Part shown: positions 1-64,000 of the stretch, piece after piece | How the letters are laid out: every line of letters begins with the position of its first letter | How positions within the stretch are numbered: the first letter of the stretch is position 1 | From: Ferrimonas marina | GTDB lineage: Bacteria; Pseudomonadota; Gammaproteobacteria; Enterobacterales; Shewanellaceae | Reading direction: 5' to 3' | Length of the DNA: 64,000 bases | NCBI RefSeq assembly: GCF_900129905.1 | Contig: NZ_FQXG01000002.1 | Location: forward strand, 248,001 to 312,000 | Translations under genes and position numbers: made by a program | The notes under the pieces: generated by a model | Seen by the model: only the letters and a program-made list of their open reading frames with translations | Told to the model about the DNA's origin: nothing | Database searches by the model: none

Positions 1-2
1 AG

Positions 3-425
3 GTACAGATGGGCCTGTTCGCCCTGTCCTGCCTGATGGACACCCAAGGTGAGTACAAGGCGGCCTGTAAGCGCATCATCCGTGAGCGCCACAACACCCT
101 GTACAAGAACCTGGGTGTGGCCCTGGAGCACGACGCCAACCGCGTTGACTACTACACCCTGCTGGAGCTGGATGTACTGGGTCGCAAGCTGTACGGTCAG
201 GCCTTCGTTGACTGGTTCAAAGACGCCAACAAGGGCAAGGACTTCCTGTTCCGCCTGGCCGCCAACACCGGTGTAGTACTGCTGCCGGGCAAAGGCTTTG
301 ACGTGGTTCACGGCTCCGTGCGCGTCTCCCTGGCCAACCTGACTCACTACGAGTACGCCCTGATCGGCCGCGAAACCCGCAAGATGCTGGATGGCTACTT
401 CGCCGAGTTCCAAGCCGCTCAGTAA
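3..425 (+). CDS. asdA: Aspartate 4-decarboxylase, C-terminal part (gene starts before the window)
   Basis: The reading frame is open from the first complete codon, and about 140 C-terminal residues are visible. They resemble the end of the large PLP-dependent bifunctional aspartate aminotransferase/aspartate 4-decarboxylase, which makes L-alanine and CO2 from aspartate. The segment GSVRVSLANL carries an Arg at the position that binds the substrate alpha-carboxylate in fold-type I aminotransferases. The PLP-binding Lys and most of the protein lie outside the window, so activity cannot be judged. The family is normally above 500 residues. A strong terminator follows 20 bases after the stop. The family call is fairly sure; the subclass is inferred from the C-terminus alone. 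Confidence 0.75.
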   Translation, partial: VQMGLFALSCLMDTQGEYKAACKRIIRERHNTLYKNLGVALEHDANRVDYYTLLELDVLGRKLYGQAFVDWFKDANKGKDFLFRLAANTGVVLLPGKGFDVVHGSVRVSLANLTHYEYALIGRETRKMLDGYFAEFQAAQ

Positions 426-441
426 GCCAGACTGACGCCCC

Positions 442-476
442 AAAAAAGGCCCCGAACATTGGTTCGGGGCCTTTTT
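442..476. terminator. Bidirectional intrinsic terminator between convergent genes
   Basis: A perfect 10-bp stem, GGCCCCGAAC (448-457) with GTTCGGGGCC (462-471), has a 4-base loop. It is flanked by six A on the left and five T on the right, so it can stop the decarboxylase transcript on + and the transglutaminase-like gene on -. Confidence 0.9.
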
Positions 477-491
477 GTATCTATGGAGCTA

Positions 492-1703
492 TCAGGGGCC
501 GTACTGGATCTCGACGAAGGTGATGGGCCCGGTCACCTTGGCATCCGACACACTGCGCACCTCGAAGCGATTAGCGCCCTCGGCCAGGTGCCACAGGTAC
601 TCCTGCCCCTCCACCGTGCGCCAGCGCTGGCCGTTCTCCCGCACCTGGTAATGGCTGAAGCTGTCCATGCTGCTTAAGAACCGCATCGACACCTGGCCGA
701 TGGCGGCAAAGTGGCTCATGTTTTCGAGGTACTGCTCATTGGTGGTGATTTTAAGCTTCTCAATCAGCCCCATAAAGTTCCCCTCCGCCTCCGCATTGGG
801 CAGCGCCGTCATCGCCACCTGAGTGCGATTGATCTGGGGATAGGCGACCTCCGATGAGCGGGTGAACAGGCGCTTGTGCTCCGTGCCCATCCCCTGGAAG
901 GTGATAGCCGGCAGCTGCGCCTCCATCATCAACACCACAGACTGCTCCTCACCATGCAGGTAGCGGCGGGAGATGTGGTAACCCAGGTAGCGTCCCAGGA
1001 AGTCCCGGTACTCCTCCAACTGCTCCGGCTGGAAGTTGTTGGCCGCGGCAAAGCGTGGGGTCACCACCAGCTCAATATCCTCAAACTGGCCCGCCTGTTT
1101 CAGCAGGAAGATCTCGTGGATGTTGAGCAGTTCGCCATCATGCTGAGCGTAGATGCTGAACTGGGGGTCAAAGAACACCCATTTGCCCAAGCTGTTGGAC
1201 CAGGCCTCGGTGGCCACATGGCCCAAGCCAACGCCGCCGTAGGCCACGTCCACGGTTTGCAGGCCAATCGAGCGGGTATGGTGGCCCATGGCCGCCAAGA
1301 TATCGGCCATTACCTGGCCATACTCAACACAACGGTATTGCTCGCCATCCTGGTGCACCTTTTTGAGGATCTCCAGCGAACTCATGCCCGCCGGCGGTTG
1401 ATTCATACCATCGTGCTGCCACTGGCTGGCTACCCAGTCCATCACCTCGATGAACAGCTCGGGGTCCTGCTTGCCCTGAAACTGCACCCGCTCAAACACG
1501 TAGCCCACCAGGGCATCGTCATCCTGGGTCTTCAACTCATCCGGGTGAGACACGTAACCGCTTTGATAGTTGTTGGTGTCGGTGATCTGCACCTTCATCA
1601 GCGGCTCGGCGGCCCCTTGGGCAGGCCCTGCTAGAACACCCATCAGGCCTGCCAAACACACCAGGCCCACCGGGGCCATTGCACTAATCCGTTTCGGCTT
1701 CAT
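492..1703 (-). CDS. Periplasmic transglutaminase-like (papain-fold) protein
   Basis: A 403-residue protein with an N-terminal signal-like segment (about residues 9-31), so probably exported. A Cys125, His162, Asp179 series in the contexts YRCVEYG, GHVATEAW and WVFFDP matches the catalytic triad of transglutaminase-like cysteine hydrolases. These cleave or cross-link amide bonds, often as peptidases, and the substrate here is unknown. The C-terminal half (190-403) has no recognised domain and may bind a ligand. The start at 1703 is chosen because AAGGAGGT lies 4 bases upstream; an earlier in-frame start at 1730 has no such site. It is downstream of the acetyltransferase gene on the same strand but has its own candidate promoter. 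Confidence 0.65.
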   Translation of the reverse strand: MKPKRISAMAPVGLVCLAGLMGVLAGPAQGAAEPLMKVQITDTNNYQSGYVSHPDELKTQDDDALVGYVFERVQFQGKQDPELFIEVMDWVASQWQHDGMNQPPAGMSSLEILKKVHQDGEQYRCVEYGQVMADILAAMGHHTRSIGLQTVDVAYGGVGLGHVATEAWSNSLGKWVFFDPQFSIYAQHDGELLNIHEIFLLKQAGQFEDIELVVTPRFAAANNFQPEQLEEYRDFLGRYLGYHISRRYLHGEEQSVVLMMEAQLPAITFQGMGTEHKRLFTRSSEVAYPQINRTQVAMTALPNAEAEGNFMGLIEKLKITTNEQYLENMSHFAAIGQVSMRFLSSMDSFSHYQVRENGQRWRTVEGQEYLWHLAEGANRFEVRSVSDAKVTGPITFVEIQYGP

Positions 1704-1766
1704 CGCTACCTCCTTGTTGCTTGTCAGCATCCGCGGCGACTCCTTCGCCTGCTTAATCGTTGCCCA

Positions 1767-1794
1767 TAGTTAAACTAAATTCCTGCAAATGCAA
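1767..1794 (-). promoter_or_regulatory. Candidate sigma70-type promoter of the transglutaminase-like gene
   Basis: On the minus strand TTGCAT (1789-1794) and TAACTA (1767-1772) are 16 bases apart, 64 bases before the start codon. This is inferred from consensus resemblance only. Confidence 0.35.
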
Positions 1795-2460
1795 TCACTT
1801 AGCCTTTATTAGGCCCTCGGCAATGGCATGGGCGTGCAAACTGGCCACGTCACCGCGCACCAGGATGGGGATCACCTCCTGCACCTGCTCCGGCGACCAG
1901 TCCCACCAGGCCAGCTCCGCCAGCAGCAACTGCTCCTCCTCGCTGAAGCGCAGCTTCACCACCTTGGCCGGATTGCCCACAGCGATGCTGTAGGGGGGGA
2001 TATCCCGGTCTACCACCGACTGGCTGCCGATGATGGCGCCATCACCGATGGTGACTCCGGGCTTCACCGTGACGCCGTAGCCCAGCCAGACATCGTTACC
2101 CACCACGATGTCCCGGTACTGCTTGAACGGGTACTTCTCCAGCGGCAGCGCCTGGGCCCATTCACCACCGAATACCGCAAAGGGGAAGGTGCTGACACCC
2201 CGGGTGGCGTGATTAGCATCCGCCATGATGAAGCGGGTGCCATGGGCGATGGCGCAGTACTTGCCGATACGCAGCTTCGTGCCAGAGAAGCCGTAGTTGT
2301 AGAGGACGTTATCGCTGAGAAAGCGGGTGGGGTCGTCGAAGTCGCTGTAGTAGCTGAACTCCCCTACCTCGACGTTGCTCATCTCACTGGCTGCCACCAG
2401 GGGCTTGAGCAGCACGGTGTTGGTGAACCCTTCGATGGGGTACAGCGTGTTGGCATCCAT
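1795..2460 (-). CDS. CatB/Vat-type xenobiotic O-acetyltransferase
   Basis: A 221-residue protein of the left-handed beta-helix (hexapeptide repeat) class, with repeats at about 63-75 and 117-155 (for example [13 protein letters not shown] and [12 protein letters not shown]). [12 protein letters not shown], with His84, corresponds to the catalytic His region of streptogramin A (Vat) and CatB chloramphenicol acetyltransferases. The family transfers acetyl from acetyl-CoA to a hydroxyl of a small molecule. Chromosomal members often have unknown substrates, so drug resistance is not implied. AGAGG lies 6 bases before ATG. It is divergent from a LysR-type regulator that may control it. Confidence 0.8.
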
Positions 2461-2504
2461 CCGAAACCTCTTTGATAATGAAAACAGAGGGATAGTACCA
2501 GTCT

Positions 2505-2520
2505 CACACTAAATAGTGTG
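2505..2520. promoter_or_regulatory. Inverted repeat in a divergent promoter region, possible LysR operator
   Basis: CACACTA-AA-TAGTGTG is a perfect 7-2-7 inverted repeat, 45 bases before the acetyltransferase start and about 105 before the LysR gene. LysR-type proteins bind interrupted dyads (T-N11-A) in such divergent spacers. That this regulator uses this site is inference. Confidence 0.45.
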
Positions 2521-2625
2521 GCTTAGGCCGGAACGGTGCGACAGAGGTATCGCCCCTGGCCGCATTCAGCCTCAATGGGTTAACGTACTATAGCCAGCAT
2601 CAGCACAGGGAGCGCATCCAGGGCC

Positions 2626-3525
2626 ATGAACATCGACCACCTCCGGCTGTTTGTCCGCGTCGCCAGCACTTGCAACATCAGCCAAGCCGGTCAAGAGCTG
2701 GGCCTCTCACCGGCGGTGGCCAGTGCCCACATAAACAAGCTGGAGGCACAACTGGGCACCCGGCTGGTGCACCGAACCACCCGCAAGGTCTCACTCACCG
2801 AAGAGGGTCACGCCTTCCTGCCCCACGCCAATGCGGTGCTGGCCAGCATCGAGGTGGCCCGTGCCTCGGTGGGACGGGAGAAGGGCTCCCCCAGCGGCAC
2901 CTTGCGCCTCACCGCCCCCGCCTCCTTTGGTCGCTTGCACCTGGTACCGGCGTTAGAAGGCTTCCTCTCCCGCTACCCAGATCTCAGTGTCGATCTGCGC
3001 TTCAGCGATGCCATCGTCGATCTGGTGGAGGGCGGCTTCGATATCGCCATTCGCGACGCCCACCTGAAAGAATCCAGCCTGATCGCCCGCAAGCTGGCAA
3101 CTGATCGCCGCCTGGTTTGTGCCGCGCCCAGCTACCTTGAGCGCCATGGCGAGCCGACCTCCCCGGAGCAGCTGCAGCAGCACCAGTGCATCGATTTGGT
3201 GGGGTTGGAGAACTGGAGCTTTGATACGCCGGAGGGACCACTCACCGTCCGTACCGGCGGACGGATCCGCACCGACAACGGCGATGCCATGCGCGATGCC
3301 TGCGTGGCGGGCCTGGGCATCGCCATCAACTCCAGCTGGAGCGTCTACGAACACCTCAAACGCGGCCAGCTGGTGCCCATCCTCAGCGACTACCCGCTGA
3401 TCTCTGACAGCGCCATCTGGGCGGTGTACCCCAGCTCCCAGTTAGTGGCCCCGCGGGTGCGCGCCTTCATCGACTACTACAGCGACTACCTGGGTGCCCC
3501 ACCCTATTGGGAGCAAACCGAATAA
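2626..3525 (+). CDS. LysR-family transcriptional regulator
   Basis: A 299-residue protein of typical LysR length. The N-terminal winged helix-turn-helix covers about residues 1-60 (NISQAGQELGLSPAVASAHI is the HTH core), followed by a linker helix and a periplasmic-binding-protein-like effector domain (about 90-292). The effector domain resembles the DNA-binding regulators often annotated as DsdC/CrgA-like, but the ligand cannot be read from sequence. Divergence from the Vat-type acetyltransferase gene with a dyad in between suggests local control. Confidence 0.85.
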   Translation: MNIDHLRLFVRVASTCNISQAGQELGLSPAVASAHINKLEAQLGTRLVHRTTRKVSLTEEGHAFLPHANAVLASIEVARASVGREKGSPSGTLRLTAPASFGRLHLVPALEGFLSRYPDLSVDLRFSDAIVDLVEGGFDIAIRDAHLKESSLIARKLATDRRLVCAAPSYLERHGEPTSPEQLQQHQCIDLVGLENWSFDTPEGPLTVRTGGRIRTDNGDAMRDACVAGLGIAINSSWSVYEHLKRGQLVPILSDYPLISDSAIWAVYPSSQLVAPRVRAFIDYYSDYLGAPPYWEQTE

Positions 3526-3772
3526 CCGGCAACGCCCCTTGCTCCTACAAAGGTGACCCAACGACAGCGTTGATAAGGTGCGGCACGGTTGTTAGCGTGG
3601 ACAGTAAATGACCGGCAGGTTTTATCAGGCCCCCCAAGCGATGAGCTTGCGCTCAAGCAGGGATGAGGTCGCGCTCAAACAGTGGGGAACGAAGGGATGT
3701 CCGCCTGTGGCTTGCGCTATCACCCAGGCTGACGACGTCACCAGGGATCAAACAAGGGAGACATGGACGACG
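3526..3772. other. Gene-free leader with three short palindromes
   Basis: No convincing gene was seen. It contains CAACG-acag-CGTTG (3559-3572), GCTTG-CGCT-CAAGC (3645-3658) and the near-operator TGACG-A-CGTCA (3730-3740). The last lies 33 bases before the hydrolase start and could bind a repressor. An ATG at 3763 placed right after AAGGGAG opens a short out-of-frame peptide of 11 codons that overlaps the hydrolase start. Confidence 0.4.
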
Positions 3773-4678
3773 ATGGACTTTACCGAAGCGACCGTTAAGG
3801 TGAACGGGGTCGAGATTGCTTACCAACTTCATGGTGAATCGAACCGGCCAACCCTGCTGTTGATCCATGGCCTGAGCGTGCCGCTAACCGGTTGGCCAAC
3901 AGAGATGGTGCAATCCTTTATTGCGCTGGGCTATCAGGTGTTGTTGCTGGATAACCGCGATATCGGCCGCTCTGGCCCACTCAACATCAAGACACCAAAC
4001 CTTGCCTGGGCACTGCTAAAGCGCAAGCTGGGCTTCAAGTCGAGGGCACCATATCGTCTTGAAGATATGATGGCCGACACCGTGGCACTGCTGGATGCGC
4101 TGCGCTTGGACAAGGTCCATGTTGTGGGTGCTTCCATGGGCGGTATGATCGCCCAGCTTATGGCCATTCATCACCCTGAACGGTTGCTCACATTAACGTC
4201 CATCATGTCGACCACTGGCTACCGCGCCCTGCCGCCCATCAATACAGAGGTCAAAAGGGCCATTTTCACCAAACCCGCCAGCCCCACCTATGAAGGCCGG
4301 TTCGCCTACCACATCAACCTATGGCGAACGATTGGAAGTCCGGCCTACCCGGTGGACACGGCAGAGCTGGAAAACCGAGTCGCGGCGATGATGGCACGGG
4401 GCATGACATCGAAGGGCACCCTGCGACAGATGTTTGCCGTGATCTTTGCTGCCGATCGCACCGAACAGCTGGAACAGGTCACCACCCCCACCCTGGTGCT
4501 TCACGGCGAAAGCGACGGCCTGGTGAACTGTGATGGCGGGCGAGAGACGGCGAAGGCAATACCCAATGCCAAGTTAAAAACCTATCCCGGCATGGGGCAC
4601 GATTTTCCGCCCCAGTTACTGCCGGCTATCGTGGGTGACATCGCCGCTCACTGCCAGCTAAACCAACACCTTAGCTAA
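3773..4678 (+). CDS. Alpha/beta-fold hydrolase (esterase-like)
   Basis: A 301-residue cytoplasmic serine hydrolase. The nucleophile elbow GASMGG has Ser121; Asp248 (HGESDG) and His276 (GMGHDF) complete the triad, and IHG near residue 32 forms the oxyanion turn. It resembles the RdmC/methylesterase branch of the family, but the substrate is unknown. The start at 3773 is chosen because homology begins with MDFTEATV; the open frame extends upstream to 3608, but that part looks non-coding. The Shine-Dalgarno-like AAGGGAG is 12 bases away, and nearer to an out-of-frame ATG at 3763. No operon partner was seen. Confidence 0.7.
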   Translation: MDFTEATVKVNGVEIAYQLHGESNRPTLLLIHGLSVPLTGWPTEMVQSFIALGYQVLLLDNRDIGRSGPLNIKTPNLAWALLKRKLGFKSRAPYRLEDMMADTVALLDALRLDKVHVVGASMGGMIAQLMAIHHPERLLTLTSIMSTTGYRALPPINTEVKRAIFTKPASPTYEGRFAYHINLWRTIGSPAYPVDTAELENRVAAMMARGMTSKGTLRQMFAVIFAADRTEQLEQVTTPTLVLHGESDGLVNCDGGRETAKAIPNAKLKTYPGMGHDFPPQLLPAIVGDIAAHCQLNQHLS

Positions 4679-4823
4679 GTGCAGTCAGCCTTATAAGACG
4701 GATTCAAAGCGACGTCAGACCCAGGGACTGTCGATTTCACTCAGGCCAGCTATCTTGGCTCTTTCGTCCTGGGCGCCGATGGTACAATCAGTGCTCGTCG
4801 GTACGCCACTTGATGAGAGCCCC

Positions 4824-5228
4824 ATGCCGAACACGCCAAAAACCTTCTACGAGCTCGAACTCGATCGGCTGAATGCTGACAGCCCCTTTCGGCCCCAACA
4901 GTATGTACAGATCCGGCAGTCCAAGGCCTTCATGGAGAAGTACCATGCGGACAGGGTTGAGCTGAACGACCTGGCAGCGGCGGCCTTCATGTCGCGATTC
5001 CATTACGTTCGGACCTTTCAGCGGATGTACGGTGTAACCCCAAGGCAGTATCTGCGCGACCTGCGCATCGCCAAGGCCAAACGGCTGCTGAGCGAGGGGA
5101 TGGCCGTCACCCAGGTCTGTCTGGAGGTGGGCTACGAGAGCCTGCCCACCTTCTCCTCCGTCTTTAAGAAGTGCACCGGCAGTACGCCCAAAGCCTACCA
5201 GCTGATCCACAAAGGCAATCGGGAATAA
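4824..5228 (+). CDS. Short AraC-family DNA-binding regulator
   Basis: A 134-residue protein consisting almost only of the AraC/XylS double helix-turn-helix. The first HTH is near LNDLAAAAFMSRFHYVRTF and the second near VTQVCLEVGYESLPTFSSVF, with the family signature toward the C-terminus. There is no N-terminal ligand domain; such stand-alone forms are known (MarA/SoxS size class). The start at 4824 follows GAGAG, and an upstream extension to 4755 has no ribosome site. It lies 63 bases before a VOC-family gene on the same strand, a recurring pairing in proteobacteria in which the regulator probably controls the VOC gene. Confidence 0.75.
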   Translation: MPNTPKTFYELELDRLNADSPFRPQQYVQIRQSKAFMEKYHADRVELNDLAAAAFMSRFHYVRTFQRMYGVTPRQYLRDLRIAKAKRLLSEGMAVTQVCLEVGYESLPTFSSVFKKCTGSTPKAYQLIHKGNRE

Positions 5229-5291
5229 GTCTCTGGGTCGAGCCGCGGCTAACCTTACAGCGTTGTTAAACCCATAGAGACTTTTAAAGCG

Positions 5292-5681
5292 ATGATCAGA
5301 ATCTCCGTAGCCAGTGTGCCGGTTGACGACCAAGAGAAGGCGCTGGATTTCTACACTCAAAAACTGGGCTTTATTAAGAAAGCGGATGTGCCCCTGGGCG
5401 AGCACCGCTGGCTCACCCTGGTCTCCCCCCAGGAACAATCCGGGGTCGAGCTGCTGCTGGAGCCGATGGCGTTTGAGCCGGCCCGGCTGTACCAACAATC
5501 ACTCAAGGAAGCCGGGATCCCCTGGACCTCCTTTGCGGTGGATGACCTTGAGGGCGAGTACCAACGATTAACTGAGCTGGGCGTGGCATTCTCCATTGCG
5601 CCCCGGGAGGCCGGCACCGTCAAGATTGCGGTACTGGACGACACCTGCGGTAATCACATCCAGCTGATGCAGCCGTTATAG
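5292..5681 (+). CDS. VOC (glyoxalase/bleomycin-resistance fold) protein
   Basis: A 129-residue protein with two beta-alpha-beta-beta-beta modules typical of the vicinal oxygen chelate superfamily (start MIRISVASVPV, then VELLLEP in the first half and HIQLMQPL at the end). Members are dioxygenases, isomerases or metabolite-binding proteins and need a metal in the groove. The first metal ligand position is not the usual His, so catalysis is uncertain. It follows a small AraC-type regulator and probably shares its transcript, and ends before a hairpin terminator. Confidence 0.65.
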   Translation: MIRISVASVPVDDQEKALDFYTQKLGFIKKADVPLGEHRWLTLVSPQEQSGVELLLEPMAFEPARLYQQSLKEAGIPWTSFAVDDLEGEYQRLTELGVAFSIAPREAGTVKIAVLDDTCGNHIQLMQPL

Positions 5682-5737
5682 AGCGCTTGCCGTTTTGGAC
5701 AGAGAGCCGGACACAACGCCGCTCTCACCTATCAGAA

Positions 5738-5763
5738 AGGGGCCGGAAGGCCCCTCTTGTTTG
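5738..5763. terminator. Terminator between convergent VOC and efflux genes
   Basis: AGGGGCC (5738-5744), GGAA loop, GGCCCCT (5749-5755), then CTTGTTTG. Another stem, GAGAGC (5702-5707) with GCTCTC (5721-5726), precedes it. T content is modest on both strands. Confidence 0.6.
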
Positions 5764-5801
5764 CTCCTAAGACAAGCCCAGTCAATCTACGCACCCAGGC
5801 T

Positions 5802-7166
5802 TCAGCTCTGCGCCGCCTTGATTGAGAACACCTTGGCGTAAAACTCGATGATCAGCAGCGATAAACACAACACCACCAGCAGGTTTAGCGGGCTGAGTAT
5901 GTTGTAGCTCGGCACCGGTTCCACCGCGCTGGAGGGCACGTTCACCAGCACGTTGCCCGCCAGCGCCTTAAGCGCCCCAACCTTAAGAAAGTCGCACATG
6001 CCAAACAGGAACACGGCGTTGACGAAGTAGAGTGCCAATATCTGCCAGGCCTCGGTCATGGCCGGCATGATAAAGACAAACTGAAGTATCAACACTGCCG
6101 CGATGCCCACGTAGATCAGCATGATGTACTTCACCGCCTTACCTGGGATCGCCATCACGTTGGCCGCAAAGATCCCCGCGAAGGTTGGAAACAGCACCCC
6201 CATAGGCACCGGCATAATGATCCACAACACAAAGGTGGTCAGCATCACGCAGGCGGCAAGGTTGGCAAAGTAGAGCCGCTTCTCCTTGGGCAACAGCATC
6301 GCCGGCAGGGCCGCAAGCTTGGCGTCCTTCGACTTGGTGATATCCGTTTCACCCCGGCTTTCAACAAAGCGGGCCAACTCCTCCAGCAGTTCATCCAGCA
6401 CGCCCAGGTAAAAGCTATTCACCATGCTGCCATGTCGGCTGGCTTCCTGATCGGCGATCTTAATGGCGTCATCAATCAGCGCCGTTAACGAGTGCAGCTT
6501 CTTCCTATGTTGAAACAGGTACTCATTGGGCTCCACCGGCAGTGACAGCAACTCCTTGAGGCTGTCCGCGCTCTTTTTCACGCGGCTCAGTAGCTTGGCT
6601 ATCTCATCGCTGTCGTGTTCCCCTTTTTTCAGCAAGGCCGACAGCGATTGCAGATCATTGAGCTCAGACTGAAGCTTGGAAAAATAGGCCTCGTCGGTGA
6701 GGCTTGGCCACACCAGTCGATACACCACGGAAAACACCACCACACCCAAAACGGTTTCCTCCATCCTGATGATGGCAGTGGAGATCACCGACACACTGTC
6801 TGCCGAAATAGAGCTGCCGATAATCACACACACCGTAATGGCAAGGTTAGAGGTGTAGGCCCATCGACGGTGGGACTGGAAATAAACACAGACCCACATA
6901 AAGGCCGTCATCGATGCGATAAACAGCGCCCTTTGCTGGACAAACAGGCCAATCATCAAGAAGGCCACGGCAGTGCCAATTACGGTGCCAAGGAGGCGGT
7001 CATGCCCCTTCTTTGCCGAGTAGCCGTAAGTATCCAACACGGCCAGGACGGTGACGGTCAGCATCGACCAGGAGGTCTTTGACCAGCCCAGCCACATGGA
7101 GAGCATCATGGTGATGATCAGGGCCAGGCCGTACTTTATCGCCCCCTTCATAGAGTGATTCAACAT
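5802..7166 (-). CDS. FUSC-family inner-membrane exporter subunit (AaeB-like)
   Basis: A 454-residue membrane protein with two blocks of hydrophobic segments (about residues 10-155 and 295-450) separated by a soluble, charged region. This is the half-repeat layout of the fusaric acid resistance/aromatic acid exporter family (FUSC, PF04632-like). It is the last gene of a three-gene operon with a HlyD-type adaptor and a DUF1656 protein, the same set and order as E. coli aaeXAB, which exports hydroxylated aromatic acids. It is shorter than AaeB (about 655 aa), so only the family role is claimed. GGTGGA precedes ATG, and the gap from the adaptor gene is 17 bases. Confidence 0.75.
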   Translation of the reverse strand: MLNHSMKGAIKYGLALIITMMLSMWLGWSKTSWSMLTVTVLAVLDTYGYSAKKGHDRLLGTVIGTAVAFLMIGLFVQQRALFIASMTAFMWVCVYFQSHRRWAYTSNLAITVCVIIGSSISADSVSVISTAIIRMEETVLGVVVFSVVYRLVWPSLTDEAYFSKLQSELNDLQSLSALLKKGEHDSDEIAKLLSRVKKSADSLKELLSLPVEPNEYLFQHRKKLHSLTALIDDAIKIADQEASRHGSMVNSFYLGVLDELLEELARFVESRGETDITKSKDAKLAALPAMLLPKEKRLYFANLAACVMLTTFVLWIIMPVPMGVLFPTFAGIFAANVMAIPGKAVKYIMLIYVGIAAVLILQFVFIMPAMTEAWQILALYFVNAVFLFGMCDFLKVGALKALAGNVLVNVPSSAVEPVPSYNILSPLNLLVVLCLSLLIIEFYAKVFSIKAAQS

Positions 7167-7183
7167 GATTCATTCCACCGTCA

Positions 7184-8059
7184 TCAGTCCGCCAGGATCT
7201 GCACCGAGGCGGTGGTACCGACCCGCAGTTGCAGGTTATCCGGGGCGCTATCCAGCTTGATCTTCACCGGTAGACGCTGGGCCAGGCGGATCCACTGGAA
7301 GTTCGGGTTCACGTTGGGCAACAGGGCGTTGCCGGTGCTGCCGTCGGTCTTGGAGATGCCAAAACCGATGCTCTCAATGGTGCCGTCGAAGGGCTGAGTG
7401 CTGTTGGAAAGCAGGGTCACGCGGGCACGCTGATTGAGCTGCACGCCGTCGAGATCGGTCTCTTTAAAGAAGCCTTCCACCCAGAAGCTGTGCTCGTCGA
7501 TCAGGGCGACCACCGGCGAGTTAGCCACCACCTGCGACCCGACCCGATGGTTAAGGTTGGTGATAAAGCCATCCACCGGAGACTTGACGTCGGTGTACTC
7601 CAGCAACAGCTCGGCTTCGTGGGTCTGGGCCCGGGCGGCCTCGAGGTTGGCCTCGGCGGTTTCCACCGCAATCTGGTAGTTGTCCAGGGTCAACACCGGC
7701 ACTGAACCCGGTGCGCGCTGCTCCAACTGCACCGCTCGGTTCTGCTCGTTCTTGGCTTTCTTCACCAAGGCCTCAAACTGCAGCTCCGCCGCTTTGGCAC
7801 TGGCCAGCTCAGCCTTGTACTGGCTGTCGTCCACCTTAAACAGAAGGTCGCCTGCTTCCACATGTTGGTTATCGCGAATATTGAGCTGAACGATCTGGCC
7901 GGTGACGCGCGGCGTCACCTCAACGATATGAGCACGTACCTGCCCATCCCGCGTCCACGGGTTTTGCACGCTGTGGTGGTAGTAGGAATAGGAGCCACCG
8001 GCGGCTGCCAATACCAGGACGGCAGTCGTAATAAATTTGCGAAACATAAAAGGCCTCAT
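7184..8059 (-). CDS. HlyD/EmrA-type periplasmic adaptor of the aromatic-acid-type efflux operon
   Basis: A 291-residue membrane fusion protein. One N-terminal membrane anchor (about 8-27) is followed by a biotinyl-lipoyl half (VTPRVTGQIVQLNIRDNQHV), a short coiled-coil hairpin (about 78-150), the second lipoyl half (SPVDGFITNLNHRVGSQV) and a beta-barrel. Such proteins bridge an inner-membrane pump to the outer-membrane channel. The first codon overlaps the stop of the upstream DUF1656 gene (ATGA), so the genes are translationally coupled. It corresponds to AaeA in the E. coli aaeXAB operon. The outer-membrane partner is not in this cluster. Confidence 0.85.
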   Translation of the reverse strand: MRPFMFRKFITTAVLVLAAAGGSYSYYHHSVQNPWTRDGQVRAHIVEVTPRVTGQIVQLNIRDNQHVEAGDLLFKVDDSQYKAELASAKAAELQFEALVKKAKNEQNRAVQLEQRAPGSVPVLTLDNYQIAVETAEANLEAARAQTHEAELLLEYTDVKSPVDGFITNLNHRVGSQVVANSPVVALIDEHSFWVEGFFKETDLDGVQLNQRARVTLLSNSTQPFDGTIESIGFGISKTDGSTGNALLPNVNPNFQWIRLAQRLPVKIKLDSAPDNLQLRVGTTASVQILAD

Positions 8060-8259
8060 ACAAAGGGAATAAATAAGCCAATGATTAAAGTGACGAGCAC
8101 GAACAGGCTCATCTCTGCAATCTCGGGATAAGCCACGTACTTGTAGCCATCGAGCTTCGCAATCAGCGCTGTCATAAGGTGAGTGGCGATATAGGCAAGC
8201 GAGATCACCAGTAGGAAAGGGGGAATGTATATCTCCCCAATCGTTATTTCATACGGCAT
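8056..8259 (-). CDS. DUF1656 (AaeX/YtcA-like) small membrane protein
   Basis: A 67-residue protein with two hydrophobic segments (about 11-32 and 47-66) starting MPYEITIGEIYIPPF, typical of DUF1656. It is the first gene of the efflux operon, as aaeX is in E. coli. Its exact role is unknown; it travels with FUSC pumps. The 83-base upstream spacer carries CTCA-TGATG-TGAG (8315-8327), a possible operator, and TTAAAT on the minus strand as a possible -10. No regulator gene is adjacent. Confidence 0.8.
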   Translation of the reverse strand: MPYEITIGEIYIPPFLLVISLAYIATHLMTALIAKLDGYKYVAYPEIAEMSLFVLVTLIIGLFIPFV

Positions 8260-8391
8260 AGCGAATCCTCATCAAAGTTGCGGCTATTTAACCTGAGATT
8301 GAAAAATGCACACACTCATGATGTGAGGGTTTCGTCATTCAAGTGTCGACAGACCTGTCTGGTTCCATGCTGGCCGGGCTGTCATCAAGCC

Positions 8392-8418
8392 ACAAAAAAG
8401 GGGCCTTTCGGCCCCTTT
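8392..8418 (-). terminator. Intrinsic terminator of the radical SAM gene
   Basis: GGGGCC (8400-8405), TTTC loop, GGCCCC (8410-8415). On the minus strand it is followed by six T. Confidence 0.85.
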
Positions 8419-8456
8419 CGCATTGCTTGTTAACTGTTTACCGACTGCCCCGCGGC

Positions 8457-9332
8457 TTACCAGGCGAAGGTTTTGATCACCTCTTGCTTAGTTACCGGGT
8501 TGGTGGCTATCTCATGCTCGATGCGGTCGAGAAAGGCCGAGCGGCCCCGTGGCAGCATGCCGCGCATCGGTGCAATGTTGTTGCCATGGTCACCCCAGTA
8601 GTAGCAATCAAACTCTTCCAGGTTCTCCAGCAGGTACTGCTCCTCCTCCAACACCTGCAGCGGTGTTGGCAGCAGGAAGGTGCCCTGCTGAACCTCCTGT
8701 TCCATCTCGGTCCCGGGCTGGATAGCCAACGCCATCGGCGCGATCTCCTCCGGCTGCATCTGGTTAAGCAGCGCGGTGGTGGCCTCGATGTGTTCCTTAG
8801 AGCGCAGCTTGCCGCCCAGGCCAAAGATGAAGGACGCCAGCACCCGGATCCCCGCCTTCTTGGCCTTGGCCATGCCCTCGAGGGCATGCTCGGCGGTCAT
8901 CCCCTTCTTAATGCGCTCCAGCACCACGGGGTCGCCGGACTCCAGCCCGGTGTAGACCATATCCAGGCCCGCCTGCTTCAATGCCAGCAGGTCTGCATCG
9001 CTCTTACGACGCAGATCGTTAAAGCCGGCGTACATCGAGATGTTCTGGATCTCCGGGAAGGTCTCGGTGATCTTGTTGAGGATCTTCAGCAGCAGCTCAG
9101 TGCGGATGGCCATTACGTTGCCGTCGATGAGAAACAGCGATCTGACCTCGGGGTAGACCCGACGCGCCTGCTCAATATCTGCGAAGATGCCCTCCAGGTC
9201 CCGCACTTTAAACCGCTTATCGCGGAACATATTGCAGAAGGTACAGGTGTTGATGGTGCAACCCAGGGTCACCTGGATCAGGATGCTCTCAGCCTCGGGC
9301 CAAGGGCGATAAACTTTGCCTTCATAACGCAT
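8457..9332 (-). CDS. Radical SAM protein with CX4CX2C cluster motif
   Basis: A 291-residue protein. Cys25, Cys30 and Cys33 in GCTINTCTFC give CX4CX2C, one residue longer than the canonical CX3CX2C loop that holds the [4Fe-4S]-AdoMet cluster. This spacing is found in a subgroup of COG1032-type proteins of unknown function. GLESGDPVVLERIKKGM and FIFGLGG follow the HemN/MiaB-like radical SAM barrel pattern. No auxiliary cluster or B12 domain is apparent. AAGGAG lies 9 bases before ATG. It stands alone between a terminator and the SDR gene. Confidence 0.75.
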   Translation of the reverse strand: MRYEGKVYRPWPEAESILIQVTLGCTINTCTFCNMFRDKRFKVRDLEGIFADIEQARRVYPEVRSLFLIDGNVMAIRTELLLKILNKITETFPEIQNISMYAGFNDLRRKSDADLLALKQAGLDMVYTGLESGDPVVLERIKKGMTAEHALEGMAKAKKAGIRVLASFIFGLGGKLRSKEHIEATTALLNQMQPEEIAPMALAIQPGTEMEQEVQQGTFLLPTPLQVLEEEQYLLENLEEFDCYYWGDHGNNIAPMRGMLPRGRSAFLDRIEHEIATNPVTKQEVIKTFAW

Positions 9333-9498
9333 GGGAGTCAGCTCCTTATCGGGATCTCGCGATCCGTAAACACGGTTAACCCGGGGACGAGCCGGGCGAT
9401 GGCAGCGTCAACAGGACGCAGTCGGCTATCCCAGCGCCCGCAGGCACTGGGGATTCAATTTGGCTATGGATTTGGTGAGTGGGGCTTAGCTCGGCAGC

Positions 9499-10305
9499 TC
9501 AGTCCAGCAATTGGGCCAGCTTGCTCTCCAGCACCTCGACCAACTGGCGGCAACGCTCGGGGTCGCGACCGGCGGAATGCGGCTCGGCAAAGCGGCCATT
9601 GTCGTTGTCGAAGTAGCGCCCGCCGGCATCAGCAAACTCATCCGACAGCGCGGCACGGACCAGGATGTCGGCACCGATGCTGAGATCGCCCCCACTGACA
9701 CCGTAGGCCTCCTTCACCATCTTGCTGCCCAGCATAGAGGCGGGATTCACCGCCACCACCATGGGGCCGGAGGCACCGAGCCGAGCGGCCATATCCCGGG
9801 TCCACATGGTGATCGCCAGCTTGCTCTGGGCATAGGCGATGCCGGAACCCATCGGCCCTGGCGCGGTCAGCGCATCCAGGTCCACCGGTGCCTGGGCTGC
9901 TGAGGAGAGGTTCACCACCCGGCCGCCAGCAAGCTGGGGTAGCAGCCGCTGGGTGAGCAGGTAAGGGGCGTAGGTGTTTACCGCAAAACGCAGCTCCAGG
10001 CCATCCTCAGTGGTGGTGCCGGAAGCGGCAAAAACACCGGCGTTGTTGATCAACACATCCAGCTTGTCGACCTTGGCCGCCACCTCATCAGCGAGACGAG
10101 CGACCTCTTTCATCCGCGACAGATCGGCGGTAACGCCCTCAACCTGGGCCCGCGGGTTAAGCGGTTCGATCGCCGCGATCACCTTGGCCAGTTTGTCCGG
10201 GTTACGGCCGTGAACCAGCAGGTGGTGCCCTTGCATCGCCAGTTGCTTGGCGGTCTCCAAGCCGATGCCGTCGGTGGCGCCGGTGATCAAGATGGTTTTC
10301 TGCAT
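9499..10305 (-). CDS. Short-chain dehydrogenase/reductase
   Basis: A 268-residue NAD(P)-dependent oxidoreductase. The Rossmann motif TGATDGIG lies at 8-15, NNAG at 87-90, catalytic Ser at about 134, and YAQSK at 158-162 (Tyr158, Lys162). It is similar to retinol-dehydrogenase-like SDRs, and the substrate is unknown. The start at 10305 is chosen since GAGAGA precedes it and the Rossmann strand begins at once; an upstream extension to 10368 is not supported. It follows the DUF1330 gene by 85 bases on the same strand and could be co-transcribed. Confidence 0.85.
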   Translation of the reverse strand: MQKTILITGATDGIGLETAKQLAMQGHHLLVHGRNPDKLAKVIAAIEPLNPRAQVEGVTADLSRMKEVARLADEVAAKVDKLDVLINNAGVFAASGTTTEDGLELRFAVNTYAPYLLTQRLLPQLAGGRVVNLSSAAQAPVDLDALTAPGPMGSGIAYAQSKLAITMWTRDMAARLGASGPMVVAVNPASMLGSKMVKEAYGVSGGDLSIGADILVRAALSDEFADAGGRYFDNDNGRFAEPHSAGRDPERCRQLVEVLESKLAQLLD

Positions 10306-10390
10306 GATGTTCTCTCGTCGCTGGAATAAGTCGACGCCGCCAAGACTAATGCCTTGGCAGCGCGGCAATCTTTACAACTTTAGCTTGGCT

Positions 10391-10693
10391 TCAGGCCAGG
10401 TCGTCCTTGCCTTCAATCAAGGAGTGGTGGCTGATGGAGCCGGCGGTGCGCGCTTTCAAATGCGGCACATACTCAGGATCGCTCATAAACCCCTTGGCCG
10501 CTTCCGCCGAGGGCCACTGGATCACAATGCGCAGCGCCGGCTCCTCACCGCTCCCCTCCAGCCGTTCATGGCTAGTGGTTCGAGCCAGGTACTGGCCGCC
10601 ATATTTGGCCACCAGCGCATTAGCCGGGCCGATGTAGTCGGGTACCCAATCCTGGTTGGTGGGGGTGACCTCAAGTACCGAGTAATACGCCAT
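10391..10693 (-). CDS. DUF1330-family small protein
   Basis: A 100-residue protein with the ferredoxin-like (dimeric alpha/beta barrel) pattern of DUF1330: YYSVLEVTPTN at the start, a central YGGQYLART and WPSAEAAKGFMSDPEY. The function is unknown; relatives sit near oxidoreductases and stress genes. AGGAG lies 6 bases before ATG. It is upstream of the SDR gene on the same strand. Its 5' region (10694-10960) contains an unusually structured segment. Confidence 0.75.
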   Translation of the reverse strand: MAYYSVLEVTPTNQDWVPDYIGPANALVAKYGGQYLARTTSHERLEGSGEEPALRIVIQWPSAEAAKGFMSDPEYVPHLKARTAGSISHHSLIEGKDDLA

Positions 10694-10825
10694 GGATAGC
10701 TCCTATTAACCTATGTGAACCCAGCGAGCCACAGGTGTGCGACTCAAAGTCAGTGCCACCCTATCCACATCGCCAGAGAGTCACCGCCTCATTCGTTGGC
10801 ACAAAGATTAGCCGCTGCCCTGAGA

Positions 10826-10893
10826 GTTGATAATCCCCCGCCCACTGGAAACAGTATTTAGTTTTTATTGAAACTGGCCTTGGGATTATCAAC
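10826..10893. other. Three-way-junction-like inverted repeat (unassigned structured element)
   Basis: A perfect 12-bp stem, GTTGATAATCCC (10826-10837) with GGGATTATCAAC (10882-10893), encloses two small hairpins: ACTG-GAAA-CAGT (10844-10855, a GNRA-type loop on the + strand) and AGTTT-TTATTG-AAACT (10860-10875). The rest of the 348-base gene-free stretch 10694-11041 holds a weak GTGCCA/TGGCAC pair (10753, 10797), the stem CTTTCCAGC/GCTGGAAAG (10934-10962) and a terminator. It could be a small RNA, a leader of the DUF1330 gene or a mobile repeat. No known family was recognised. Confidence 0.5.
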
Positions 10894-10963
10894 CTAATAA
10901 GTTGAATGGCCAGCCAGAAGCTTTCCCTCCCGCCTTTCCAGCCCCTGCCCCCCGCTGGAAAGC

Positions 10964-10992
10964 AAAAAGCCACCGCGTGTGCGGTGGCTTTG
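10964..10992 (-). terminator. Intrinsic terminator of the Ntn-hydrolase gene
   Basis: AAAGCCACCGC (10966-10976), GTGT loop, GCGGTGGCTTT (10981-10991). On the minus strand it runs into five T. It may also act on + (TTTGGTTTG). Confidence 0.85.
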
Positions 10993-11041
10993 GTTTGCTG
11001 GCGGTTAGCCCGCTGACGACTGCGCGTGCTCAGGCAACGGT

Positions 11042-12049
11042 TCAGTCGCCCGGCTGCCAGGTCACAACCCCATCGGCCTTGGTGGTTTCAAACAGCTCAG
11101 TGGGCTGGAACAGGCCGGAGATCTCGCCGGAGGCCTCGAAGTTGTTGGCCAGGTCGAACATCATCGGCTGACCGTTCTCGCTCAGGTCGAAGTTGTCCAG
11201 ATCCATCCATACCACGTTGGGCATGTCGGCAAACTCAAAATAGTAGCGCTTGTTGGTGGCGTCGCTGATGGTGCGCCAGATAGTGGCTGAGATGTTCGGG
11301 CGCACCGGGTCGTTGGCACCCAGCGGAGTTGCGGCGTTACGCATAATGCTCATCACCGCCGCCACTGCGGCCTGGTAGGTTTCCGGCTGCTCCGGCAGCT
11401 TGGTCAGGTAAAACGCCGCACGGGCGAAGCGGTCTTCCGCTTCCATGGTGCCGGGGATCGGCAGGCGACCACCCAGACCTTCGTATTGCTTGAGCAGAAC
11501 CAGCTGCTCCTCGAACGGCGGAGAGTTGGTCATGGTGGTGTACTGCGGGCCGTGGTGGATACGGGTCTCTCCATCGAGGATCTCGATGATGGCGGAGTCA
11601 CCGGAAGGGTCGGAAACCGACATGTGCACCGGGGCATCCACCGCCACACCCTTGTGCACCAGCTTAACCGGGCGTACATCGAGGTTTTGGCAGGCCTTAA
11701 CCACCTCGGCCACGGTGGCGCAGGTATCGAGGAAGTACTGGGCCCACAGGGCGATGGTCAGGCCCTGCTTGTCGTTGTCACGAGCCTTAAAGGTGGTTTC
11801 CGCCAGGTAGAGCACATTGGAAACCAGACCGGCCTCGTTAATGCCATCGGAACTGACACCGCCCCAGATGATGGTGCCTACGCTGCCGTACTTGGAGGTC
11901 CAGGTCAGCGGGTTCTGATCGGTCAGTCCGCTGCGCTCGATGCCCTTGGGCAGAACCCAAAGCTTGGCGCCCTGACGCTCGGTCCAGTCCATGTTGCGGC
12001 CGACGAGGACCGGCTGACCTTCTGCGGTCCATTGTGCTCTTGTACACAT
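11042..12049 (-). CDS. Choloylglycine hydrolase/penicillin V acylase family (linear amide C-N hydrolase)
   Basis: A 335-residue N-terminal-nucleophile hydrolase. Cys2 directly follows the initiator Met and would become the nucleophile after Met removal. GRNMDW supplies Arg18 and Asp21, and INEAGLVSNVLYL supplies the Asn/oxyanion region, all typical of PF02275. The family cleaves amide bonds of bile salts, penicillin V or N-acyl-homoserine lactones; the substrate here is unknown. Many Gram-negative members have a signal peptide before the Cys, but none is present here, so a cytoplasmic enzyme is inferred. CCAGGAG lies 9 bases before ATG. Monocistronic, with a terminator downstream and a 269-base upstream spacer. 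Confidence 0.85.
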   Translation of the reverse strand: MCTRAQWTAEGQPVLVGRNMDWTERQGAKLWVLPKGIERSGLTDQNPLTWTSKYGSVGTIIWGGVSSDGINEAGLVSNVLYLAETTFKARDNDKQGLTIALWAQYFLDTCATVAEVVKACQNLDVRPVKLVHKGVAVDAPVHMSVSDPSGDSAIIEILDGETRIHHGPQYTTMTNSPPFEEQLVLLKQYEGLGGRLPIPGTMEAEDRFARAAFYLTKLPEQPETYQAAVAAVMSIMRNAATPLGANDPVRPNISATIWRTISDATNKRYYFEFADMPNVVWMDLDNFDLSENGQPMMFDLANNFEASGEISGLFQPTELFETTKADGVVTWQPGD

Positions 12050-12244
12050 AGTCTCTTCTCCTGGTAATGATGAAATCGAGGGTTAGAAATTCAGTCGAGT
12101 GGATTAACTCGGTGAGGAGAATTTACCCCCGTTGCGGGGTTTCCAATAATCATCATGCGAGGGTTTGATCCATCAATGGACGGGTGTGGTGTCAACCATT
12201 GACGGTCATGAAGAGCCATTAGGGGGCACTGTCTGTACAACCAA

Positions 12245-12275
12245 TAAAAAAGCCAGCTACCTGGGTAGCTGGCTT
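12245..12275 (-). terminator. Intrinsic terminator of the RND operon
   Basis: AGCCAGCTACC (12251-12261), 2-base centre, GGTAGCTGGCT (12264-12274), followed on the minus strand by a T run. Confidence 0.85.
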
Positions 12276-12318
12276 GATTCATTAGGTCCGGAAAGGCCTC
12301 GGATGAGGCCAGGCAGGC

Positions 12319-15300
12319 TTAGCCCTGTCGGGCGGCCAGCTCGCTGTCCAACTGCTGGGCCCGGAACTCCGGCGAGTGAGTGGCCTTGGCCATCAGTCGA
12401 TACATCGCCGGGATAACGAACAGGGTCACCGCGGTGGAGATCGCCATGCCGTAGAAGATCACCACACCGATGGCGTAGCGACTCTCGGCCCCGGCGCCCT
12501 CGGCCAGCAGCAGCGGTACTGCGCCGAACAGGGTGGTGAAGGCGGTCATCAGGATCGGGCGCAGACGGGAGGCCGAACCAGAGATGATCGCCTCCTCGAA
12601 GGCCACGCCCTTATCCCGCAGCTGGTTGGCGAACTCGACAATCAGGATGCCGTTCTTGGTCACCATGCCGATAAGCATCACCATGCCGATCTGGGAGTAG
12701 ATGTTGAGGCTCTCGCCGGTGAGCAACAGGCCAAGCAGTGCTCCGGCGATCCCCAGGGGCACCGTCAACATGATCACCAGCGGGTTGATGAAGCTCTCGA
12801 ACTGGGCCGCCAACACCAGGTAGGCCACCAGCAGTGCCAGGCCAAACACCAGGAAAGTGTCCGCCTGGTTGTCCATGTAGTCCTTCGACTCACCGGAGTA
12901 ATCGATGGTGATGGTGGGCGGCAGCATCTCCCGGGCCTCGCTTTGCAGCGTGGCCAGGGCGTCGCCTAGGGTGTAGCCCTCGCCCACCTGACCGCTGATG
13001 GTCACCGCCTTGTTGCGCTGGTAGCGGCGCAGCACGTTGGCACTGCCCACCTCATCAAACTGGGCCAGTGAGGCCAGACTGATGCGCTCACCGTCGGCGG
13101 TGTTCATGTAGATGCCGGACAGGTCCGAGGCGTCATCGAAGCGGTCGATGTTACCGCGCAGGTAAACATCATACTCCTCACCGCGCTCGACGAAGGTGGT
13201 GCGGCTGACGCCACCGAGCACCGCTTCCAGGGTCTGGGCGATCTCGCGGGGGCTGATCCCCGCCTTGGCAGACGCATCCAGGTCGACCCGAACCAGCAGC
13301 TCCGGGGTGTCCTCGGAGTAGTTGGTGTCCAGATCGCCCAGCTCAGGGCGCTCATTCACCGCATCAATCAGCTTGTGCGCCCACATATCCAGCTCATCGT
13401 AGTCAGCACCACCGAGCACGAACTGCACCGGATCACTGGAGCCACCGCCAAAGCCGGGGCCCATGATGAACAGACGCACATCGGAGAAGCCACGCAGATC
13501 GCGGCGCAGGCCGGCCAGGATCTCCTCGGAGTGCTGCGGGCGGGCAGCCCAGTCTTTCAGCAGCAGCACGAAGAAGCCGGTGGAATCGCCACGGTTACCA
13601 AAGGCCGGGGTGGAGAAGTTCATCGCCTCCAGCGGGCCATCCTCGGCCATCAGCGGCAGCAGTCTCGCTTCTACCGCTTCCATGTTCTTGACCATGCGAT
13701 CGTAGGCGGTGCCCTCCTGGCCTTTCACCCAGATAAAGAGCACGCCCCGGTCCTCTTTCGGGCTCAGCTCGGTCTTCACGTTGGGGAACATCAACGCTGC
13801 GGCCACCAGGGTCAGCAGGATCACCACCGGGCCCAACCAGGGGAAGCGGATCATCCGCGCCAGGGCCCGGCGATACACACTCTCCAAACTGGAGAACTGA
13901 CGGTTCACCCAGCCGTTGAAGCGACTGGGCTTAACGTTGCTCTTGAGCATGAAGGAGCCCAGTACCGGGGTCAGGGTCAGGGCGACGATGGAGGAGAAGA
14001 TCACCGCCATCGCCAGGGTCACGGCAAACTCGGTGAAGAACTTGCCCACCATACCGCCGGCAAAGGCGATGGGCAGGAAAATCATCACCAGTACCGCGGT
14101 GGTGGCGATCACCGCAAAGCCCACCTCACGGGTGCCCTCGTAGGCCGCCACCAGCGGGCTGGCGCCACGCTCCAGGTGCTTAAAGATGTTCTCCACCACC
14201 ACGATGGCGTCATCCACCACCAGGCCGATGGCCAGGATCAGTGCCATCAGGGTCAACAGGTTGAGGGAGAAGCCGGCAAAACTGGCCACCATCAGCGCCG
14301 AGATCAGCGACACCGGCACGGTCACCGCGGGGATCAGCGTCGCCCGAGCCTGACCCAGGAAGATAAACAGCACCAGGATCACCAGGCCGGCGGTGACGAA
14401 CAGCGTCTCGTACACCTCCTGGATGGAGCGGTCGATGAAGATGGTGCTGTCAAAGGCCACGGTCAGCTCCATCCCCTTGGGCAGGGTGGGCTGGATCTGT
14501 TCAACCAGGTCACGCACCCCTTTGGCCACGGAGACCGGGTTGGCGTCAGACTGGGCGGCAATGGCAAAGCCCAGGGCGTTGAGGCCATTACTCTTAAAGG
14601 AGGAGGTTTCGGACTTGGCGCCGTCGTAGATGCGGGCGATGTCCGCCAGGTAAACCGGGCTGGCGTCGTTGTTGTAGCGCACCACGATGCGCTCGAAATC
14701 GACCACGTCGTTCATGGCCCGCTCGAGACGCACCGGCATCACCTGGTCGCGGTTACGCATCTGGCCGGCAGGCAGCTCCATGTTCTGGTTGGCCAGGGCC
14801 TGCTCAACCATGGCGACCGAGATCCCCTGCCCCGCCATGGCGCTGGGGTCCAGCTCCAGGTACACCACCCGCTCCAGATCGCCATAGAGGTCAACCTGGG
14901 ACACGCCATTGACCAGGGAGAAGCGATCCACCAGTACCCGCTCGGCGAAGTCGGTCAAGTCGATGCGGTCCATCTCGGAGCTGCGCAGGGAGAGACGAAT
15001 AATGGCGTCGCCGGAGACGTTGGCCTTGACCACGATGGGCTCGTCGGCATCGTCCGGCAGGCGACCCTGGACCCGGGACACCGCATCACGAACATCGGAG
15101 AGGCCCTCCATGATGTCCCAGTCCAGCTCGAACTTCACCGTGATGTTGGACACCCCGGTACGGCTGGCAGATTCAATTTCATCGATGCCGGATATCCCGG
15201 ACAGCTGATCTTCAATCAGCTTGGTGACCTGGGTCTCCATCACCGCCGGCGAGGCGCCGGTATAGGAGACACTGACAGAAACAATGGGCAGATCCACATC

Positions 15301-15414
15301 GGGCAGTTCACGCACCGACAGCTTGCTGAACGCCACCAGACCAAACAGGGTCAGCAGCAGCGACAGCACGATGGCCATCACTGGCCGTTTTACAGCAACA
15401 TCCGACAGCAGCAT
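12319..15414 (-). CDS. RND-family multidrug efflux permease (AcrB-like)
   Basis: A 1031-residue inner-membrane resistance-nodulation-division pump of normal length. It has TM1 at about 10-28, a large periplasmic loop, and TM2-6 including GLVVDDAIVVVENIFKHLE with the paired Asp residues of TM4 that relay protons. A second periplasmic loop and TM7-12 (for example FLVFGLALLVAYLVLAAQFES) follow. It takes substrates from the periplasm or membrane and passes them to the adaptor and an outer-membrane channel; substrates are unknown. The start overlaps the adaptor stop by one base (TAATG). No outer-membrane factor gene follows, so a TolC-type protein encoded elsewhere is assumed. Confidence 0.9.
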   Translation of the reverse strand: MLLSDVAVKRPVMAIVLSLLLTLFGLVAFSKLSVRELPDVDLPIVSVSVSYTGASPAVMETQVTKLIEDQLSGISGIDEIESASRTGVSNITVKFELDWDIMEGLSDVRDAVSRVQGRLPDDADEPIVVKANVSGDAIIRLSLRSSEMDRIDLTDFAERVLVDRFSLVNGVSQVDLYGDLERVVYLELDPSAMAGQGISVAMVEQALANQNMELPAGQMRNRDQVMPVRLERAMNDVVDFERIVVRYNNDASPVYLADIARIYDGAKSETSSFKSNGLNALGFAIAAQSDANPVSVAKGVRDLVEQIQPTLPKGMELTVAFDSTIFIDRSIQEVYETLFVTAGLVILVLFIFLGQARATLIPAVTVPVSLISALMVASFAGFSLNLLTLMALILAIGLVVDDAIVVVENIFKHLERGASPLVAAYEGTREVGFAVIATTAVLVMIFLPIAFAGGMVGKFFTEFAVTLAMAVIFSSIVALTLTPVLGSFMLKSNVKPSRFNGWVNRQFSSLESVYRRALARMIRFPWLGPVVILLTLVAAALMFPNVKTELSPKEDRGVLFIWVKGQEGTAYDRMVKNMEAVEARLLPLMAEDGPLEAMNFSTPAFGNRGDSTGFFVLLLKDWAARPQHSEEILAGLRRDLRGFSDVRLFIMGPGFGGGSSDPVQFVLGGADYDELDMWAHKLIDAVNERPELGDLDTNYSEDTPELLVRVDLDASAKAGISPREIAQTLEAVLGGVSRTTFVERGEEYDVYLRGNIDRFDDASDLSGIYMNTADGERISLASLAQFDEVGSANVLRRYQRNKAVTISGQVGEGYTLGDALATLQSEAREMLPPTITIDYSGESKDYMDNQADTFLVFGLALLVAYLVLAAQFESFINPLVIMLTVPLGIAGALLGLLLTGESLNIYSQIGMVMLIGMVTKNGILIVEFANQLRDKGVAFEEAIISGSASRLRPILMTAFTTLFGAVPLLLAEGAGAESRYAIGVVIFYGMAISTAVTLFVIPAMYRLMAKATHSPEFRAQQLDSELAARQG

Positions 15415-16481
15415 TAGCGCGCAACCTCGCTGCCGCCGCCCATCACTTCATTCACCTCGGCGCCGTCACGAACCGCCACCAGGCCCTGCACCACGATGCG
15501 GGTGCCGGTCTCCAGGCCTTCACTGATGGTCACCTCATTGCCGAGGCGATCCCCCACCAGGACCTGGACACGGTGGGCCACGTTGTCGCCATCCACCACG
15601 TAAACGAATCGGTCGGAGCCGGAGTACTCCAGTGCCTGTACCGGCACGATGGGCAGCTGTTCCGAGGGCATGGTCAGGTCAACCCGTGTCAGCATGCCCG
15701 GCTTGAGCAGGCCATCGCTGTTGTCGAAGGCAAAGCGGCTGGCCACCGCCATGTTGCGGCTGTCGACCCGGGAGTCGATCGCCACCAGTTGGCCAGCAAA
15801 TTGTTGGTTGGGATAGGTATCCACCTTGCCGTTAACCCACTGGCCACTCTGGATCTGGGCCAGGTAGCGCTGCGGAACGGACAGGTCGAGACGGAGGGTA
15901 TCCAGTTGGTCCAGGCTCATCAGCTCCTCACCGGCGCTGATCTGGGCACCGGGGGCATGGCTAATCAGGCCGACACTGCCGGCAAAGGGCGCACGCAGGG
16001 TGCGCTTGTCCAGCTCCGCTTCGGCGCTGTCCAGGCGGGCCTGGGCCATGGCCACTTCCGCCTCGGCGTTGGCCAGCTCAGAGGCACTGATGGCACCGCG
16101 CTTGGCCAGACGGCTACGCTCAGACAGCAGACGCTGCGCTTCCTGCAGCGAGGCCTTGGCTTCGTCCCGCTGGGCCAGTTGCTGACGGTTATCCAGCTTC
16201 ACCAGTACCTGGCCCTGCTCAACCCGATCACCGCTTTGTACCGAGATCTGTTGCAGACGACCGCTCACCTCAGAGGCGATGGTAACCGCCTGCCAGGCCT
16301 CAAGGTTGGCCACCAGCGCCAGCTTACGCGGCAGCTCACGGCCTTCGACGTGGGCGGTGGTCACCTCGATGGCACGGTTGGGACCGCGGCCAGCGTTCTC
16401 TTCTTCAGCGGGGGACAGAGACAGATAAAGCCCAACGGCGGCGACAGCCGGCAGGGCAAGAGCCAAGACTTTTTTCAACAT
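15414..16481 (-). CDS. RND efflux periplasmic adaptor (membrane fusion protein)
   Basis: A 355-residue adaptor with an N-terminal membrane anchor or signal (about 3-22), the first lipoyl half near VTIASEVSGRLQQISVQSGD, a coiled-coil hairpin (about 95-160), the second lipoyl half near RAPFAGSVGLISHAPGAQIS, then beta-barrel and membrane-proximal domains. It links the RND permease to the outer-membrane channel. ATG at 16481 is preferred, with GGAG 11 bases upstream; a GTG 12 bases earlier is possible. It is the first gene of a two-gene operon and is translationally coupled to the permease. Confidence 0.88.
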   Translation of the reverse strand: MLKKVLALALPAVAAVGLYLSLSPAEEENAGRGPNRAIEVTTAHVEGRELPRKLALVANLEAWQAVTIASEVSGRLQQISVQSGDRVEQGQVLVKLDNRQQLAQRDEAKASLQEAQRLLSERSRLAKRGAISASELANAEAEVAMAQARLDSAEAELDKRTLRAPFAGSVGLISHAPGAQISAGEELMSLDQLDTLRLDLSVPQRYLAQIQSGQWVNGKVDTYPNQQFAGQLVAIDSRVDSRNMAVASRFAFDNSDGLLKPGMLTRVDLTMPSEQLPIVPVQALEYSGSDRFVYVVDGDNVAHRVQVLVGDRLGNEVTISEGLETGTRIVVQGLVAVRDGAEVNEVMGGGSEVAR

Positions 16482-16644
16482 GGGATACAGCACTCCAGAT
16501 TCGTGGCAGGGAGTTTACCCAAAGCCTTATGCGAATGTTGTATAGAAGTGTGTCAACTGAGACAAATGTCGAAAAAGTGAACAAAGAAGGGCCGGTAGCA
16601 ATGTTTGGTTACATTTCTACTGAAGAGTAAAGCAAGGTAAAGAG

Positions 16645-16676
16645 AAAAAAAGCAGCCGTTTATGGCTGCTTTTTTG
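16645..16676 (-). terminator. Intrinsic terminator of the dapA-bamC operon
   Basis: AGCAGCC (16651-16657), 6-base loop, GGCTGCT (16664-16670), flanked by A and T runs on both sides, so also functional on +. Confidence 0.85.
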
Positions 16677-16680
16677 ATTT

Positions 16681-17763
16681 TTACAGGTCGCGAAGCTCTT
16701 TTTGCAACAGCTCGGCGAATCGGTTATAGAGCCCGGTGACGGTCTCGTTATCCAGCGGGTCACCGTTGTTGTCCATCAGGGTGATGGAGGTACGCTCGCC
16801 GATGCTGTCCAGCAGGATCTGGTAGGAACCCTCATCCAGCGGCAGCTGATCGTTGTCGCCCCAAAGCTTGGACCAGAAGCCCAGGTCGGAGTCGTACTCA
16901 ACGAAGTAGGTGGCCAGGCCCTTGTCGAGGTCACGCACCTCGAAGCCCAATGCCGGCAGCACCTTGCTCATCCGACCCCAGACGGTGTCGAAATCGGCTT
17001 CCGCCAGGAAGGCGGCGTTCTCGTCACGGTCGAAGCCCAGCTCGGTGTTGAAGCCACGACCATCTTCCAGATCACGCAGCATCTGGCGCTGGCCGCGCTC
17101 GAAGTTCATGTAGGAGATGGCGCTGTTGAGCATGTCGATGGCGTAGCGACGACGGTCGGCGTCGGTCAACACGATGGAATCATCGATGCCGTCCAGGCCC
17201 TCTTCGTGGTCAACCAGCTCAATAGTGATGGAACCGGTACGGCCGTGATCCTTCACCTGAGTGTCAAACTGGTAACGCTGACGGATCTCGTAGACCTGCT
17301 CACGCCACCACTTCTTGCCGATCACCTCCTGGTTCTCGATCCAGTCGGTGGTGATGGTGCCGCCCTGGTGCTGGGCCAGGTTGACGCCCTTCTCATTGAG
17401 GAAACCCACCAGGGCCTCGTCAATCTCGCTGGCCAGGTTCAGATCGTCGTCGTTGCTTTCGATCAGCACGGTGACGCTGTCGACGCCATCCTGCAGTCGG
17501 GTTCCGGGAGCCAGCGGCAGAACCTGCAGCGGTGGGCGAACATCCAGACGCGGGCCAACCACGTCGGCGTCGGCGCGCTCACCCAGATCCGGCAAGGCAA
17601 ATTCGTTGCTGAAGCGTGGTTGCTCCAGGGTTTCCGGGATAACCAGGGGCACACCAGGCTTTTCTTCCAGGTAGTCAAAGCCACCACTGGCTTGACGGCG
17701 CTCCAGGGGGGTGGAGCAACCGACCATGGCCAACACGGCCACAGCCACAATACTGCGTTTCAT
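16681..17763 (-). CDS. bamC: Outer-membrane protein assembly factor BamC (NlpB)
   Basis: A 360-residue lipoprotein. Signal peptide with lipobox ending at Cys16 (AMVGC). The region after the Cys is rich in Pro and extended (EKPGVPLVIPETLEQPRFSN), like the unstructured BamC N-terminus that contacts BamD, followed by two helix-grip domains (about 100-215 and 235-355). BamC is an accessory part of the BAM complex that inserts beta-barrels into the outer membrane. Nine bases separate it from dapA upstream, the order known in E. coli (dapA-bamC). Confidence 0.92.
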   Translation of the reverse strand: MKRSIVAVAVLAMVGCSTPLERRQASGGFDYLEEKPGVPLVIPETLEQPRFSNEFALPDLGERADADVVGPRLDVRPPLQVLPLAPGTRLQDGVDSVTVLIESNDDDLNLASEIDEALVGFLNEKGVNLAQHQGGTITTDWIENQEVIGKKWWREQVYEIRQRYQFDTQVKDHGRTGSITIELVDHEEGLDGIDDSIVLTDADRRRYAIDMLNSAISYMNFERGQRQMLRDLEDGRGFNTELGFDRDENAAFLAEADFDTVWGRMSKVLPALGFEVRDLDKGLATYFVEYDSDLGFWSKLWGDNDQLPLDEGSYQILLDSIGERTSITLMDNNGDPLDNETVTGLYNRFAELLQKELRDL

Positions 17764-17772
17764 TCTGTTCCC

Positions 17773-18651
17773 TCAAACTGGCTGCGACGCCGCCAGCGCC
17801 GCACGCACACACTCTTTGGTTGCCTCTGACGGTGCGGTCAGGGGCAGGCGGAAGTGGGTGGCCTGGGTTTGGCCCAGGGCTTCCATGGCCCACTTCACCG
17901 GAATCGGATTCGCTTCCACGAACAAGGCACTGTACAACGGGTGCAGCTGGGTATCCAGTGCCCGGGCGGTAGCCAGGTCGCCAGACAGGGCGGCATAGCA
18001 CAATCCCTTGAACTGGGCCGGGCGAACGTTGTTGGTGACGGAGATAACACCGTTACCGCCGGCCAGCATAAAGGCCATGGCGGTCGGATCGTCACCGGAC
18101 AGCAGCAGGAAGTCGTCGCCGCAGGCCTTGCGCAGAGGGGTCACACGGGACAGATCGCCGGTGGCGTCCTTGATACCCACGATGTTCTCTACCTTGCTCA
18201 GCTCGGCCACGGTCTCCAGGCTCATGTCGCAGCAGGTGCGGCCCGGTACGTTGTAGAGGATCTGCGGGGTCTTGGTGACAGCAGCGATGGCGCGGAAATG
18301 GGCAACCAGGCCCGCCTGGGTCGGCTTGTTGTAATAAGGAGTGACAGACAGCATGCCGTCCACACCGATCTTATCCACTGCCTGGGTCAGGGCGATCGCC
18401 TCAGCGGTGGCGTTGGCACCGGTCCCGGCGATCACCGGGACGCGGCCGGCCACCTGTTTCACTACGGCTTCCACCACCGACAGATGCTCCGGCACCGCCA
18501 GGGTGGCGGACTCGCCGGTGGTCCCGACCGCAACAATGGCGTCGGTGCCCTGCTCAATGTGAAATTCCACCAGGTTCGCCAGCGCGTTAAAATCCACTGA
18601 ACCGTCTTGGTGCATCGGCGTCACAAGCGCCACAATACTTCCGCGAAACAT
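17773..18651 (-). CDS. dapA: 4-hydroxy-tetrahydrodipicolinate synthase
   Basis: A 292-residue cytoplasmic TIM-barrel enzyme that condenses pyruvate with aspartate semialdehyde, the first committed step to lysine and meso-diaminopimelate. Schiff-base Lys161 (GIKDATGDL), Tyr133 (YNVPGRT) and the Thr44-Thr45 pair (GTTGES) sit at the same positions as in the E. coli enzyme. AAGGAA precedes ATG. It is the first gene of the dapA-bamC operon, divergent from gcvR with a spacer of 168 bases. Confidence 0.97.
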
Positions 18652-18819
18652 GCTTATTTTCCTTACCGATTAAGCCAGCTATGGTACTGATGGGGGCCAG
18701 TTAAGACAAGGGAGCATACTTCGAAATCAGATGTGCTAGCATAGCCGCCACCGATGACCCACAACGGGTGTCTACCAAGCCCCTTCCTTGGTCCTGCCCC
18801 GATACAGAAAGAGCACGTT

Positions 18820-19359
18820 ATGACCCAGTTTCTGGCCGTCACCGCGATGGGCACCGATCGCCCCGGCATCGTTAACGAATTGGCGAAGCTGACCGCCGGC
18901 TGCGACTGCGACATTATCGACAGTCGGGTCGCCATCTTTGGCAACGAATTCTCCCTGATCATGCTGGTGGGCGGCGACTACGCTGCTGTCACCCGACTGG
19001 AGAGCGAGCTGCCGGTGGCCGCTGCCACCCTTGATCTGATGACCATCTGCAAGCGTACCTCCCGCCACCACTCTCCCGACTACACCGGCCGCCTGGCGGT
19101 GGAGTTCGAAGGGGAGGACAAACGCGGCACCATGCGTCAGATCACCCAGTTCGTGGCCGACCGCAACCTGGACCTGGCCGGTTTCAGCTCCCACGCCGAG
19201 AAAGGCGAAGGCAGCGACGGACAGCAGAAGGTGGAGGTGCGCATCAATGTCACCGACCGCATCGACCGGGAAGCGCTGGAGCAAAGCCTGACCGAGCTGG
19301 CCCAGAGCATGGGCCTGAGCTGCCGCATCCGCCGAATGGAACACAGTGAAACCGAGTAA
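18820..19359 (+). CDS. gcvR: Glycine cleavage system repressor-type ACT protein GcvR
   Basis: A 179-residue protein made of two ACT domains (about 1-80 and 90-172). The opening FLAVTAMGTDRPGIVNELAK and CDIIDSRVAIFGNEFSLIML are characteristic of GcvR, which binds GcvA and, depending on glycine, represses the glycine cleavage operon in E. coli. The start at 18820 is chosen since the ACT fold begins there; the frame is open from 18754, but that part has no family resemblance. It sits 9 bases before bcp, the same pair as in E. coli. Confidence 0.9.
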   Translation: MTQFLAVTAMGTDRPGIVNELAKLTAGCDCDIIDSRVAIFGNEFSLIMLVGGDYAAVTRLESELPVAAATLDLMTICKRTSRHHSPDYTGRLAVEFEGEDKRGTMRQITQFVADRNLDLAGFSSHAEKGEGSDGQQKVEVRINVTDRIDREALEQSLTELAQSMGLSCRIRRMEHSETE

Positions 19360-19368
19360 GGAGAAGCG

Positions 19369-19827
19369 ATGAATACCCTACAAGCTGGCGACAAAGCACC
19401 GGCATTTTCCCTGCAGAATCAAAATGACGAGACCATCAACCTGGCGGATTTCGCCGGCAAGCGCGTGCTGGTCTACTTCTACCCCAAGGCGATGACCCCG
19501 GGCTGTACCGTTCAGGCACAAAAGCTGCGCGACATCAAAGCCGAGTTAGATCAGCACGATGTGGTGGTGATGGGGATCAGCCCCGATCCGGTGAAGCGCC
19601 TGACCAAGTTCGCCGAGCGTGATGAGCTGAATTTCCACCTGCTTTCGGACGAAGATCACGCGGTCGCCGACGCATTTGGCGTGTGGGGACTGAAAAAGTT
19701 CATGGGCAGAGAGTATGATGGCATTCACCGCCTCAGCTTCTTAATCGGTCCCGATGGCAACATTGAGCACTTTATCAATAAGTTCAAGACCAAAGACCAC
19801 CACGAAGTGGTACTGGGCCTGCTGTAA
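19369..19827 (+). CDS. bcp: Thioredoxin-dependent peroxiredoxin Bcp (one-Cys form)
   Basis: A 152-residue peroxiredoxin that reduces hydroperoxides. Peroxidatic Cys46 lies in AMTPGCTVQAQKLRD. In E. coli Bcp a resolving Cys follows five residues later (CTVQAC); here that residue is Gln51, and no other Cys is present in the protein. It should therefore work as a 1-Cys enzyme reduced directly by thioredoxin, glutathione or similar (inference). Strong AAGGAG lies before ATG, which overlaps the end of gcvR. The next gene starts immediately after the stop codon. Confidence 0.93.
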   Translation: MNTLQAGDKAPAFSLQNQNDETINLADFAGKRVLVYFYPKAMTPGCTVQAQKLRDIKAELDQHDVVVMGISPDPVKRLTKFAERDELNFHLLSDEDHAVADAFGVWGLKKFMGREYDGIHRLSFLIGPDGNIEHFINKFKTKDHHEVVLGLL

Positions 19828-20112
19828 ATGAGCCCTGCCCCGTGGTCGCGCCCCATTGCGCTGGCGCTGCTGCTCTGGTCCATCTTCCTCTCCATGCTGG
19901 CCGCACCGGCCCTGGCGGAGGAGTTCCACGATCACGACCACGGGGTCCCCTGCGCCCAGGCGCTGCTGATTGAACACTGGTACCAGGCCACCGGCCTGAC
20001 CCCCTTTATCCTGCCCACCAGCCCAAGCCAGGCGGTGCGCAGTGAGGCCCCAAGCTATGGGGCCCCCTCCCTGGCCCTGAGCATTCGCGGCGGCCGAGGC
20101 CCTCCAGCCTGA
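19828..20112 (+). CDS. Small exported His/Asp-containing protein heading the zinc cluster
   Basis: A 94-residue protein starting on the base after the bcp stop (TAAATG). It has a signal peptide or membrane segment (about 9-30, ending ALA) and then EEFHDHDHGVPCAQ, a short metal-ligand-like stretch with one Cys; the rest is undistinguished. Position before the ZrgA-like gene suggests a periplasmic accessory of the same zinc system. It may correspond to the short DUF2607-type proteins seen in Vibrio relatives, but I am not sure. No Shine-Dalgarno of its own, so translation probably depends on re-initiation after bcp. Confidence 0.5.
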   Translation: MSPAPWSRPIALALLLWSIFLSMLAAPALAEEFHDHDHGVPCAQALLIEHWYQATGLTPFILPTSPSQAVRSEAPSYGAPSLALSIRGGRGPPA

Positions 20113-20161
20113 ACTGAACTGACGCTAACTGTTTATCCCAATTCACTTCAGGAGTTTTAAC

Positions 20162-20923
20162 GTGAAAACCCAAATTGCTCTGGCCCTGGCTGCCGCTTTC
20201 GCCCTGTCCGCCTGTCACCCCCATGACCACGATCATGACCATGATGGTCACGACCATGATCACGCCGGTCACGAGCACGCCGAGCACGAGCATACCAAGG
20301 CCAGCGGCGCCAGCGATCACGCCCATGATGACCACGCTGGTCACGGCCATGACCACGATCATAGCCATGACCACGGCGATGAGGCCCACGCCCATCACCA
20401 CGATCACGACCACGGCGACGATCACAACCACGACCACCATGACCATGACCATGACCATGACCACGAGCATGGTGGCCACGGTGCCCACGTCCACGGTATC
20501 GGTGATCTGACCCTTATCCAGGATGGCGATGCGGTACAGATCAGCCTCAACATCGACACCGACGCCCTGTGGGGCTTCGAGCGTGCCCCCGCCAACGATG
20601 AAGAGAAAGAGCAGGTACGCCGGGTGCTCAATCAAATGACCGCCGGCCACCGCTTCTTCGTGCTTAACGGCGCGGCCGACTGCAACCCCACCGACGTGGA
20701 GATCACCCCGCCGGCGGATCTGGATACCCCTGGCTACGTCGGCCACATGGAGCTGGATGCCCACTGGCGCTGGCAGTGCAACCAGGTCGAGGAGCTCAAC
20801 CGGGTACAGGTGGACTTCTTCAAGCATTACCCCAGCACCCATAAGATGAACGTTCAACGCCTCACTGAGAAAGGCAGCGGCGGCGCTGTGCTGGATAAAA
20901 GCAACGCCACCATGAGCTGGTAA
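20162..20923 (+). CDS. zrgA: ZrgA-like histidine-rich zinc-uptake protein (DUF2796)
   Basis: A 253-residue exported protein. GTG start with AGGAG 7 bases upstream. Signal with possible lipobox LSAC (Cys18), followed by a very long His/Asp/Glu stretch (residues 19-111, mostly HD, HDHD and HEH units), then the conserved DUF2796 domain beginning HVHGIGDLTL and ending near KMNVQRL. In Vibrio cholerae the DUF2796 protein ZrgA belongs to the ZrgABCDE zinc acquisition system. Here it is followed by an ABC ATPase, an FtsX-type permease and a DUF3299 protein, matching that cluster. The His tract is probably a zinc buffer. If lipidated, +2 is His, which allows outer-membrane sorting. Confidence 0.85.
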   Translation: MKTQIALALAAAFALSACHPHDHDHDHDGHDHDHAGHEHAEHEHTKASGASDHAHDDHAGHGHDHDHSHDHGDEAHAHHHDHDHGDDHNHDHHDHDHDHDHEHGGHGAHVHGIGDLTLIQDGDAVQISLNIDTDALWGFERAPANDEEKEQVRRVLNQMTAGHRFFVLNGAADCNPTDVEITPPADLDTPGYVGHMELDAHWRWQCNQVEELNRVQVDFFKHYPSTHKMNVQRLTEKGSGGAVLDKSNATMSW

Positions 20924-20941
20924 GGAAGCCCTTCAATCACG

Positions 20942-21634
20942 ATGAAGCCACAACTGGAAATCAATCAACTTCAGTACCGTTGGCCGGGCGGTGAGCGCAC
21001 GCTCACCGTACCGAAGCTGACCCTGGCCGCCGGCGAACGGGCGATGCTCCGTGGTGCCTCCGGCAGCGGCAAGTCCACCCTGCTCAACCTGGTCAGTGGC
21101 GTTCTCGCTCCCGACCAGGGCCAACTGAGCCTGCTGGGCAAGGAACTCAGCCAACTCAGCGCTGGCCAGCGCGACCGATTGCGGGCCGATGCCATGGGCA
21201 TCGTGTTCCAGCAGTTCAACCTGCTGCCGTTTCTCAGCGTGCGGGAGAACATCCTGTTGCCGCTGAAGTTCGCCCCCGAGCGACGCAAACGGGTGAAGGA
21301 CGGCCATGCCGAGGTTCACCGCTTGCTCGCGGCGATGGAGCTGGACGCCAAGCTGTGCGATCGCAAGGTCACCGAGCTGTCAGTCGGTCAGCAGCAGCGG
21401 GTCGCGGTGGCCCGGGCGCTGATCGGCAGCCCGGCGCTGATCCTGGCGGATGAGCCCACCTCGGCGCTGGACCCGGTCGCCCGAGATCGCTTTATGGACC
21501 TGCTGGCTGCCCAATGTCGTGAAGCGGGCTCCGCTTTACTGCTGGTCAGCCACGATCCGGACCTGGCTCGGGTGGTGGACAGTGAGTACCTGCTCAGTGT
21601 GCATGACCAGGGGACGGAGGTGCTGCCATGCTGA
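20942..21634 (+). CDS. ABC transporter ATPase of the zinc (Zrg-like) cluster
   Basis: A 230-residue LolD/MacB-type ATP-binding protein. Walker A GASGSGKST lies at 38-46, the Q-loop near VFQQFNLLPF, signature LSVGQQQRV at 146-154, Walker B LILADE at 166-171 and the switch His in LLVSHDPD. It would energise the adjacent FtsX-like permease. Type VII ABC systems such as this move substrates or act mechanically rather than import ions by the usual route, so how the set promotes zinc uptake is unclear. The 3' end overlaps the permease start by 7 bases. Confidence 0.88.
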   Translation: MKPQLEINQLQYRWPGGERTLTVPKLTLAAGERAMLRGASGSGKSTLLNLVSGVLAPDQGQLSLLGKELSQLSAGQRDRLRADAMGIVFQQFNLLPFLSVRENILLPLKFAPERRKRVKDGHAEVHRLLAAMELDAKLCDRKVTELSVGQQQRVAVARALIGSPALILADEPTSALDPVARDRFMDLLAAQCREAGSALLLVSHDPDLARVVDSEYLLSVHDQGTEVLPC

Positions 21635-22878
21635 GTCTGATGCTGAAAAGCCTGCGCAACCGCCTTACCAGCGTTTGCCTGACCCTGACGGTGATCGCCA
21701 TCGCCGTGGCGCTGTTTATCGGCGTGGAGGTGGTGCGCAACCAGGCCAAGCAGAGCTTTGCCAACACCATCTCCGGCACCGATCTGGTGGTGGGTGCCCG
21801 CAGTGGCAACATCAACCTGCTGCTCTACTCGGTATTCCGACTGGGCAACGCTACCAACAACATCGGCTACGACACCTACGAACGCCTGGCCCAGACCCGC
21901 GGTGTGGCCTGGACTATCCCGCTGTCACTGGGGGACTCCCACCGGGGCTACCGCGTAGTGGGCACCAACCAGGACTACTTCACCCACTACCAGTTTGGTC
22001 AGCGCCAGTCGCTGAGTCTGGCCCAGGGTGAGCAGTTCGATAGCCTGTTTGACGTGGTACTTGGGGCCGAGGTTGCTCGCAAGCTCGGCTATGACCTGGG
22101 CGAGGAGATCGTGCTTTCCCACGGTGCCGGCGCGTCGGTCAGCTTCTCCGAGCACGACGACATGCCCTTCACCGTGGTGGGGATCCTGGCGGCCACCGGC
22201 ACCCCGGTGGATCGAAGCCTGCACGTCTCGCTAGAAGCCATTGAGGCGATCCATGTTGGCTGGCAAGGCGGCACCCAGACCCACGCGGTCAACCTCGATC
22301 AGCTGGAGCAGTTTGATCTGACCCCTAAGACCATCACCGCTTTCCTGGTGGGGCTGGAGTCCAAGTTCCAACTGCTCAACGTACAGCGGGCCATCAACAC
22401 CAACCGTTCAGAGCCGCTCTCCGCGGTATTGCCCGGGATGGCGCTGGCGGAGCTGTGGACACTGCTGGATCAGGCCGAGAAGGCCCTGGCGATCGTTGCA
22501 GGCTTCGTGGTGGCGGTGGGTCTAACCGGCATGCTCACCACCTTGCTGGCCAGCCTCAGCGAGCGTCGTCGCGAGATGGCGATCCTGCGGGCGATGGGCG
22601 CCGGCCCACGCCATGTGTTCCTGCTGTTGTGGGTTGAGGCTGCGGCCCTGGCCCTGGTGGGTACCATACTGGGTTACCTGCTGGCGCAGCTTTGTCTGCT
22701 GGCATTGGCCCCCTATGCACTGGCACAATACGGACTGGTTCTCAGCCTGGCGGCCCCGACGGGGTCGGTGGCCTGGATGATGCTGTCGGTTCAAGTGGCT
22801 GGTTCCCTGGCCGGGATCATTCCCGCTTGGCGCGCCTACCGACACACCCTGGCCGATGGCCTGACACAACGCTTGTAA
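21628..22878 (+). CDS. FtsX/LolC-type ABC permease of the zinc (Zrg-like) cluster
   Basis: A 416-residue inner-membrane protein. TM1 at about 15-36 precedes a large periplasmic domain (about 40-275), and three TMs lie in the C-terminal third (about 287-312, 335-365, 380-400), the MacB/FtsX arrangement. The sequence ERRREMAILRAMGA before TM3 is the coupling segment of this family. It is translationally coupled to its ATPase. A DUF3299 gene follows after 9 bases. Function in zinc acquisition is inferred from the neighbouring ZrgA-like protein. Confidence 0.85.
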   Translation: MLSLMLKSLRNRLTSVCLTLTVIAIAVALFIGVEVVRNQAKQSFANTISGTDLVVGARSGNINLLLYSVFRLGNATNNIGYDTYERLAQTRGVAWTIPLSLGDSHRGYRVVGTNQDYFTHYQFGQRQSLSLAQGEQFDSLFDVVLGAEVARKLGYDLGEEIVLSHGAGASVSFSEHDDMPFTVVGILAATGTPVDRSLHVSLEAIEAIHVGWQGGTQTHAVNLDQLEQFDLTPKTITAFLVGLESKFQLLNVQRAINTNRSEPLSAVLPGMALAELWTLLDQAEKALAIVAGFVVAVGLTGMLTTLLASLSERRREMAILRAMGAGPRHVFLLLWVEAAALALVGTILGYLLAQLCLLALAPYALAQYGLVLSLAAPTGSVAWMMLSVQVAGSLAGIIPAWRAYRHTLADGLTQRL

Positions 22879-22887
22879 GGACGAAAC

Positions 22888-23388
22888 ATGAAGACCGTGA
22901 AAGCCCTGATGCTGTCCGCACTGCTGCTGCCCGCCCTGGCCCTGGCCGAGGTGAAGGTACTGCAGTGGGACGACCTGCGCCCGCAATCGGAGCGAGACCA
23001 GGTTCTGGCGCCCATCAACCCGCACATGGGCGACCCCTTCGCCGATGAGAGCGGCCCGGCGGATTGGGTTCAGCCCATCGGCCAGGTAGTGCCTGAACTG
23101 GACGGTCAAACCATCAAGCTGCCGGGCTTCATCGTGCCGCTGGAAGGGGATGAAACCAAGGTGACCGAGTTCCTGCTGGTGCCGTACTTCGGTGCTTGTG
23201 TTCACGTACCGCCGCCGCCGACCAACCAGTTGGTGTACGTGAAATACGATGAGGGGATCCCGCTAGACATCATCTGGGATGCGGTATGGGTGACCGGTAA
23301 GGTTTCAACCACCACCTTCACCATCGAAGATTTCGCTGCGGGTTACTCCATGGAAGCCACGCTGGCTAATCCCTACGACGAAGGCTAA
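22888..23388 (+). CDS. DUF3299 periplasmic protein of the zinc cluster
   Basis: A 166-residue exported protein with a signal peptide (about 1-20, ALALA). Core features are LPGFIVPLEGD, followed by FGACVHVPPPPTNQ, whose Cys-x-His could bind a metal. DUF3299 proteins accompany DUF2796 and FtsX-type ABC genes in Vibrio and Shewanella relatives. Role unknown, presumably in the periplasmic part of the zinc system. It is the last gene of the cluster and ends before a terminator. Confidence 0.8.
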   Translation: MKTVKALMLSALLLPALALAEVKVLQWDDLRPQSERDQVLAPINPHMGDPFADESGPADWVQPIGQVVPELDGQTIKLPGFIVPLEGDETKVTEFLLVPYFGACVHVPPPPTNQLVYVKYDEGIPLDIIWDAVWVTGKVSTTTFTIEDFAAGYSMEATLANPYDEG

Positions 23389-23410
23389 GTCCTCTGTAAG
23401 CGTATTGATT

Positions 23411-23438
23411 GAGCCCCTTCCCAGTGAGGGGCTTTTTT
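23411..23438 (+). terminator. Intrinsic terminator of the zinc cluster
   Basis: AGCCCCT (23412-23418), 8-base loop, AGGGGCT (23427-23433), then a run of six T. Confidence 0.9.
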
Positions 23439-23443
23439 GTTGC

Positions 23444-23726
23444 CACCAGTCTACTGGTGCCCCCTGTTGCTTCAGCGCTTGTGTGCACGTACCGCCCACC
23501 ATTGGTGAATGAAACCAAAGGGGCTAGCGCCCCCTTGGAACCCCCATTGCCTCCAATCGTCGCTACTCCTCTCTTTCATGGCAAAATCCTGCGGCACTGA
23601 CTCGAGTCGACATCCCTGTCTCCGCGAGCCATTCAGGCCATCCTGGCCCTCAGCCTTGTCTATTACCATGTCGCTCGGGCGACCTGCCATGCAGGAAGCA
23701 TCAATGCCGTAGGTGCATGGATGCAC
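23444..23726. repeat. Chain of short palindromes in a gene-free region
   Basis: In 408 gene-free bases (23389-23796), at least eight palindromes follow the terminator: CACCAGT-CT-ACTGGTG (23444-23459), CACC-ATT-GGTG (23497-23507), GGGGC-TAGC-GCCCC (23520-23533), GACTCGAGTC (23599-23608), GGCC-ATCCT-GGCC (23636-23648), GTCGC-TCGG-GCGAC (23670-23683), CCTGC-CAT-GCAGG (23683-23695) and GTGCAT-GG-ATGCAC (23713-23726). The latter part looks like a dispersed palindromic repeat of marine gammaproteobacteria or a MITE remnant, but only one copy is in the window. Confidence 0.5.
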
Positions 23727-23796
23727 AGGAACGGCCAAGTCGGCGAAGAGCTTGCGGGCCATCCAGTATTTGCGCAGCGACAAATAAGACAAAAGA

Positions 23797-24852
23797 TCAG
23801 GCGCCGATAAGTGAACGTGAATGTCGACCCAGCAGGCGCTGCAGCAGCCAGGCCACCGCAACAGAGGCGGTGAGGGCCACCACCAGGCTGATGAGATTGG
23901 CCAGCAGGTTGATCGGGCCGGACAACAACGGGGGGAAGCGCGTTAGCAGCGCAAAAGTGAAGGGGCCAATAAAGAACATGTGCAGGAAAAAGATGGGAAA
24001 GGCGTAGCTACCCAGCATCATCAAAGCCCGTGGCAGCCGCGATTCATAGCGGTTAAGCAGCAACAACACCAAGGCGGCCAGCGCCAGTTTCTGCAGGTAG
24101 AACAGCGACTCCATTAGCAGCCCCAGCGAGGTCAGAGGCTCCGATTTACGCACCAGCATGAACAACACCAGGGTAGTCAGTAGGGCCACCGCCCCCAAGG
24201 GCGCTTGCCAGCGGCGCAACCAGTTCAGCCCGGCTTGATAGTCCATGCCCAGTGCCAGCCCCAGGCTGTAAGCCCCAAGAAAATACCCCACCGTCTGCGG
24301 CGAGAGTTCGATGGCGGTGCGCGGCAGCAACAGAGGAAGCAGCCCAAGGGCAAACAGCCATACGCGACTGTACTGGGCCAGGCGCCAAAGCAGCGGCGTC
24401 AGCAGGTAGAGCACCGCCAGCGTGGGCAGGTACCAGAACTGAGCAGACGCCGATCCCGCCATCAGGTGGCTTGCCAGGGTGTGGAGAAATTCGGTCCCTG
24501 AAGCGTAGGGAAACACCACCACCCGGCCCTGCTCAAAGTCGAAGAACACCAGGGTAAACAGCAGACTCATCGCCAGGTAGGGCAGCAGCACGTAACGCAG
24601 CTTGCTGCTGACAAAGCGGCCCCAACCCTTCTTCGCCAGCACCGCGGAAAATAGTAGGCCAGAGATCAGCGCAAAATAGAGTGTGCTGCCATGAAACAGG
24701 GTCTCGCTTAAGCCAAAGGCGTTCTCCCAGCCCGGCGTACGGGTTCGTCCCACCATAAAGTACTGCACGATCAGCAACACGCCGCCGGTATGCGCCAGTA
24801 CGATGTTAACGATGGCAAAGCCTCGGAAGGCGTGCAGATCCTTCAGGTACAT
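23797..24852 (-). CDS. Acyltransferase family 3 membrane protein (OafA-like)
   Basis: A 351-residue protein with about ten membrane segments. It starts LKDLHAFRGFAIVNIVLAH, where the Arg and His fit the conserved R/H of acyltransferase family 3 (PF01757), whose members O-acylate surface sugars or other envelope molecules. The motif near FPIFFLHMFFIGPF is the usual C-terminal TM with His. The target is unknown and no glycan genes are nearby. GAGGT lies before ATG. It sits between the palindrome-rich region and the cyclase gene, in the interval that differs between lineages. Confidence 0.75.
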   Translation of the reverse strand: MYLKDLHAFRGFAIVNIVLAHTGGVLLIVQYFMVGRTRTPGWENAFGLSETLFHGSTLYFALISGLLFSAVLAKKGWGRFVSSKLRYVLLPYLAMSLLFTLVFFDFEQGRVVVFPYASGTEFLHTLASHLMAGSASAQFWYLPTLAVLYLLTPLLWRLAQYSRVWLFALGLLPLLLPRTAIELSPQTVGYFLGAYSLGLALGMDYQAGLNWLRRWQAPLGAVALLTTLVLFMLVRKSEPLTSLGLLMESLFYLQKLALAALVLLLLNRYESRLPRALMMLGSYAFPIFFLHMFFIGPFTFALLTRFPPLLSGPINLLANLISLVVALTASVAVAWLLQRLLGRHSRSLIGA

Positions 24853-25043
24853 GAGTGAACCTCGGTACGGTTGCCCAGGTGGAGGTTAGCGTGCCATTAC
24901 GCCAATGTGCTCCAACGCCGAGGCTGTGCCTATAACCCTAGTCGTCTGCACAGGGGCCGACCGGGAATGTAGTGAGCCGGTCACCTCAGGGTGTCGGGAT
25001 TATGGCTACACTCAAACGGTTTTTGACTCGCCATGGAGGCCCT

Positions 25044-25823
25044 ATGCGCCCTGCCCTGCTTGCCATCCTACTGATTGCCCAACCGGCCCTGGCCGGATTT
25101 GATGGGGTCTGGCTGGATCTGACCCACTCATTCAACCGGGCCGCCATCTACTGGCCCACCGCCGACAGCTTCGAGAAGACGGTGGTGGCAGAAGGAGAAA
25201 CCGATAAAGGGTTCTACTACAGCGCCTACAACTTCCGCGCTGCGGAGCACGGCGGTACCCACGTCGATGCCCCCATTCACTTTGCCAGGGGCATGCGCAG
25301 CGTGGGGCAGATCCCGCTGGAGCAGCTGATAGGCCCCGGGGTGGTGATCGACATCCGGCCCCAGGCCGAGGAGAACCGCAACTACCAGGCCACGGTAGAG
25401 GACATTAAGGCCTGGGAAAGCGAGCATGGTCCCCTGCCAGAGGGCGCCATCGTGCTGTTTAACACCGGCTCCAGCGATCTTTGGCCGGACAAGGAGCGCT
25501 ACATGGGCACCGCTGAGCGTGGCGCCGATGCCGTCGCCAAGCTGCGCTTTCCCGGCATCCACCCGAACGCCGCCCGCTTCCTCGCCAATGAGCGCAACAT
25601 CAAGGCGGTGGGGCTGGACACCCCCAGTATCGACTATGGCGGCTCGACCCTGTTTGAGACGCATCAGATCCTGTTTAAGAACAACATCCCGGGCATCGAA
25701 AACGTGGCCAACCTTAACGCCCTGCCCGCCAAAGGGTTCGAGGTGATTGGCCTGCCGATGAAGATCCAGGGTGGCAGTGGCGCCCCGCTGCGCATCGTCG
25801 CCTTCCTGCCCAACGTACGCTAG
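25044..25823 (+). CDS. Exported cyclase-family (kynurenine-formamidase fold) hydrolase
   Basis: A 259-residue PF04199 protein. The metal-binding motif HxGTHxDxPxH is intact as HGGTHVDAPIHF. GLDTPSIDYG and the final GLPMKIQGGSGAPLR region also fit the family (KynB-like, isatin hydrolase-like). An N-terminal signal peptide (MRPALLAILLIAQPALA) indicates periplasmic location, unlike KynB itself. ATG at 25044 is preferred because GGAGG precedes it; the open frame runs upstream to 24972. Substrate unknown, probably a cyclic or aryl amide or ester. Monocistronic. Confidence 0.8.
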   Translation: MRPALLAILLIAQPALAGFDGVWLDLTHSFNRAAIYWPTADSFEKTVVAEGETDKGFYYSAYNFRAAEHGGTHVDAPIHFARGMRSVGQIPLEQLIGPGVVIDIRPQAEENRNYQATVEDIKAWESEHGPLPEGAIVLFNTGSSDLWPDKERYMGTAERGADAVAKLRFPGIHPNAARFLANERNIKAVGLDTPSIDYGGSTLFETHQILFKNNIPGIENVANLNALPAKGFEVIGLPMKIQGGSGAPLRIVAFLPNVR

Positions 25824-25836
25824 AGGCCAGTGGCAA

Positions 25837-25868
25837 CAAAAAAGCGCGCCACAAGGCGCGCTTTATTT
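25837..25868. terminator. Bidirectional terminator between cyclase and perM
   Basis: AAAGCGCGCC (25841-25850), ACAA loop, GGCGCGCTTT (25855-25864), with A and T runs on both sides. Confidence 0.85.
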
Positions 25869-25899
25869 GGACTCAAAGGCCTGCTGGCAGGCTGAGTAA

Positions 25900-26991
25900 T
25901 TAAGCTTGGCTGGCAGCCGACTCTTCCGCGTGCTGCATCCGCTCTCGAGCCGAAGGCCAGGCGTTGATCACCGCCTTGACCAGGGTCGCCAGCGGGATGG
26001 CGAAGAATACCCCCCAGAAGCCCCACAGGCCTCCGAAGATCAGCACCGAGACGATGATCGCCACAGGATGCAGGTTGACCGCCTCGGAGAACAGCAGGGG
26101 CACCAGCACGTTACCATCGATGGCCTGGATAATGCCGTAGGCCAGCAGCAGGTAACCGAACTGCGGCGAGATCCCCCACTGAAAGAAGCCCACCAGGGCC
26201 ACCGGGATGGTCACCACGGTGGCACCGATGTAGGGGATCACCACCGACAGCCCCACCAGCACCGACAGCAGCGCGGCGTAGCGCAGATCCATGAACATAA
26301 ACACCAGGAAGCTGCTGATCCCAACAATGGCGATCTCAATCACCTTGCCGCGGATGTAGTTACCGATTTGAACGTTCATCTCGGTGGCGACCTGGTTGGC
26401 CAGCTCGCGGTTGTCCGGCACAAAGCGGGACACATCGCGCATCAGCTCCTGCTTGTCCTTAAGGAAGAAGAACAGCAGCAACGGCACCAGGATGGCGTAC
26501 ACCATCAGTGCCACCAGGTCGACCAGCGACGCCAGCGACATGGACACCAGCCCCTGCCCCCAGCGCAGCAACGAGTTGTTGAAGCTCTGCACCAGGGCGC
26601 GCAGCTGCTCCTCCTCGATCAGGGTTGGGTACTCCTCCGGTAGCGTCATCAGCAGGCTCTGCCACTGGCTGAACATCGCCGGCATCTCCGCCACCAGGGT
26701 CACCCCCTGCTGCCACAGCGCCGGCAGCAGCACCAGCACTGCCACCAGCATCAGTATGATGAACAGCACCAGCACCAGGCTGGCGGCCACGCTGCGTGGC
26801 ACGCCCAAACGTTCCAACCGGGCCACCGGCCACTCCAGCATGTACGCCAGTACGATGGCCACCAGCAGCGGCATCAGCAGCTTGCCGGAGAAATAGATGG
26901 TGGCGAAGCCCACCAGTAGGATGACGGCCAGGGTCACCGCCTGTGGATCGGAAAACTTATCTCGATACCAGTCGCGGACCAGGTTCCACAT
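25900..26991 (-). CDS. perM: AI-2E/PerM-family membrane permease
   Basis: A 363-residue inner-membrane protein with paired N-terminal TMs (about 17-57), a TM near 70-95, a helical segment, and a C-terminal block (about 150-345). It includes VIPYIGATVVTIPVALVGF and AIDGNVLVPLLFSEAVNLHP, the hallmark of PF01594. The family is thought to export small molecules or ions; AI-2 transport is proven for few members. The neighbours bepA and yfgD are also next to perM in E. coli. Its start is separated by 18 bases from the upstream TusA-like gene on the same strand. Confidence 0.88.
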   Translation of the reverse strand: MWNLVRDWYRDKFSDPQAVTLAVILLVGFATIYFSGKLLMPLLVAIVLAYMLEWPVARLERLGVPRSVAASLVLVLFIILMLVAVLVLLPALWQQGVTLVAEMPAMFSQWQSLLMTLPEEYPTLIEEEQLRALVQSFNNSLLRWGQGLVSMSLASLVDLVALMVYAILVPLLLFFFLKDKQELMRDVSRFVPDNRELANQVATEMNVQIGNYIRGKVIEIAIVGISSFLVFMFMDLRYAALLSVLVGLSVVIPYIGATVVTIPVALVGFFQWGISPQFGYLLLAYGIIQAIDGNVLVPLLFSEAVNLHPVAIIVSVLIFGGLWGFWGVFFAIPLATLVKAVINAWPSARERMQHAEESAASQA

Positions 26992-27009
26992 GATTCCGGC
27001 TCATTCCTC

Positions 27010-27240
27010 TTACTGTGCGTACAGGATAACAACCCAATGTTTGTCATCCTGTTGTGTTAATTCGTATTCTATCCCGACTTTCTGCAACCAGCGCGGAACA
27101 TCCCGGCGGGTCCCAGGGTCAGAGATCAAGATAGCCAAGGCTTGCCCCGGGTCTCTGTCCCGGATCGCCAGCTTGGCTTTGACAAAGGCCAGGGGACAAC
27201 GCTCCTGGCGCAAATCCACTGTCTGAATCGCTGGGCCCAT
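27010..27240 (-). CDS. TusA-like sulfur carrier/sulfurtransferase-family protein
   Basis: A 76-residue protein with the TusA (SirA) fold. VDLRQERCPLAFVKAKLAI has the conserved Cys-Pro (Cys15) that carries persulfide in this family. The rest (GQALAILISDPGTRRDVPRWL) follows the usual beta-alpha pattern. It could act in sulfur trafficking for tRNA thiolation or cofactor synthesis, but E. coli TusA is a different locus, so a specific role is not claimed. It is upstream of perM on the same strand and divergent from bepA. Confidence 0.75.
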   Translation of the reverse strand: MGPAIQTVDLRQERCPLAFVKAKLAIRDRDPGQALAILISDPGTRRDVPRWLQKVGIEYELTQQDDKHWVVILYAQ

Positions 27241-27382
27241 ACAAAGTGCCCCAATGCCGAAAGCATTTGGTAAAGTGACGGTTGGCGCCTATTATTGCTT
27301 GCCGCTTCGAAAACCACAAACCTCTGGCACGTAGCAGTTTTTGCGCGATTCTAAGAGAAGTAACGAGAAAAGAACCGCCCCA

Positions 27383-28837
27383 GTGAAAAAATACGTCAAC
27401 CGCTTATCTGCCCTTTGGATGCTGACCCTCTCTCTGCTGGTCAGTGTGGGGATCGCCAAAGCCGCCAACGAGCTGCCGGAACTGGGCACCGTGGCCGCGA
27501 CCACCCTCACCATCGACAAAGAGAACGAGATCGGTGACGTCTACATGCGGGTGCTGCGCAGCCAACTGCCCATCGTTACCGATCCGGTGATGAACGAATA
27601 CCTCAACGATGTGGGCCACCGCATCGTCGCCCACGCCGGCAACGTCAAGACGCCGTTCGAGTTCTTCCTGGTCAACAACTCCGAGATCAACGCCTTCGCC
27701 TTCTTCGGCGGCCACGTCGGGGTACACACCGCCCTGTTCCACCATGCCGACAGCGAAAGCGAGCTGGCCTCGGTACTGGCGCACGAAGTCGCCCACGTCA
27801 CCCAGCGCCACCTGGCCCGCTCCATCGAGGCCCAGCAGAAGACCGGTCCGGCAACCCTGGCCGGGGTACTGGGCTCCATCCTGCTGGCGATGGCGGCCCC
27901 GGAGGCGGGGATCGCGGCGTTGCAGTCCACCCTGGCCATCGGTCAGCAGATGCAGATCAACTACACCCGCTCCAACGAACTGGAGGCGGATCGCATCGGC
28001 ATGCAGACCATGGTGGCGGCGGGCTTTGACCCCTATGCCGCGCCCAGCTTCTTCGGCAAGCTGGCAGCCCAGTACCGCTTCGCCAGCAAGCCGCCGGCGA
28101 TGCTGATGACTCACCCCCTGCCCGAATCCCGGATCGCCGATACCCGCAACCGCGCCAACCGCTACCCCAAGCGCACCGTGCCGGATAACCTGATGTTCCA
28201 GCTGGCCAAGGCCCGCGCCCAGGTACGCTTCTCCAACTACAGCGCCGAACGGGCCCGTGATATCTTCGAGCGCCAGCTGGCCAGCAGTACCTACCCGTTC
28301 AAGGATGCGGCCAGCTACGGCATGGCCCTGACCCATTTCCGCATGGACCAGTTCGACGAGGCCCAGGCGTTGATCGAGCAGCTGCTGGAGAAAGACGGGA
28401 AGAACCTGTTCTACCTCGACACCTATACCGACGTGATGCTGGCGCAAAAGCAGTATGACAAGGCGATCGACAAGCTGCTGGAAGCCCGTAAGACCCGACC
28501 GAACAACTCGGTACTGGAGCTCAACCTGGCCCACGCCTACATCGAGGCCAAGCAGCCGGAGAAGGCCCGCCCCATCCTCGAGCGTCACCTGATCCTGACC
28601 AAGGAGAAGTCGGTGGTCTACGACCTGCTGGCGCAGACCTACCAGCAGCTGGACATGCCCGCACAACGCTACCAGGTACAGGCGGAGATCCTGGCCCTGC
28701 GCGCCGATTACCCCCGCGCCATCGACCAGCTTCAGCACGCCTACCGGCTGTCTCGGAGCAACGCCCTGCAACTGGCCCGCATCGACGCTCGCATCAAGCA
28801 GCTGCGTCAGGCCGAGCAGCAGATGCGCAACCTTTAA
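27383..28837 (+). CDS. bepA: Beta-barrel assembly-enhancing protease BepA (M48)
   Basis: A 484-residue periplasmic zinc metalloprotease/chaperone that helps LptD and other outer-membrane proteins mature and degrades misassembled ones. Signal peptide (about 1-27), M48 domain with HEVAH at 134-138, third ligand Glu201 in NELEAD and the regulatory His244 in MTHPLPESR, then TPR repeats (about 285-480). Positions agree closely with E. coli BepA. GTG at 27383 is chosen because it gives a normal signal peptide and family length; the frame is open from a TTG at 27341. Next to perM and yfgD as in E. coli. Confidence 0.92.
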   Translation: MKKYVNRLSALWMLTLSLLVSVGIAKAANELPELGTVAATTLTIDKENEIGDVYMRVLRSQLPIVTDPVMNEYLNDVGHRIVAHAGNVKTPFEFFLVNNSEINAFAFFGGHVGVHTALFHHADSESELASVLAHEVAHVTQRHLARSIEAQQKTGPATLAGVLGSILLAMAAPEAGIAALQSTLAIGQQMQINYTRSNELEADRIGMQTMVAAGFDPYAAPSFFGKLAAQYRFASKPPAMLMTHPLPESRIADTRNRANRYPKRTVPDNLMFQLAKARAQVRFSNYSAERARDIFERQLASSTYPFKDAASYGMALTHFRMDQFDEAQALIEQLLEKDGKNLFYLDTYTDVMLAQKQYDKAIDKLLEARKTRPNNSVLELNLAHAYIEAKQPEKARPILERHLILTKEKSVVYDLLAQTYQQLDMPAQRYQVQAEILALRADYPRAIDQLQHAYRLSRSNALQLARIDARIKQLRQAEQQMRNL

Positions 28838-28858
28838 TCTGTTCGACACGGAGGTCCC

Positions 28859-29209
28859 ATGACCCAAGCCGCCATTCAGATCTGGCACAATCCACGCTGC
28901 TCCAAGAGCCGCCAAACCCTGGCTCTACTGGAGGAAAAGGGCCTGACCCCTGAGGTGGTCAAGTACCTGGAGACGCCGCCGAGCGAACAGCAGCTCAAAC
29001 AGGTGCTGAGCCTGCTGGGGCTGTCGCCTCGCCAACTGATGCGCACCAAGGAAGCGGAGTACAAGGCGCAGAACCTGGCCGAGGCCAACGACGAGGTGCT
29101 GATCGCCGCCATGCTGACCACGCCAAAACTGATTGAGCGCCCGGTGGTGCTGGCCAACGGCAAGGCCGCCCTGGGCCGTCCGCCGGAAGCGGTGCTGGAG
29201 ATCCTCTGA
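28859..29209 (+). CDS. ArsC-family protein (YfgD-like arsenate reductase homologue)
   Basis: A 116-residue thioredoxin-fold protein with Cys14 in HNPRCSKSRQTL and RPVVLANGKAALGRPPE, matching glutaredoxin-dependent ArsC. E. coli YfgD is the positional homologue (bepA-yfgD-hda). Arsenate reduction has not been tied to this locus and there are no other ars genes here, so a general redox role is possible. Strong GGAGG before ATG. Its stop overlaps the next start by one base (TGATG). Confidence 0.85.
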   Translation: MTQAAIQIWHNPRCSKSRQTLALLEEKGLTPEVVKYLETPPSEQQLKQVLSLLGLSPRQLMRTKEAEYKAQNLAEANDEVLIAAMLTTPKLIERPVVLANGKAALGRPPEAVLEIL

Positions 29210-29601
29210 TGCAGCCGATGGCTCCCAATACCCAACGCTGCCTGACCCTGGCCCGCATCGGTTACCTGCTGACCCTGGTGTTGGTGCCACTGTGGCAGCT
29301 AGGCTCCGGACGCAGTGACGATTACTCGCTGACCTTTCAGCTGCTGCTGATGCTGCCGCTGCTGTTTCCCGCCAAGGGCGTGCTGACTGGCCGCCCCTAT
29401 ACCCACGCCTGGTCCGGTTTTATCGCCTGTCTATACCTGCTCTGGGCCCTGACCGGCTGGTGGGTCTACCCGGCAGAGCGGTTGCTTGCATCGGCCGTGG
29501 TAGGTAGCTTAATGCTATGGCTGATCGCCAGTACCTACTTCGCCCGTTTAAGAGGGCGCGAGTTGGGGCTGGGGCTGAAAAGGAAGCAGCCGGCCGACTG
29601 A
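29209..29601 (+). CDS. DUF2069 membrane protein
   Basis: A 130-residue inner-membrane protein with about four hydrophobic segments (17-33, 44-60, 68-86, 93-112) and a basic C-terminus. The pattern LPLLFPAKGVLTGRPYTHAWSGF is typical of DUF2069. Function unknown; often next to arsC/yfgD-type genes. Translationally coupled to the preceding gene by TGATG. Confidence 0.75.
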   Translation: MQPMAPNTQRCLTLARIGYLLTLVLVPLWQLGSGRSDDYSLTFQLLLMLPLLFPAKGVLTGRPYTHAWSGFIACLYLLWALTGWWVYPAERLLASAVVGSLMLWLIASTYFARLRGRELGLGLKRKQPAD

Positions 29602-29656
29602 ACACCGGCATCGACGCCAAGGAGAGCGCGTCGACGCAAGCACAAGGAGTTGTAGA

Positions 29657-31606
29657 ATGCACAAACACAGGCTTCGCCGTGGCGGTCACCCCTTGGCCGT
29701 CCTGCTACTCTCTACTGCCCTGCTGGCCTGCGGCGGAGGCGGTGGTGACGACAGCACTCCCTCCCCCGGCAATGGCAACGTCGGCACCCCCGATAGCGGC
29801 GATTACGCCATCATCGGCAACACCAGCGTGCTGGCCGGTGAAGCCGTGGCCTTCTACGGCAGACCGCCCAGCGGCAGCAGCCTGGACTGGCGCTACCAAT
29901 GGCGCCAGACCGCCGGCCCCAGCCTCGATATTGCCAACCCCACCAGCCCTCTCGCCGCCTTTACCGTCCCCGGTACCGGCAGCTACCAACTGGAGCTGAC
30001 CGTCTCCAATGAACAGGGCAGCGTCGTCGGCACCTTCGATTTTAATGCCAACAGCGCAGGTTCCGGCCTGCGCGTGCTGCGGGACCATGAAGTAGCCCAG
30101 GGTAACCGGGTCAGCCTGCGGGCCGAGAACCTCTACGACGTGGTGGGCGGAGAAGCCCAAACCCGGCTGAGTAACCTGCAGTGGAGCCTGCTGGAGGGCC
30201 CGACCATCAACGATTGGGTCAACGAAGACCCCTTGATCGTCACCTTCACCGCGCCCCAGGTTGGCGAAGACACCCTGATGCGGTTTGAGCTGTCCGCCGA
30301 GGTGGATGGCCAGGCGGTGACTGATGAGGCCTGGGTGCTGGTGACCCCGACTCCGGCGCCGGTCAATGACGCATACTTCGAACAGCCGGTGGCTCGAGTC
30401 CAGGCCTACCGGCCCGATTCGCCCTGGGCCGACGCGCTGGAGCGCTGTGTCTACTCCACCCAGTTCAATTCGCCCTGCTCGGTGGATTCGCTGCCGCTGA
30501 TCGGCCAAACCAATCCCAACCCCACCATCGACCAGGTGATGGATCGGGTGGTGGTATCCCATCCCTGGATGGGTGACCAGTTCCGCGCCTTCCTCGAGCA
30601 TCCGGATCAGGCCCACGGCGACTTCCTCGCCCTGCTCAGCTCGGTCTCCGCGGTGGTACTGAGCTACGATGTGCGCCCTAGCTTCTACTGGGTGGTCAGC
30701 GGCGCCATCTACCTGGATCCGGAGAACCTGTGGCAATACGCCTGGCAGCGCGACACCATCAACGAAGATCCGGACTACCGCAGTGGCTTTGGCTCCGCCT
30801 TGCAGTTCCTGATGCCCTGGCGCTACGTCAAAGACAACGACTACGCCAGCCTGTTCTACCCGGTGGAGTTCCACCTGGACCGGGATTGGAGCCAGATCAA
30901 TCCGGATCTGGCCAGCCTGCTCTATCACGAGCTGGCTCACGCCAACGATTACTTCCCCCGCAGCACCCACAACGACATCACCCGCGATTCGTTGCTGGAT
31001 GAGTGGTGGGCCCGTACCCGAGCCGGCGGTTTGCCCTCGGATGACCTGACCAACGGCTACCCGCTGGCCAGCGAGGAGATGTTTGGCCTGGCCCAGGTCA
31101 GCTTCCAGGGAGAGACGGCCACGACTGCGCAGCGCAACTACACGCCGGACGACGTGGCCAGCTACTTCTTCCCGGACCGGGCTGGGGATTACTACAACTA
31201 CTCCAGCCCGCGGGAAGATCTGGCGATGCTGTTCGAGGAAGCGATGATGCAGCACCGTTACGGCATCTTCCGGGATGTGGCGGTCTCCTCCCAGCGCTCC
31301 ACCGATCCGGCTGAGGATCTGATCATCAGCCAGGGGCAGCGCGGTCGCATCGGCGAGAATGCCCTGGCGCCCCGGCTGGAGATGATCCTGGACGACATCA
31401 TGCCGGAGCTCAGCGGCCTCAGCAGCCAGCTGGCCACGCCGCAGCCGATGGTTCGAGGGCTGAACTGGTGGGATAACCTGGTACTGCAAGGTACCGTGCT
31501 GCCCGCCGCCGTGCCGCAGATGAGCCGACCGGATGCCTTGGCACAGCCACTGGGACTGCCCGGCCGCAATCACTTCGAGCCCCGCCATTCCGGCCATCGC
31601 CACTAA
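29657..31606 (+). CDS. Large lipoprotein with zinc-metalloprotease-like HELAH motif
   Basis: A 649-residue predicted lipoprotein. Lipobox ALLAC (Cys25) is followed by a Gly/Asp/Ser-rich linker (26-48). Two Ig/PKD-like beta domains (about 50-130 and 135-232) precede a C-terminal domain (about 240-640). YHELAHANDYFP places His424, Glu425 and His428 as an HExxH zinc site with Asp431 close by; acidic candidates for a third ligand include Glu520 and the Glu527-Glu528 pair. The bulk resembles uncharacterised proteobacterial lipoproteins, and the fold of the catalytic part was not recognised. AAGGAG lies 8 bases before ATG. It ends in a His-rich tail (HSGHRH). Protease activity is inferred from the motif only. 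Confidence 0.55.
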   Translation: MHKHRLRRGGHPLAVLLLSTALLACGGGGGDDSTPSPGNGNVGTPDSGDYAIIGNTSVLAGEAVAFYGRPPSGSSLDWRYQWRQTAGPSLDIANPTSPLAAFTVPGTGSYQLELTVSNEQGSVVGTFDFNANSAGSGLRVLRDHEVAQGNRVSLRAENLYDVVGGEAQTRLSNLQWSLLEGPTINDWVNEDPLIVTFTAPQVGEDTLMRFELSAEVDGQAVTDEAWVLVTPTPAPVNDAYFEQPVARVQAYRPDSPWADALERCVYSTQFNSPCSVDSLPLIGQTNPNPTIDQVMDRVVVSHPWMGDQFRAFLEHPDQAHGDFLALLSSVSAVVLSYDVRPSFYWVVSGAIYLDPENLWQYAWQRDTINEDPDYRSGFGSALQFLMPWRYVKDNDYASLFYPVEFHLDRDWSQINPDLASLLYHELAHANDYFPRSTHNDITRDSLLDEWWARTRAGGLPSDDLTNGYPLASEEMFGLAQVSFQGETATTAQRNYTPDDVASYFFPDRAGDYYNYSSPREDLAMLFEEAMMQHRYGIFRDVAVSSQRSTDPAEDLIISQGQRGRIGENALAPRLEMILDDIMPELSGLSSQLATPQPMVRGLNWWDNLVLQGTVLPAAVPQMSRPDALAQPLGLPGRNHFEPRHSGHRH

Positions 31607-31622
31607 GCGGGCTTACAGCAAC

Positions 31623-31650
31623 AAAAAACGGGCCTGTTGGCCCGTTTTTA
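31623..31650. terminator. Bidirectional terminator
   Basis: AAAAACGGGCC (31624-31634), TGTT loop, GGCCCGTTTTT (31639-31649), between convergent genes. Confidence 0.9.
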
Positions 31651-31666
31651 TTTGCCCATCAATCCT

Positions 31667-32443
31667 TCACGACTCCGGCTTAGTCGCCACCAGGTGGTAC
31701 AGCAGCGGCTTGGGATGGCCCTGGTGCAGCTGTACATAGCCGCCTTCCACCGCGGTCATCCCGTCGAAGCAGGGATAGGGGCTTACCGCATGCTCTCCCA
31801 GGCTCTCCAGGGTAAGCCCGGCCGAACGCAGCGCTTGGGCCACCTCACCGATATTGTGCACCCAGCAGGCCATGGGGTGAGTTTCACCGGGGCAGTTCTC
31901 GGTGTAGGTGCCCTCCTCCTCCCAGTCCGGCTCCGGCCGATGGAAGTAGCCGTAGCCTGCCATCAGGTCGATCAGCGGATGAAACTCCACCAGCACCAGG
32001 CGGCCACCGGGTTTCAGCGCCCGGGCAATGCCCTCGGCCCAGGGCGCCAGACTGGGCAGCCAGCACAAGGCGCCGTAGGAGACCAGCACCCGGTCAAAGG
32101 TCGGTTCCACCTGGGCCAGGTAGTCAAACACATCGGCACAAACAAACTCGGCCTCCAGTTTGGCCTGCTGCGCCAGCTGACGTGCCTGATGTACCCCCTC
32201 GGGCGACAGGTCGACCCCGGTGACCTCGGCGCCCAGCCGGGCGCAGCTAAGGCTATCCAGGCCGAAATGGCACTGCAGGTGCAACAATCGCTGGCCCTGA
32301 AGCGGCCCTAACAGCTCCAGTTCGATGGGATTAAGGCTGCTGGCTCCGGCCAGGAAGCCGGGCACATCGTAGAACTGGGAATCCAGGTGCACCTTGACCC
32401 GGTGATCCCAGGCGGTGCGGTTAGATTCGAGGTGATCGGTCAC
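31667..32443 (-). CDS. Class I SAM-dependent methyltransferase
   Basis: A 258-residue protein. SAM-binding motif I is LLHLQCHFGLDS (about 53-64), with VTGVDLSPEGV as motif II and ALKPGGRLVLVEFHPL as motif IV. It resembles UbiE/SmtA-like methyltransferases, with a C-terminal extension (about 165-258) rich in His, Trp and Tyr that probably shapes the substrate site. Substrate unknown. Its ATG overlaps the stop of the upstream phospholipase D-like gene by 4 bases, so the two are co-translated. Confidence 0.8.
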   Translation of the reverse strand: MTDHLESNRTAWDHRVKVHLDSQFYDVPGFLAGASSLNPIELELLGPLQGQRLLHLQCHFGLDSLSCARLGAEVTGVDLSPEGVHQARQLAQQAKLEAEFVCADVFDYLAQVEPTFDRVLVSYGALCWLPSLAPWAEGIARALKPGGRLVLVEFHPLIDLMAGYGYFHRPEPDWEEEGTYTENCPGETHPMACWVHNIGEVAQALRSAGLTLESLGEHAVSPYPCFDGMTAVEGGYVQLHQGHPKPLLYHLVATKPES

Positions 32444-34008
32444 AACTGACTCTCCAATACAAAGATCGACATCAGACGCGCCTTAAAGCGCATCCACCAA
32501 CTGGTCTCCGGCTCCTTGTCCAGCACCACCCCCTCGCCGTCATGCTCGGTGATCCAGACCAGTTTCTCCTGCTCATCCAACTCCACCCGGTAGGCCTTGA
32601 GCAGGGCATTGCGGTCAAAGTTGTCGGAGAAACGCTGGCCCTCGGCGTCACTGGCGAACAGCACGCCGATCTCGGTGTTGAGGATGGTGGACCGGGCATC
32701 CACGTTGAAGGAGCCGACAAAAAGGTAGCGCTGATCAAAGCCAAACACCTTGGCATGCAAACTGGAGCGGGACGCACCACTCCAGCGGGATTTCTTCGGC
32801 TTCTTTGGAGCGTCATCCGGCTCCTTGATCGCCTTGAACTCATACAGCTCTATGCCGTTGCGGATCAGGTCTTTTCGATAGCGCATGTAGCCAGCGTGAA
32901 CCAACGGCACGTCGTTGGCACTGAGGGCATTGGTGAGGATCCGCACCCGAATGCCCCGCTCCACCATGGTGCCGAAGTACTCGGTGAGCTTGTCACCGGG
33001 GACGAAATAGGGGGAGATAACAATCAGGTCCTGCTCAGTCTGGGCGAACATCTGCAGCAGCGCCGGCGCCATGTGGGTATCGGCATCCAGCTTACTGGTG
33101 CCCACCTTGGCCGGATCGTCGTACACCAGCCGCCAGGGGGACCAGTCAAACGGCAACTGGTTGATGGCACCGGTGGCGACGACCTCACTGTCCTCCAGCG
33201 CCTGAGCGTAGGCACTGCCCTCCGCCGCCTGATGGTGCTCGTCCGACATCCTGATGAACGCCGCCAGTTCGCCTTCGCTGGGTGGCTCTCCCTCGCGGAA
33301 AGCGCTTAACGGGTAGCTGTGCTCGCTGTTCCAATAGAGATCAAAAGATTGGGAAACCTCGGAGACCACAGGACCGATGGCCAGCACATCCACATCGCCA
33401 AAAGCCACGTCCTTGGTGGCATCGAAGTATTCGTCACCAATGTTGCGCCCACCCAGGATGGTGGCCTGGTTGTCCGCGGTCAGCGACTTGTTGTGCATGC
33501 GATGGTTTACCCGCCCCAGGTCGGTGACAAACTCGGTCATGCGGCTGTTGCGGCTGGCAAAGGGATTGAACAGCCGAACCTCCAGGTTGGGGTGGGCATC
33601 CAGCAGGGCAAGGATCGACTCCTTGCCGGCGGTGTCGAGATCATCCAACAGCAATCGAACCCGAACACCGCGCTCAGCGGCGTGCAGCAGCCGGTTGTGC
33701 AGCAGTCGCCCGGTGAGGTCGTCGTGCCAGATGTAGTACTGCAGATCCAGGCTCTTGTCCGCCTGGTTGATCAGGGCATAGCGGGCAATAAAGGCATCCA
33801 GGCCATCATTGAGCACGAAGAAACCAGACTCACTGGGATGGGCCAGCGCCAACGCCTGGGTCTGCCGGCCCAGCCGGGTGTCTTCCACCTCGATGAGCGC
33901 ATGGGAGGGGGTCTTTTCAAAGTCGGTGGGCAGGCTGGCGCAGCCCCCAAGCACAACCAGGGCCAAGCCCAGAGCCCAGCGGCGCAATCCATGGCGCTTT
34001 TGCAGCAT
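32440..34008 (-). CDS. Phospholipase D-family lipoprotein (cardiolipin synthase ClsC-like)
   Basis: A 522-residue protein with two HKD motifs: His172-Lys174-Asp179 (HNKSLTADN) and His418-Lys420-Asp425 (HAKVFGFD), each followed by the usual Gly-Asn stretch. This is the two-domain PLD layout of bacterial ClsC, which makes cardiolipin from phosphatidylglycerol and phosphatidylethanolamine. An N-terminal lipobox VLGGC (Cys23) suggests membrane anchoring as a lipoprotein. In E. coli ClsC partners with YmdB, which is not found here. First gene of an operon with a methyltransferase. Confidence 0.82.
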   Translation of the reverse strand: MLQKRHGLRRWALGLALVVLGGCASLPTDFEKTPSHALIEVEDTRLGRQTQALALAHPSESGFFVLNDGLDAFIARYALINQADKSLDLQYYIWHDDLTGRLLHNRLLHAAERGVRVRLLLDDLDTAGKESILALLDAHPNLEVRLFNPFASRNSRMTEFVTDLGRVNHRMHNKSLTADNQATILGGRNIGDEYFDATKDVAFGDVDVLAIGPVVSEVSQSFDLYWNSEHSYPLSAFREGEPPSEGELAAFIRMSDEHHQAAEGSAYAQALEDSEVVATGAINQLPFDWSPWRLVYDDPAKVGTSKLDADTHMAPALLQMFAQTEQDLIVISPYFVPGDKLTEYFGTMVERGIRVRILTNALSANDVPLVHAGYMRYRKDLIRNGIELYEFKAIKEPDDAPKKPKKSRWSGASRSSLHAKVFGFDQRYLFVGSFNVDARSTILNTEIGVLFASDAEGQRFSDNFDRNALLKAYRVELDEQEKLVWITEHDGEGVVLDKEPETSWWMRFKARLMSIFVLESQL

Positions 34009-34094
34009 CTAAGGCCTCTAATTAGAAGGGATTCAATACTCTAACAAGATAGCTCAGATAGCAGTGAGAAAGAACCGGAGGCGAGAAGAGCGGT

Positions 34095-34802
34095 TCAGAG
34101 GTGCAGGGTTTGCTTGATAAAGGGGATGGTCAGCTTGCGTTGTGCCCGCATCGAGGCCTTATCCAGTCGATCCAGCACCTCAAACAGGGTACGCAGATCC
34201 CGGGCCAGACGGGTCAGCAGGAACCGCCCTACCTCTTCGGAGAGCTCCAGGCCCCGAACCTTGGCACGCTGTTGCAGTGCTGCCAGTTTGGCGTCGTCAC
34301 TCAGCGGGTGCAGCTGATACTGGATCCCCCAGTTCAGTCGTGACACCAGGTCCGGCAGCAGGAAGCCCACCCCGTTGGCCGGAGCCCGGGCAGACACCAC
34401 CAGGCAGCAGTTGTCTTGCTCCAGTACCCGGTTGTAGAGATCAAACAGTGCCTCTTCCCAGATCGGGTGGCGACTGACCTCGTCGATGTCATCCAGGCAG
34501 ATGAGGGACAGGGATTCCAAGCCCTCCAGGATCGCCGGCGACATGCTGGCATGGATCCCCAAGGGCAGGTAGAACGCCTGGCGTCCCTGTTCGTTGGCCA
34601 GGGCGCAGGCGGCATGCAAAAGATGGGTGCGACCCGACTTGGCGTTACCCCAGAGGTAGGTGATCCGCTCCCCTTGGCCACTGGCGGCCAGGCGCAAGCT
34701 CTCGATCAACTGCTGATTGCCAGCCGGATGATAACTTTGAAAAGTCTCATCGTCCGGCAGGTGGACAGGCAGCGAGAGTTGGATCGGCGCGCTCTTGCTC
34801 AC
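34095..34802 (-). CDS. hda: DnaA regulatory inactivator Hda
   Basis: A 235-residue AAA+ protein. The N-terminal QLSLPV (8-13) is the clamp-binding motif that docks Hda on DnaN. Walker A-like GNAKSGRTH (52-60) and Walker B LICLDDIDE follow, with DnaA domain III homology throughout. Hda with the DNA-loaded clamp stimulates ATP hydrolysis by DnaA to prevent over-initiation. The start is a GTG at 34802 with AAGGAA 11 bases upstream. An in-frame TTG at 34826 is less likely; E. coli hda also has a rare start. Followed by uraA-upp-purMN as in E. coli, with insertions. Confidence 0.93.
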   Translation of the reverse strand: MSKSAPIQLSLPVHLPDDETFQSYHPAGNQQLIESLRLAASGQGERITYLWGNAKSGRTHLLHAACALANEQGRQAFYLPLGIHASMSPAILEGLESLSLICLDDIDEVSRHPIWEEALFDLYNRVLEQDNCCLVVSARAPANGVGFLLPDLVSRLNWGIQYQLHPLSDDAKLAALQQRAKVRGLELSEEVGRFLLTRLARDLRTLFEVLDRLDKASMRAQRKLTIPFIKQTLHL

Positions 34803-34863
34803 GTTAGCAGGGCTTCCTTCAATCAAATAGACAAATCAAAGTGTAACACGCCAATAAGGCGGA

Positions 34864-35961
34864 TCAGCGCCCCTGCCAGCGGTAGCGCGCTTGAGTGCTC
34901 AACTCCTCACCATCCTCGGGCAGTGGGCGGGCAAAGGGTGATTGAAACTCGTTCTGTGGCGGCGCAATCTCCTCCACCCGGGCATCCAGCGTGAGCAACT
35001 GCTCCACCTCTGCCAGGCCGCCGACCAGCGCCAACGCCAGGGTCACGGTGCGGCCCTGGATCTCGGTCACCTGCACATCACCGATAGGCGCCAAGCTCTC
35101 CAGGTAGCGCTCCAGGGACACCAGGGATTCGATGCCGCCCTGGATCTCAAACACCAGCTGGGTCGCGCCTTCACTCTCTCCGGCTACCGAGGCGTAGCGG
35201 GAAGCGTAGTATCGGGCCAGATCGGCCAACATCAGCGACACCGCCTGCTCCGCATCTGCAGCCTGACCACTTTGCCGCACCAGGGGCATCGGGGCACTGC
35301 TACTGCGGGTGTTACCCAGTGGGCTGTACAGCGCAAACTGGTACTGCCATTGATTTCCCACCGGCATCAGGCGGCCCGACAACAGGAAATCCGGCTGGTA
35401 GCGGCCGCTGGCTTCCAGTACCGGCTCCGGGAAATCGCCCCACACGTCGTTGACCGACACCAGCAGGTTGTCTTCCAGGTCCATCAGCGGCATCAACACC
35501 GGCACCCCTCGCTCGGAAGACGCCAGCGCCAGGCTGTCGCTCACCTCACTGGTGTCAGTGACCAGCTCCGGGGCCCCTTCCGGTGCCTGCTCGGCTAACC
35601 AGATCAGGGTTTGCGGGCGCTGAGCCCCCCACACCGGCAATTGAGCCTGCTGCAGCTGGGATTGGATCCGCTGTGCATCGAAGCGCACCTGCAGCTTGAG
35701 GTCGTCGCCGCTGCGGTAGCCGTAGCTGAGCAGGTAGCTTTCGGCCTGCCGGATCATGGCACGGGCCGCATCCTGCTCCAGGATCCGGCTATCACCGGTG
35801 TTGCGCACCAGCACCTGGGCCAGGGCGTCGCGCACCCCGAGCTGTCGGTCCTGGTTACTGCGGGAACCCACCGCCACTTCGCCGATGAACAGATCAGCAA
35901 CCGTCACCGCTCGGGCCGGCAGCATCAGACACAAAGCCAATAAAAACAGAAGCGAACGCAA
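34864..35961 (-). CDS. DUF2066 exported protein
   Basis: A 365-residue protein with a signal peptide (about 1-18, LPARA) followed by VTVADLFIGEVAVGSRSN and ALAQVLVRNTG, the DUF2066 pattern. Further on are repeated ALLDA-like beta-alpha units. Function unknown; commonly located before hda in this group. The start codon is TTG at 35961 with AGAGA 6 bases upstream; no ATG or GTG fits better. It precedes hda by 61 bases on the same strand and could be co-transcribed. Confidence 0.75.
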   Translation of the reverse strand: MRSLLFLLALCLMLPARAVTVADLFIGEVAVGSRSNQDRQLGVRDALAQVLVRNTGDSRILEQDAARAMIRQAESYLLSYGYRSGDDLKLQVRFDAQRIQSQLQQAQLPVWGAQRPQTLIWLAEQAPEGAPELVTDTSEVSDSLALASSERGVPVLMPLMDLEDNLLVSVNDVWGDFPEPVLEASGRYQPDFLLSGRLMPVGNQWQYQFALYSPLGNTRSSSAPMPLVRQSGQAADAEQAVSLMLADLARYYASRYASVAGESEGATQLVFEIQGGIESLVSLERYLESLAPIGDVQVTEIQGRTVTLALALVGGLAEVEQLLTLDARVEEIAPPQNEFQSPFARPLPEDGEELSTQARYRWQGR

Positions 35962-36032
35962 AGTGATTCTCTAATGGTTAATGAGGTCGTATAGGTCCAG
36001 AGTGTACCACAGCCGATCCCCCATCACAGTGA

Positions 36033-36052
36033 CCCTAAATCCAGGATTAGGG
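36033..36052. other. Hairpin in a 161-base spacer
   Basis: CCCTAA (36033-36038) pairs with TTAGGG (36047-36052). T tracts are poor, so it is at best a weak terminator for the NTF2-like gene on the minus strand. Confidence 0.3.
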
Positions 36053-36122
36053 CGCCGGTGAAGCGCAACCAAGCCTGATTAAACCAAGGACTCAGTGGAT
36101 GCCGCGACCACTCTGTCCACAA

Positions 36123-36503
36123 TCAGCCTGGTTGGCCACATTCCGGCAGGCGTGAGGAGTGGTGCTCGATGATCATCCAGCGAGAGCCGTTCCAGCGGTA
36201 GACGAAGCTGAAGCGGGCCTGGACGGAGGAGCCGTCATTGAACTGGAAGGTGTAGATCCCGGAATTGATCGCAAGCCCGTCAAAACGACGAATGTTGGCC
36301 TCATCGATCCGCCCCCACGGCCCAAGCGCCAAAAAGTCTGAGAAGTAATCCGAGATCTCGGCGTGGTTGTGGCGCACTTGGTTGGAGATGGTGGGAAGCA
36401 GGATGGCGTCGCGCTCGTACAGCGCAGTGACGTGTGCGGGATCGCCGCTTTGCAATGCACCGTTCCATTCATCAAACAAGGCTTCGATGTCGTTTTTCGT
36501 CAT
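36123..36503 (-). CDS. NTF2-like (SnoaL/DUF4440-type) protein
   Basis: A 126-residue protein with the cone-shaped NTF2 fold: an N-terminal helical pair (DIEALFDEWNGALQSGDPAHV, VTALYERDAILLPTI), then beta-strands ending in RFSFVYRWNGSRWMIIEHHSS. Relatives include SgcJ/EcaC-type proteins and CaMKII association-like domains, used as small enzymes or binding modules; function unknown. CTGGAG precedes ATG by 3 bases. It lies 62 bases after the CobW-type gene on the same strand and may be part of the zinc-responsive group. Confidence 0.7.
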   Translation of the reverse strand: MTKNDIEALFDEWNGALQSGDPAHVTALYERDAILLPTISNQVRHNHAEISDYFSDFLALGPWGRIDEANIRRFDGLAINSGIYTFQFNDGSSVQARFSFVYRWNGSRWMIIEHHSSRLPECGQPG

Positions 36504-36565
36504 GTACTCCAGTCCAAGCAGTGGATTAGAAAAGTAAGATTGGGTTCAGCAGCCGGCAGGCCTTG

Positions 36566-37486
36566 TCAGCCAGACAACCGGTCTGCGGCCGTGAGTAAAA
36601 CCGCGGCAATCGCTTTATCCAGGACCGCAGGTTGGCTACCGGGTCCCACTGCCAGCAACTTGGCACCGGCAACCGGCTCACCGTAGAAATCGCGAGTACT
36701 CACCTGGCCATCGGGGCCACGTTCAAAGTAGCGGTAGCCACTGCCATCGCCTATCTGGGTGCACCCCTTCACCCGCAGCAAGCTATTGGGAAGCCGCTGA
36801 CACAGTTCATGGATGCAGTGCTCGTCCGGTAGGCTGGGAAGCTCGGTGGAGCAGGAAGCCCAGTGGGCCTTTTGATGCTCAATGGCGGCGGCGTTGTTGC
36901 TCGACGGCGCCAGTTGAGGCAGCGCCATAAGATCAACACCATCGAACTCAAGGATCTGCGCCTGAGGGTTGAGCTCATTGAGTGCACCGATCACCTCAGC
37001 CTTGCGTTGTGCTAAGGCCTGGTCCAGATGAGTCAGCAGGATCAGTGAGGAGACCTGAACCTGGCTGGCTTCCAGCTCGTTGTGTGCGCCCCGTTGCTGC
37101 CAGTTTTTAACATCCACCACGGAGATCTGAACCGGGGGCAGGAAGCGATCGTCGATGCCCACACCAAGAAAGCCCATCAGCCTGCAGGCGTCCGAGGTGC
37201 CATTGGCCTCGATCAGGGTGATGCCCTTGGGGCGCTCCGGGATGCCATTGACGAACTCCCTCAACTCGTTAATGCCGCTGCAGCAGATGCAGCTACCGTT
37301 CAATGCCTGAACCCATTGGGGAGCAAGGTGCTCGGTGAGCTGTTGGGCATCCAAAGACGCATTCTCGTAGTCATTGAGGATGACAAAAGGCTGCCAACCG
37401 GCGTCGATATAGCCCTTGGTCAGGTGTTGCAACAGGGTTGTTTTCCCGGCCCCCAAAAATCCGACAATGGCCACAATGGCTTCCAT
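36566..37486 (-). CDS. CobW/G3E-family GTPase, divergent type
   Basis: A 306-residue metal-chaperone-type GTPase. Walker [10 protein letters not shown] lies at 9-17, CxCC metal motif CICC at 66-69, and DVKNW near 125 as switch region. The G4 NKxD element is replaced by THLD (152-155), so guanine specificity may be altered. Start at 37486; a GTG 18 bases earlier lies against AAGGGA. G3E GTPases with CxCC bind zinc or cobalt and insert or move metals. It is downstream of the MerC-like gene on the same strand, probably in the transcript controlled by the Zur box. Confidence 0.78.
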   Translation of the reverse strand: MEAIVAIVGFLGAGKTTLLQHLTKGYIDAGWQPFVILNDYENASLDAQQLTEHLAPQWVQALNGSCICCSGINELREFVNGIPERPKGITLIEANGTSDACRLMGFLGVGIDDRFLPPVQISVVDVKNWQQRGAHNELEASQVQVSSLILLTHLDQALAQRKAEVIGALNELNPQAQILEFDGVDLMALPQLAPSSNNAAAIEHQKAHWASCSTELPSLPDEHCIHELCQRLPNSLLRVKGCTQIGDGSGYRYFERGPDGQVSTRDFYGEPVAGAKLLAVGPGSQPAVLDKAIAAVLLTAADRLSG

Positions 37487-37557
37487 GGTCTTTGTACTCA
37501 CTCCCTTAAACGGCACTTTTGCGGCGCAGACCAGACCCTGCCATTGTCTCAACCCGC

Positions 37558-37959
37558 TCAGGCATCATGGGCACAAGCGCGAGCCCGACAAAGACTAAAG
37601 TTGCGCCAGTGCGCAGAGGCCAAAACCAGAGCAGCGATCACGGTCGCTACCTTCTCGCCCATCTCCCCAAGCAGGTCATGACCGAACAGTGCGGTCAGCA
37701 CCAGTGCCAGCAGGCCAACAACGCCGCCGAGCAGCACCCAGCGGTCCTTGTGGCGCCGACAGCCCAGCAACAGGGCGATGATGCTGGATGGGATAACGAA
37801 GAGTACCAGCAATTTATGGAATGTCTCATCCTCCATCGGCAATATCGCTAAGGCAGGAAAAGTCGCCAAAACAATGGGCATCACTGCACAATGCAGTGCG
37901 CACACCACCGAAACGCCGATGGCCATCTTATCCAGTAACGCTTGCCCGACTTGATTCAT
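37558..37959 (-). CDS. MerC-domain membrane protein
   Basis: A 133-residue protein with four hydrophobic segments (about 14-32, 45-62, 70-88, 95-112). CALHC (Cys20, Cys24) in the first TM is the heavy-metal-passing motif of the MerC family. C-terminal CRARACAH gives further thiols. In mercury operons MerC imports Hg2+, but no mer genes are here. Its position next to a Zur box, CobW GTPases and zur argues for zinc or related metal handling (inference). AAGGGAG lies 6 bases before ATG at 37959. An in-frame upstream ATG at 38013 would add a Gly-Thr/Asn-Gly repeat coded by the hexamer array. Confidence 0.7.
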   Translation of the reverse strand: MNQVGQALLDKMAIGVSVVCALHCAVMPIVLATFPALAILPMEDETFHKLLVLFVIPSSIIALLLGCRRHKDRWVLLGGVVGLLALVLTALFGHDLLGEMGEKVATVIAALVLASAHWRNFSLCRARACAHDA

Positions 37960-37974
37960 CTGTCGCTCCCTTTC

Positions 37975-38010
37975 GCCATTGCCGTTGCCAGTGCCAGTGC
38001 CAGTGCCATC
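37975..38010. repeat. Hexanucleotide tandem array
   Basis: Six units of GCC + 3 bases on + (GCCATT, GCCGTT, GCCAGT x3, GCCATC). They lie in the leader of the MerC-like gene, between its ribosome site and the Zur box. The array is 36 bases and keeps the reading frame. Confidence 0.7.
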
Positions 38011-38045
38011 CATTGGCTCACTTGATAACCGTTCAGTCTTTGCTA

Positions 38046-38064
38046 AATGTTACAACATAACATT
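38046..38064. promoter_or_regulatory. Zur box (zinc uptake regulator operator)
   Basis: AATGTTA-CAACA-TAACATT is a perfect 7-5-7 inverted repeat. It fits the TGTTA-N5-TAACA core of the gammaproteobacterial Zur consensus. It lies 27 bases before the CobW2-zur operon and about 87 bases before the MerC-like gene start, so Zur could shut both directions when zinc is plentiful. zur itself is encoded in the + operon, suggesting autoregulation. Confidence 0.85.
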
Positions 38065-38090
38065 AAACGGCATCCGCCTTGGGGGCAACC

Positions 38091-39332
38091 GTGGCACCAA
38101 CGCAAGAGACCGGCACCAACTCATCCCGCCTTCCCGTGACCGTCCTGTCGGGCTTCCTGGGTGCGGGCAAGACCACGCTGCTCAACCAGGTATTGAACAA
38201 TCGTGAAGGACGGCGGGTTGCGGTGATCGTCAATGACATGAGTGAGGTCAACATCGACGCTGCCCTGGTAGAGCGTGGTGGGGCTGAGCTGTCGCGCACG
38301 GAAGAGAAACTGGTGGAGATGTCCAACGGCTGCATCTGCTGTACCCTGCGCGACGACCTACTGGCCGAGGTGTCCCGGTTGGCACGGGAGCATCGCTTCG
38401 ATTACCTGTTGATCGAATCCACCGGCATCTCAGAACCTATTCCCGTGGCTCAAACCTTTACCTTTGAGGATGAACAGGGGGTAAGCCTGAGCCAGGTCTC
38501 CCGTCTCGATACCATGGTAACCGTAGTGGATACCGCCAGCTTTCTGCAGGATTACCAGGCCGCCGATGCCCTGCGGGACCGGGGAGAATCCCTGGGTGAG
38601 GACGACCATCGCACCGTCACCGATCTGCTCATCGACCAGATCGAGTTTGCCAATGTCATCGTGCTGAACAAGTTGGACCTGGTCACGCCGGACCAGGCCC
38701 TGGAGGTGGAGGCGATCGTCAAGGCGCTCAACCCCGGTGCCAAGCTGCTGCTAACCAGCCAGGGGGAGGTCCGGTTGAATGACGTGCTCGACACCGGCCT
38801 CTTTGACTACAACGAAGCCGCCAGCTCCGCTGGTTGGCTGCGTGAACTGCAGGGCCAGCACACCCCGGAGACCGAGGAGTACGGCATCTCCAGCTTCATC
38901 TATCGCACCCACCAGCCGTTCGATGCCCAAAAGCTCTGGGCCTTTATCCAGCGGGACGAGAACTGGCGTGGCGTGCTGCGCTCCAAGGGGTTTTTCTGGG
39001 TGGCAGCGGATCATCGCATCGCCTACGAATGGGCACAAGCCGGCGGGATCACCAACGTGGTGCCCAGCGGCATGTGGTGGGCTGCGGTGCCGCGGGAGAG
39101 ATGGGCACATCCAGAGGGGCAGCGGCCGGATCAACGCCCGGGCTGGCATCCCCGATTTGGTGATCGGGCACAGCAGATCGTGTTTATCGGGCAAGCGATG
39201 GATGAGGCGCTGATCCGATCTCGCCTGGACGAGTGCCTGCTGGATGAACGACTCGCAGCGGCCGACAGTGAGGCTTGGGCGCGACTGGATAATCCGTTTC
39301 CTGCCATCCAGATGGTAGAGGGTCAGGCGTAG
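38091..39332 (+). CDS. CobW/G3E-family zinc GTPase (ZigA/YeiR/YjiA-like)
   Basis: A 413-residue protein. Walker [10 protein letters not shown] lies at 21-29, CICC metal motif at 81-84, switch EST near 110, and NKLD at 194-197, all intact; a C-terminal CobW_C domain (about 265-380) includes FFWVAADHR. Zur-controlled members deliver zinc to essential enzymes during scarcity. GTG at 38091 is preferred, 5 bases after GGGGG; a TTG at 38079 is the alternative. It lies directly behind the Zur box and 69 bases before zur. The start choice is uncertain; the function is well supported by context. Confidence 0.85.
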
Positions 39333-39401
39333 CGGCGGTCATCCCCATTGGGTTAGTCTTTCTGCATGGACATCTTACAGACAAGGGCTTGGTGACAACC
39401 T

Positions 39402-39881
39402 ATGGACATCGACAAGGTGCTTGAGAGATCAGCAGCGAAGTGCCAAGGCATGGGCGGCAAACTCACCGCTAAGCGCCGGGATCTGCTGTCCGTCCTGCTC
39501 CGGGCCGACCATCCGCTATCGGCCTATGAGCTGACCGAGCACTACAACCGGCGCTTCGACGGCAAGCTCCAACCCATGTCCACCTACCGGATGCTGGACT
39601 TCCTGGTACAGATGCAGCTGGTACACAAGCTCTCCTCGGTCAACAAGTACCTGGCCTGCGCCCACATCGCCTGCCAGCACCAACACGCCGATCAGCACTT
39701 TGTGGTCTGCCACCGCTGTGGGGCCGCCAAGGAGATCAACATCGACAACCAGCAACTTGCCACTCTGCTGAGCAGCGTCACCGAGATTGGCTATCAACTG
39801 AGACAACCTCAGCTGGAGCTGGATGGAGTGTGTGAAAAGTGCGCCGACGTTAGCCGTGAGACAACCGCCGCCCTTCGCTGA
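39402..39881 (+). CDS. zur: Fur-family zinc uptake regulator Zur
   Basis: A 159-residue repressor. The N-terminal winged helix (about 20-85) includes the recognition region LQPMSTYRMLDFLVQMQLVH. The structural zinc site is formed by Cys103/Cys106 (CHRC) and Cys144/Cys147 (CEKC), at nearly the same positions as in E. coli Zur; Cys86 and His88 can serve the sensory site. It follows the CobW GTPase gene behind a Zur box, so probably represses its own operon. ATG is preceded by a poor ribosome site, which may keep levels low. Confidence 0.9.
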   Translation: MDIDKVLERSAAKCQGMGGKLTAKRRDLLSVLLRADHPLSAYELTEHYNRRFDGKLQPMSTYRMLDFLVQMQLVHKLSSVNKYLACAHIACQHQHADQHFVVCHRCGAAKEINIDNQQLATLLSSVTEIGYQLRQPQLELDGVCEKCADVSRETTAALR

Positions 39882-39917
39882 CCCACCCATCGCAAGCGCC
39901 CTTCAGGCGAAATGAAC

Positions 39918-39945
39918 AGGCCGGTCACCTGGCGATGACCGGCCT
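39918..39945. terminator. Hairpin between convergent zur and uraA
   Basis: AGGCCGGTCA (39918-39927), 8-base loop, TGACCGGCCT (39936-39945): a perfect 10-bp stem with only short T tracts. Confidence 0.6.
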
Positions 39946-39962
39946 TGATCTGTACTGCCAGC

Positions 39963-41180
39963 TCAGCGCTTGGGCAGCAGCAGGTTCAGCATAATGGCGG
40001 TCACTGCACAAAGCGCGATGCCCTGCAGCTGGAAGTTACCCAGCGGGAACACCATGCCACCGATACCAAACACCAGGGTAATGGCCACGATCACCAGGTT
40101 GCGGGCCTCGGTCAGGTCCACCTGGTTCTTGATCAGGGTGTTCATCCCCACCGCCGCGATGGAGCCGAACAGCAGGATCATGATCCCGCCCATCACCACC
40201 GTCGGCACCGTCATCAGCAGCGCACCAAACTTGCCCACCATCGCCAGCACGATGGCAAACAGCGCACCGTAGGTCATCACCTTGGGATCGAAGTTCTTAG
40301 TCAGCATCACCGCCCCAGTCACCTCGGAGTAGGTGGTGTTCGGCGGCCCCCCTAAGGTGGCCGCGGCACTGGTGGCCAAGCCATCTCCCAGCAGGGTGCG
40401 ATGCAGGCCGGGCTTCTCCACGTAGTTTTTACCGGTGACATTGGAGATCGCCACCATGTCGCCGATGTGCTCCACGGCCGGGGCAATGGCCACCGGGATC
40501 ATGAACAGGATCACCTGCCAGTTAAAGCTGGGGCTGGTGAACTCGGGCAGGGCAAACCAGGGGGCATCACGCACTGGGCTGAAGTCCACCAGGCCGAGCA
40601 TCAGCGACAGGCTGTAGCCCACCACGATGGCACAGAGGATCGGCAGCAGGCGCAGCAACCCCCGACCCAGCACCGACACCAGCAGGGCGGTCAGCAGGGT
40701 GGGCAGTGCCACCAGCAACGCTGTGCCGGTGGCCACCGCCTGTTCATCGCCCTGGAAGCCCAGCGCCATGCTCACCGCCACCGGGGCCAGGGACAGCCCG
40801 ATCACCATGATCACCGGTCCCACCACCACCGGTGGCAGGATGCGGTTGATGGCGGCGACACCGCCGACCCGGGCGACCTGGGACAACAGCACGTAGACCA
40901 GGCCCGCCGCCAGCAGGCCGCCCATGGTATCCGCCACGCCCCACTGCGCCACGGAGGCGGCGATAGGGGCGATAAAGGCAAAGGAGGACGCGAGGAAAAC
41001 CGGCACCTGTCCGCGGGTGACCAACTGAAATACCAGGGTACCGATACCGGCGGTGAACAGCGCCACCCGCACATCCAGGCCGGTGAGGATCGGCACCAGC
41101 ACCAGGGCGCCAAAGGCCACGAACAGCATCTGACCGCCGGCCAGCACCTGCTTGGCAGGAGAAAGGGTTACCCCATCCAT
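39963..41180 (-). CDS. uraA: Uracil permease
   Basis: A 405-residue nucleobase:cation symporter-2 family protein with about 14 membrane segments. ATFGGPPNTTYSEVTGAV-like sequence (here ATLGGPPNTTYSEVTGAV) is the family signature, and Glu in AVEHIGD with the Tyr/Glu of the next motif bind uracil in UraA. It imports uracil with H+. Start at 41180, chosen by GGAG 11 bases upstream and the normal N-terminus; an upstream in-frame start at 41228 lies inside the terminator hairpin zone. Second gene after upp, as in E. coli, with an intrinsic terminator between them. Confidence 0.92.
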   Translation of the reverse strand: MDGVTLSPAKQVLAGGQMLFVAFGALVLVPILTGLDVRVALFTAGIGTLVFQLVTRGQVPVFLASSFAFIAPIAASVAQWGVADTMGGLLAAGLVYVLLSQVARVGGVAAINRILPPVVVGPVIMVIGLSLAPVAVSMALGFQGDEQAVATGTALLVALPTLLTALLVSVLGRGLLRLLPILCAIVVGYSLSLMLGLVDFSPVRDAPWFALPEFTSPSFNWQVILFMIPVAIAPAVEHIGDMVAISNVTGKNYVEKPGLHRTLLGDGLATSAAATLGGPPNTTYSEVTGAVMLTKNFDPKVMTYGALFAIVLAMVGKFGALLMTVPTVVMGGIMILLFGSIAAVGMNTLIKNQVDLTEARNLVIVAITLVFGIGGMVFPLGNFQLQGIALCAVTAIMLNLLLPKR

Positions 41181-41197
41181 AGTCTGTGTTACTCCAT

Positions 41198-41221
41198 AAA
41201 AAAGGCGCCCCTGGGGGCGCC
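41198..41221 (-). terminator. Intrinsic terminator (attenuator) between upp and uraA
   Basis: GGCGCCCC (41204-41211), 2-base centre, GGGGCGCC (41214-41221), followed on the minus strand by six T. It ends only about 18 bases before the uraA start, so uraA expression needs read-through or its own promoter inside upp. Confidence 0.85.
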
Positions 41222-41234
41222 TGGTCAATCAATC

Positions 41235-41861
41235 TTATTTGGTGCCGAAGATCTTATCGCCGGCGTCGCCCAGACCGGGCAGGATGTAGCCCTTGTCGTT
41301 CAGGCACTCATCGATGGAAGCGGTGTAGAAGTCCACATCCGGATGGGTTTGCTCCAGGGCCTTGATCCCCTCCGGCGCCGCCACCAGCACCAGCACCTTG
41401 ATGTGGGTGCAACCGCGCTGCTTAAGCAGGTCCAGGGTGGCGATCATCGAACCACCGGTGGCCAGCATCGGGTCAACCACCAGGGCGATACGCTCATCGA
41501 TGTTGGAAACCAGCTTCTCAAAGTAGGGTACCGGCTCCAGGGTTTCCTCGTCGCGGTAGATCCCCACCACGGAAACCTTGGCGGACGGGATGTGCTCCAG
41601 CACGCCATCCATCATACCCAGGCCAGCACGCAGGATCGGCACCACGGTCACCTTCTTGCCCTTGATCTTTTCCACCGGGATCGGGCCGTTCCAGCCATCG
41701 ATGGTAACGGTCTCGGTCTCAAAATCGGCGGTGGCTTCATAGGTCAGCAGGGCCGCGACTTCACTGGCCAGTTCGCGGAATCGCTTGGTGCTGATCTCCG
41801 CTTCACGCATCAGGCCCAGTTTGTGTTGGATCAGGGGGTGCTTCACTTCGGTGACGTTCAT
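41235..41861 (-). CDS. upp: Uracil phosphoribosyltransferase
   Basis: A 208-residue enzyme, the same length as E. coli Upp, converting uracil and PRPP to UMP. The PRPP loop [12 protein letters not shown] is intact (about 130-141), and the uracil-binding end [17 protein letters not shown] is intact. GGAGAGG lies 3 bases before ATG at 41861. First gene of upp-uraA, divergent from purMN. Confidence 0.97.
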
Positions 41862-41894
41862 CGTCCTCTCCAGGAATTGCAAGTCGCAGACAAA

Positions 41895-41924
41895 TTTATG
41901 GAATTTTACCCTGTGCCCAGTCAA
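41895..41924 (-). promoter_or_regulatory. Candidate upp promoter
   Basis: Minus-strand TTGACT (41919-41924) and CATAAA (41895-41900) are 18 bases apart, about 30 bases before the start codon. Confidence 0.45.
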
Positions 41925-42011
41925 CCCGGTCAGGATTTTTCAGCAAAATGTGATCCTGAAAGGATAGATGAGAACAACACGGCGGTGAAAGCGCCCTGTT
42001 CCAGCAAACAC

Positions 42012-42040
42012 TTGGGCCGAGGCCCTATGCCTGCTAGAAT
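42012..42040 (+). promoter_or_regulatory. Candidate purM promoter
   Basis: TTGGGC (42012-42017) and TAGAAT (42035-42040) with a 17-base spacer, 55 bases before the GTG start of purM. No perfect PurR palindrome was seen, although CGCAAA follows at 42044. Confidence 0.5.
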
Positions 42041-42095
42041 ACCGCGCAAAAAATTATACCCCCCTACCCTTGCTTAGAATCATAACGAGGCCTCT

Positions 42096-43133
42096 GTGAC
42101 TAACTCCAGCCAATTGAGCTACAAAGACGCCGGTGTCGACATCGACGCGGGTAACGCCCTGGTAGACAACATCAAATCTGCGGTAAAGCGTACCCGTCGC
42201 CCGGAAGTAATGGGTGGCATCGGTGGCTTTGGTGCCCTGTGCCGCCTGCCGGCGAACTACAAGAAGCCGCTGCTGGTCTCCGGCACCGACGGGGTAGGCA
42301 CCAAGCTGCGCCTGGCCATCGACCACAACCGCCACGACACCGTGGGCATCGACCTGGTGGCGATGTGCGTGAACGACCTGATTGTTCAGGGCGCTGAGCC
42401 GCTGTTCTTCCTGGATTACTACGCCACCGGTAAGCTGGATGTGGACGTTGCCACCGCCGTGGTCTCCGGCATCGCCGATGGCTGTGAGCTGTCCGGTTGT
42501 GCCCTGATTGGCGGCGAGACCGCGGAGATGCCCGGCATGTACGAAGGGGCCGACTACGATATGGCCGGCTTCTGCGTCGGTGTAGTGGAAGAGGATGAGG
42601 TGCTGGATGGCAGCAAGGTCGCCGCCGGTGACGCCATCATCGCACTGGGCTCCTCCGGCCCGCACTCCAACGGCTACTCCCTGATCCGCAAGGTGCTGGA
42701 GCGGGTTGAGAACCCGGCAGAGACCACCGTTGGCGACAAAAACCTGGTGGACGCCCTGATGGCGCCCACCAAGATCTACGTCAAGCCAGTACTCAAGCTG
42801 CTGGGCGAGCACGACGTCCACGCCATCTCCCACATCACCGGTGGTGGCTTCTGGGAAAACATCCCCCGCGTACTGCCGGACAACCTGAAGGCCGTCATCG
42901 ATGGCAACAGCTGGCAGTGGCCCGAGGTATTCAACTGGCTGCAAACCACCGGCAACATCAGCGAGCACGAGATGTACCGCACCTTCAACTGTGGTGTGGG
43001 CCTGGTGATCGCCCTGCCGGCTGCTCAGGCCGAGCAAGCGGTTGAGCTGCTCAAGGCGGAAGGCGAGAACGCCTGGCTGATCGGCACCATCGCCGATCGC
43101 GCCGATGAGCAGGGCCAGGTTGAGATCCGCTAA
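42096..43133 (+). CDS. purM: Phosphoribosylformylglycinamidine cyclo-ligase (AIR synthetase)
   Basis: A 345-residue ATP-dependent enzyme making aminoimidazole ribonucleotide, step five of purine synthesis. It has the usual start [17 protein letters not shown], the KLRLAI and [11 protein letters not shown] segments of the PurM/PurL/SelD superfamily, and [16 protein letters not shown]. Length equals that of E. coli. GTG start with CGAGG upstream. Seventeen bases before purN. Confidence 0.97.
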
Positions 43134-43149
43134 GAGTTAAGGAAACCCA

Positions 43150-43794
43150 ATGAGCAAAGCCCGTATTGCCGTTCTGATCTCCGGAAACGGCAGCAACCTG
43201 CAAGCCATCCTCGACGCCTGCCAAGAAGGCGAGATCCAGGGCGACGTGGTCGCGGTGATCAGCAACAAGGCAGAGGTGTACGGTCTGACCCGTGCCAGCG
43301 ACGCCGGCGTAGCCAGCGCCGTTGTAGCGGCCCAGCCCGGTGAGGCGCGGGAAGCCTATGACCAGCGTCTGCTGGCCGAGCTGCAGCAGCACCAGGTCGA
43401 CCTGGTGGTGTTGGCGGGCTTCATGCGGATCCTGTCCGAGCCCTTCGTCGAGGCCTTCGAGGGCCGGATGTTCAACATCCACCCCTCCCTGCTACCCAAG
43501 TACACCGGGCTTCACACCCACCAGCGTGCCCTTGACGCTGGCGACAGCGAACACGGCTGCTCCGTGCACTTTGTCACCGCCGAGCTGGACGGTGGCCCAG
43601 TGGTCCTGCAGGCCAAGGTGCCGGTGTTCGAAGAGGACAGCGCCGAGGACCTGGCGGAGCGGGTACACACCCAGGAGCACCGCATCTACCCGCTGGTGGT
43701 CAAGTGGTTCTGTGAGGGTCGCCTGGCGATGCAGCAGGGTCAGGCAGTGATGGACGGCAGCGTCCTGCCGACCGCAGGCTACGCCTCCGACTGA
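43150..43794 (+). CDS. purN: Phosphoribosylglycinamide formyltransferase
   Basis: A 214-residue enzyme transferring a formyl group from 10-formyl-THF to GAR, step three of purine synthesis. Phosphate loop GNGSNL (12-17), catalytic Asn109 and His111 in FNIHPSLLP, and Asp147 in AELDGGP are present. AAGGAA before ATG. In operon with purM as in E. coli. Confidence 0.97.
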   Translation: MSKARIAVLISGNGSNLQAILDACQEGEIQGDVVAVISNKAEVYGLTRASDAGVASAVVAAQPGEAREAYDQRLLAELQQHQVDLVVLAGFMRILSEPFVEAFEGRMFNIHPSLLPKYTGLHTHQRALDAGDSEHGCSVHFVTAELDGGPVVLQAKVPVFEEDSAEDLAERVHTQEHRIYPLVVKWFCEGRLAMQQGQAVMDGSVLPTAGYASD

Positions 43795-43818
43795 GGCTGC
43801 TAAACAGCAGTCGCCATC

Positions 43819-43848
43819 AAAAAGCACCGCATAGGCGGTGCTTTTTTT
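43819..43848 (+). terminator. Intrinsic terminator of purMN
   Basis: AGCACCGC (43823-43830), ATAG loop, GCGGTGCT (43835-43842), then seven T. Probably also acts on the minus strand (A run upstream). Confidence 0.9.
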
Positions 43849-43869
43849 GTGTCTGATTTCGGCCAGACC

Positions 43870-44997
43870 TTAATCAAACACCATCAGCAGGTAAGCGAAG
43901 AACAGCACCAGGTGCACCACACCGTGGACCACGGTGGTGCGATTGCTGGCAAAGGTATTGAGCGAAGCCAGGATGGTAGCGAACAGCATCACCGTCTCCA
44001 CCGGCTCCAGCCCCAGCACCACCGGCGTACCGGTACTGAGACCGATGATCAGGATCGCCGGGATGGTCATGCCGATGGTGGCCAGGGCCGAGCCCAGGCA
44101 GATGTTGATGGAGCGCTGCAGCTGGTTGCTCAGCGCCGCGTTTACTGCCGCCATCCCCTCCGGGGCCAGCACCAGGATGGCGATCACCACCCCGCCCAGG
44201 GCCACTGGGGCGGCAAAGGCATCGATGCCGTAATCGATCACCTTGGCCATGCTCTTGGACAGCAGCACGATGGGCAGCATATTGGCCAGCAGCATCACCG
44301 CGTGAAACCCGGTGGAGTGCACCTCCAGATCGCCATGGTCATGGCCCGAATCCGCATCCTCCCCCGGCGCAACAAAGTGGCCTCGATGACGCAGGGTTTG
44401 TGCCGCCAGGAAGGCGCCATACAGGCTGATGGAGGCCAGGATGGCGAACAGCATCTGGATATTGGAGTAGGTCCCAGCCTCGGTGGACTGGGTCACATTG
44501 GGCAGCACCAACCCCAGCACCGCCAACGGCAGCAGCACCGCCAGGAAGATGTTGGCCCCTTGCAGGTTGTGGGCCTGCTCCAGGTGGCGCAGGCTGCCAC
44601 ACAATAAGGACAGGCCTACCAAGCCATTGAGCACGATCATCAGCACCGCAAACATCATGTCGCGGCCCACCCCGGGGCTTTCCGAGCCGGTCAGCATGAT
44701 GGCGGAGATCATCACCACCTCGATGCTGATCACCGACAGGGTTAGGATCAGTGTCCCATAGGGCTCACCCAGCTTGATCGCCAGGCAATCGGCGTGGTGA
44801 ACCACCGAGAAGGAGAGCCACAGCATGGCGGCGAACAGCCACAGGAACAGGCCCAAGGGTGCCCATAAGCCGCTCATGCCCGTCAGCCAGCCCTGACCCA
44901 GCAGCAGAAATGCCAGCAAAGTGAGCACGCCGGCCAGCAGGCTCATCTCCTGACGCGCCCTGGACCAGATCGAATTGCCGCTCTGCCCAACTGCCAT
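43870..44997 (-). CDS. chaA: Ca2+/Na+(K+):H+ antiporter (ChaA-like)
   Basis: A 375-residue inner-membrane protein of the CaCA superfamily with about 11 TMs. The paired alpha-repeat motifs are GEPYGTLILTLSVISIEVVM and APEGMAAVNAALSNQ, the latter followed by NICLGSALATIG, as in E. coli ChaA. A cytoplasmic loop carries GHDHGDLEVHS. It exports Ca2+, Na+ or K+ in exchange for protons at alkaline pH. ATG at 44997 is preferred, with GGGTG before it; a GTG 6 bases earlier is possible. Monocistronic, convergent with purN. Confidence 0.85.
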   Translation of the reverse strand: MAVGQSGNSIWSRARQEMSLLAGVLTLLAFLLLGQGWLTGMSGLWAPLGLFLWLFAAMLWLSFSVVHHADCLAIKLGEPYGTLILTLSVISIEVVMISAIMLTGSESPGVGRDMMFAVLMIVLNGLVGLSLLCGSLRHLEQAHNLQGANIFLAVLLPLAVLGLVLPNVTQSTEAGTYSNIQMLFAILASISLYGAFLAAQTLRHRGHFVAPGEDADSGHDHGDLEVHSTGFHAVMLLANMLPIVLLSKSMAKVIDYGIDAFAAPVALGGVVIAILVLAPEGMAAVNAALSNQLQRSINICLGSALATIGMTIPAILIIGLSTGTPVVLGLEPVETVMLFATILASLNTFASNRTTVVHGVVHLVLFFAYLLMVFD

Positions 44998-45175
44998 TAT
45001 CACCCCGCTGCGTTGCCCCGGTAGCCTGCTTTACAGTGACAAGGCAGCCGGTTAAGGTCAACAAGCATGGTTCACGGGGCTTTTGGCTGCCAGCCAAACA
45101 GCCGTGGCGATGGACCCGCCGCTGTCATCTTTCTCACCTAAAGTAGAAAGGGTCGAGACCGGAGAAGGAAAAACA

Positions 45176-45922
45176 ATGAAGAGTGTGATTTGCGATATCG
45201 ACGGGGTGCTGCTGCACGACAACAAGCTCATTCCCGGTTCTGAGGCCTTTATTCACCGCCTGCTGGAACAGGGCAACCCGCTGGTGTGCCTGACCAACTA
45301 CCCGGCCCAGACCGCCAAGGACCTGGCCAACCGCCTCAATGCCGCCGGCATCAACCTCAGCGAAGAGCACTTCTACACCTCCGCCATGGCCACCGCCGAT
45401 TTTCTCCGCCACCAGGATGGCAAGAAGGCCTATGTGATCGGTGAGGGGGCCCTGACCCACGAGCTCTACAAGCAGGGCTTTACCATCACCGACATCAACC
45501 CGGACTTCGTCATCGTCGGTGAAACCCGCAGCTACAACTGGGACATGATCCATCGCGGTGCCCGCTTTATCGCCGAGGGCGCCCGCTTTATCGCCACCAA
45601 CCCGGATACCCACGGCCCGAACCATAGCCCGGCCTGTGGCGCCCTGTGCGCCCCCATCGAGCGCATCACCGGCAAGAAGCCCTTCTACGTCGGCAAGCCC
45701 AGTGCCTGGATCGTACGCTCCGCCCTCAACCACTTGGGCAGCCACGCCAGCGAGACGGTGATCGTCGGCGACAACCTCAAGACGGATATCCTCGCCGGCT
45801 TCCAGGCCGGACTGGAAACCGTGATGGTGCTGTCCGGCGTCAGCCGTATGGACGATCTGGATAAACACCCGTTCCGGCCCAACCACATCTTCCCCTGTGC
45901 CGCCGAGATCGACGTGGTGTAA
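45176..45922 (+). CDS. nagD: HAD-family nucleotidase NagD
   Basis: A 248-residue IIA-type HAD phosphatase. Asp7 and Asp9 in CDIDGVLLHD, Thr in CLTNYP, the cap domain (about 60-175), Lys in YVGKPSAWIVR, and GDNLKTD are all in place, and the NagD-like NPDTHGPNHSPACGALCAPIE is kept. E. coli NagD dephosphorylates UMP, GMP and others. AAGGA lies 6 bases before ATG at 45176. The nag operon is not here, so it stands alone. Confidence 0.9.
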   Translation: MKSVICDIDGVLLHDNKLIPGSEAFIHRLLEQGNPLVCLTNYPAQTAKDLANRLNAAGINLSEEHFYTSAMATADFLRHQDGKKAYVIGEGALTHELYKQGFTITDINPDFVIVGETRSYNWDMIHRGARFIAEGARFIATNPDTHGPNHSPACGALCAPIERITGKKPFYVGKPSAWIVRSALNHLGSHASETVIVGDNLKTDILAGFQAGLETVMVLSGVSRMDDLDKHPFRPNHIFPCAAEIDVV

Positions 45923-45961
45923 CAGAGCCGGTACAAACGCAAATACAGACACAAAAACCAT

Positions 45962-46045
45962 GCCCCCATACACCCAAGGAATAAGTACCAGAATGGTATG
46001 AGAAATGGGGGCTGGCGCGCCGTTTTTTCTTTTTTTTTGGTACTT
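45962..46045. other. Nested inverted repeats with a 16-base T-rich tract (complex terminator?)
   Basis: GCCCCCAT (45962-45969) pairs with ATGGGGGC (46005-46012) around an inner TACCA-GAA-TGGTA (45986-45998). AAGTACCA (45983-45990) can instead pair with TGGTACTT (46038-46045) across a tract of six T, C and nine T (46023-46038). It could terminate nagD or form alternative folds. The rest of the 254-base spacer holds a GGCGGC/GCCGCC leader stem (46104, 46129) before the next gene. Confidence 0.5.
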
Positions 46046-46176
46046 TAGGGCGATCCCTTCCGACCTTAATTCCCATACATTAATTGTGGTTATGTCGCAT
46101 ATGGCGGCATCCGCTCGGTTGGCCTTAGCCGCCGATCGAGGCCCAATGCTTTGACGTTTAGAAGAAAGGATTCGTG

Positions 46177-46803
46177 ATGAAGAAGTGTATCTTGGCCCTA
46201 ACTACCGCTGCCCTGCTCTCCGCCCCGGCCCTGGCTGCCCCGGATGTGAACATGAGCATCAAATCCGGTAACTTCCAGTTTGGTGTCAACGCGGTCACCC
46301 ACCTGGGTAAGGTGAAGAACGGCGTACAAAAAAGCGAGAACACCCCCTATCGCCTGTTTGATTGCGAGGCCTACTTCACCAAGTCGTTCCGGGTGAAGAA
46401 CAGCGGTAGCCAGTGGCGCTCCTACCGGTTGGACATCATTGACCAGTTCCCCAGCTTTGCCCTGGCGGCGGAGTACCTGCCGCACATGAACAACGGCAAC
46501 AGCACAGGCCAGAAGATCATCTACAGCAACAACAACGGCCACATCAACTACGGCACATTGCAGAACGTTATCGTTGACGCCCTCGATGCGGCCTATGACG
46601 CTGCCGACGAGGACTTCCCCACCAGCACTGAGGGTTACTTCGGCAGTGAGCAGCCGGCCGACGGCATCAAGCTGAACCTGCGCTGCAAGTGGGAGAATTT
46701 CCTGGAACAGGATTACAGCTCAAACAAGAAGAAGACCTGGTCTGTCTCCATCTTCGACATCAAGGGCACTCCCATCGACTACCGTCAGCCGATGGAAGAG
46801 TAA
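46177..46803 (+). CDS. Exported protein of unknown function
   Basis: Not recognised. A 208-residue protein with a clear signal peptide (MKKCILALTTAALLSAPALA). The mature part starts with NMSIKSGNFQFGVNAVTHLG, suggesting beta-strands, and has two Cys (DCEAYF, LRCKWEN) that could form a disulfide. Its C-terminus is KGTPIDYRQPMEE. It is less GC-biased in amino-acid use than its neighbours (many Asn, Lys, Ser). ATG at 46177 follows AAAGGA; a GTG just before is possible. Probably periplasmic and alone in its transcript, ending at a terminator. Confidence 0.7.
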   Translation: MKKCILALTTAALLSAPALAAPDVNMSIKSGNFQFGVNAVTHLGKVKNGVQKSENTPYRLFDCEAYFTKSFRVKNSGSQWRSYRLDIIDQFPSFALAAEYLPHMNNGNSTGQKIIYSNNNGHINYGTLQNVIVDALDAAYDAADEDFPTSTEGYFGSEQPADGIKLNLRCKWENFLEQDYSSNKKKTWSVSIFDIKGTPIDYRQPMEE

Positions 46804-46821
46804 TCTGAAAGACACCTATCC

Positions 46822-46845
46822 AGCGGCCCCCCGGGGCCGCTTTTT
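46822..46845. terminator. Terminator between convergent genes
   Basis: AGCGGCCC pairs with GGGCCGCT within 46822-46841, followed by five T on +. The T run touches the stop codon of the bicupin gene on the opposite strand. Confidence 0.8.
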
Positions 46846-47500
46846 ACTGCCCCTCTTTGAGATAGAGCACGCAGCCGGAGGCACTGGCCGGGCTGTGCAG
46901 ATGGCCCGCCGGGAAGCGAACAAAGGTCTCCGGGCCGTACTGGCGCTCACCGTCCTGTACCTCCCCCTCCACCACGAACATCTCTGCCCCCAACGGATGA
47001 TGGAAGTCGGTCACCACGGTACCTGGCTTGAGCTGGACCAGGCTGATCCGCTCTGGAAAGCCGGTTTGACGGTAAAGCAGCTTGCGGGACACACCGGGCA
47101 TATTGAGGCTTTGCCAGGCTAAAGTGCCGGTATCGATCGCCACCTGCTGACGGCGGGCTCCGGCGTATTGGCGCAGCTTCACCAGTAACAGGCAGCCCGG
47201 CTCAGAGAAGGGCCGATGGCCACTGCCATCAGGATTGAGCAGGTAGCTGCCGGCGGGATAATCTCCATGCTCATCGGAGAACACCCCTTCGAGCACCAGG
47301 ATCTCCTCCCCTTCCGGATGGTAGTGCCGGGCAAAGTGGGAACCGGGACGATAGCGCACCAGCGAGGTCACCATACCGGACTCCGCCGGCCCCAAGTGAC
47401 GCAGGCGCTTGCGCAGAACCCCCTCGGCGGGACTGTTCTGCCACTCCATCAGGGCCGCTTCGACTACCTCAACGCCCAGTGAATTCAGTTGCTCATTCAT
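46844..47500 (-). CDS. ChrR-type bicupin protein
   Basis: A 218-residue protein with two cupin domains. The first has HFARHYHPEGEEILVLEG (His55, His59, His61, Glu65 as likely metal ligands) and the second has DFHHPLGAEMFVVEGE. This matches the cupin of ChrR, the zinc anti-sigma factor for singlet oxygen, but no N-terminal zinc-binding anti-sigma domain and no ECF sigma gene are present, so it is likely a stand-alone cupin. GGGGGT lies before ATG. Confidence 0.72.
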   Translation of the reverse strand: MNEQLNSLGVEVVEAALMEWQNSPAEGVLRKRLRHLGPAESGMVTSLVRYRPGSHFARHYHPEGEEILVLEGVFSDEHGDYPAGSYLLNPDGSGHRPFSEPGCLLLVKLRQYAGARRQQVAIDTGTLAWQSLNMPGVSRKLLYRQTGFPERISLVQLKPGTVVTDFHHPLGAEMFVVEGEVQDGERQYGPETFVRFPAGHLHSPASASGCVLYLKEGQ

Positions 47501-47725
47501 CGCTACCCCCAGGATTGCCCGCTAAGGAGAGGACCGGCTATCCCTGCTTCCGATTGCGTCATCATCCCGCCTTTTAACCATAGTCCGAGCCGGCCTGCCT
47601 TTGCCCTGGCCAACCCCATCTTGCGGTGTTTTTACAGCCGGAAACAGCTTACCCGATTTCACAACTGTAAATTATTTGTAACTTACGGCATCCTGTACGG
47701 CCAAACGAACAACAAGAGCCACACC

Positions 47726-49336
47726 ATGATACGGAACATCCTGCTGGTCGTGCTGCCACTGTTGGCAGCCTGCGCATCGGACAGCGCGCACGCTCCCCTG
47801 GAGCCCAGCGAGCAGCGCCTGCGCGCCGACATCGCCGAGCTGTCCTCGGATCGCTTCCAGGGCCGCCTGCCCACCACCGAGGGCGAAACCCTGACCCTGG
47901 CCTACCTGGAGCAGGCCTTCCGCCAGGCCGGACTGCAACCGGGCAATGGCAGCAGTTTCCTGCAGCCGGTGGCGATGAGTCGATTCCAGACCGAATCCGC
48001 CAGGCTGACCCTGGGCGGCACATCCTACCGCTACCTGTTCGATATGGTGATCGGCAGCTTTAAGCCGCAGACCGACATCGCAATCAGCGACTCCGAGCTG
48101 GTGTTCGTCGGCTACGGCATCAATGCCCCGGAGTATGGCTGGAACGACTACGAAGGCCTTGATGTGCGCGGCAAGACCGTGGTGATGCTGGTGAACGACC
48201 CCGGCTTTGCCAGCGCCGATCCGGCCAAGTTCCGTGGCACCACCATGACCTACTACGGTCGCTGGGACTACAAGTTTGCCGAAGCGGGCCGCCAGGGCGC
48301 CGCCGCGGCCTTGATCATCCACGATACCAAGCCCGCCTCCTACCCCTGGGCGGTGGTGCAAAACAGCTGGACCGGCCCGCAACTGGACCTGGCCAACAGC
48401 ACCGATCCCCACCCGCAGCTAGAGGGCTGGCTGAGCCTGGAGGCGGCCCGCGGCCTGTTTGCCCAGGCCAACCTGGACTTGAACCATCTGATGCAGCAGG
48501 CCACCTTGGCACCCACCGCACAGCCGCTGGGACTGACCGCCCAGGCAACACTCAAACAAAGCATCGAGCACGCCACCAGCTACAACGTGCTGGCGGTCCT
48601 GCCCGGCAACGAACGCAGTGACGAAGAGGTGCTCTACACCGCCCACTGGGACCACATCGGTGCCCACAATGGCGAGATCTATAACGGCGCGCTGGACAAC
48701 GCCAGTGGCACCGCCGCCATGCTGGAGATCGCCCGGGTGATGGCCAGTCGCGGCCCCATGGCCCGCACCGTGCGCTTCCTTGCAGTGACCGGTGAGGAGC
48801 AGGGCCTGCTGGGCAGCCGCTACTACGCCGCCAACCCTGTGGTGCCGCTGAGCCAGGTGGCGGGGGTGTTCAACATCGACAGCACCAACGTGTTTGGCAA
48901 GACCCGGGATTACACCATCGTCGGCCAGGGCCAATCTGAGCTGGAGCAGTACCTGATCAACGTCAGCGAGGCGCAGCAGCGCACCATCGGCCCGGAACGC
49001 AACCCCGGTGCCGGCGGCTACTACCGCTCTGATCACTTCAGCTTCGTTAAACACGGCGTCCCCGCGGTGTATGCCCGTGGCGGCGCCAAGCCCTGGGACG
49101 AAGCCACGGCGGCGTACAAGACCCAGATGAGCGTGATGATGCAGGGCTGCTACCACAACACCTGCGACATCTACCGCCCCGAGTGGGACCTGTCCGGTAC
49201 CCTGCAGGACATCGAGGTCTACCTTGAGGCCGGCCAGGCCCTGGCCCAGTCTGAACACTGGCCTGGTTTCCTCCCCAACAGCGAGTTTCATGCCCTGCGC
49301 CCCGCCGCCGGTGATAGTGCGGTCGGCCTGCAGTAA
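47726..49336 (+). CDS. M28-family metallopeptidase lipoprotein
   Basis: A 536-residue protein with lipobox LLAAC (Cys16), so probably an envelope lipoprotein. A PA domain (about 135-260) is inserted before the M28 peptidase domain (about 280-500). The di-zinc site residues appear in order: AHWDHIG (His), GALDNASGTAA (Asp), TGEEQGLLGSRYYA (Glu-Glu), FNIDSTN (Asp) and YRSDHFSF (His). It is expected to be an aminopeptidase or carboxypeptidase. Start at 47726 is clear from the signal sequence; the frame is open upstream to 47489 but non-coding. Confidence 0.88.
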   Translation: MIRNILLVVLPLLAACASDSAHAPLEPSEQRLRADIAELSSDRFQGRLPTTEGETLTLAYLEQAFRQAGLQPGNGSSFLQPVAMSRFQTESARLTLGGTSYRYLFDMVIGSFKPQTDIAISDSELVFVGYGINAPEYGWNDYEGLDVRGKTVVMLVNDPGFASADPAKFRGTTMTYYGRWDYKFAEAGRQGAAAALIIHDTKPASYPWAVVQNSWTGPQLDLANSTDPHPQLEGWLSLEAARGLFAQANLDLNHLMQQATLAPTAQPLGLTAQATLKQSIEHATSYNVLAVLPGNERSDEEVLYTAHWDHIGAHNGEIYNGALDNASGTAAMLEIARVMASRGPMARTVRFLAVTGEEQGLLGSRYYAANPVVPLSQVAGVFNIDSTNVFGKTRDYTIVGQGQSELEQYLINVSEAQQRTIGPERNPGAGGYYRSDHFSFVKHGVPAVYARGGAKPWDEATAAYKTQMSVMMQGCYHNTCDIYRPEWDLSGTLQDIEVYLEAGQALAQSEHWPGFLPNSEFHALRPAAGDSAVGLQ

Positions 49337-49353
49337 TTCCTGTAAATATCGAT

Positions 49354-49384
49354 AAAACGGGGCTTTTTTCGCCCCGTTTTTCTT
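49354..49384 (+). terminator. Intrinsic terminator after the M28 peptidase gene
   Basis: AAAACGGGGC (49354-49363), 7-base T-rich loop, GCCCCGTTTT (49371-49380), then T-rich sequence. Confidence 0.88.
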
Positions 49385-49517
49385 GGTTGAATAAACAACA
49401 GAGGTGGAACCATAAGCGATCCCCTGTCCGAGCCTCCGGTTGGCTTGGTTTCCCCCCACCACCATGGCAGTCTGACCCTCACCCCCTAGAAAAAATCAGG
49501 TCCAAGGAGTAACCCCT

Positions 49518-51182
49518 ATGTGTGGGATCTTTGCCATCATGGATCTTAAGTCGGACGTCTCCGAACTGAGGCAGTCTGCGCTTAAGCTCGCCAAAACCCT
49601 GCGCCATCGCGGCCCGGACTGGTCCGGGATCTACGCCGATGAGCAGGCCATTCTTGCCCACGAGCGTCTGGCCATTGTTGATATCGATAATGGTGCCCAG
49701 CCCCTGTACAGCCCGGACGGCAACCTGGTGTTGGCGGTCAATGGCGAGATCTACAATCACCGGGAGCTGCGCGAGGAGCTCAGCGTCGGCTACGAGTTCC
49801 AGACCGGCTCTGACTGCGAGGTGATCCTGGCCCTCTACCGCAAGTTCGGCGTGGATATCCTCGACAAACTCAACGGGATCTTCGCCTTCGTGCTGTGGGA
49901 CAAGGAGAAGCAGCGCTACCTGGTCGGCCGCGACCACATGGGGATCATCCCCCTGTACGAGGGCTACGACGAGCAGGGCAACCGCTACTTTGCCTCAGAG
50001 ATGAAGGCGCTGGTGCCGGTCTGTACCCAGATCCAGGAGTTCCTGCCGGGCCAGTACTACGACTCCAGCAAAGACAAGACGGTTACCTACTACGTCCGTG
50101 ACTGGCAGCACTATGAGGAGGTCAAGGACAACCCGGCTCACCTCAACGACCTGCGGGCCGGGCTCGAGGGTGCTGTTAAGCGCCAGCTGATGTCCGATGT
50201 CCCCTACGGCGTGCTGCTGTCCGGTGGACTGGACTCCTCCATCACCTCGGCGCTGGCCAAGAAGTTTTCCGCCCGCCGCATCGAAGAGGATGAGAGCAGT
50301 GAGGCCTGGTGGCCCCAGCTGCACAGCTTCGCCATCGGCCTGGAAGGCGCGCCGGATCTCAAGGCCGCCGCCGAGGTGGCCTCGCACCTGGGCACCATCC
50401 ACCATGAGCTGCACTTCACCGTGCAGGAGGGCCTCGATGCCCTGCGCGACGTGATCTACCACATCGAAACCTACGATGTGACCACCATCCGCGCCTCCAC
50501 CCCGATGTACCTGATGGCCCGGATGATCAAGGCGATGGGGATCAAGATGGTGCTCTCCGGTGAAGGGGCCGACGAGATCTTCGGCGGCTACCTGTACTTC
50601 CACAAGGCACCGGATGCCCAGGCGTTCCACGAGGAAACGGTGCGTAAGCTGGCTAAGCTGCACCTGTTTGACTGTCTGCGTGCCAACAAGTCCATGGCGG
50701 CCTGGGGCGTGGAGGCCCGCGTGCCCTTTCTGGACAAGGAGTTCATGGACGTGGCGATGCGCCTGAACCCGGACGCCAAGCTGATCAAGGACGGTCGCAT
50801 CGAGAAGCAGATCCTGCGGGAGGCCTTTGCCCACTACCTGCCGGAATCCGTGGCCTGGCGCCAGAAGGAGCAGTTCGGCGACGGTGTCGGCTACTCCTGG
50901 ATTGACCAGCTCAAGGCCTTCGCCGAGGGCCAGGTGAGCGACCAGGAGCTGGCCAACGCCCATTTCAAGTTCCCGCACAACACCCCGGACACCAAAGAGG
51001 CCTACCTCTACCGCAGCCTGTTTGCCGAACAGTTCCCGCTGCCGGCCTGCGCCGAGTGTGTCCCCGGTGGCAAATCGGTGGCCTGCTCCACCCCCGAGGC
51101 GCTGGCCTGGGATGAGAGCCTCTCCGCCATTACCGATCCCTCCGGACGGGCGGTGCAGTCGGTACACCAGGACAGCTACTGA
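49518..51182 (+). CDS. asnB: Asparagine synthase B (glutamine-hydrolysing)
   Basis: A 554-residue enzyme, as long as E. coli AsnB. Cys2 (MCGIFAIMD) is the glutaminase nucleophile. The class II amidotransferase domain covers about 1-195, and the synthetase domain has the PP-loop SGGLDSS near 233. It makes asparagine from aspartate, glutamine and ATP. AAGGAG lies 8 bases before ATG. Monocistronic, with terminator downstream. Confidence 0.97.
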   Translation: MCGIFAIMDLKSDVSELRQSALKLAKTLRHRGPDWSGIYADEQAILAHERLAIVDIDNGAQPLYSPDGNLVLAVNGEIYNHRELREELSVGYEFQTGSDCEVILALYRKFGVDILDKLNGIFAFVLWDKEKQRYLVGRDHMGIIPLYEGYDEQGNRYFASEMKALVPVCTQIQEFLPGQYYDSSKDKTVTYYVRDWQHYEEVKDNPAHLNDLRAGLEGAVKRQLMSDVPYGVLLSGGLDSSITSALAKKFSARRIEEDESSEAWWPQLHSFAIGLEGAPDLKAAAEVASHLGTIHHELHFTVQEGLDALRDVIYHIETYDVTTIRASTPMYLMARMIKAMGIKMVLSGEGADEIFGGYLYFHKAPDAQAFHEETVRKLAKLHLFDCLRANKSMAAWGVEARVPFLDKEFMDVAMRLNPDAKLIKDGRIEKQILREAFAHYLPESVAWRQKEQFGDGVGYSWIDQLKAFAEGQVSDQELANAHFKFPHNTPDTKEAYLYRSLFAEQFPLPACAECVPGGKSVACSTPEALAWDESLSAITDPSGRAVQSVHQDSY

Positions 51183-51197
51183 TCCCTGCTGACGCTA

Positions 51198-51229
51198 AAC
51201 GCCGTGCCCAACTCGGGCGCGGCGTTTTT
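51198..51229 (+). terminator. Intrinsic terminator of asnB
   Basis: AACGCCGTGCCC (51198-51209), 5-base loop, GGGCGCGGCGTT (51215-51226) with one G-U pair, then five T. Confidence 0.88.
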
Positions 51230-51294
51230 GCTCTCTCCCTCCAGCCAATCTGCCCCGCTCTGCTAGAGTTCATCCATCCCAGATGGAGGCTGCC

Positions 51295-51732
51295 ATGCGC
51301 ATCTTTTTATTACTGTTTGGCCTGTTCACCCTGGTGGCCTGCCAATCCAAGCCCACCGAGGTGCCCACCGACGCTCTGCCCAGCGGCCCGGAGATCCAGC
51401 GCCTGGAAGGCACCGTGAGCAACATCCGCGAGGTGAAGCAGGACGCCTCCCTGGGCAAGCAGTTCGGTGGCTCTTTCATCGGCGCATTGGTGGGGGGCCA
51501 GATCGGCGGCGGCACCACCTCCGCCATCCTGGGCACCAGCGGTGCCTTCATCGGTCAGGACGTGGCAAACCAGGTCAGCGGGAAGATGCTCGATCGGCTG
51601 ATCCTCACCGCAGAGGATGGCAAGGAGTACGAATGCCCGGTGCATGGCCACGATTTTAAGCTGGGGGACAAGGTGGTGTTTACCCTGGTGGCGGGTCACG
51701 TCAGTGCCATCATCCAGGCTACCCCGGAGTGA
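51295..51732 (+). CDS. Glycine-zipper outer-membrane-type lipoprotein
   Basis: A 145-residue protein with signal peptide and lipobox LVAC (Cys16). A glycine-rich stretch (about 58-86, GGSFIGALVGGQIGGGTT) resembles the 17-kDa surface antigen/glycine-zipper lipoproteins (SlyB-like). The C-terminal part (95-145) includes a conserved YECPVHG. Likely an outer-membrane or periplasmic structural lipoprotein. GGAGG lies 5 bases before ATG at 51295. Function unknown. Confidence 0.75.
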   Translation: MRIFLLLFGLFTLVACQSKPTEVPTDALPSGPEIQRLEGTVSNIREVKQDASLGKQFGGSFIGALVGGQIGGGTTSAILGTSGAFIGQDVANQVSGKMLDRLILTAEDGKEYECPVHGHDFKLGDKVVFTLVAGHVSAIIQATPE

Positions 51733-51796
51733 TCACCGCAATTGCTGTAGGTGATCGCCCTGTGGTGAGCACCAGCAGCTGGCCAGAAGGCCTTTA
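51731..51796. other. Two hairpins after the lipoprotein gene
   Basis: GATCACC (51731-51737) pairs with GGTGATC (51750-51756), and GGCC-AGAA-GGCC (51781-51792) is followed by TTT. Possible weak transcription end. Confidence 0.4.
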
Positions 51797-51839
51797 CCCA
51801 GCCCTCTGACCACGACACTAAGGCGCTGAAAATAGAGCC

Positions 51840-51914
51840 ATTACACTAGATTATTCAAGCAGTGTAATGGTAATAAGTGACTGAGATTAAATAATGTTTT
51901 GCTCACATTGTGAG
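51840..51914. promoter_or_regulatory. Two dyads upstream of the EAL-domain gene
   Basis: ATTACACT (51840-51847) and AGTGTAAT (51861-51868) are perfect 8-bp arms 13 bases apart in AT-rich DNA. CTCACA-T-TGTGAG (51902-51914) is a 6-1-6 palindrome. Both may be operators or promoter parts of the EAL gene. Confidence 0.45.
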
Positions 51915-51985
51915 ATCCGTGCCTTGTCTGACCACAGCAGAGCTTTTAGACTGCGCCCTTCAATGACCGCCACCTGCCATCTGCC

Positions 51986-53521
51986 TTGCTGCGTTTTTTC
52001 CACGACATCCGCCAATGCCGAGCCGACATACTCCGCCTGCTGTTGATCAGCATGCTGGTGACGGCGTTGCTGACCCTGGGCGATCTTTACCATCGCGTGG
52101 ACTCCGAGCTGGAAGCGAACCTGCTGCAGATCCGGGAGTTTGCCCAACGGATCCAGGGAACCGCCCAACGTTGGCCGGAACGGTTTGAACGCTGCGATGA
52201 AGCGTTGAAAGGGCTGCTGTATGACCGGGCCAAGCTCTCCTCACTGGCCAGCAGCTACGCCTATCACAGTCGCCGCTTTGGCTGGTGTTACCCCCAGCAG
52301 GAGCTGCCCTTCAGCGATGCCACCCTGGCTACCCTGATCCGCAGCCCACTGACCCCAAACATCAACCTCACCTCCGACAGCACGCTGCTGGGTCGCCGCT
52401 ATATCTACTCGGTCGATTTAGGCCAGGGTGACTTCCTGGTGGGGCAGAGCTTCGAGAAGACCCTGAAAGACCAGATGAGCATGCGCATCGGCTCCAACCT
52501 GGTGGGCACCCGAAGGCTGTTCCTGGGGGATGAACCGCCGCTGGTGTTCCAAAGTCAGGTGGAGCTGATGCCCTATCTGCAGCGCCAGCAGGGCGAGATG
52601 CTGGTGCAACTCGCCCTGGCCAAGCCGGTGCTGTATGGCTACCTGTTTCACTGGAGTCTGTGGCCCATGCTGGTGATGGGCTCGGTGAGCGTCGGCTTGC
52701 CCATCTGGTGGCGACGCCGGCAGAGCCAACAGGGGATCCATCCCTCGGACATCGAGCAAAGCTATGCCCGCCGCGAGATCTTCCCGGTCTACCAACCCAT
52801 CGTCGACGGTCGCAATGGCCTGATCCACGGCTATGAGCAGTTGGCCCGCTGGCGCCACCCCAAGGAGGGGATGATCCCGCCCAACCTGTTTATCCCGCTG
52901 CTAATGCGCCACAACCGGCTGGACCAGCTGCTGGATTACCTGGTTGGCCATAGCCGGCCCAAGCTGAAGGGGGGCCAATACCTCAGCATCAACATCACCG
53001 GCAGCCAGCTGCGGCGCGACCCCAGCCTGGCCTGGCTGGCCAAGTGCCTGCTCAAACAGGGGCTGCTGCCCCATCAGATCCTGCTGGAGATCAGCGAGCA
53101 GCAACCGCTCAACGACTGCGCCCTGCTGGATTCACTGCGAAACCTGCAGCGCCAGGGCTACCGCATCGCCTTGGACGATTTTGGTACCGGTCACAACGAT
53201 CTGGGAGTACTGGGGCTGTTTCGCCCGGACATCATCAAGATTGACCGCAGCTACGTCGAAGCGATTGGCGGCGATTCGATGCGGGTGGTGGTGTTGGAGC
53301 AGATGCTGAACCTGGCCCGCACCAGCGGTATTCCCCACATCGCAGAAGGGGTAGAGACCGAGGCGCAGCGCCAGTACCTGTTGAGTAAGGGGATCACCCG
53401 AATGCAGGGCTTCCTGTTTGCCCGCCCAAGCACGGTGGCCGAGCTGGAGTCCGAATACCAGTTGGCCCTGGAGCCCTTGGGGTTAGCCCCGGCCGATGGC
53501 GGCCAATCGGCCCTGGGTTAG
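51986..53521 (+). CDS. EAL-domain cyclic-di-GMP phosphodiesterase, CSS-motif type
   Basis: A 511-residue protein. TM1 (about 15-33), a periplasmic domain (about 34-220) with two Cys (ERCDEA, FGWCYP) like redox-sensing CSS-type domains, TM2 (about 222-242), then the EAL domain (about 255-500). The catalytic Glu lies in YEQLARW (instead of EAL), Asn in SINITGSQL, DDFGTG, KIDRSYV and EGVETE, so key ligands appear intact. It probably hydrolyses c-di-GMP. No ATG fits the N-terminus: TTG at 51986 is the only start with the right frame, with no Shine-Dalgarno. Its last 39 bases overlap the end of ybaK on the other strand. Confidence 0.78.
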   Translation: MLRFFHDIRQCRADILRLLLISMLVTALLTLGDLYHRVDSELEANLLQIREFAQRIQGTAQRWPERFERCDEALKGLLYDRAKLSSLASSYAYHSRRFGWCYPQQELPFSDATLATLIRSPLTPNINLTSDSTLLGRRYIYSVDLGQGDFLVGQSFEKTLKDQMSMRIGSNLVGTRRLFLGDEPPLVFQSQVELMPYLQRQQGEMLVQLALAKPVLYGYLFHWSLWPMLVMGSVSVGLPIWWRRRQSQQGIHPSDIEQSYARREIFPVYQPIVDGRNGLIHGYEQLARWRHPKEGMIPPNLFIPLLMRHNRLDQLLDYLVGHSRPKLKGGQYLSINITGSQLRRDPSLAWLAKCLLKQGLLPHQILLEISEQQPLNDCALLDSLRNLQRQGYRIALDDFGTGHNDLGVLGLFRPDIIKIDRSYVEAIGGDSMRVVVLEQMLNLARTSGIPHIAEGVETEAQRQYLLSKGITRMQGFLFARPSTVAELESEYQLALEPLGLAPADGGQSALG

Positions 53522-53953
53522 CTTTAACAAGTCCGCCGGTGCCAGCTCTATCTCCAGGCCACGGCGCCCGGCGGACACAAACAAAGTATCAAACTGCTCG
53601 GCACTGGCATCCAGTACCAGTGGCAGTCGCTTCTTCTGGCCCAATGGGCTTATTCCCCCAACCACATAGCCGGTAGCCCGCTCGGCCGCCACGGCATCCG
53701 CCATCGACAGCTTCTTGGCCCCGCAGGCCTTAGCCAGGGCCTTAAGATCCAGCTTGCCGGCCACAGGTACCACCGCCACCACCAGCTTGCCGGCTTCGTC
53801 TGCCGCCAGCAGGGTCTTGAACACCCGTTGCGGGTCCTGGCCCAGCACCGTTGCGGCCTCCTCACCAAAGGAGTCCGCGGCGGGATCATGCTGGTACTGA
53901 TGCAGTTGAAAGGGGATCTTGGCGCGCTTGGCAGCGGCAACGGCGGGCGTCAT
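53483..53953 (-). CDS. ybaK: YbaK/EbsC-type aminoacyl-tRNA deacylase
   Basis: A 156-residue protein of the INS/YbaK superfamily. VFKTLLAADEAGKLVVAVVP (with the catalytic Lys) and GYVVGGISPLGQKKRLP fit YbaK, which hydrolyses Cys-tRNA(Pro). It is second in a transcript behind the DeoR-type regulator (3-base gap) and convergent with the EAL gene, overlapping by 39 bases at the 3' ends. Confidence 0.9.
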   Translation of the reverse strand: MTPAVAAAKRAKIPFQLHQYQHDPAADSFGEEAATVLGQDPQRVFKTLLAADEAGKLVVAVVPVAGKLDLKALAKACGAKKLSMADAVAAERATGYVVGGISPLGQKKRLPLVLDASAEQFDTLFVSAGRRGLEIELAPADLLKLTQGRLAAIGRG

Positions 53954-53956
53954 GGC

Positions 53957-54721
53957 TTAGGGCTTCACCCGAACCACGTCGATGTCGTGCTGAGCCAGCT
54001 GCTCCGAGTAGGCAGCAGGCAGGCCATCGTCGGTGATCATCCGGTCGAAGGACTCGTTGGACAGGGCCAGGAAGGTGCCGGTCTTGCCGAATTTGCTGGA
54101 GTCACACACCAGGATCACCTCGCGGGAGACCTCCGCCACCTTCTGCTTCACCATCACCTTGTCTTCGCTGGGAGAGGAGATCCCACGGTTGTCCCAGCAG
54201 GCACTGGCGATAAAGGAGACATCGATATTGAGTTGCTTGAGGAAGGACTTGGCCTGCTGACCGACGCAGGAGTTGTTGCGGCGATCCACCTTGCCGCCGG
54301 TATGGTAGATCTCGCAGCGACCGTGCTCCGCCATATAGGAGGTGATAAAGAAATCGTTGGTCACCAGCAGGATATCGTCGCGATCCACCAGGTGCTTGGC
54401 CACCTCCATCATGGTGGAGCCGGCATCCAGGTAAACGGTAGCCCGCTCCGGCACGTAGCGCTTGGCCGCCAGACCCAGCAGTTTCTTGATCTCGATATTC
54501 TGGGTGCTTTTGGTGCGGTGAGTCAGCTCTTCACGTACCGTCTCGGTGCGCTGAACCCCGCCGGCCACGGAGAACACCCGCCCCTTGGCTTCCAGCTTGG
54601 CGATGTCGCGACGTACCGTCATGTGCGATACGTTCAGCTTTTCCGTGAGCTCGCCGATGGTACAGATCTCACGGGTCTCAAGCATCTTTAAAATGATTCG
54701 TTGTCGTTCTGCGGGGATCAT
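53957..54721 (-). CDS. DeoR/GlpR-family transcriptional regulator
   Basis: A 254-residue repressor. The N-terminal HTH (about 5-58, IGELTEKLNVSHMTVRRDI) is followed by the DeoR signature, then a sugar-phosphate isomerase-like sensor domain (about 75-235) with DAGSTMMEVA and the Asp/Lys pocket CDSSKFGK. The effector is a phosphorylated sugar or polyol, unknown here. AGGGTT lies before ATG. It is upstream of ybaK; the 267-base divergent spacer to the LysE gene has no gene and no obvious operator. Confidence 0.85.
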   Translation of the reverse strand: MIPAERQRIILKMLETREICTIGELTEKLNVSHMTVRRDIAKLEAKGRVFSVAGGVQRTETVREELTHRTKSTQNIEIKKLLGLAAKRYVPERATVYLDAGSTMMEVAKHLVDRDDILLVTNDFFITSYMAEHGRCEIYHTGGKVDRRNNSCVGQQAKSFLKQLNIDVSFIASACWDNRGISSPSEDKVMVKQKVAEVSREVILVCDSSKFGKTGTFLALSNESFDRMITDDGLPAAYSEQLAQHDIDVVRVKP

Positions 54722-54988
54722 GGAGCAACCCTATCGTGGCGATTCGCGCAACTGCGCAGTAAAGGCGACAATTGTACCCAGCGTCAATGGCTTGGCTCAA
54801 CCAGTGCAACCGATTGATTTCCACTATCGACCACTATTTATCCGCCGTCCAGCCCATTGCAGTCTAACAGTTCTGCCTGATGTCGAGCGGCAGCCAGTGG
54901 ATCCCGCCAATCTCCCTGCCCCGGCTTTTGCCCAACCGCCGCATTCGGTATCCTTGGCCGCCAGCCTTGCATTCAACAGGACGTTTCC

Positions 54989-55597
54989 ATGAGCTTTACC
55001 CTCTGGCTATCCTTGGCCGCCATCTGCACCCTGGGTGCTGTCAGCCCCGGCCCCTCGCTGGCCCTGGTGATCCGTAACACCGTACAGGGCGGCATGAACC
55101 AGGGGGTCGCCACGGCCTTGGGCCATGGCCTGGGGATCGCGCTCTACGCCCTGCTGGTGGCGATGGGGCTGGGATTGGTGATCACCAAGACGCCCTGGCT
55201 GTTTGAGCTTATCCGCTACGCCGGTGCCGCCTTCCTGCTCTACCTGGCCTGGCAGGCCCTGCGCAGCAAGCCACAAGGGGGCGATGCCAGCGAGCCGGAG
55301 AGCTACGGCCGCTACCAGGGCTTTGTCGGCGGTTTCCTGGTGGCCTTTCTCAACCCCAAGATCGCGGTGTTCTTTCTCGCCCTGTTCAGCCAGTTTGTTC
55401 GCGAGGGCGCTGGCTGGAGCGAGAAGCTGATCATGATGGCTACCGCCGGGGGCATTGATGCCCTGTGGTACATGGTGGTGGCTCTGGGTGTGGCGCGCAC
55501 CCCACTGATGGGCTGGCTGAAGAACAACATCGTCTGGCTTGACCGGGCTACCGGCACCATCCTGACCCTGCTGGCGATCCGGGTCATCTGGGTGTGA
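54989..55597 (+). CDS. LysE/RhtB-family amino-acid exporter
   Basis: A 202-residue membrane protein with six TMs. AICTLGAVSPGPSLALVIRN near the start is the LysE/RhtB family signature, and GFLVAFLNPKIAVFFLALF is the second conserved block. It exports amino acids or related metabolites; the substrate is unknown. AGGAC precedes ATG. Its stop overlaps the GTG start of the HAD gene by 3 bases. Confidence 0.85.
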   Translation: MSFTLWLSLAAICTLGAVSPGPSLALVIRNTVQGGMNQGVATALGHGLGIALYALLVAMGLGLVITKTPWLFELIRYAGAAFLLYLAWQALRSKPQGGDASEPESYGRYQGFVGGFLVAFLNPKIAVFFLALFSQFVREGAGWSEKLIMMATAGGIDALWYMVVALGVARTPLMGWLKNNIVWLDRATGTILTLLAIRVIWV

Positions 55598-56277
55598 GCC
55601 TAGCTGGCGATGAGTCCATGGCAGCGACGGGCCAGGCGGTAAAATCCGGCCCCAAGTCGCCGCCCTCGCCCAACCTGGCGCTGTTCGACTTCGACGGCAC
55701 CCTCTGCCGCGGCGATAACTTTTCCCGCTTCTACTACCGCAATGTCCCCCGTTGGCGGCTCTGGCCCGGTTTGCTGTTGTGCTGGCCGCTGCTGCTGTTC
55801 AACAAGCTGGGATTGCTGCCCAACCATAGGCTGCGCCCGCTGGTCGCCTGGCTGGGCTTTGCCGGCTGCCGCCAGCACACCCTTAAACGTCAGGGCGAGC
55901 GCTTCGCCCAGCAGCAGTTGCCCAAGCATCTGTGCCCTGAGCACATGGCTAGGCTGCAGTGGCATCGTGACCGCGGCGATCGCATCCTGCTGGTTTCCGC
56001 CTCACTAAATCTCTACCTGCGTCCCTGGTGTCAGCAGCAGGGCATCGAGCTGTTGTGCTCAGAGCTGTCGATGCGCCGGGGCCGCTGTACCGGGCGTTAC
56101 CAGCACGGCGACTGCAGCAGGGAGCGCAAGCGACAACGGATTGAGCAGCACCTCGATCTGTCTCACTACGCCCGGATCTACGCCTATGGCGATACCGCCG
56201 AGGACCTGGCCATGCTGGGACTGGCGGATGAGGCGTTTTATTGCGGCCAGCCCTGGTCCAATCCCAAGGGCCAGTGA
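55594..56277 (+). CDS. HAD-IB family phosphatase
   Basis: A 227-residue phosphoserine-phosphatase-like HAD hydrolase. Asp32 and Asp34 in FDFDGTL, Ser in LLVSASL, basic residues (RERKRQR) and YGDTAEDLAML complete the active site. HAD-IB members include the PSPase-like acyl-glycerol-phosphate phosphatases; substrate unknown. GTG start overlaps the exporter stop (GTGA), so translation is coupled. An ATG at 55618 is an alternative. Upstream of a structured region that is a possible sRNA. Confidence 0.78.
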   Translation: MSLAGDESMAATGQAVKSGPKSPPSPNLALFDFDGTLCRGDNFSRFYYRNVPRWRLWPGLLLCWPLLLFNKLGLLPNHRLRPLVAWLGFAGCRQHTLKRQGERFAQQQLPKHLCPEHMARLQWHRDRGDRILLVSASLNLYLRPWCQQQGIELLCSELSMRRGRCTGRYQHGDCSRERKRQRIEQHLDLSHYARIYAYGDTAEDLAMLGLADEAFYCGQPWSNPKGQ

Positions 56278-56360
56278 TCCACTCCCTGCCCACCGCCGTT
56301 GTAAGCGCAGAACAACGAAGAGCCGACCCATAGTAAGGTCGATGCAGCAAGACGCAACGC

Positions 56361-56468
56361 GCCCGTGCCACGGGCCTTGGACTTCGGTCCCGGGATTTGT
56401 CGGAGAGGTACCAACTTCAGTTTCGAGCTGCCTGCCTCTCCGTCCCGTACGGGCAGCTTGCTTTTTAT
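56361..56468 (+). ncRNA. Candidate structured small RNA with terminator (unassigned)
   Basis: A chain of stems in gene-free sequence: GCCCGTG-C-CACGGGC (56361-56375), GGAC-TTCG-GTCC (56379-56390, the very stable UUCG tetraloop), CGGAGAGG (56401-56408) with CCTCTCCG (56435-56442), and AGCTGCC (56426-56432) with GGCAGCT (56452-56458), the last followed by five T (56462-56466). The last two stems interlock, so they are mutually exclusive or form a pseudoknot, like an attenuator or riboswitch. CCCGTACGGG (56444-56453) adds another palindrome. No known RNA family was recognised, and the 5' end and promoter are unknown. Confidence 0.5.
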
Positions 56469-56471
56469 TCC

Positions 56472-56537
56472 GGGCACACGCACGCCTTCCCGCGTGTGCC
56501 CAAGACCCGCCCCCTCCCACGCAAACACTGGTATACT
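56472..56537 (+). promoter_or_regulatory. Perfect 10-bp dyad and extended -10 promoter before DUF2750
   Basis: GGGCACACGC (56472-56481) and GCGTGTGCCC (56492-56501) form a perfect inverted repeat. TGG-TATACT (56529-56537) is an extended -10 element 30 bases before the DUF2750 start, with no good -35. The dyad could be an operator or a further part of the RNA. Confidence 0.5.
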
Positions 56538-56566
56538 CCCGCCACACTTTTTCTTGGAGCGGCCCT

Positions 56567-56926
56567 ATGAACACCGAACAGCTCAACGATTTCTACAGCC
56601 AAAACAGCCAACAGCGCTACGACACCACCATTGCCGCCATCAAAGAGCAACAGCAACTCTGGACCCTGGCCGACGATCAGGGCTGCGTGGTCCTGGATAC
56701 CGGCAAGGAGCAGTGCCTGGTGATGTGGCACGACGAGGCCCTGGCCAAGAACTGGGCCTCCGGCGAGTTCGAGCGCTGTGAAGCCCTGGCCATCAGCCTG
56801 GAAGACTTTATGGCCAAGTGGGTACCGGGCATGAGCGAAGATGGCTTCGACGTGGCCATCGCCCCCTCCCTGGCCGGCGAAGGCATCGTCCTGAGCCCGC
56901 AGGAACTGGCGACCGATCTGAGCTAA
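56567..56926 (+). CDS. DUF2750-family protein
   Basis: A 119-residue cytoplasmic protein. RYDTTIAAIKEQQQLWTLAD and QCLVMWHDEALAKNWASGEF, and DGFDVAIAPSLAGEG are the DUF2750 pattern. The function is unknown; related proteins are common in gammaproteobacteria. GGAG lies 7 bases before ATG. Its own extended -10 promoter lies just upstream. Not in an operon; a terminator follows. Confidence 0.8.
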   Translation: MNTEQLNDFYSQNSQQRYDTTIAAIKEQQQLWTLADDQGCVVLDTGKEQCLVMWHDEALAKNWASGEFERCEALAISLEDFMAKWVPGMSEDGFDVAIAPSLAGEGIVLSPQELATDLS

Positions 56927-56953
56927 GCCTCCGCAGCTCAGGCAGCAAAACAG

Positions 56954-56990
56954 AAACCCGGCCAGGGCAACCTGGCCGGGTTTCGCTTTA
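56954..56990 (+). terminator. Intrinsic terminator of DUF2750
   Basis: AAACCCGGCCAGG (56954-56966), GCAA tetraloop, CCTGGCCGGGTTT (56971-56983): a 13-bp stem followed by TTT and T-rich sequence. Confidence 0.85.
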
Positions 56991-57040
56991 TCTGTGGGCA
57001 TGCTATCTGTAATACCAGATTGGTCAAAAGGACGCCCACC

Positions 57041-57943
57041 ATGCCGCAATCGCTAATGCCAGAGCTGCAAACCTGGTATCAACAGGGACACTTTCGCACC
57101 TGCCGCAGTCACCAGATCTTTTACGGCATGCAGGGGGCCGGCCCCAACCTGGTGCTGATCCATGGCTTCCCCACCTCCGCCTGGGACTGGCACAAGGTGA
57201 TCCCCGCCCTGGCGGAGGAACATCGGGTCATCTACCTCGATCTGCCGGGCTTTGGCCTGTCGGACAAGCCCCGCGAGGACTACCCCATCATTGAACAGGC
57301 GGATCGCGTCATCGATCTGCTACAACACCTGGGGGTATTTGATGCCCATATTCTGGCCCACGACTACGGCGCCACCGTGGCCCAGGAGCTGCTGGCCCGG
57401 CGCGAAGAGGACACCAGCCCCATCCGCTGGCACTCCTGCACCATCCTCAATGCCGGCCTGTTTCCCGAGGCCCACCGGCCACTGCGGATCCAGACCCTGC
57501 TGGCCAGCCCACTGGGGCCCTTTATTGCGCCGATGATCGGCAAGGACACCTTCCAGCGCAGCATGGCCAGCATCTGGGGGGAGGCGCCGGTGGCGATCGA
57601 GGAGTTGGAAGCGATGTGGCAGCTGCTGCAGTGGGATGACGGTAAGAGCACCATCCCCTACCTCATCAAGTACATGGAGCAGCGGGTAACAAACCGGGAG
57701 CGCTGGGTGGGGGCCCTGATGCAGACCGAGGTACCGCTGCTGCTGATCGACGGCCTGGCGGATCCCATCTCAGGCCAGAGCCTGGTCGACCGCTTCACCG
57801 AGCTGTGCCCGCAGGGGAAGATCGTCGCCCTGGAGGGGGTCGGTCACTACCCGCAGCTGGAAGCACCGGAAGCGGTGATCGACGCCTGGCGTGCCTTTGA
57901 AGCCGAACTGCCGGCCCTGATCCCGGGCGAGCCGGTCCCCTAG
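57041..57943 (+). CDS. MEST/PEG1-like alpha/beta hydrolase with Asp nucleophile
   Basis: A 300-residue alpha/beta-fold protein of the epoxide hydrolase/haloalkane dehalogenase type. HGFP (41-44) forms the oxyanion turn, Asp108 in AHDYGAT is the nucleophile, and Asp241 and His269 (VGHYPQLE) complete the triad. Its cap region, NAGLFPEAHRPLRIQTLL and RWVGALMQTEVPLLLIDGL, resembles mammalian mesoderm-specific transcript (MEST) closely by eye. Substrate unknown; MEST itself lacks a confirmed reaction. AAGGA lies 9 bases before ATG at 57041. Followed after 90 bases by a Spy-like gene on the same strand. Confidence 0.75.
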   Translation: MPQSLMPELQTWYQQGHFRTCRSHQIFYGMQGAGPNLVLIHGFPTSAWDWHKVIPALAEEHRVIYLDLPGFGLSDKPREDYPIIEQADRVIDLLQHLGVFDAHILAHDYGATVAQELLARREEDTSPIRWHSCTILNAGLFPEAHRPLRIQTLLASPLGPFIAPMIGKDTFQRSMASIWGEAPVAIEELEAMWQLLQWDDGKSTIPYLIKYMEQRVTNRERWVGALMQTEVPLLLIDGLADPISGQSLVDRFTELCPQGKIVALEGVGHYPQLEAPEAVIDAWRAFEAELPALIPGEPVP

Positions 57944-58033
57944 GGCCTGATCTTTCCTGTGTGCCAGCACGTTTGCAGCAACAATTCCGTTTCGACACGC
58001 CGTCGGACTCCACGCATCGATAGGGGAAGACTT

Positions 58034-58456
58034 ATGACACGTTTAACCATTCTGCTCAGTGCCTTACTGCTCGTCACCAGCGCTCACGCCGGCCACCATA
58101 AAAACGAAGGGGTACCGGCCGGAAACGAAGCCCATCCCGCCCACGCCGGGCATGCCCAGGGCCATCACAAGATGCTGTCCGACTACCTGGAGTTGGATGA
58201 GCAGCAGCAAGCGGCTTTCGCAGCCGAGCATGAGCGCTATCGCACGCAGCGCCAGGAGATCAAATCCAGCGGCGACAACCCGGACGCCAAGGTCGCCGAG
58301 ATGGAAGCCGCCGATGCGCGCCATCAAAAGGAAATGAAAGCGATATTAAGCGATGAGCAGTACGCGAAGTACCAGGAGTTTCGCAAGGCCCACCATGGCA
58401 AAGGTAAGGGCCATGGAAAAGGGCATGGCAAAAAGAGCGAGGGCAGCAGCTACTAA
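58034..58456 (+). CDS. Small His/Lys-rich Spy/CpxP-like periplasmic protein
   Basis: A 140-residue protein with a signal peptide (about 1-19, TSAHA). A His/Gly-rich segment (20-50) is followed by a helical region with LELDEQQQAAFAAEHERYRT and ILSDEQYAKYQEFRKAHHGK, echoing the LTxxQ repeats of the Spy/CpxP chaperone family, and a basic GKGKGHGKGHGKK tail. Likely binds metal or unfolded proteins in the periplasm. GGGGAAG precedes ATG at 58034. Regulation by Cpx/Bae-type systems is not visible. Confidence 0.7.
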   Translation: MTRLTILLSALLLVTSAHAGHHKNEGVPAGNEAHPAHAGHAQGHHKMLSDYLELDEQQQAAFAAEHERYRTQRQEIKSSGDNPDAKVAEMEAADARHQKEMKAILSDEQYAKYQEFRKAHHGKGKGHGKGHGKKSEGSSY

Positions 58457-58473
58457 CACGTAAGCCGAAAACA

Positions 58474-58500
58474 GGGCCTCCTGCTGAGGCCCTTCCTTTT
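58474..58500 (+). terminator. Intrinsic terminator of the Spy-like gene
   Basis: GGGCCTC (58474-58480), CTGCT loop, GAGGCCC (58486-58492), then TTCCTTTT. Confidence 0.75.
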
Positions 58501-58586
58501 GCCACCACCGCTCTCAGCGGATTAAACAGCCCGGCGGTCGAGCAGCAACCAGAGGCGTTTGAACACGGGTACGTTGCAAACCAGGG

Positions 58587-59486
58587 TTAGGCATCGGGCT
58601 TAAGCAGGGGACAGGCCTGAGGTAGCACCATCTTTAGCGCGCCGGGGCGCACCTCAAGGCGCACCCGGGCCTGCTCAATGGGTTCGCCGTCCAGGTTGAT
58701 CGGCATCACCTGCTCACAATGCCACTCGGCCCAGGGCGCCCGCAGACGCTTGACGTACTCTCCCCCCTCTTCTGCCAGGATCTCCTGCATCACCTGAGCC
58801 ATCGCTTCCGGCGGGAAGTGCAGCAGCGCCACCAGATCCATCAGGCCATCGTTGATGTAGGCGGCAGGCGCCAGCTTCTGCCCCCCACCGGCCTGACGGC
58901 CATTGCAGGCGGCCCCCACCACCACCTCACCGGCCAGATCGCCATCGGGCAATCGCAAGGCGCCCTGGTAGGGGGTAAAACCCACCGCCTGCACCAGCCC
59001 GGTCAGGGTATAGGCCCCGCCGCCGAGGAAGTTCTTCAGCGCCACCGGGGTAGTGGCGGTGATCTGAGCACCAAAGCCGCCGCTGGCCACATTGATAAAA
59101 TGGTGCTCGTTGGCCGCCACCACATCCACTGCTACCGCTCGGCCCTGCTGGGCCAGCACCAGTGCTGCATAGGTATCCAGCGGCACCTCGGCAGCACTGG
59201 CAAAATCGTTGGCGGTGCCCAGCGGCAGGATCGCCAACTCCGGCCGGTGCAGCGGGTCTATCTGCATCAGCGCATCCACCGCCTCGTTGACGGTGCCGTC
59301 ACCGCCCCCCGCCACCAACCGGGTACAACCATCCTTTACCGCCTCGCGCACCTGGCGGGCGACGTCGCCCCCCTCAAAGCTGGTGCGCACCTCCACCGCG
59401 CCGTGGCGCCGCGCCGCGGTGATGCCCTCTCGCACGCTGGCCAGTCCCGCTTTCTTACCGTTCAACAGCACTCGGATGGTTGTCAT
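58587..59486 (-). CDS. yegS: Lipid kinase YegS-type (DAGK catalytic fold)
   Basis: A 299-residue protein, the same length as E. coli YegS. The diacylglycerol-kinase catalytic motif GGGDGTVNEAV lies at 60-70, with LPLGTANDFA and the C-terminal beta-sandwich ending ALKMVLPQACPLL. It phosphorylates lipids such as phosphatidylglycerol in vitro in E. coli. GAGGGG lies 3 bases before ATG at 59486; an upstream start at 59507 is less likely. Alone on the minus strand. Confidence 0.9.
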   Translation of the reverse strand: MTTIRVLLNGKKAGLASVREGITAARRHGAVEVRTSFEGGDVARQVREAVKDGCTRLVAGGGDGTVNEAVDALMQIDPLHRPELAILPLGTANDFASAAEVPLDTYAALVLAQQGRAVAVDVVAANEHHFINVASGGFGAQITATTPVALKNFLGGGAYTLTGLVQAVGFTPYQGALRLPDGDLAGEVVVGAACNGRQAGGGQKLAPAAYINDGLMDLVALLHFPPEAMAQVMQEILAEEGGEYVKRLRAPWAEWHCEQVMPINLDGEPIEQARVRLEVRPGALKMVLPQACPLLKPDA

Positions 59487-59599
59487 AAGCCCCTCATTTA
59501 AAGGCATAAAAGGTCACACTAGCACAGCGAGCTTGACCGCACCTTGCGCACAACCTGGACAAGGGGTAACTAAAGACCAGCACCGACAGCGGCGCCAGC

Positions 59600-59674
59600 C
59601 AGGGCGCAAAAACGCCCTGTGAGTCGGCACCAGGGCAGACAGGGCGGGTCCGAACCGGTATTATCCCCGCCCTG
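59600..59674. repeat. Alternating CAGGGCG inverted repeats
   Basis: CAGGGCG (59600-59606) pairs with CGCCCTG (59613-59619), and CAGGGCGGG (59640-59648) with CCCGCCCTG (59666-59674). The second pair is a perfect 9-bp stem 24 bases before the methyltransferase start, with AACCGGT in its loop. Four copies of the same heptamer in alternate orientation, without T tracts. Confidence 0.55.
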
Positions 59675-59698
59675 ATCCCAGCAACCCGGCGCAGTAAC

Positions 59699-60211
59699 AT
59701 GATCCAGATTGGCCTGACCAACCCCAAAAGCCCCAGCAACATTGGCGCAGTAATGCGTGCCGCCGGGTGTTACCAGGCGGATGCCGTGTTCTACACCGGT
59801 GAGCGAGCTCAGCGCGGCATGAAATACCACACCGACACCAAGAACGTCGCCAGCCAGATCCCGCTGCAGGCGGTAGATTGCCTGCTGGAGCAGGTACCGG
59901 CGGACGCCAAGCTGGTCTGTATTGAGCTGGTGGAGGGCGCCACCCCACTGCCCCAGTTTGTGCATCCGGACAACGCCTTCTATATCCTCGGGCCGGAGGA
60001 TGGCAGCCTCAGTCAGGCGGTGGTCGACCGTGCCGATGCGGTGGTTTATGTCCCCACCGTCGGCTGCATGAACCTGGCCGCCACCGTCAACGTGGTGCTC
60101 TATGACCGGCTGGCCAAGGGCCAAGGCAAGGTGGAAGCCAGTGACGCACTGATCCGGCAAAGCCGCGATACCAACAACAGCGTTTCCATCGCCGCGCGCA
60201 GCAGCGACTAA
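59699..60211 (+). CDS. SpoU-family (SPOUT) RNA methyltransferase
   Basis: A 170-residue protein with the trefoil-knot fold. NPKSPSNIGAVMRAA (motif 1), FYILGPEDGSLSQ (motif 2) and VPTVGCMNLAATVNVVLYDR (motif 3) are intact. It is close in size and layout to stand-alone tRNA 2'-O-methyltransferases such as TrmL/TrmJ-type enzymes, but the target nucleotide is not evident. Weak ribosome site. The CAGGGCG stem lies just upstream. Confidence 0.85.
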   Translation: MIQIGLTNPKSPSNIGAVMRAAGCYQADAVFYTGERAQRGMKYHTDTKNVASQIPLQAVDCLLEQVPADAKLVCIELVEGATPLPQFVHPDNAFYILGPEDGSLSQAVVDRADAVVYVPTVGCMNLAATVNVVLYDRLAKGQGKVEASDALIRQSRDTNNSVSIAARSSD

Positions 60212-60318
60212 CGTTCGCTAGCGGATAAAAACTCAGCAAACGCCTTGCGCCGCTGCCCTGCTCTGGGTACCCTGCGGCGTTTTTCCTCATTCCTTCACTT
60301 AATCTCGGGTAGCTCACT

Positions 60319-61914
60319 GTGATCCAAGCAGCCAACATTACTATGCAGTTCGGTGCCAAGCCGCTGTTTGAAAATATCTCCGTCAAGTTCGGCGGCGGCA
60401 ACAGCTATGGCCTGATCGGCGCCAACGGCTGTGGAAAGTCCACCTTTATGAAGATCCTCTCCGGCGAGCTGGAACCCTCCACTGGCAACGTCAGCGTCGA
60501 GCCCAACACCCGCGTGGCCAAGCTGGGCCAGGACCAGTGGGCGTTTGAGGAATACAGCGTAATCGACACCGTGATCATGGGTCACAAAGAGCTGTGGGAA
60601 GTAAAGGCCGAGCGCGATCGCATCTACTCCCTGCCGGAGATGTCGGAAGAGGAAGGCATGCAGGTGGCGGATCTGGAGGTGCAGTTTGCCGAGATGGACG
60701 GCTACAGCGCCGAAGCCCGCGCTGGCGAACTGCTGCTGGGCCTGGGTATTCCGGAGGAGCAGCACTTTGGCCTGATGAGTGCCGTTGCCCCCGGCCTGAA
60801 GGTGCGGGTATTGCTGGCCCAGGTGCTGTTTGCCGATCCGGACATCATGCTGCTGGACGAACCCACCAACAACCTGGATATCCACACCATCCACTGGTTG
60901 GAAGAGATCCTCAATGATCGCAGCTGCACCATGATCATCATCTCGCACGACCGTCACTTCCTGAACTCCGTGTGCACCCACATGGCGGACATCGATTACG
61001 GTGAGCTGCGTGTCTACCCGGGTAACTACGACGAGTACATGACCGCCGCCTCCCAGGCACGCGAACGCCTGCTGGCCGACAACGCCAAGAAGAAGGCGCA
61101 GATCGCTGAGCTGCAGGGCTTCGTTGCCCGATTCTCCGCTAACGCCTCCAAGGCTCGTCAGGCTACCTCTCGTGCCAAGCGGATGGAGAAGATCCAGTTG
61201 GAAGAGGTCAAGGCCTCAAGCCGTCAGACTCCTTTCATCCGCTTCGAACAGGAGAAGAAGCTGTTCCGTCAGGCGCTGGAGGTGACCAACCTGTCCCAGG
61301 GCTACGACGGTGAACTGCTGTTCAAGGGCCTGGATCTGAAGGTGGACGTGGGTGAGCGCATCGCCATCATCGGTGAGAATGGCGTGGGTAAATCCACCCT
61401 GCTCAACACCCTGGTGGGCGCGATGGAAGCCAAGTCCGGTGAGATCAAGTGGTCTGAAAACCACAACATCGGCTACTACGCCCAGGATCACGCCGCCGAC
61501 TTCGAGAAGGACATCAACCTGTTCGACTGGATGGCCCAGTGGTCCACCGAGGGTGCCGATGAGCAAACCATCCGCTCCTTCCTCGGTCGCATGCTGTTCG
61601 GTCAGAACGACATCAAGAAGTCCGCCAAGGTGATCTCCGGCGGTGAGCAAGGCCGCATGCTGTTTGGCAAGCTGATGATGCAAAAGCCCAACATCCTGCT
61701 GATGGACGAGCCCACCAACCACATGGACATGGAGTCCATCGAGGCGCTCAACACCTCGCTGGAGAACTACGACGGTACTCTGCTGTTCGTCTCCCACGAC
61801 CGGGTGTTTGTCTCCTCCGTGGCTACTCGCATCATCGAGCTGAAGCCTGATGGCATCACCGACTTCCACGGCACCTACGAAGAGTACCTGGCCAGCCAGG
61901 GCAAAGAGGGCTAA
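60319..61914 (+). CDS. ybiT: ABC-F family ATPase YbiT
   Basis: A 531-residue soluble ABC-F protein, closely similar to E. coli YbiT. Two ABC domains: Walker [10 protein letters not shown] (34-42) with degenerate signature [11 protein letters not shown], as in E. coli, and Walker [10 protein letters not shown] with signature [10 protein letters not shown]. The linker between them includes [23 protein letters not shown] proteins act on the ribosome E site. GTG start with a weak ribosome site; terminator downstream. Confidence 0.95.
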
Positions 61915-61945
61915 CCGCCGCGGCCACGATGGCTCGCCGTAATGT

Positions 61946-61978
61946 AAAAACGCCCAGACCTCGGTCTGGGCGTTTTTT
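61946..61978 (+). terminator. Intrinsic terminator of ybiT
   Basis: AACGCCCAGACC (61949-61960), 2-base centre, GGTCTGGGCGTT (61963-61974), then T run (six T from 61973). Confidence 0.9.
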
Positions 61979-62166
61979 GTTGCCGGATGCGCCGACACCC
62001 AGCGCAAATCTGTGATCCAGAACGCATTAGCGTCCTGGCGTACTGTCACACTGTTACGTTAGTATCTTGCTGCCCTGGCGCCCAACAGCGCCAGTGCCTG
62101 GCATTGCCAAGCCACTGCACCACCGCCTTCGGGCCTTCGATTCCGCGATACAAGACAACGATAACA

Positions 62167-63717
62167 ATGACCGACACCACCACCAAAGCCCCTAATACTG
62201 CCTGGGTTTCCCGCATCGAACGATTGGGCCATAAGATCCCCGATCCCATCGTCATCTTCATGTCCTTCCTGCTGCTGGGCCTGGGCCTGACCGCGCTGCT
62301 GGGCAACGTCCAGTTTGAAGCGATGAATCGAGACGGTGGCACCACCGTCTACGGCATGAAGAACATGCTGGCCACGGAGAACGTCCGCTGGCTGTTTGAT
62401 AACGCCATCCTGGCCAACTGGCTGGCCTACGGCCAAGGGGTACTGGGGGTGATCCTGGTGGTGATGCTGGGGGTTGGCATCGCCGAACACTCTGGCCTGC
62501 TGACTGCCGTGATCAAGGGCCTGGGGGCCCGCATCAACGATCGCTACCTGCTGCCCACCGTTATCCTGCTGGGTGTGCTTAGCTCTCTGGCCACCGATGC
62601 CGGTTACCTGGTGCTGATCCCGCTGGCCGGCCTGCTCTATGCTGGCATGGGCAAGAACCCGCTGATCGGCATGGCCGCCGCCTTTGCCGGTGTTTCCGCC
62701 GGCTTCAGCGCCAACCTGCTGCCGGCCACCCCGGTGGATGTGTTCATCGGCATGAACACCCAGGCCTTCGCCCAGGCCCAGGACGTGCCCTTCGTCAATG
62801 CCAATGGCGCGGCACTGATCCCCGCCACCATGCACTACTTCTTCATCCTGGCCTCCACCTTCATGCTGGTGGCCATCGGCACCTGGGTAACCAACCGCTA
62901 TGTCGCCCCACGACTGGAGCGCCAGAAGTACCAGCTGCCAGAGGAGATCGACCTGTCCGAGTTCGCCCTCAGCGACACTGAGCGCAAGGGCCTGAAGGCG
63001 GCAGGCATCGCCCTGCTGGCCGGTATCGTCGGCGTGGTATTGCTGGCCATGGGCCCGCTGGCGGCCTACGAGGTCGATGGCCGCACCATTACCCCCTACC
63101 TGGATAACGTGATCCTGCTGATCGCTCTGCTGTTTGCCGTGGTAGGCGCTGCCTTCGGCTACGCCACCGGTCGCTTCAAGCGGGTCACTGACGTGGCCAA
63201 CGCCATGACCAAGCAGATGAACACCATGGGCTACGTCATGGTGCTGACCTTCTTCTGCTTCAACTTCCTGGCGGTACTCAACTACTCTGGCCTGGGCACC
63301 TACCTGACCTACCTGGGCGCGGCCCTGCTTACCGGCATGGGCCTGGAGCAGTTCCCGGTGCTGCTGCTGATCGGCTTTATGCTGATCACCGCGCTGCTTA
63401 ACCTGGTGGTGGGCAGCATGTCCGCCAAATGGATGCTGCTGGGCCCGATCTTCGTGCCGATGCTGTACGCGGTAAACCCGGCCATGACCCCGGACCTGGT
63501 GGCGGCGGCCTACCGCATCGCCGACTCCAGCACCAACATCATCACCCCGATGATGACCTACGCCGGGGTGATCCTGGCGATGATGCGTCGCTACCGTCCG
63601 CAGATGGGGATTGGTGACATGATGGTGATGATGCTGCCCTACTCCATCGCCTTCTTCATCGCCTGGTCTGTGCTGCTGGTGATCTTCTTCAGCTTCGGCC
63701 TGCCGTTGGGCTTCTAA
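62167..63717 (+). CDS. AbgT-family transporter
   Basis: A 516-residue inner-membrane protein of the AbgT (p-aminobenzoyl-glutamate/antifolate) family with about nine TMs. LLGVLSSLATDAGYLVLIPLA and GMAAAFAGVSAGFSANLL are the family blocks, and the second repeat has VGSMSAKWMLLGPIFVPML. E. coli AbgT imports p-aminobenzoyl-glutamate, and MtrF-type relatives export sulfonamides. No abgA/B genes are adjacent, so direction is unknown. ATG at 62167 has a weak ribosome site; the frame is open upstream to 61987 but looks non-coding. Confidence 0.9.
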   Translation: MTDTTTKAPNTAWVSRIERLGHKIPDPIVIFMSFLLLGLGLTALLGNVQFEAMNRDGGTTVYGMKNMLATENVRWLFDNAILANWLAYGQGVLGVILVVMLGVGIAEHSGLLTAVIKGLGARINDRYLLPTVILLGVLSSLATDAGYLVLIPLAGLLYAGMGKNPLIGMAAAFAGVSAGFSANLLPATPVDVFIGMNTQAFAQAQDVPFVNANGAALIPATMHYFFILASTFMLVAIGTWVTNRYVAPRLERQKYQLPEEIDLSEFALSDTERKGLKAAGIALLAGIVGVVLLAMGPLAAYEVDGRTITPYLDNVILLIALLFAVVGAAFGYATGRFKRVTDVANAMTKQMNTMGYVMVLTFFCFNFLAVLNYSGLGTYLTYLGAALLTGMGLEQFPVLLLIGFMLITALLNLVVGSMSAKWMLLGPIFVPMLYAVNPAMTPDLVAAAYRIADSSTNIITPMMTYAGVILAMMRRYRPQMGIGDMMVMMLPYSIAFFIAWSVLLVIFFSFGLPLGF

Positions 63718-63732
63718 GTGCCCACCTGAATG

Positions 63733-63762
63733 AAAACACCCGGCCTTGTGCCGGGTGTTTTT
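63733..63762 (+). terminator. Intrinsic terminator of the AbgT gene
   Basis: AAAACACCCGGC (63733-63744), CTTGT loop, GCCGGGTGTTTT (63750-63761). Confidence 0.9.
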
Positions 63763-64000
63763 GATGTTCCAAACGGATAGCGAAATCCGTTGATATGCAG
63801 CACAAAAGCAGAGCCGTTCAACCGGGTGTACAACTCTTTGGCTGAATACGGTTTCAAATTGATGCTGAGGCGGGTAGAGTTTGTGCCCCCGCATTAGACC
63901 GGCCCATCGTTGTCCTAGCCTCGCGCTGGGTTGCACCGCCGTGTTGGTCGCGGGAGAATTCACCCCTGGGGCCTGACCCCGTTGGATTTTGGAAACTGAG
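63763..64000. other. Gene-free end of the window with small hairpins
   Basis: No gene was recognised. AACGGAT (63772-63778) pairs with ATCCGTT (63785-63791), and GGGG-CCTGA-CCCC lies at 63968-63980. Nothing else stands out. Confidence 0.5.

Follow-up and report, generated by a model that had tools for sequence, protein, structure and literature searches.

A candidate Zur operator between MerC-like and G3E GTPase genes of Ferrimonas marina and its recurrence beside a CxxHC branch of the MerC family

A divergent gene cluster around a Zur-like palindrome

The window, by which we mean the whole 64-kb stretch of Ferrimonas marina DNA analysed here, contains two groups of genes that diverge from an intergenic region bearing a palindrome. 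Their coordinates, strands and principal profile matches are as follows:

36123..36503, minus strand: NTF2/SnoaL-like protein (PF08332, 62 bits; TIGR02246)
36566..37486, minus strand: short G3E/COG0523 GTPase (PF02492, 90.3 bits), with a CICC motif and THLD in place of NKxD
37558..37959, minus strand: MerC-domain membrane protein of CxxHC type, 133 aa (PF03203, 92.6 bits against a cut-off of 27.6)
38046..38064, no strand: candidate Zur box, a perfect 7-bp inverted repeat around CAACA, recognised by pattern and comparison
38091..39332, plus strand: ZigA-type zinc metallochaperone GTPase (NF038288, 621.7 bits, above the cut-off of 600; CobW_C present)
39402..39881, plus strand: zur-like gene for a Fur-family regulator (top NCBIfam match PRK11639, Zur)

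Read by eye, the MerC-like gene starts at ATG 37959 behind an AGGGAG ribosome site, with a longer ATG start possible at 38013, and the ZigA-type gene likely starts at GTG 38091, its longest ORF running from TTG 38079; with the former two starts the genes lie 131 bp apart. A first-pass annotation made from the letters alone had placed a MerC-domain protein and a CobW GTPase with THLD instead of NKxD on the left, and the profile matches and motifs bear it out on both. Its right-hand side, a CobW GTPase with a CxCC motif followed by zur, holds for the two genes, but the CxCC is not peculiar to that side, as both GTPases carry it in the form CICC. The Pfam search found no CobW_C domain in the short GTPase, and the NTF2-like gene, which follows after a gap of 62 bp, is possibly the last gene of the leftward unit. 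The regulator scores 76.2 bits against the PRK11639 equivalog cut-off of 167 bits, and its best PDB matches are 7dh7 (named Fur family, 1.9e-19) and the E. coli Zur 4mtd (6.3e-18), with 2xig (Fur) far weaker at 5.2e-06; going by its relatives and setting, and with its score below that cut-off, we describe it as Zur-like.

The palindrome, AATGTTACAACATAACATT, occupies positions 38046-38064 within the divergent intergenic region, exactly where and as first annotated, and is the single 0-mismatch match in the 64-kb window, which contains no other match to the pattern with up to 3 mismatches. A looser hit would have meant little, since 0.41 matches with up to 3 mismatches are expected per shuffled window. 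The published proteobacterial Zur box is a 23-bp element of the form GAAATGTTATA-N-TATAACATTTC (PMC4219657). The window palindrome agrees with it at 17 of 22 positions, the top score in the window, with the runner-up place at 14, so that the earlier description of the site as a match to the known Zur operator core can stand. The locus thus combines an inverted repeat close to the published box with a ZigA equivalog and a Zur-like gene on one side, and we consider the operator at 38046-38064 very likely, as judged from these comparisons, to be that of Zur. A sigma-70-like promoter was also looked for and none was found, which counts against the explanation that we favour below.

A genome-wide search with the pattern AATGTTAYANYRTAACATT, allowing up to 3 mismatches, returned the window palindrome as the sole 0-mismatch site of the genome. 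A second Zur-like palindrome, AACGTTATAACATAACGTT, lies with 2 mismatches at G000:C18:112005-112023 (L028:1501-1519), 42 bp upstream of the first ATG of a DUF1826 gene, and a third site, with 3 mismatches, is at C7:527176. Haas et al. 2009 (PMC2770081) name DUF1826 in the legend to a figure on COG0523 clusters regulated by Zur. The genome has three matches to PF01297 (ZnuA) at two places; the 12-kb and 8-kb stretches that bear them are free of Zur-like boxes with up to 3 mismatches and contain one Fur-like site with 4 mismatches, some 3 kb ahead of one znuA. By eye, a Fur-like site is also seen at L030:1651-1669, with a TonB receptor gene on one side and a cluster that includes a znuA-like ABC system on the other. 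A second CxxHC MerC-like gene of the same genome (L032:5106-5504, contig C6) has neither a Zur-like box with up to 3 mismatches nor a zur-like gene nearby, which counts against a general link.

Recurrence of the box and of zur-like genes at MerC-like loci

We assembled 205 MerC-like loci, namely the window, the second MerC-like gene of the genome, 120 loci from other genomes, 3 from plasmids and 80 from named contigs, and reduced them to 141 that are non-redundant at 70% identity; these are a sample by similarity to the window protein, not a random one. All 88 rows from other genomes found in the order-level search were analysed, and 11 rows with low scores in the class search were left out (G400, G424, G223, G071, G084, G388, two of G080 and three of G331). 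This survey showed that: 1) 50 of the 141 loci have a box with up to 3 mismatches in the roughly 200 bp ahead of MerC, against a mean of 5.05 and a maximum of 10 in 60 shuffled runs, so that about 5 of the 50 may be chance, and the 3-mismatch matches of L180 and one of those of L125 overlap Fur-like sites. 2) With up to 2 mismatches the count is 28 of 141 loci (shuffled mean 0.5), and such boxes reach a density of 1.06 per kb over the 200 bp that precede the MerC start, as against 0-0.03 per kb in the downstream bins. 3) In the same 200 bp a reversed control pattern yields 0 boxes with up to 2 mismatches and 8 with up to 3, where the Zur pattern yields 30 and 60. 4) The five spacer bases, which were left free in the search, come out as T A A/T T A when the best boxes of 52 loci are summed over both strands, and the centre of the published Zur box likewise reads TAWTA (PMC4219657). 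5) A second rise in boxes, at -700 to -400 (20 boxes at 18 loci, up to 3 mismatches), fits boxes placed ahead of zur in zur-merC pairs.

The neighbouring genes tell a similar story, with the proviso that the label Zur was assigned by a profile built on the zur-like gene of the window and may include other Fur-family genes. By this label the immediate upstream neighbour, in the same orientation, is a zur-like gene at 41/141 loci and in 43 of 80 named contigs, among them those of Gilvimarinus, Kangiella, Zhongshania, Aliikangiella, SAR92 and Methylophaga. At 27/141 loci a G3E gene of the same orientation begins no more than 1.1 kb downstream of MerC. Altogether a box or a zur-like gene is found nearby at 96 of the 141 loci; the 45 that have neither count against a uniform association. 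A plasmid of Sphingomonas parapaucimobilis carries a closely similar divergon, with G3E and DUF1826 genes on one side, MerC, G3E and repressor genes on the other, and a 3-mismatch box before MerC. On a Catenovulum plasmid (L216) a Zur-like box with perfect arms, AATGTTATATTATAACATT, stands 72 bp before the approximate start of a MerC-domain gene that has no zur or G3E match nearby. On a cyanobacterial plasmid (Tolypothrix, L217:4621-5381) a MerC-domain gene is immediately preceded by the gene for an ArsR/SmtB-family regulator and has a heavy-metal P-type ATPase for a neighbour; this MerC-domain gene may be under another metal regulator.

Within the genus a zur match is found in 2 of the 14 genomes searched, that of the window and G002, and the THLD-type GTPase in the same two of 60 genomes, our own included (E-value 1e-20 or better). 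In the G002 orthologue of the short GTPase the motif is TRLD, and a separate 1-mismatch box stands some 56 bp upstream of the gene. Two observations from G002 count against the link: its MerC gene has a 4-mismatch site only, although zur is present, and the 3.4 kb surroundings of that zur contain no box with up to 3 mismatches. L179, which is closest to the window protein (57% over 130 columns), comes from G009, a genome of the same genus with no zur match, and has a Fur-like box alone upstream. MerC-like genes show an excess of Fur-like boxes with up to 2 mismatches ahead of them, 5 falling in the 200 bp upstream and 4 in the other bins. Besides L179, Fur-like boxes are seen at L118, L124, L125, L175 and L091, several with a Zur-like box nearby.

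The presence of the box, the order of the genes and the repeated occurrence of both box and zur-like gene beside this branch of MerC-like proteins are evident from sequence and comparison. That the MerC-like gene belongs to the Zur regulon, in the window and in many relatives, is on this comparison highly probable. The first-pass proposal of a Zur operator controlling a MerC-family gene is strongly supported by this comparison, which took up its suggestion to look for the same box before MerC-like genes of related genomes.

The CxxHC branch and its probable function

The window protein reads CALHC in helix 1 and lacks the CxxC followed by FP that characterises mercury-type MerC. All of 122 relatives keep C20 and C24; H23 and H117 are conserved in 99%, D10 in 98%, E102 and H70 in 93%, and H48 in 75%, with Glu in the other 25%. 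An AlphaFold2 model built from 54 sequences is all helical (mean pLDDT 79.2, pTM 0.71), and fold searches gave no clear match. The N-terminus, loop 2 and C-terminus are rich in K/R and loops 1 and 3 are acidic, and because of these loop charges an N-in/C-in topology with the acidic loops outside is predicted. With that topology C20, H23, C24, H48 and E102 would lie towards the periplasmic half, with the tail facing the cytoplasmic GTPases.

We propose that one operator for zinc-loaded Zur serves the two divergent transcription units. When zinc is sufficient Zur would sit on the operator and keep both units off, and on zinc starvation it would be released. De-repression would then supply the CxxHC MerC-like inner-membrane protein and the short G3E GTPase from the left-hand unit, and Zur itself along with the ZigA-type chaperone from the right-hand one. 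Most likely the role of the MerC-like protein would be to carry zinc, or some other divalent metal, into the cell through the inner membrane, and the metal would pass to the cytoplasmic G3E GTPases for placement into client enzymes. We favour, with modest confidence, this reading of zinc or divalent-metal import under Zur with such a hand-over.

The readings that compete with it differ in how much of the evidence they leave in place. One keeps the Zur operator and the regulon membership and has the MerC-like protein import a substitute such as iron, cobalt or manganese, or several divalent metals, when zinc is short. The Fur-like boxes before a few MerC-like genes, some of them near a Zur-like box, speak for it, as does the nearest relative L179 with its Fur-like box in a genome without a zur match; but the 200 bp upstream hold many more Zur-like boxes than Fur-like ones (30 against 5, up to 2 mismatches) and the direct neighbour of MerC is often a zur-like gene, and we regard a substitute metal as unlikely, though deserving serious consideration. 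Since Fur-like boxes do precede some MerC-like genes, including L179, zinc may nevertheless not be the only metal of this branch. It is less likely still that the protein is no transporter at all and acts as a membrane-bound zinc chaperone, sensor or docking partner of the G3E GTPases: the downstream same-strand G3E genes noted above and the Cys-bearing C-terminal tail of many members would suit such a role, whereas the possible ligands within the helices, and the kinship to MerC, a mercury transport protein in mer operons (PMC12193353), suit a permease better.

The name of the Pfam family, and the strong match of the window protein to it, would make the protein a mercury transporter that merely happens to lie near zinc genes. 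Against this stand the replacement of CxxC by CxxHC and a FastTree tree (154 rows, 136 columns) which, though otherwise poorly resolved, places 13 CxxC proteins together on a single branch whose local support is 100%. In a comparison set of 20 of the further PF03203 rows, 18 loci have CxxCFP and 13 have in their stretch an ORF that we take to be MerA/Lpd-like by a motif pattern, and 0 of the 20 have a Zur-like box with up to 3 mismatches in the 700 bp upstream; the same motif is absent from all six frames of the 64-kb window, which sets the window gene apart from those near a merA. We therefore hold a mercury transporter to be very improbable. It is barely credible that the inverted repeat arose by chance or serves another regulator: the expectation for shuffled windows would allow for a match with up to 3 mismatches, but this one has 0 mismatches, is the sole such site of the genome and has counterparts at homologous genes. 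As far as their sequences tell, the proteins linked to Zur form a branch of CxxHC type that is distinct from mercury-type CxxC MerC, and the window protein can with good reason be inferred to serve zinc. The first-pass suggestion of MerC-like proteins able to serve zinc instead of mercury is plausible for the CxxHC branch, and does not extend to MerC-like proteins at large.

These observations suggest that a whole branch labelled "mercury resistance" may be part of the bacterial zinc-starvation response, with annotation giving a mercury name to proteins that appear to be under zinc control in many genomes. As a tentative generalisation, which we put forward with some doubt, the CxxHC branch of PF03203 might comprise widespread, unrecognised small zinc importers of the zinc-starvation response that work with G3E GTPases, in the Gammaproteobacteria and beyond, and are mislabelled as mercury resistance proteins. 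If import is true, a further and very small protein would be added to those by which bacteria take up zinc, and a candidate membrane source of the metal would be at hand for the COG0523 chaperones.

Relation to known zinc and mercury systems

No paper linking MerC with Zur was among the matches listed in a literature search, most subscription journals lying outside its scope, and the available portions of PMC2770081, PMC4219657, PMC12193353, PMC12452194, PMC6103462 and PMC7698356 contain no such link; in the last of these a MerC domain-containing protein appears in the expression table of a response-regulator study, where the available text does not mention zinc. The Zur regulon of E. coli has promoters for ZnuC/ZnuABC, ZinT, L31P and PliG (PMC4219657). 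The window shares with the proteobacterial regulon the symmetry and core of the operator and the presence of a Zur-like regulator gene alongside it; unlike those sites, its box precedes MerC-like and G3E genes, not znuABC or a ribosomal paralogue, and has CAACA at its centre. MerC of mer operons resembles the window protein in its PF03203 domain, similar size and paired Cys in helix 1; the window protein differs in its CxxHC motif, its extra conserved His/Glu, its separate branch and its zur-like and G3E neighbours in place of merA. The right-hand GTPase, which lies above the curated cut-off for ZigA (NF038288), shows no notable difference from that family. There is also a likeness to the Zur-regulated COG0523/G3E clusters of Haas et al. 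2009, as far as they are described in the available text (PMC2770081): there, as in the window, a COG0523 gene adjoins a zur-like gene, and the DUF1826 of those clusters has its counterpart in the DUF1826 gene behind the second box of our genome and in the Sphingomonas plasmid cluster, which has both families; MerC, by contrast, is not mentioned in the main text of that account. The regulon is one of a known kind, and the CxxHC branch of MerC-like proteins is very probably a new member of it.
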